From a bacterium (GTDB lineage Bacteria > JALSQH01): a DNA stretch of 8,219 bases. Shown piece by piece: positions 1 through 8,219 of the stretch. The translations under genes and the position numbers were made by a program. The notes beneath the pieces are model-generated. The model was not told where the DNA came from, ran no database searches, and saw only the letters and a list, made by a program, of their open reading frames with translations. Position 1 is the stretch's first letter. The number at the start of each line of letters is the position of its first letter. The stretch covers positions 1 through 8,219 of the forward strand of contig JALSQH010000202.1 in assembly GCA_026985515.1 (NCBI GenBank), written 5' to 3'.

Positions 1-666
1 AGCAGGGTATCCTGTCTTTCTTTTTATTCTTCTGGCAGCCTTTGTGGCTTCATCTCTCGTACGGTAATGACCAACCCTCACTCTGAACCAGATACCCTTC
101 CCGGGAATGTTGGTTCTCTCATAATACGCGTCAAAGCCCATCCTCTGGAGTTTTCTCATAAGATTGTAAGCATCGCTCAATCTCCGGAAGGCGGCAATCT
201 GCACTGTAAAAGGTTTCCTGATTTTTACGGGGGGGACCGATTTTCTGGGAAGCTTTATTTTTTTCTTTTTTTCTGCCTTCTTTGTTTCACTCTTTTTCCT
301 CAAAGAAACAGTTTCTTGAGGTGGCGACTTTCTTCTTTCCTCTTTTTTCTCCACATATCCCGATTCAGATTCCTTCTCACCCTGTAGAGGTCGTTCTCTG
401 GTTTCTGCCGCAGTTTCTGAGACAACATAAATCTCTGTGCCATGGGTGGTGGATACAACATATTTCACCCTCTTTGATTCCTCAACGGCAGGAATTTTTA
501 TCTCTTTCACCCCGGCGCGGGCATATTTTTTCTCTTTACTGCTTTTACTGAACTTGGTACCAGCCACAAAGCCGATAAAAAAGATTGCAATTGCAAATAT
601 GAAAAAGGTGAGAATTAAAAGGACCAGCTCCCTTTTTTCAAAAGTAAAAACAACCCTGTCTTTCAT
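1..666 (-). CDS. Membrane-anchored SPOR-domain protein (3' end cut by window edge)
   Basis: The frame is open from ATG at 666 to the window edge, giving 222 residues and no stop. Residues 14-36 form one hydrophobic transmembrane segment (LVLLILTFF... to ...FFIGFVAG) after a short charged N-terminus, so the protein is type II with its bulk in the periplasm. Residues 38-150 are a low-complexity linker rich in Lys and Glu. A SPOR domain starts near residue 152 (PFTVQIAAF) and continues through GKGIWFRVRVG and a TRDEATKAARRI helix; only its last few residues should be missing. SPOR domains bind denuded septal peptidoglycan, and this TM-linker-SPOR layout is that of FtsN/DedD-type division proteins. 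The start codon directly follows the argS stop (TAAATG), with GGAGA at 675-679 as ribosome binding site. As I recall, argS followed by a SPOR gene is also seen in deltaproteobacteria. The domain call is firm; the exact division role is inferred. Confidence 0.9.
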   Translation of the reverse strand, partial: MKDRVVFTFEKRELVLLILTFFIFAIAIFFIGFVAGTKFSKSSKEKKYARAGVKEIKIPAVEESKRVKYVVSTTHGTEIYVVSETAAETRERPLQGEKESESGYVEKKEERRKSPPQETVSLRKKSETKKAEKKKKIKLPRKSVPPVKIRKPFTVQIAAFRRLSDAYNLMRKLQRMGFDAYYERTNIPGKGIWFRVRVGHYRTRDEATKAARRIKRKTGYPA

Positions 667-2289
667 TTACATTTTCTCCGGAGCTTCAACTCCAATTATT
701 TCGAGTCCCTCCCTCAAAATGTACTTCACCACCTCAATAAGAGCCAGTCTGGTCTTTCTTTCCTCAACATTTTCAGTAAGAACCCTTGTTTCATTATAAT
801 ACTGGTGAAACTGACGGGCAAGTTCAACAAGATAAAAAGGAATCCTGTGAGGGGAAAGGTCTCTCACACTCTGCTCTATTATCCTGCTGAAATCTGCAAT
901 TTTTTTAAGAAGAGGAATCTCACCTTCTCCAAGCTTTTCGGGGAAAAATTCAGGTTTTACATCCAGTCCCTTTTTCTCACCCTGTCTGAATATGCTTGAA
1001 ATTCTGGCATGTGCATACTGAACATAATACACAGGATTCTCATTGCTCTTTTTTCTGGCAAGGTCAAGGTCAAAATCAAGATGAGAATCATTTCTCCTCA
1101 AGAGGTAGAAAAACCTCGCCGCATCAACTCCAACCTCCTCCACAACATCTCTGAGTGTTACGAATTCTCCCGCCCTGGTGCTCATTGAGACTGGTCTGCC
1201 ATCTTTTATGAGGGAGACAAGCTGAATGAAAAGAATCTTTAACCTTTCCTCGTCAAAACCCAAGGCCTTCATGGCTGCCCTGATTCGTGGTTCGTACCCG
1301 TGATGATCCGCACCCCATATATCAATGATGAGATCATACCCCCCCTCAAATTTCAACCTGTGATAGGCAATATCAGCCAGAAAGTAGGTGGGCTCCCCTG
1401 TTGATCTTCTTATAACTCTGTCCTTTTCGTCACCAAAAAGGGAAGACCTGAACCAGATAGCTCCCTCATCTTCATAGATCAAATCCTTACTCTTCAGGAT
1501 CTCCACAGTTTCATCAACAACTCCCCTATCATAAAGGCTCCTTTCAGAAAACCATGAATCAAACTTAACTCTGAATATGTCAAGGTCTTCCTTTATTCCA
1601 TTAAGAATCTCCTCCGCTGCAAATTTTTTAAAAAATTCCAGGTCATTTTCTCTGATGAATCTGTCTCCATAAAGGTCTCTGATTTTTCTTGCAATTTCAA
1701 TAATATATTCTCCCTTATAATGATCCTCTTCAAGTGTTATCTCCTCGCCAAAGAGCTCCCTGTATCTCAGGTAAACAGATTCCCCCAGCTTTGTTATCTG
1801 CCTTCCGGCATCATTGATATAATACTCTGTGAGCACCTGGAAACCCGTAGCTCTCAATAGTCTTGTCAGAGTATCCCCAAGGGCTGCTCCCCTTCCATGC
1901 CCCACATGGAGAGGACCTGTGGGATTGGCACTCACAAACTCAAGGTGGACCTTCCTTCCCTTCCCAAGATCAGGGATAAGCTTCTCCGGATCTGAAAAAA
2001 TACCGGAAAACCACTCCGCCCATCCTTCTTTTGAAATGAAAAAATTAATGAAGCCAGGACCAGCGATCTCTATCTTCTCTATCCACCTGTCACTGAAACC
2101 ATCAACGATTTTACCGGCTATTTCCCGTGGCGCCATTTTAAGCAACGGAGCAAGCGTCATTGCCACATTGGTTGAATAATCCCCCATTTCCGGCCTGGGT
2201 GGAACATCAATTTTAATTTCAACTCCCTCAACATCCGGGAAAAGCTCCCTGATTCTCCTCTGAACCCTTTGAGCAAGTAACTCATGCAT
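667..2289 (-). CDS. argS: Arginyl-tRNA synthetase (class I)
   Basis: This 540-residue cytoplasmic enzyme charges tRNA-Arg with arginine using ATP. The N-terminal Arg-tRNA-synthetase additional domain covers about residues 1-85. The HIGH signature appears as HVGH at 128-131 within SANPTGPLHVGHGRG. The catalytic fold includes YYINDAGRQ at 156-164 and GADHHGY at 326-332. The KMSKS loop is degenerate, SMSTR at 369-373 followed by AGE, as is common in ArgRS. The C-terminal DALR anticodon-binding domain runs from about 422 (YVQYAHARI) to the end. Length is normal for bacterial ArgRS. A longer reading starting at 2322 would add an Arg/Lys-rich tail. I chose the ATG at 2289 because AAGGAG (2300-2305) and AAGGA (2295-2299) sit just upstream, and because the conserved N-terminus begins MHELL. 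The start overlaps the previous gene's stop by 8 bases, which suggests translational coupling. Confidence 0.97.
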   Translation of the reverse strand: MHELLAQRVQRRIRELFPDVEGVEIKIDVPPRPEMGDYSTNVAMTLAPLLKMAPREIAGKIVDGFSDRWIEKIEIAGPGFINFFISKEGWAEWFSGIFSDPEKLIPDLGKGRKVHLEFVSANPTGPLHVGHGRGAALGDTLTRLLRATGFQVLTEYYINDAGRQITKLGESVYLRYRELFGEEITLEEDHYKGEYIIEIARKIRDLYGDRFIRENDLEFFKKFAAEEILNGIKEDLDIFRVKFDSWFSERSLYDRGVVDETVEILKSKDLIYEDEGAIWFRSSLFGDEKDRVIRRSTGEPTYFLADIAYHRLKFEGGYDLIIDIWGADHHGYEPRIRAAMKALGFDEERLKILFIQLVSLIKDGRPVSMSTRAGEFVTLRDVVEEVGVDAARFFYLLRRNDSHLDFDLDLARKKSNENPVYYVQYAHARISSIFRQGEKKGLDVKPEFFPEKLGEGEIPLLKKIADFSRIIEQSVRDLSPHRIPFYLVELARQFHQYYNETRVLTENVEERKTRLALIEVVKYILREGLEIIGVEAPEKM

Positions 2290-2470
2290 TATTTTCCTTC
2301 TCCTTCTTTTCCATTTCCGCAATGATCCTCTTTTTTATGGTAACATCCCATGAGAATTCCGGACATCTCTTTGCATATGAAGGGGGTTTACCAAACCTTA
2401 TTTTGCAGGTTTCTCTCCACGCACATACGTAACATGAAATATGTTCCGAAAGATCCCTCTCATCAACCAT
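2282..2470 (-). CDS. Small four-cysteine protein, function unknown
   Basis: A 62-residue soluble protein with no signal peptide or membrane segment. Four cysteines are arranged C13-x2-C16-x5-C22-x13-C36, with the core CYVCAWRETCKIRF and a later RCPEF, followed by a charged C-terminal helix rich in Lys and Glu. The pattern suggests a structural zinc site or a small iron-sulfur site. I have a loose memory of similar CxxCAWRxxC microproteins annotated as hypothetical in deltaproteobacteria, but cannot assign a family name. Translation is well supported: a near-perfect Shine-Dalgarno lies 5 bases before the ATG, and the gene overlaps ispF by 8 bases upstream and argS by 8 bases downstream. This tight placement and strong ribosome binding site argue for a real gene despite its size. 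Binding to the ArgRS or IspF product is possible but unsupported. Confidence 0.85.
   Translation of the reverse strand: MVDERDLSEHISCYVCAWRETCKIRFGKPPSYAKRCPEFSWDVTIKKRIIAEMEKKEKENNA
2295..2305 (-). promoter_or_regulatory. Ribosome binding site that fixes the argS start
   Basis: AAGGAGAAGGA holds two purine-rich Shine-Dalgarno cores, 10 and 5 bases before the ATG at 2289. It lies within the C-terminal Lys/Glu codons of the four-cysteine gene and rules against the longer argS frame beginning at 2322. Confidence 0.8.
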
Positions 2471-2936
2471 TCTTAACCTCCTCTATTGTGGAAATAGCTA
2501 TCGCAGCAGCCCCTTCCTTCTGACCAATCACACCCATCCCCTCCATGGTGGTGGCCTTAACATTAACAGGAGCTGAAATAATCCTTTCTAAATTCTGTTC
2601 AATGGACTTTTTCCATCTGGATAATCTGGGTACCTCACCAATATAGGTAAGATCCACATTGACCACCCTGTAACCCTTTTTTCTCAATAGCTCAATGGTT
2701 TCTCTGAGAAAAAACTCGCTTCTGACATTCTTCCATCTCTCATCTGAGGGGGGGAAATACTCGCCAATATCCCCAAGAGCAGCTGCACCAAGAAGGCTGT
2801 CAACAATTGCGTGGATTATCACATCAGCATCTGAATGCCCTTCAAGAGTGTATTCACAGGGAATCTCAACTCCACCAAGGTAAATAACCTCCCCTCTCTT
2901 AAACGGATGGAAATCAAAGCCTATACCTGATCTCAT
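2463..2936 (-). CDS. ispF: 2-C-methyl-D-erythritol 2,4-cyclodiphosphate synthase
   Basis: This 157-residue cytoplasmic enzyme cyclises CDP-methylerythritol 2-phosphate to MEcPP with release of CMP, in the MEP route to isoprenoid precursors. Metal-binding D8 and H10 sit in GIGFDFHPF and H42 in HSDADVIIHA, matching the D8/H10/H42 positions of the E. coli enzyme. The stretch LLGAAALGDIG (48-58) and the C-terminal ATTMEGMGVIGQKEG (128-142, with T130 and E132) are also family hallmarks. Length is typical for a single-domain IspF, so there is no IspD fusion, and no ispD is present in the window. The start codon overlaps the ytfJ-like stop as ATGA, with AAGGA shortly upstream. The gene overlaps the next, four-cysteine gene by 8 bases. 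All key residues are present, so an active enzyme is expected. Confidence 0.97.
   Translation of the reverse strand: MRSGIGFDFHPFKRGEVIYLGGVEIPCEYTLEGHSDADVIIHAIVDSLLGAAALGDIGEYFPPSDERWKNVRSEFFLRETIELLRKKGYRVVNVDLTYIGEVPRLSRWKKSIEQNLERIISAPVNVKATTMEGMGVIGQKEGAAAIAISTIEEVKNG
2476..2483 (-). promoter_or_regulatory. Ribosome binding site of the four-cysteine gene
   Basis: GAGGAGGT lies 5 bases before the ATG at 2470, inside the 3' end of ispF (coding Glu-Glu-Val). Such a strong site in front of a 62-codon frame is the main evidence that the small gene is translated. Confidence 0.85.
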
Positions 2937-3316
2937 TCTTCCTTCTCTTCTTCCTTCCCGGTGAATCGATCAAGTATGTCTGGAATCTGATCGACAAGTT
3001 TATCAAAAACACCACCGCCCTTTGTAACTCTGATAAAGGAAACATTGTCTCCATCTATTATGAGGAGTGCAATGGGAGTTACCTTCATACCACCACCAAA
3101 CCCTGAGAGGCTGCCTCCCGTACCATGCTTACTCTTTTTGATAACTCCCTCCTTCAACTCCCCCTCACCACCACCGCCACCAAAACCAATCAAAGCCTGA
3201 ATAAGGGGCACAACCGTTTTGCTTCCAATCTGTATCGGTTCCCCCACCACAGTTTTTGTGGTTGTAATGGACTTAAAATTTTCAAACATTTTCTCAATTG
3301 CCTCGATGTAGGACAT
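2933..3316 (-). CDS. YtfJ/GerW family protein (Spore_YtfJ)
   Basis: A 127-residue protein resembling B. subtilis YtfJ (GerW). Shared features in order: an N-terminal helix ending in an MFENFKSI-like turn, a VVGEPIQIGSKTVVPLIQ strand region (23-40), a glycine-rich GFGGGGGEGE (44-53), a second GGSLSGFGGGMKVTPIALLII block (67-87), and a final helix with DKLVDQIPDIL (105-115). In Bacillus, YtfJ is linked to spore germination, but homologues occur widely in non-spore-formers, where the role is unknown. The C-terminus is a run of Glu and Lys. A textbook ribosome binding site precedes the start. The coding region overlaps the DUF2953-like gene by 23 bases upstream and ispF by 4 bases (ATGA) downstream. 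Family assignment is confident; function in this organism is not known. Confidence 0.88.
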   Translation of the reverse strand: MSYIEAIEKMFENFKSITTTKTVVGEPIQIGSKTVVPLIQALIGFGGGGGEGELKEGVIKKSKHGTGGSLSGFGGGMKVTPIALLIIDGDNVSFIRVTKGGGVFDKLVDQIPDILDRFTGKEEEKEE

Positions 3317-3770
3317 TTTCCACCTCCTTCCTGATTATATCAATTATCCATATAAAACCAATTTTTACAAATAAAATCAATCTTCCACCAGCCCGGAAAA
3401 TGAAAAAGGGACGGAGTGCAAAACCGGGATGAAAATTCCTCATACCAAAAGCATACTTCACCCCGCTCAAGATCCCATCCCAGAAAGGGTCAGCGGTGGA
3501 AAGGAAAAGATCCCTCTCAGATTCTCTGATGACCATCTGAGAAATAATTTTAAATGTCCGCGGAGAAGGTGAAAATTTCCAGAAATAGCGAAGCAACTTT
3601 GAACTTCTGGTTCTCTTTCCCCTTCCTTTAAACAGCCTGATAATCTTCTTGAATTCAATTTTGAAACCAGAAAACTCCAGGAAATTTTCACTTCCAGTAT
3701 AAAAACTAACTCTGCTGTGAAGAAAAAGGATAAAAAGAACAGAAACCAGGGCCAGTGAAAGGTAAAACAT
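3294..3770 (-). CDS. DUF2953-like membrane protein (YtfI-like)
   Basis: A 158-residue basic protein. An N-terminal hydrophobic segment (residues 2-18, YLSLALVSVLFILFL) should anchor it in the inner membrane, and a second hydrophobic stretch lies at about 130-145. The middle is rich in Arg, Lys and Phe. The segment STADPFWDGILSGVKYAFG (91-109) resembles the GDP-x-x-TG-x-x-G region of DUF2953 proteins. Its place directly before the YtfJ-family gene is the stronger clue, because ytfI (DUF2953) and ytfJ are neighbours in Bacillus. It is shorter than the roughly 220 residues of Bacillus YtfI. The start lies 3 bases after the previous stop (TGA AAC ATG) with no clear Shine-Dalgarno, so coupled translation is likely. 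Its last codons contain the ytfJ-like ribosome binding site. Family assignment is moderate; function is unknown. Confidence 0.7.
   Translation of the reverse strand: MFYLSLALVSVLFILFLHSRVSFYTGSENFLEFSGFKIEFKKIIRLFKGRGKRTRSSKLLRYFWKFSPSPRTFKIISQMVIRESERDLFLSTADPFWDGILSGVKYAFGMRNFHPGFALRPFFIFRAGGRLILFVKIGFIWIIDIIRKEVENVLHRGN
3322..3329 (-). promoter_or_regulatory. Ribosome binding site of the YtfJ-family gene
   Basis: AAGGAGGT, a full anti-Shine-Dalgarno match, lies 5 bases before the ATG at 3316. It is embedded in the last codons of the DUF2953-like gene (Arg-Lys-Glu-Val), so the upstream C-terminus is partly shaped by this signal. It fixes the YtfJ-family start. Confidence 0.88.
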
Positions 3771-3773
3771 GTT

Positions 3774-4637
3774 TCACTGTACCAGATAAACTTCAACAGT
3801 TAGCATATGTACTTCACCATCCTTCTGGTTGGAGGAAAAACTGTAAGAAACAATTCCTCTCGGATATCGCCAGTAGATACCTCCTGAATATGTGTTGTAC
3901 CTGTAGCCTTCCAGATTCCATCCGGCAGTCAATCCAATTGTATTGTAAATCAGAAACTCAACACCAACCCTTATGAGAGTATCATCCTTTTTCCATCCAT
4001 TCTCAAGATGCTGAACCCAGTCAACTTCTCCTCTGAAAAAATCATCCACACTGCTTCCAATGGAAAACTCAAGAGCTTCAGGAAAATATGAATTGCTGTA
4101 TTTGAGAAAATTGTAAAATCCCACACCAAATCTGATAAGTTCACTGAATTTTACCATCATTCCAGCATCAAGATCCCACCCCTTTCTTCTCCTCACATAA
4201 TCCTTTATCCACTTAGCTGCAAGTCCAAAGTAGAGCATTTCAGAGTAGTGCTCCGCAAGGGAAAAGTAAAAATTGTCAATCTTTACACTCTTACCCCCAT
4301 CCTCAGCACTGAAGATTCTCCCATAGAGCATTCCACCAGCAAGTTCCTGGGTTGAATCAAAGGCAGAAAGATCCACATACATGGTCTTTGAAGAATCATT
4401 CATTTTGAAAGTATTAAAACCGATGCTGAAAAGATGGGTATCAGCTGCCGTTGCGGGATTCGCCTTGAGTAAACCATTTTCATGTCCCACCACAGAATAT
4501 GCGTTTCCCATCCCATGGGCAACTGAAGACTCAGGAATTTCAAATGAAAAAACAGATGCCGAGAACAGGAAAAAACTACCTGTAACCAAAATAACCAGGA
4601 CCAGTCCAGAAGATTCTTCCAGTGCTTTTCGATACAT
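3774..4637 (-). CDS. Predicted outer-membrane beta-barrel protein, PorV/UPF0164-like
   Basis: A 287-residue exported protein. A hydrophobic signal segment spans about residues 11-31 (GLVLVILVTGSFFLFSASVF), with probable cleavage near SVFS-FEIP. The mature N-terminus carries HGMGNAYSVVG...LLKANPA (41-61), the Gly-x-Gly-x-Ala plus NPA signature seen in PorV, UPF0164 and FadL-type barrels. The rest alternates polar and aromatic residues in beta-strand style, for example IRFGVGFYNFLKY and VGVEFLIYNTIGLTAGW. It ends in VEVYLVQ, lacking the usual terminal Phe. I chose the ATG at 4637 because AAGGAG lies 9 bases upstream; the longer frame to 4658 would begin with TTG. This start places 62 bases inside the upstream lipoprotein gene. 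The role may be outer-membrane transport or a scaffold for surface proteins; the substrate is unknown. Confidence 0.75.
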   Translation of the reverse strand: MYRKALEESSGLVLVILVTGSFFLFSASVFSFEIPESSVAHGMGNAYSVVGHENGLLKANPATAADTHLFSIGFNTFKMNDSSKTMYVDLSAFDSTQELAGGMLYGRIFSAEDGGKSVKIDNFYFSLAEHYSEMLYFGLAAKWIKDYVRRRKGWDLDAGMMVKFSELIRFGVGFYNFLKYSNSYFPEALEFSIGSSVDDFFRGEVDWVQHLENGWKKDDTLIRVGVEFLIYNTIGLTAGWNLEGYRYNTYSGGIYWRYPRGIVSYSFSSNQKDGEVHMLTVEVYLVQ

Positions 4638-6396
4638 CAAGGTACTCTCCTTTTCCAAATATCAGCGGATACCCTCCCCTAACAGGCATAACTTCAAGGT
4701 TATCATTCTTTACAAAAAAGAATAGAGAAGAGGTGAGATCAGAAATCTGACCTGAAAAGAGCAGTTCTTTTATCTTTTGATAGGAGGAATTGAAAGTCAG
4801 GAAAAGAACATGGCCTCCTGCTCTGAGAGTGACATAAAATTTTCCCCCATTCACCACAAGAACAGGATCTGTAACTCCGGAAGAGAAACTTTCAAGAAGA
4901 TGAGGTGTCCCTCCACTGGAAGAAAGTGAAAGAAGATAGAGAGAATCCCCTTCAAGGTAAATCATCCACTTACCATAGATATAGGGTGAATGGACACATT
5001 CATTTCCAGAAACAGAGAGAATCAACCTCTTATTTCCCGAGGTGTCTATTAACCACACAGGAATGGAGACACAGTTTGAAGATGCAAAGAAATTCACATC
5101 ACCACCTGTGATTGAAATGCCGTAAAGGGAATCTGTGGTAACAGAGGCTCTGTAACTGTCGTCACTTACATTGTAGATACTGAGTGTGTTCTCGCTGGAG
5201 TACAGAAGATAGGCACCCTCTGAGGCATCAAAGTCTTTGATATTTGTGGCTATCACACCGCCTGTACCTGAAAGCTCATATTTTCTGAAAACACCGCCAC
5301 TCAAAAAGAAGATAAAGTTCCCCTCAGTTTCAATCTTCCCCATAGGGATGGAAAGATTGACCTCACTGGCAGTCAGGAGATCATCTGCAGCCGGACTGCT
5401 GTAGTTGTAGGCAGCATCCACAGTGAAGAAGCAATATCGATAGGAAGTTGATGGTGAAACAGTGGTATCAGTAAAAAAGTTTGAGTAATATCCAAGGAAA
5501 ATTCCACCTGATATGGTATCTCCAGCTTCATATCTGTATCCCTGTTGAAGAGCAGGGCAGGAGGTATTTCCACCCATCCTCACGATGCCCACCCCTGTAA
5601 CCCCACCCATGGAGTAATCAATGGAAGAGGGAATATCTTCTCCTGCGGTAAAATTGAATACAGATCTTCTGTTACCGGCAAAGGAAAAGCTAACAGCTGG
5701 TGTGTGGGGTGGGATGCTGTCATGAATTATTCTGAGAACAGTTGCAGAACTATCTATGGAAGTACCATCTTCAAAGTATCTCCTTGCCACAAAATTAAAC
5801 TCATTAATCTGGTTCTTTTTCAATCTGAGAGTGGCTGACCATTCTGTTTCGGGACCAGGTGGAACAATCTGAATCCCATCTTTAATTATGGCTGTTCCAG
5901 TGGTTTTCTCTCCATATATTGTCACATTTAGCTCTCGGGTCACAGAAGGATATGATGTAATAACCGGTGGAGGAGGAGCTTCCCTCTCAATATTGTGCTG
6001 AAGTTCTTTCTCTTTCAGTGTGATCACTCCTGCATCTGTGACAATTCCCGGTAAAACTGTGATATTATCTTTTTCCCCCGTGTAAATTTTTGTCACGAAT
6101 TTTGCTGAAACCTGAAGAGTGTAACCAGTATCAGCGGGAATACCTGTCACAGTGGCGGAGTAACTGGTAAAAGGGAATTTTCTGGAAATGACAAAGTTTC
6201 CCTTTTTAACGATAATTTCAACTATTCCCTTTTGCAGTATGGAAGATGAAAGGGAAAGAGGGTAAAAACTTTTATTACTAACCGGCACAACAATTTCCAG
6301 AGAGATTCCACCTGTCAGGTTCCCTGATCCCCGCCTGCAACCTTCCCACAGGAAAATCAGGAATAATAAGAGTAAAACAGCTATCTTACATCTCAT
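4576..6396 (-). CDS. Probable lipoprotein with Ig-like, FN3-like and beta-propeller regions
   Basis: A 606-residue envelope protein. Residues 1-20 (MRCKIAVLLLLFLIFLWEGC) form a lipoprotein-type signal with C20 as candidate lipidated residue, although the lipobox WEGC is atypical. A beta-rich region (28-127) ends in a GIVTDAGVITL strand. A proline spacer PPPP (141-144) leads to an Ig-like domain (about 145-228) with the typical NEFNFVARRYFEDGTS pattern. An FN3-like domain (231-342) contains SYRYCFFTVDAAYNYSSP. Residues 349-606 show repeated short strands resembling beta-propeller blades. No catalytic motif is visible, so a binding or surface role is inferred. ATG at 6396 overlaps the FecR gene stop as ATGA; an ATG at 6414 (six residues longer, with GAAGG just upstream) is an equally plausible start. 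The C-terminal 20 codons overlap the next gene. Confidence 0.8.
   Translation of the reverse strand: MRCKIAVLLLLFLIFLWEGCRRGSGNLTGGISLEIVVPVSNKSFYPLSLSSSILQKGIVEIIVKKGNFVISRKFPFTSYSATVTGIPADTGYTLQVSAKFVTKIYTGEKDNITVLPGIVTDAGVITLKEKELQHNIEREAPPPPVITSYPSVTRELNVTIYGEKTTGTAIIKDGIQIVPPGPETEWSATLRLKKNQINEFNFVARRYFEDGTSIDSSATVLRIIHDSIPPHTPAVSFSFAGNRRSVFNFTAGEDIPSSIDYSMGGVTGVGIVRMGGNTSCPALQQGYRYEAGDTISGGIFLGYYSNFFTDTTVSPSTSYRYCFFTVDAAYNYSSPAADDLLTASEVNLSIPMGKIETEGNFIFFLSGGVFRKYELSGTGGVIATNIKDFDASEGAYLLYSSENTLSIYNVSDDSYRASVTTDSLYGISITGGDVNFFASSNCVSIPVWLIDTSGNKRLILSVSGNECVHSPYIYGKWMIYLEGDSLYLLSLSSSGGTPHLLESFSSGVTDPVLVVNGGKFYVTLRAGGHVLFLTFNSSYQKIKELLFSGQISDLTSSLFFFVKNDNLEVMPVRGGYPLIFGKGEYLDVSKSTGRIFWTGPGYFGYR
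4647..4652 (-). promoter_or_regulatory. Ribosome binding site that fixes the PorV-like gene start
   Basis: AAGGAG lies 9 bases before the ATG at 4637, inside the propeller-coding end of the lipoprotein gene. It supports the long 62-base overlap rather than a later start, since no ATG or GTG codon follows before the hydrophobic core of the signal peptide. Confidence 0.7.
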
Positions 6397-7181
6397 TTTT
6401 CTTTCAGCTTCCATTTTACCTTCACTGAACCTTTTCCCTTAATGAGAAAAAATTCCTTTATGTAGGCCCGAGAGTAGTTATCTGAAAACGGGTTCTTATC
6501 GGGGTAAACAAAGACACTGGACCTTTTTTCCTCCTGGTGGTAAAGCTTGGTGCCGAGTTTTATGAGGTCCTTCCTCTCCTGATATCTGTTACGGAAGCTG
6601 TCCACAATGGAATAATTCTTCATAACATCTTTTTTATCATCCACAGAGAGGTGAAGCAACATCCTGGCAGGGGGCTTATTTTCGGAAACCACTGTAATTT
6701 TGAGGGGCTCCAGTTCCACTTCACCTTTAACACTCTCCTTAACATTCTTCACAGTGGACTTACCATCAAGCTGATACACCTCTGTGGAGCTTGTACCTTC
6801 AATGTACTTTACAAGTATATTTCCTGCAGAGGAAGTAATAACAGCAGTTGGAGTGTAAAAACTCCTCTCACCTCCATAGACGACCCATCTTGCATTACCC
6901 TTAAAAAGATATCCAGTGGTTTTACCCTCAAGCACCTGAATTTTCAACATTCCATTGTTAACCACAGCGACCTGGTTACTATCTATCAGCACCACTGCTC
7001 TGCCAAGGGAAGCATCTATCACATCACCGTCACTGATTGCCTCTCCACCTTTTACCCTGAAAGACTTATTTCCCCGATTTATGAAAACACCACCCGACAC
7101 AGATACGATGGTTCCTCCAAGTAGGTATTCAGCAAAGAAGAAAAACCATATAATAAAAATTAAAAGTATCCGCCTAACCAT
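6393..7181 (-). CDS. Exported FecR-domain protein
   Basis: A 262-residue protein starting MVRRILLIFIIWFFFF, which is a signal peptide or N-terminal anchor (5-22). A FecR-type beta-roll domain follows at about 24-140: TIVSVSGGVFINR, then VKGGEAISDGDVIDASLGRAVVLIDSNQVAVV, the usual order of a Gly turn, a GD-x-I step and the Asp-Ser strand. The C-terminal half (about 150-262) is basic and unassigned, ending in IKGKGSVKVKWKLKEK. Unlike classical FecR it has no cytoplasmic anti-sigma region, and no sigma factor gene adjoins it, so a structural periplasmic role fits better than iron signalling. The start is uncertain: ATG at 7181 overlaps the TPR-barrel gene by 22 bases, and a GTG at 7193 would add four residues. 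Neither has a good Shine-Dalgarno, suggesting coupling to the upstream gene. It sits between an outer-membrane barrel and a lipoprotein gene. Confidence 0.82.
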   Translation of the reverse strand: MVRRILLIFIIWFFFFAEYLLGGTIVSVSGGVFINRGNKSFRVKGGEAISDGDVIDASLGRAVVLIDSNQVAVVNNGMLKIQVLEGKTTGYLFKGNARWVVYGGERSFYTPTAVITSSAGNILVKYIEGTSSTEVYQLDGKSTVKNVKESVKGEVELEPLKITVVSENKPPARMLLHLSVDDKKDVMKNYSIVDSFRNRYQERKDLIKLGTKLYHQEEKRSSVFVYPDKNPFSDNYSRAYIKEFFLIKGKGSVKVKWKLKEK

Positions 7182-8219
7182 ACCACTAGCCACTTCTCAT
7201 TTACGTTTTTCAAATATGAAAGAGTTCTGTTCATCCCATATGTTGCACCAAGCTCAATACTTCCCAACCACCTGTAATACAGAGAAAGTTCTCCACACAG
7301 TATTGTATCGTTTCTCTTCGTGGGAAAGTCTGGATAGTCTTCTGCCGAAAGTCTTGTCCATAATCCAAGATACAGTCCCCCCACCATATTTTTATCGATA
7401 CTGAGTTCAAAATAGGGACCCTGTCTGGAAAAATAGCCCCCCCTCTCACTCCAGTAACCTGTTCCGATGTATCCGTTGCTTCTCCCTGCATCAAATAGAA
7501 ATAATTCGTTCATATAAGCATAAAAACCGAAACCATTGTTCACCCAGTTTGAAATGTTGTATGAAAAGATACCTCCACCCATCCTGAATACATTTAATAT
7601 GCCCTGAGAAAAATCAACAAAGATATCTCCTCCATAATCATTTCTCAGCTCACCACCAAAGGAGTTATACCTGTAAAATATGGAAAGAGCTTCTTTAAAT
7701 TTTCCTGATGTGTGAAAATATGTAAGGGATGTTCTGGAATAGAACCTTCTTCCTGCCGAGTAATCTGGCTTGAAAAAGTACCTGCTGAAAAATTTTTCAT
7801 GTACTCCGAACTGAGATTTTCCTGGAGAAGTAATGTAATAGGCTTTCAATCTCATCATGGAATAAAGAACATTCTGGTCAGATTTCCCTTCCCTCAGTGG
7901 ATCAGTATCATATCCCGCTCCGGCTCTCGCAACAACACCATAATTCTTGAAGTTTTTGCCTTTATTTTCCAGGTAGTACAGATATCTCCTGGACTCAGTC
8001 AGGATTTCAGGATCATCTGTTATTGCAATGGTCTTTTTTAACCATTCAATCGTGTCGCTATCTTTGAGAAGATGAAGGTAATTGAGCGCTGTAAAGTAAT
8101 TTGCCACATCCCTCAATTCAGGAAGAAGAAGTGAAGCTCTGTCAAAGATTTTCTCTTCGAGGTTTCCATTTACATACATGTCAGCAAGAGCAAGGTAAAA
8201 TTCAGCAATGGGATCACTG
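7160..8219 (-). CDS. TPR plus outer-membrane beta-barrel protein (5' end cut by window edge)
   Basis: The frame is open to the window edge, so the visible 352 residues are the C-terminal part; an internal ATG at 8179 is unlikely to be the start because helical repeat sequence continues upstream of it (DPIAEFYLALADMYVNG). Visible residues 1-85 are alpha-helical tetratricopeptide-like repeats (AEFYLALADMYVNGNLEEK, then YFTALNYLHLLKD, then ESRRYLYYLENKG). From about residue 93 a beta-barrel begins with GVVARAGAGYDTDPL, resembling the GYDSNP entry motif of TPR-barrel proteins such as Slam/DUF560. About 260 residues of alternating aromatic strands follow, enough for 12-14 strands, and the protein ends WLGGYF, a good C-terminal aromatic BAM signal. 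It probably sits in the outer membrane with its TPR part in the periplasm. Slam-like lipoprotein delivery is a possibility, not a demonstrated assignment. Confidence 0.8.
   Translation of the reverse strand, partial: SDPIAEFYLALADMYVNGNLEEKIFDRASLLLPELRDVANYFTALNYLHLLKDSDTIEWLKKTIAITDDPEILTESRRYLYYLENKGKNFKNYGVVARAGAGYDTDPLREGKSDQNVLYSMMRLKAYYITSPGKSQFGVHEKFFSRYFFKPDYSAGRRFYSRTSLTYFHTSGKFKEALSIFYRYNSFGGELRNDYGGDIFVDFSQGILNVFRMGGGIFSYNISNWVNNGFGFYAYMNELFLFDAGRSNGYIGTGYWSERGGYFSRQGPYFELSIDKNMVGGLYLGLWTRLSAEDYPDFPTKRNDTILCGELSLYYRWLGSIELGATYGMNRTLSYLKNVNEKWLVVWLGGYF

What the first reader, a model, noticed from the sequence alone, without database searches (positions are those of the whole stretch)
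3774..8219. Four-gene envelope block: TPR-barrel, FecR-domain, Ig/propeller lipoprotein, PorV-like barrel
Four overlapping genes encode two outer-membrane barrels, one periplasmic FecR-domain protein and one probable lipoprotein. Such tight coupling suggests one machine. I know no named system with this exact composition. A PorV-like barrel beside a multi-domain exported protein recalls surface-anchoring systems, but no type IX sorting domain or other T9SS component is visible.
Basis: partly seen in the sequence, partly recalled or inferred. Interest (0 to 1): 0.65.

Follow-up and report, generated by a model that had tools for sequence, protein, structure and literature searches.

The report
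Outer-membrane barrel, FecR, lipoprotein cassette
Three of the four genes (an outer-membrane pore with helper repeats, a small periplasmic protein and a lipoprotein) form a gene set kept together, in this order, in unrelated bacteria, probably a machine that puts the lipoprotein on the cell surface or senses through it; the fourth gene looks like a lineage-specific neighbour.

Summary
The four genes are real, on the minus strand. The window is one whole contig; a 126-bp exact overlap with contig C246 completes the first gene (476 aa: signal peptide, TPRs, then a barrel modelled with 14 strands). The lipoproteins usually share an N-terminal domain followed by variable domains (propellers, Ig/cadherin, beta-helix). 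In other loci the TPR-barrel/FecR pair precedes a CHASE2 protein or a large exported protein. The fourth gene is a FadL-fold barrel that matches no PorV/PorQ model; it was not seen beside the other triads, while the sister genome keeps it beside YtfJ-IspF-ArgS. Gene overlap alone proves little, because the close spacing continues into IspF and ArgS. Best reading: a surface-display module working like Slam (TPR + 14-strand barrel + adjacent lipoprotein) with a periplasmic FecR adaptor; main rival: trans-envelope sensing, as proposed for published CHASE2-FecR-TPR clusters. The window's copy is divergent; its lipoprotein shows no detectable sequence kinship to the others.

The parts
7160..8219 (-). 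3' part of the TPR + 14-strand outer-membrane barrel gene; the 5' part (with signal peptide and more TPRs) lies on contig G000:C246 from base 6210; full protein 476 aa
   Evidence: 126-bp exact overlap; TPR; barrel family; model and fold search
6393..7181 (-). exported FecR-domain protein (ATG 7181; GTG 7193 also possible), signal peptide, FecR-type core
   Evidence: profile-level match to FecR proteins
6393..6437 (-). FecR C-terminal alternating beta-strand (GKGSVKVKWKLKEK), a pattern seen in 15 of 18 FecR proteins that precede a lipoprotein
4576..6396 (-). probable lipoprotein (inner ATG 6396, ATGA overlap with the FecR stop; outer ATG 6414 also possible): Cys after signal peptide, N-terminal beta domain, Ig/FN3-like middle, propeller-like C-terminal third
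   Evidence: lipobox LWEGC atypical; N-terminal domain kinship to other triad lipoproteins not detectable by sequence
3774..4637 (-). FadL-superfamily 14-strand barrel with NPA motif ('PorV-like'); probably a neighbour, not a core part
   Evidence: FadL fold; not PorV/PorQ; 59% identity in the sister genome; start with GGAGAG

Best explanation
Shown by comparison: the block is a divergent copy of a conserved three-gene envelope cassette, TPR-barrel, then FecR-domain periplasmic protein, then lipoprotein, with a FadL-type barrel gene of its own lineage next to it. Inferred mechanism: the TPR-barrel sits in the outer membrane with its TPRs in the periplasm; the FecR protein binds the TPRs and, through its C-terminal beta-strand, the N-terminal beta domain of the lipoprotein (strand addition), handing the lipoprotein to the barrel, which displays it on the cell surface, as Slam does for its lipoproteins. 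The N-terminal domain would be the targeting part and the variable C-terminal domains (propeller, Ig, cadherin, beta-helix) the working part.
For: Gene order: loci were chosen by FecR similarity only, yet 21 of 55 stand-alone FecR genes have a homologous TPR-barrel directly upstream and 20 were flagged with a lipoprotein downstream by a loose lipobox pattern that takes in a few false calls (the CHASE2 cyclase of L109, also L110 and L135); 9 have both by the automatic rule, 12 after adding L147 (missed lipobox), L125 (FecR start over-called) and the window (barrel below that run's cut-off), in families f1, f15, f21, f41, f49, f92, f95, f167. G000 itself holds a second triad on C80 (L107), with a standard lipobox (IAGC). 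A barrel profile built without the window finds the window's barrel (E 3.8e-5; YDxNV against the window's YDTDPL, and a KRxD segment). 14 strands as in Slam (PMC5449769). Lipoproteins: 14 of 18 share an N-terminal domain in a leave-one-out test, followed by NHL, RCC1, PQQ-propeller, Big_9/cadherin, TIG or beta-helix domains. The FecR C-terminal strand goes with a downstream lipoprotein (15/18 against 11/37, Fisher p 4e-4).
Against: No direct evidence of transport. The window's barrel fails PF04575. The same pair precedes CHASE2 proteins in some loci, which fits sensing better than export. The window's lipoprotein has an atypical lipobox, and its N-terminal domain scores no better than shuffled sequence. 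The barrel profile was built from genes found upstream of FecR, so the 24-of-30 adjacency is partly circular; the FecR strand pattern was noticed before it was counted. The three genes could not be tested in the sister genome G001, whose contigs break in Sat and in the PorV-like gene.
Confidence: 0.4

Rival explanations
1. Trans-envelope sensing module: the TPR-barrel is a surface receptor or channel, FecR relays its state across the periplasm, and the third gene is the output or co-receptor; CHASE2 proteins in some lineages, a ligand-binding propeller lipoprotein here.
For: CHASE2 third genes in L148 and L127 (with upstream TPR-barrel) and in L057 (barrel immediately before the cyclase), L109 and L105 (FecR next to CHASE2). 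[quoted passage not shown] S. meliloti CHASE2 cyclases need the outer-membrane barrel NsrA (PMC7529298, PMC13001267). FecR proper relays an outer-membrane signal (general knowledge).
Against: No cytoplasmic effector seen in or next to the window's triad or the C80 triad. Variable repeat-rich domains on the lipoprotein look more like displayed cargo than relay parts. Homology of NsrA to these barrels was not tested.
Confidence: 0.3
2. Export channel for a polysaccharide or other polymer, like BcsC/PgaA, with FecR and lipoprotein as envelope accessories.
For: Foldseek's first hit for the TPR-barrel model is BcsC (E 6.7e-6); PelBC and a polysaccharide secretin are also listed.
Against: 14 strands and better Z to the 14-strand CymA and OmpG than to BcsC; no glycosyltransferase or polymerase recognised in the window or on the joined 14.8-kb stretch (RmlA alone on C246).
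Confidence: 0.1
3. The fourth gene belongs too: a lineage-specific four-part surface complex in which the FadL-type barrel anchors or shuttles the lipoprotein, as PorV does in type IX secretion.
For: Physical overlap with the lipoprotein gene; FadL fold; 59% identity to the sister genome's copy.
Against: Not seen next to the other triads, including the second triad of the same genome (one of them, L055, ends right after the lipoprotein); fails PorV/PorQ models; adjacent to YtfJ-IspF-ArgS in both genomes.
Confidence: 0.12
4. Chance string of envelope genes in a densely packed genome; no shared function.
For: The same close spacing continues into IspF, ArgS and SPOR.
Against: Order conserved in 8 families.
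Confidence: 0.05

Closest known systems
Slam / type XI secretion (DUF560, PF04575) with its surface lipoprotein
   Same: N-terminal periplasmic TPRs, C-terminal 14-strand barrel, gene next to a lipoprotein with a common domain (PMC5449769; PMC8406197)
   Different: no PF04575 match for the window protein and at most a subthreshold one in the family; FecR protein between the two; lipoproteins share an N-terminal domain rather than a TbpB-like barrel; this genome is not placed in Proteobacteria by anything I saw, but its phylum is not known to me
CHASE2 cyclase, FecR-domain and TPR protein cluster of Campylobacterota (PMC9239204)
   Same: FecR and TPR proteins encoded together; CHASE2 proteins stand third in some relatives found here
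   Different: third gene here is a lipoprotein; no cyclase or phosphodiesterase; the passage read does not describe a barrel on the TPR protein
FecA-FecR-FecI
   Same: FecR domain in the periplasm beside an outer-membrane barrel
   Different: no sigma factor and no TonB-dependent receptor in or next to the window; FecR protein has a signal peptide and no cytoplasmic part
PorV/PorQ of type IX secretion
   Same: FadL-type barrel with NPA motif
   Different: no match to NF033709, NF033710 or NF033711 although controls match
Leptospira FecR-domain surface proteins Lsa33 and LipL45 (NF047849, NF033165)
   Same: the second FecR protein of this genome matches them below cut-off (E 7e-22 and 1e-12)
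   Different: the window FecR protein was not matched; no lipobox here

Membership tests
Slam / type XI secretion outer-membrane protein | DUF560 barrel (PF04575) at gathering score | tested here: not met
   no hit for the full window protein at E<=0.1; best seen in the family L094, 18.6 bits against a cut-off of 22
Slam / type XI secretion outer-membrane protein | N-terminal TPR domain plus 14-strand barrel | tested here: met
   TPR Pfam hits; model with 14 strands, pTM 0.63
Slam / type XI secretion outer-membrane protein | neighbouring lipoprotein gene | tested here: inconclusive
   met in the other triads; the window's own lipobox is atypical
Slam / type XI secretion outer-membrane protein | barrel-dependent surface display of the lipoprotein | not testable with these tools
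   needs an expression and surface-labelling test
FecR domain (PF04773) | Pfam gathering score | tested here: inconclusive
   window protein has no direct hit; its relatives L054, L055, L056 and L036 pass and align with it
PorV/PorQ family | NCBIfam NF033709 at cut-off | tested here: not met
   0 families for the window protein; controls L029 and L113 at E 5e-56 and 1e-54
Type IX secretion system | C-terminal sorting domain on the exported protein | tested here: not met
   lipoprotein matches no NCBIfam model at E<=1
Type IX secretion system | other components (SprA, PorK-N) in the genome | not tested
CHASE2-FecR-TPR signalling cluster | CHASE2 cyclase or kinase in the cluster | tested here: not met
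   no such gene recognised in the window or on C246; present in relatives L148, L109, L105, L127

The most novel reading that the evidence does not exclude
A widespread, undescribed surface-display system: a non-DUF560 TPR-barrel that exports lipoproteins recognised by a shared N-terminal domain, with a periplasmic FecR adaptor that works by donating its C-terminal beta-strand, and whose adaptor/barrel pair has been reused with CHASE2 proteins for sensing.
Probability: 0.3. Interest if true: 0.75.

Novelty: new variant of a known kind. Interest (0 to 1): 0.5.

Why it matters
How lipoproteins reach the cell surface in most bacteria without Slam is largely open. A cassette that recurs across families and pairs an outer-membrane TPR-barrel with a lipoprotein of constant N-terminus and variable working end gives a concrete, testable candidate, and gives many stand-alone FecR-domain proteins a likely partner. 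It also links, through shared barrel and FecR genes, surface lipoproteins with CHASE2 signalling proteins.

Tried and rejected
The search for related loci with the lipoprotein found no relative among GTDB contigs; with the PorV-like pair it found only the sister genome's record JALTID010000110.1; plasmids gave nothing. PHROGs gave only one weak hit of unknown function. Neighbourhoods of distant PorV-like hits held no triad. The idea that gene overlap alone shows one machine was dropped because the run continues into housekeeping genes. Type IX membership was dropped. A Slam fold did not appear among the listed structural neighbours, which says nothing either way. Self-similarity of the lipoprotein's last third was only marginally above shuffles (best 35 against a 95% level of 31), so the propeller stays a suggestion. 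Literature searches for FecR with TPR, barrel and lipoprotein found no description of the triad; the two DUF560 papers checked do not mention FecR. The J Bacteriol paper on NsrA was not held.
Full report
What is there. The window is contig C202 of the genome G000, 8219 bases. All four genes lie on the minus strand. The first is cut by the contig end. The last 126 bases of the window recur exactly near the end of contig C246; joined there (the last two bases of C246 differ), the gene reads 476 aa from a start at C246:6210, with signal peptide and TPRs. I take the join as an assembly overlap; it is an inference from one exact 126-bp match. Upstream on C246 are a TPR protein, ATP sulfurylase and APS kinase by my reading of the translations.

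The four products. (1) TPR-barrel: TPR families by Pfam; the 352-aa part in the window was modelled with 22 relatives, five helices then 14 strands, pTM 0.63, Z about 20-21 to the 14-strand barrels CymA and OmpG; BcsC, a TPR-barrel with a larger barrel, is Foldseek's first hit. (2) FecR protein: signal peptide, a core similar to proteins that pass PF04773, and a C-terminal strand KGSVKVKWKL. It has no direct Pfam hit. (3) Probable lipoprotein: the inner start overlaps the FecR stop as ATGA; Cys after a hydrophobic stretch, but L-W-E-G-C is not a standard lipobox. Residues 145-288 resemble repeats in giant exported proteins (E 3.5e-9) and 316-497 a protein with blade-like repeats (E 3.4e-4); I did not test that protein for a propeller. 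(4) FadL-type barrel: 14 strands, FadL as first structural hit, NPA motif, start at ATG 4637 behind GGAGAG. NCBIfam PorV/PorQ models do not match it, while two control barrels match at E<1e-53.

Conservation. I searched 386 genomes with the window FecR protein, then with a four-row FecR profile, which is broad: 164 genomes matched. Neighbourhoods of top-scoring hits were taken and read mechanically. Of 55 stand-alone FecR genes, 21 have a TPR-barrel of one family directly upstream, 20 were flagged with a lipoprotein downstream and 9 have both. The lipoprotein flag used a deliberately loose lipobox pattern: it counts the CHASE2 cyclase of L109, and L110 and L135, which do not look like lipoproteins, and it missed L147. 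Adding by hand L147, L125 (FecR start called too early) and the window itself gives 12 triads in 8 families. The first independent case was L055 (G049:C368), with the same order and 4-bp overlaps. G000 has a second triad on C80 (L107), better conserved than the window's.

How the window relates to the family. Its barrel is found by a profile made without it (E 3.8e-5 with Z=1000), matching at the barrel start and near the C-terminus; its FecR protein is found by single-sequence search. Its lipoprotein is not: in a leave-one-out test 14 of 18 N-terminal domains recognise each other, the window's does not. So the window's membership rests on order, size, two of three proteins and architecture.

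What stands third. Lipoproteins carry NHL, RCC1, PQQ-type propeller, Big_9/cadherin, TIG or beta-helix domains behind the shared N-terminus. Elsewhere the pair precedes large exported proteins (a clostripain-like one in L104, CarboxypepD_reg and Big_2 domains in L108 and L114) or CHASE2 proteins: CHASE2 cyclase in L148, a CHASE2 domain in L127; FecR without a barrel seen upstream precedes a CHASE2 cyclase in L109 and a CHASE2 kinase in L105; in L057 the barrel gene itself precedes the cyclase.

The FecR tail. FecR proteins followed by a lipoprotein end in an alternating hydrophobic strand more often (15/18) than the rest (11/37), p 4e-4. The pattern was noticed on these sequences before it was counted, so this is a lead, not a test. 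The 18 were a hand-checked set that leaves out the false calls named above.

The fourth gene. No PorV-like gene was seen beside the other triads (L055 ends right after the lipoprotein), nor beside the C80 triad. In the sister genome G001 the PorV-like gene, 59% identical over its end, sits beside the DUF, YtfJ, IspF and ArgS genes as here. G001's contigs break inside Sat and inside the PorV-like gene, so whether it has the triad between them is unknown.

Mechanism. Two readings fit. Display: TPRs, 14 strands and a neighbouring lipoprotein are the layout of Slam, and the constant-plus-variable lipoproteins look like cargo. Sensing: the pair with CHASE2 proteins matches published Campylobacterota clusters, and a CHASE2 pathway that depends on an outer-membrane barrel is known in S. 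meliloti. I favour display for lipoprotein-type loci (0.4) over sensing (0.3). Contacts among the products are inferred; no complex was modelled.

Known or new. It is not Slam by PF04575 and not type IX by the models tested. I found no paper that describes the TPR-barrel, FecR, lipoprotein order, within a library that lacks most subscription journals. I file it as a new variant of a known kind.

Noticed in passing
window 3294-3770 (-) and 2933-3316 (-): A 158-aa membrane-associated protein next to YtfJ (PF09579) recalls the Bacillus ytfI-ytfJ pair, in a lineage with outer-membrane barrels; the 158-aa protein has no Pfam hit, so this is from memory.
   Followed up: no
L107 (G000:C80) 4975-9412: Second triad in the same genome, with a standard lipobox and better conserved than the window's; the better object for models and tests.
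   Followed up: partly
L005 (G000:C246) 3501-6170: APS kinase and ATP sulfurylase genes directly before a TPR protein and the TPR-barrel gene; the sister genome keeps the APS kinase/sulfurylase start beside RmlA and IspD.
   Followed up: no
L097 (G261) and L144 (G206): TPR-barrel followed by a FecR domain in a long exported protein (2033 and 696 aa).
   Followed up: no
L105 (G379): FecR gene overlapping a gene for a CHASE2 protein kinase.
   Followed up: no
L126 (G039): FecR gene directly followed by a PorV-like barrel gene, the only such direct case seen.
   Followed up: no
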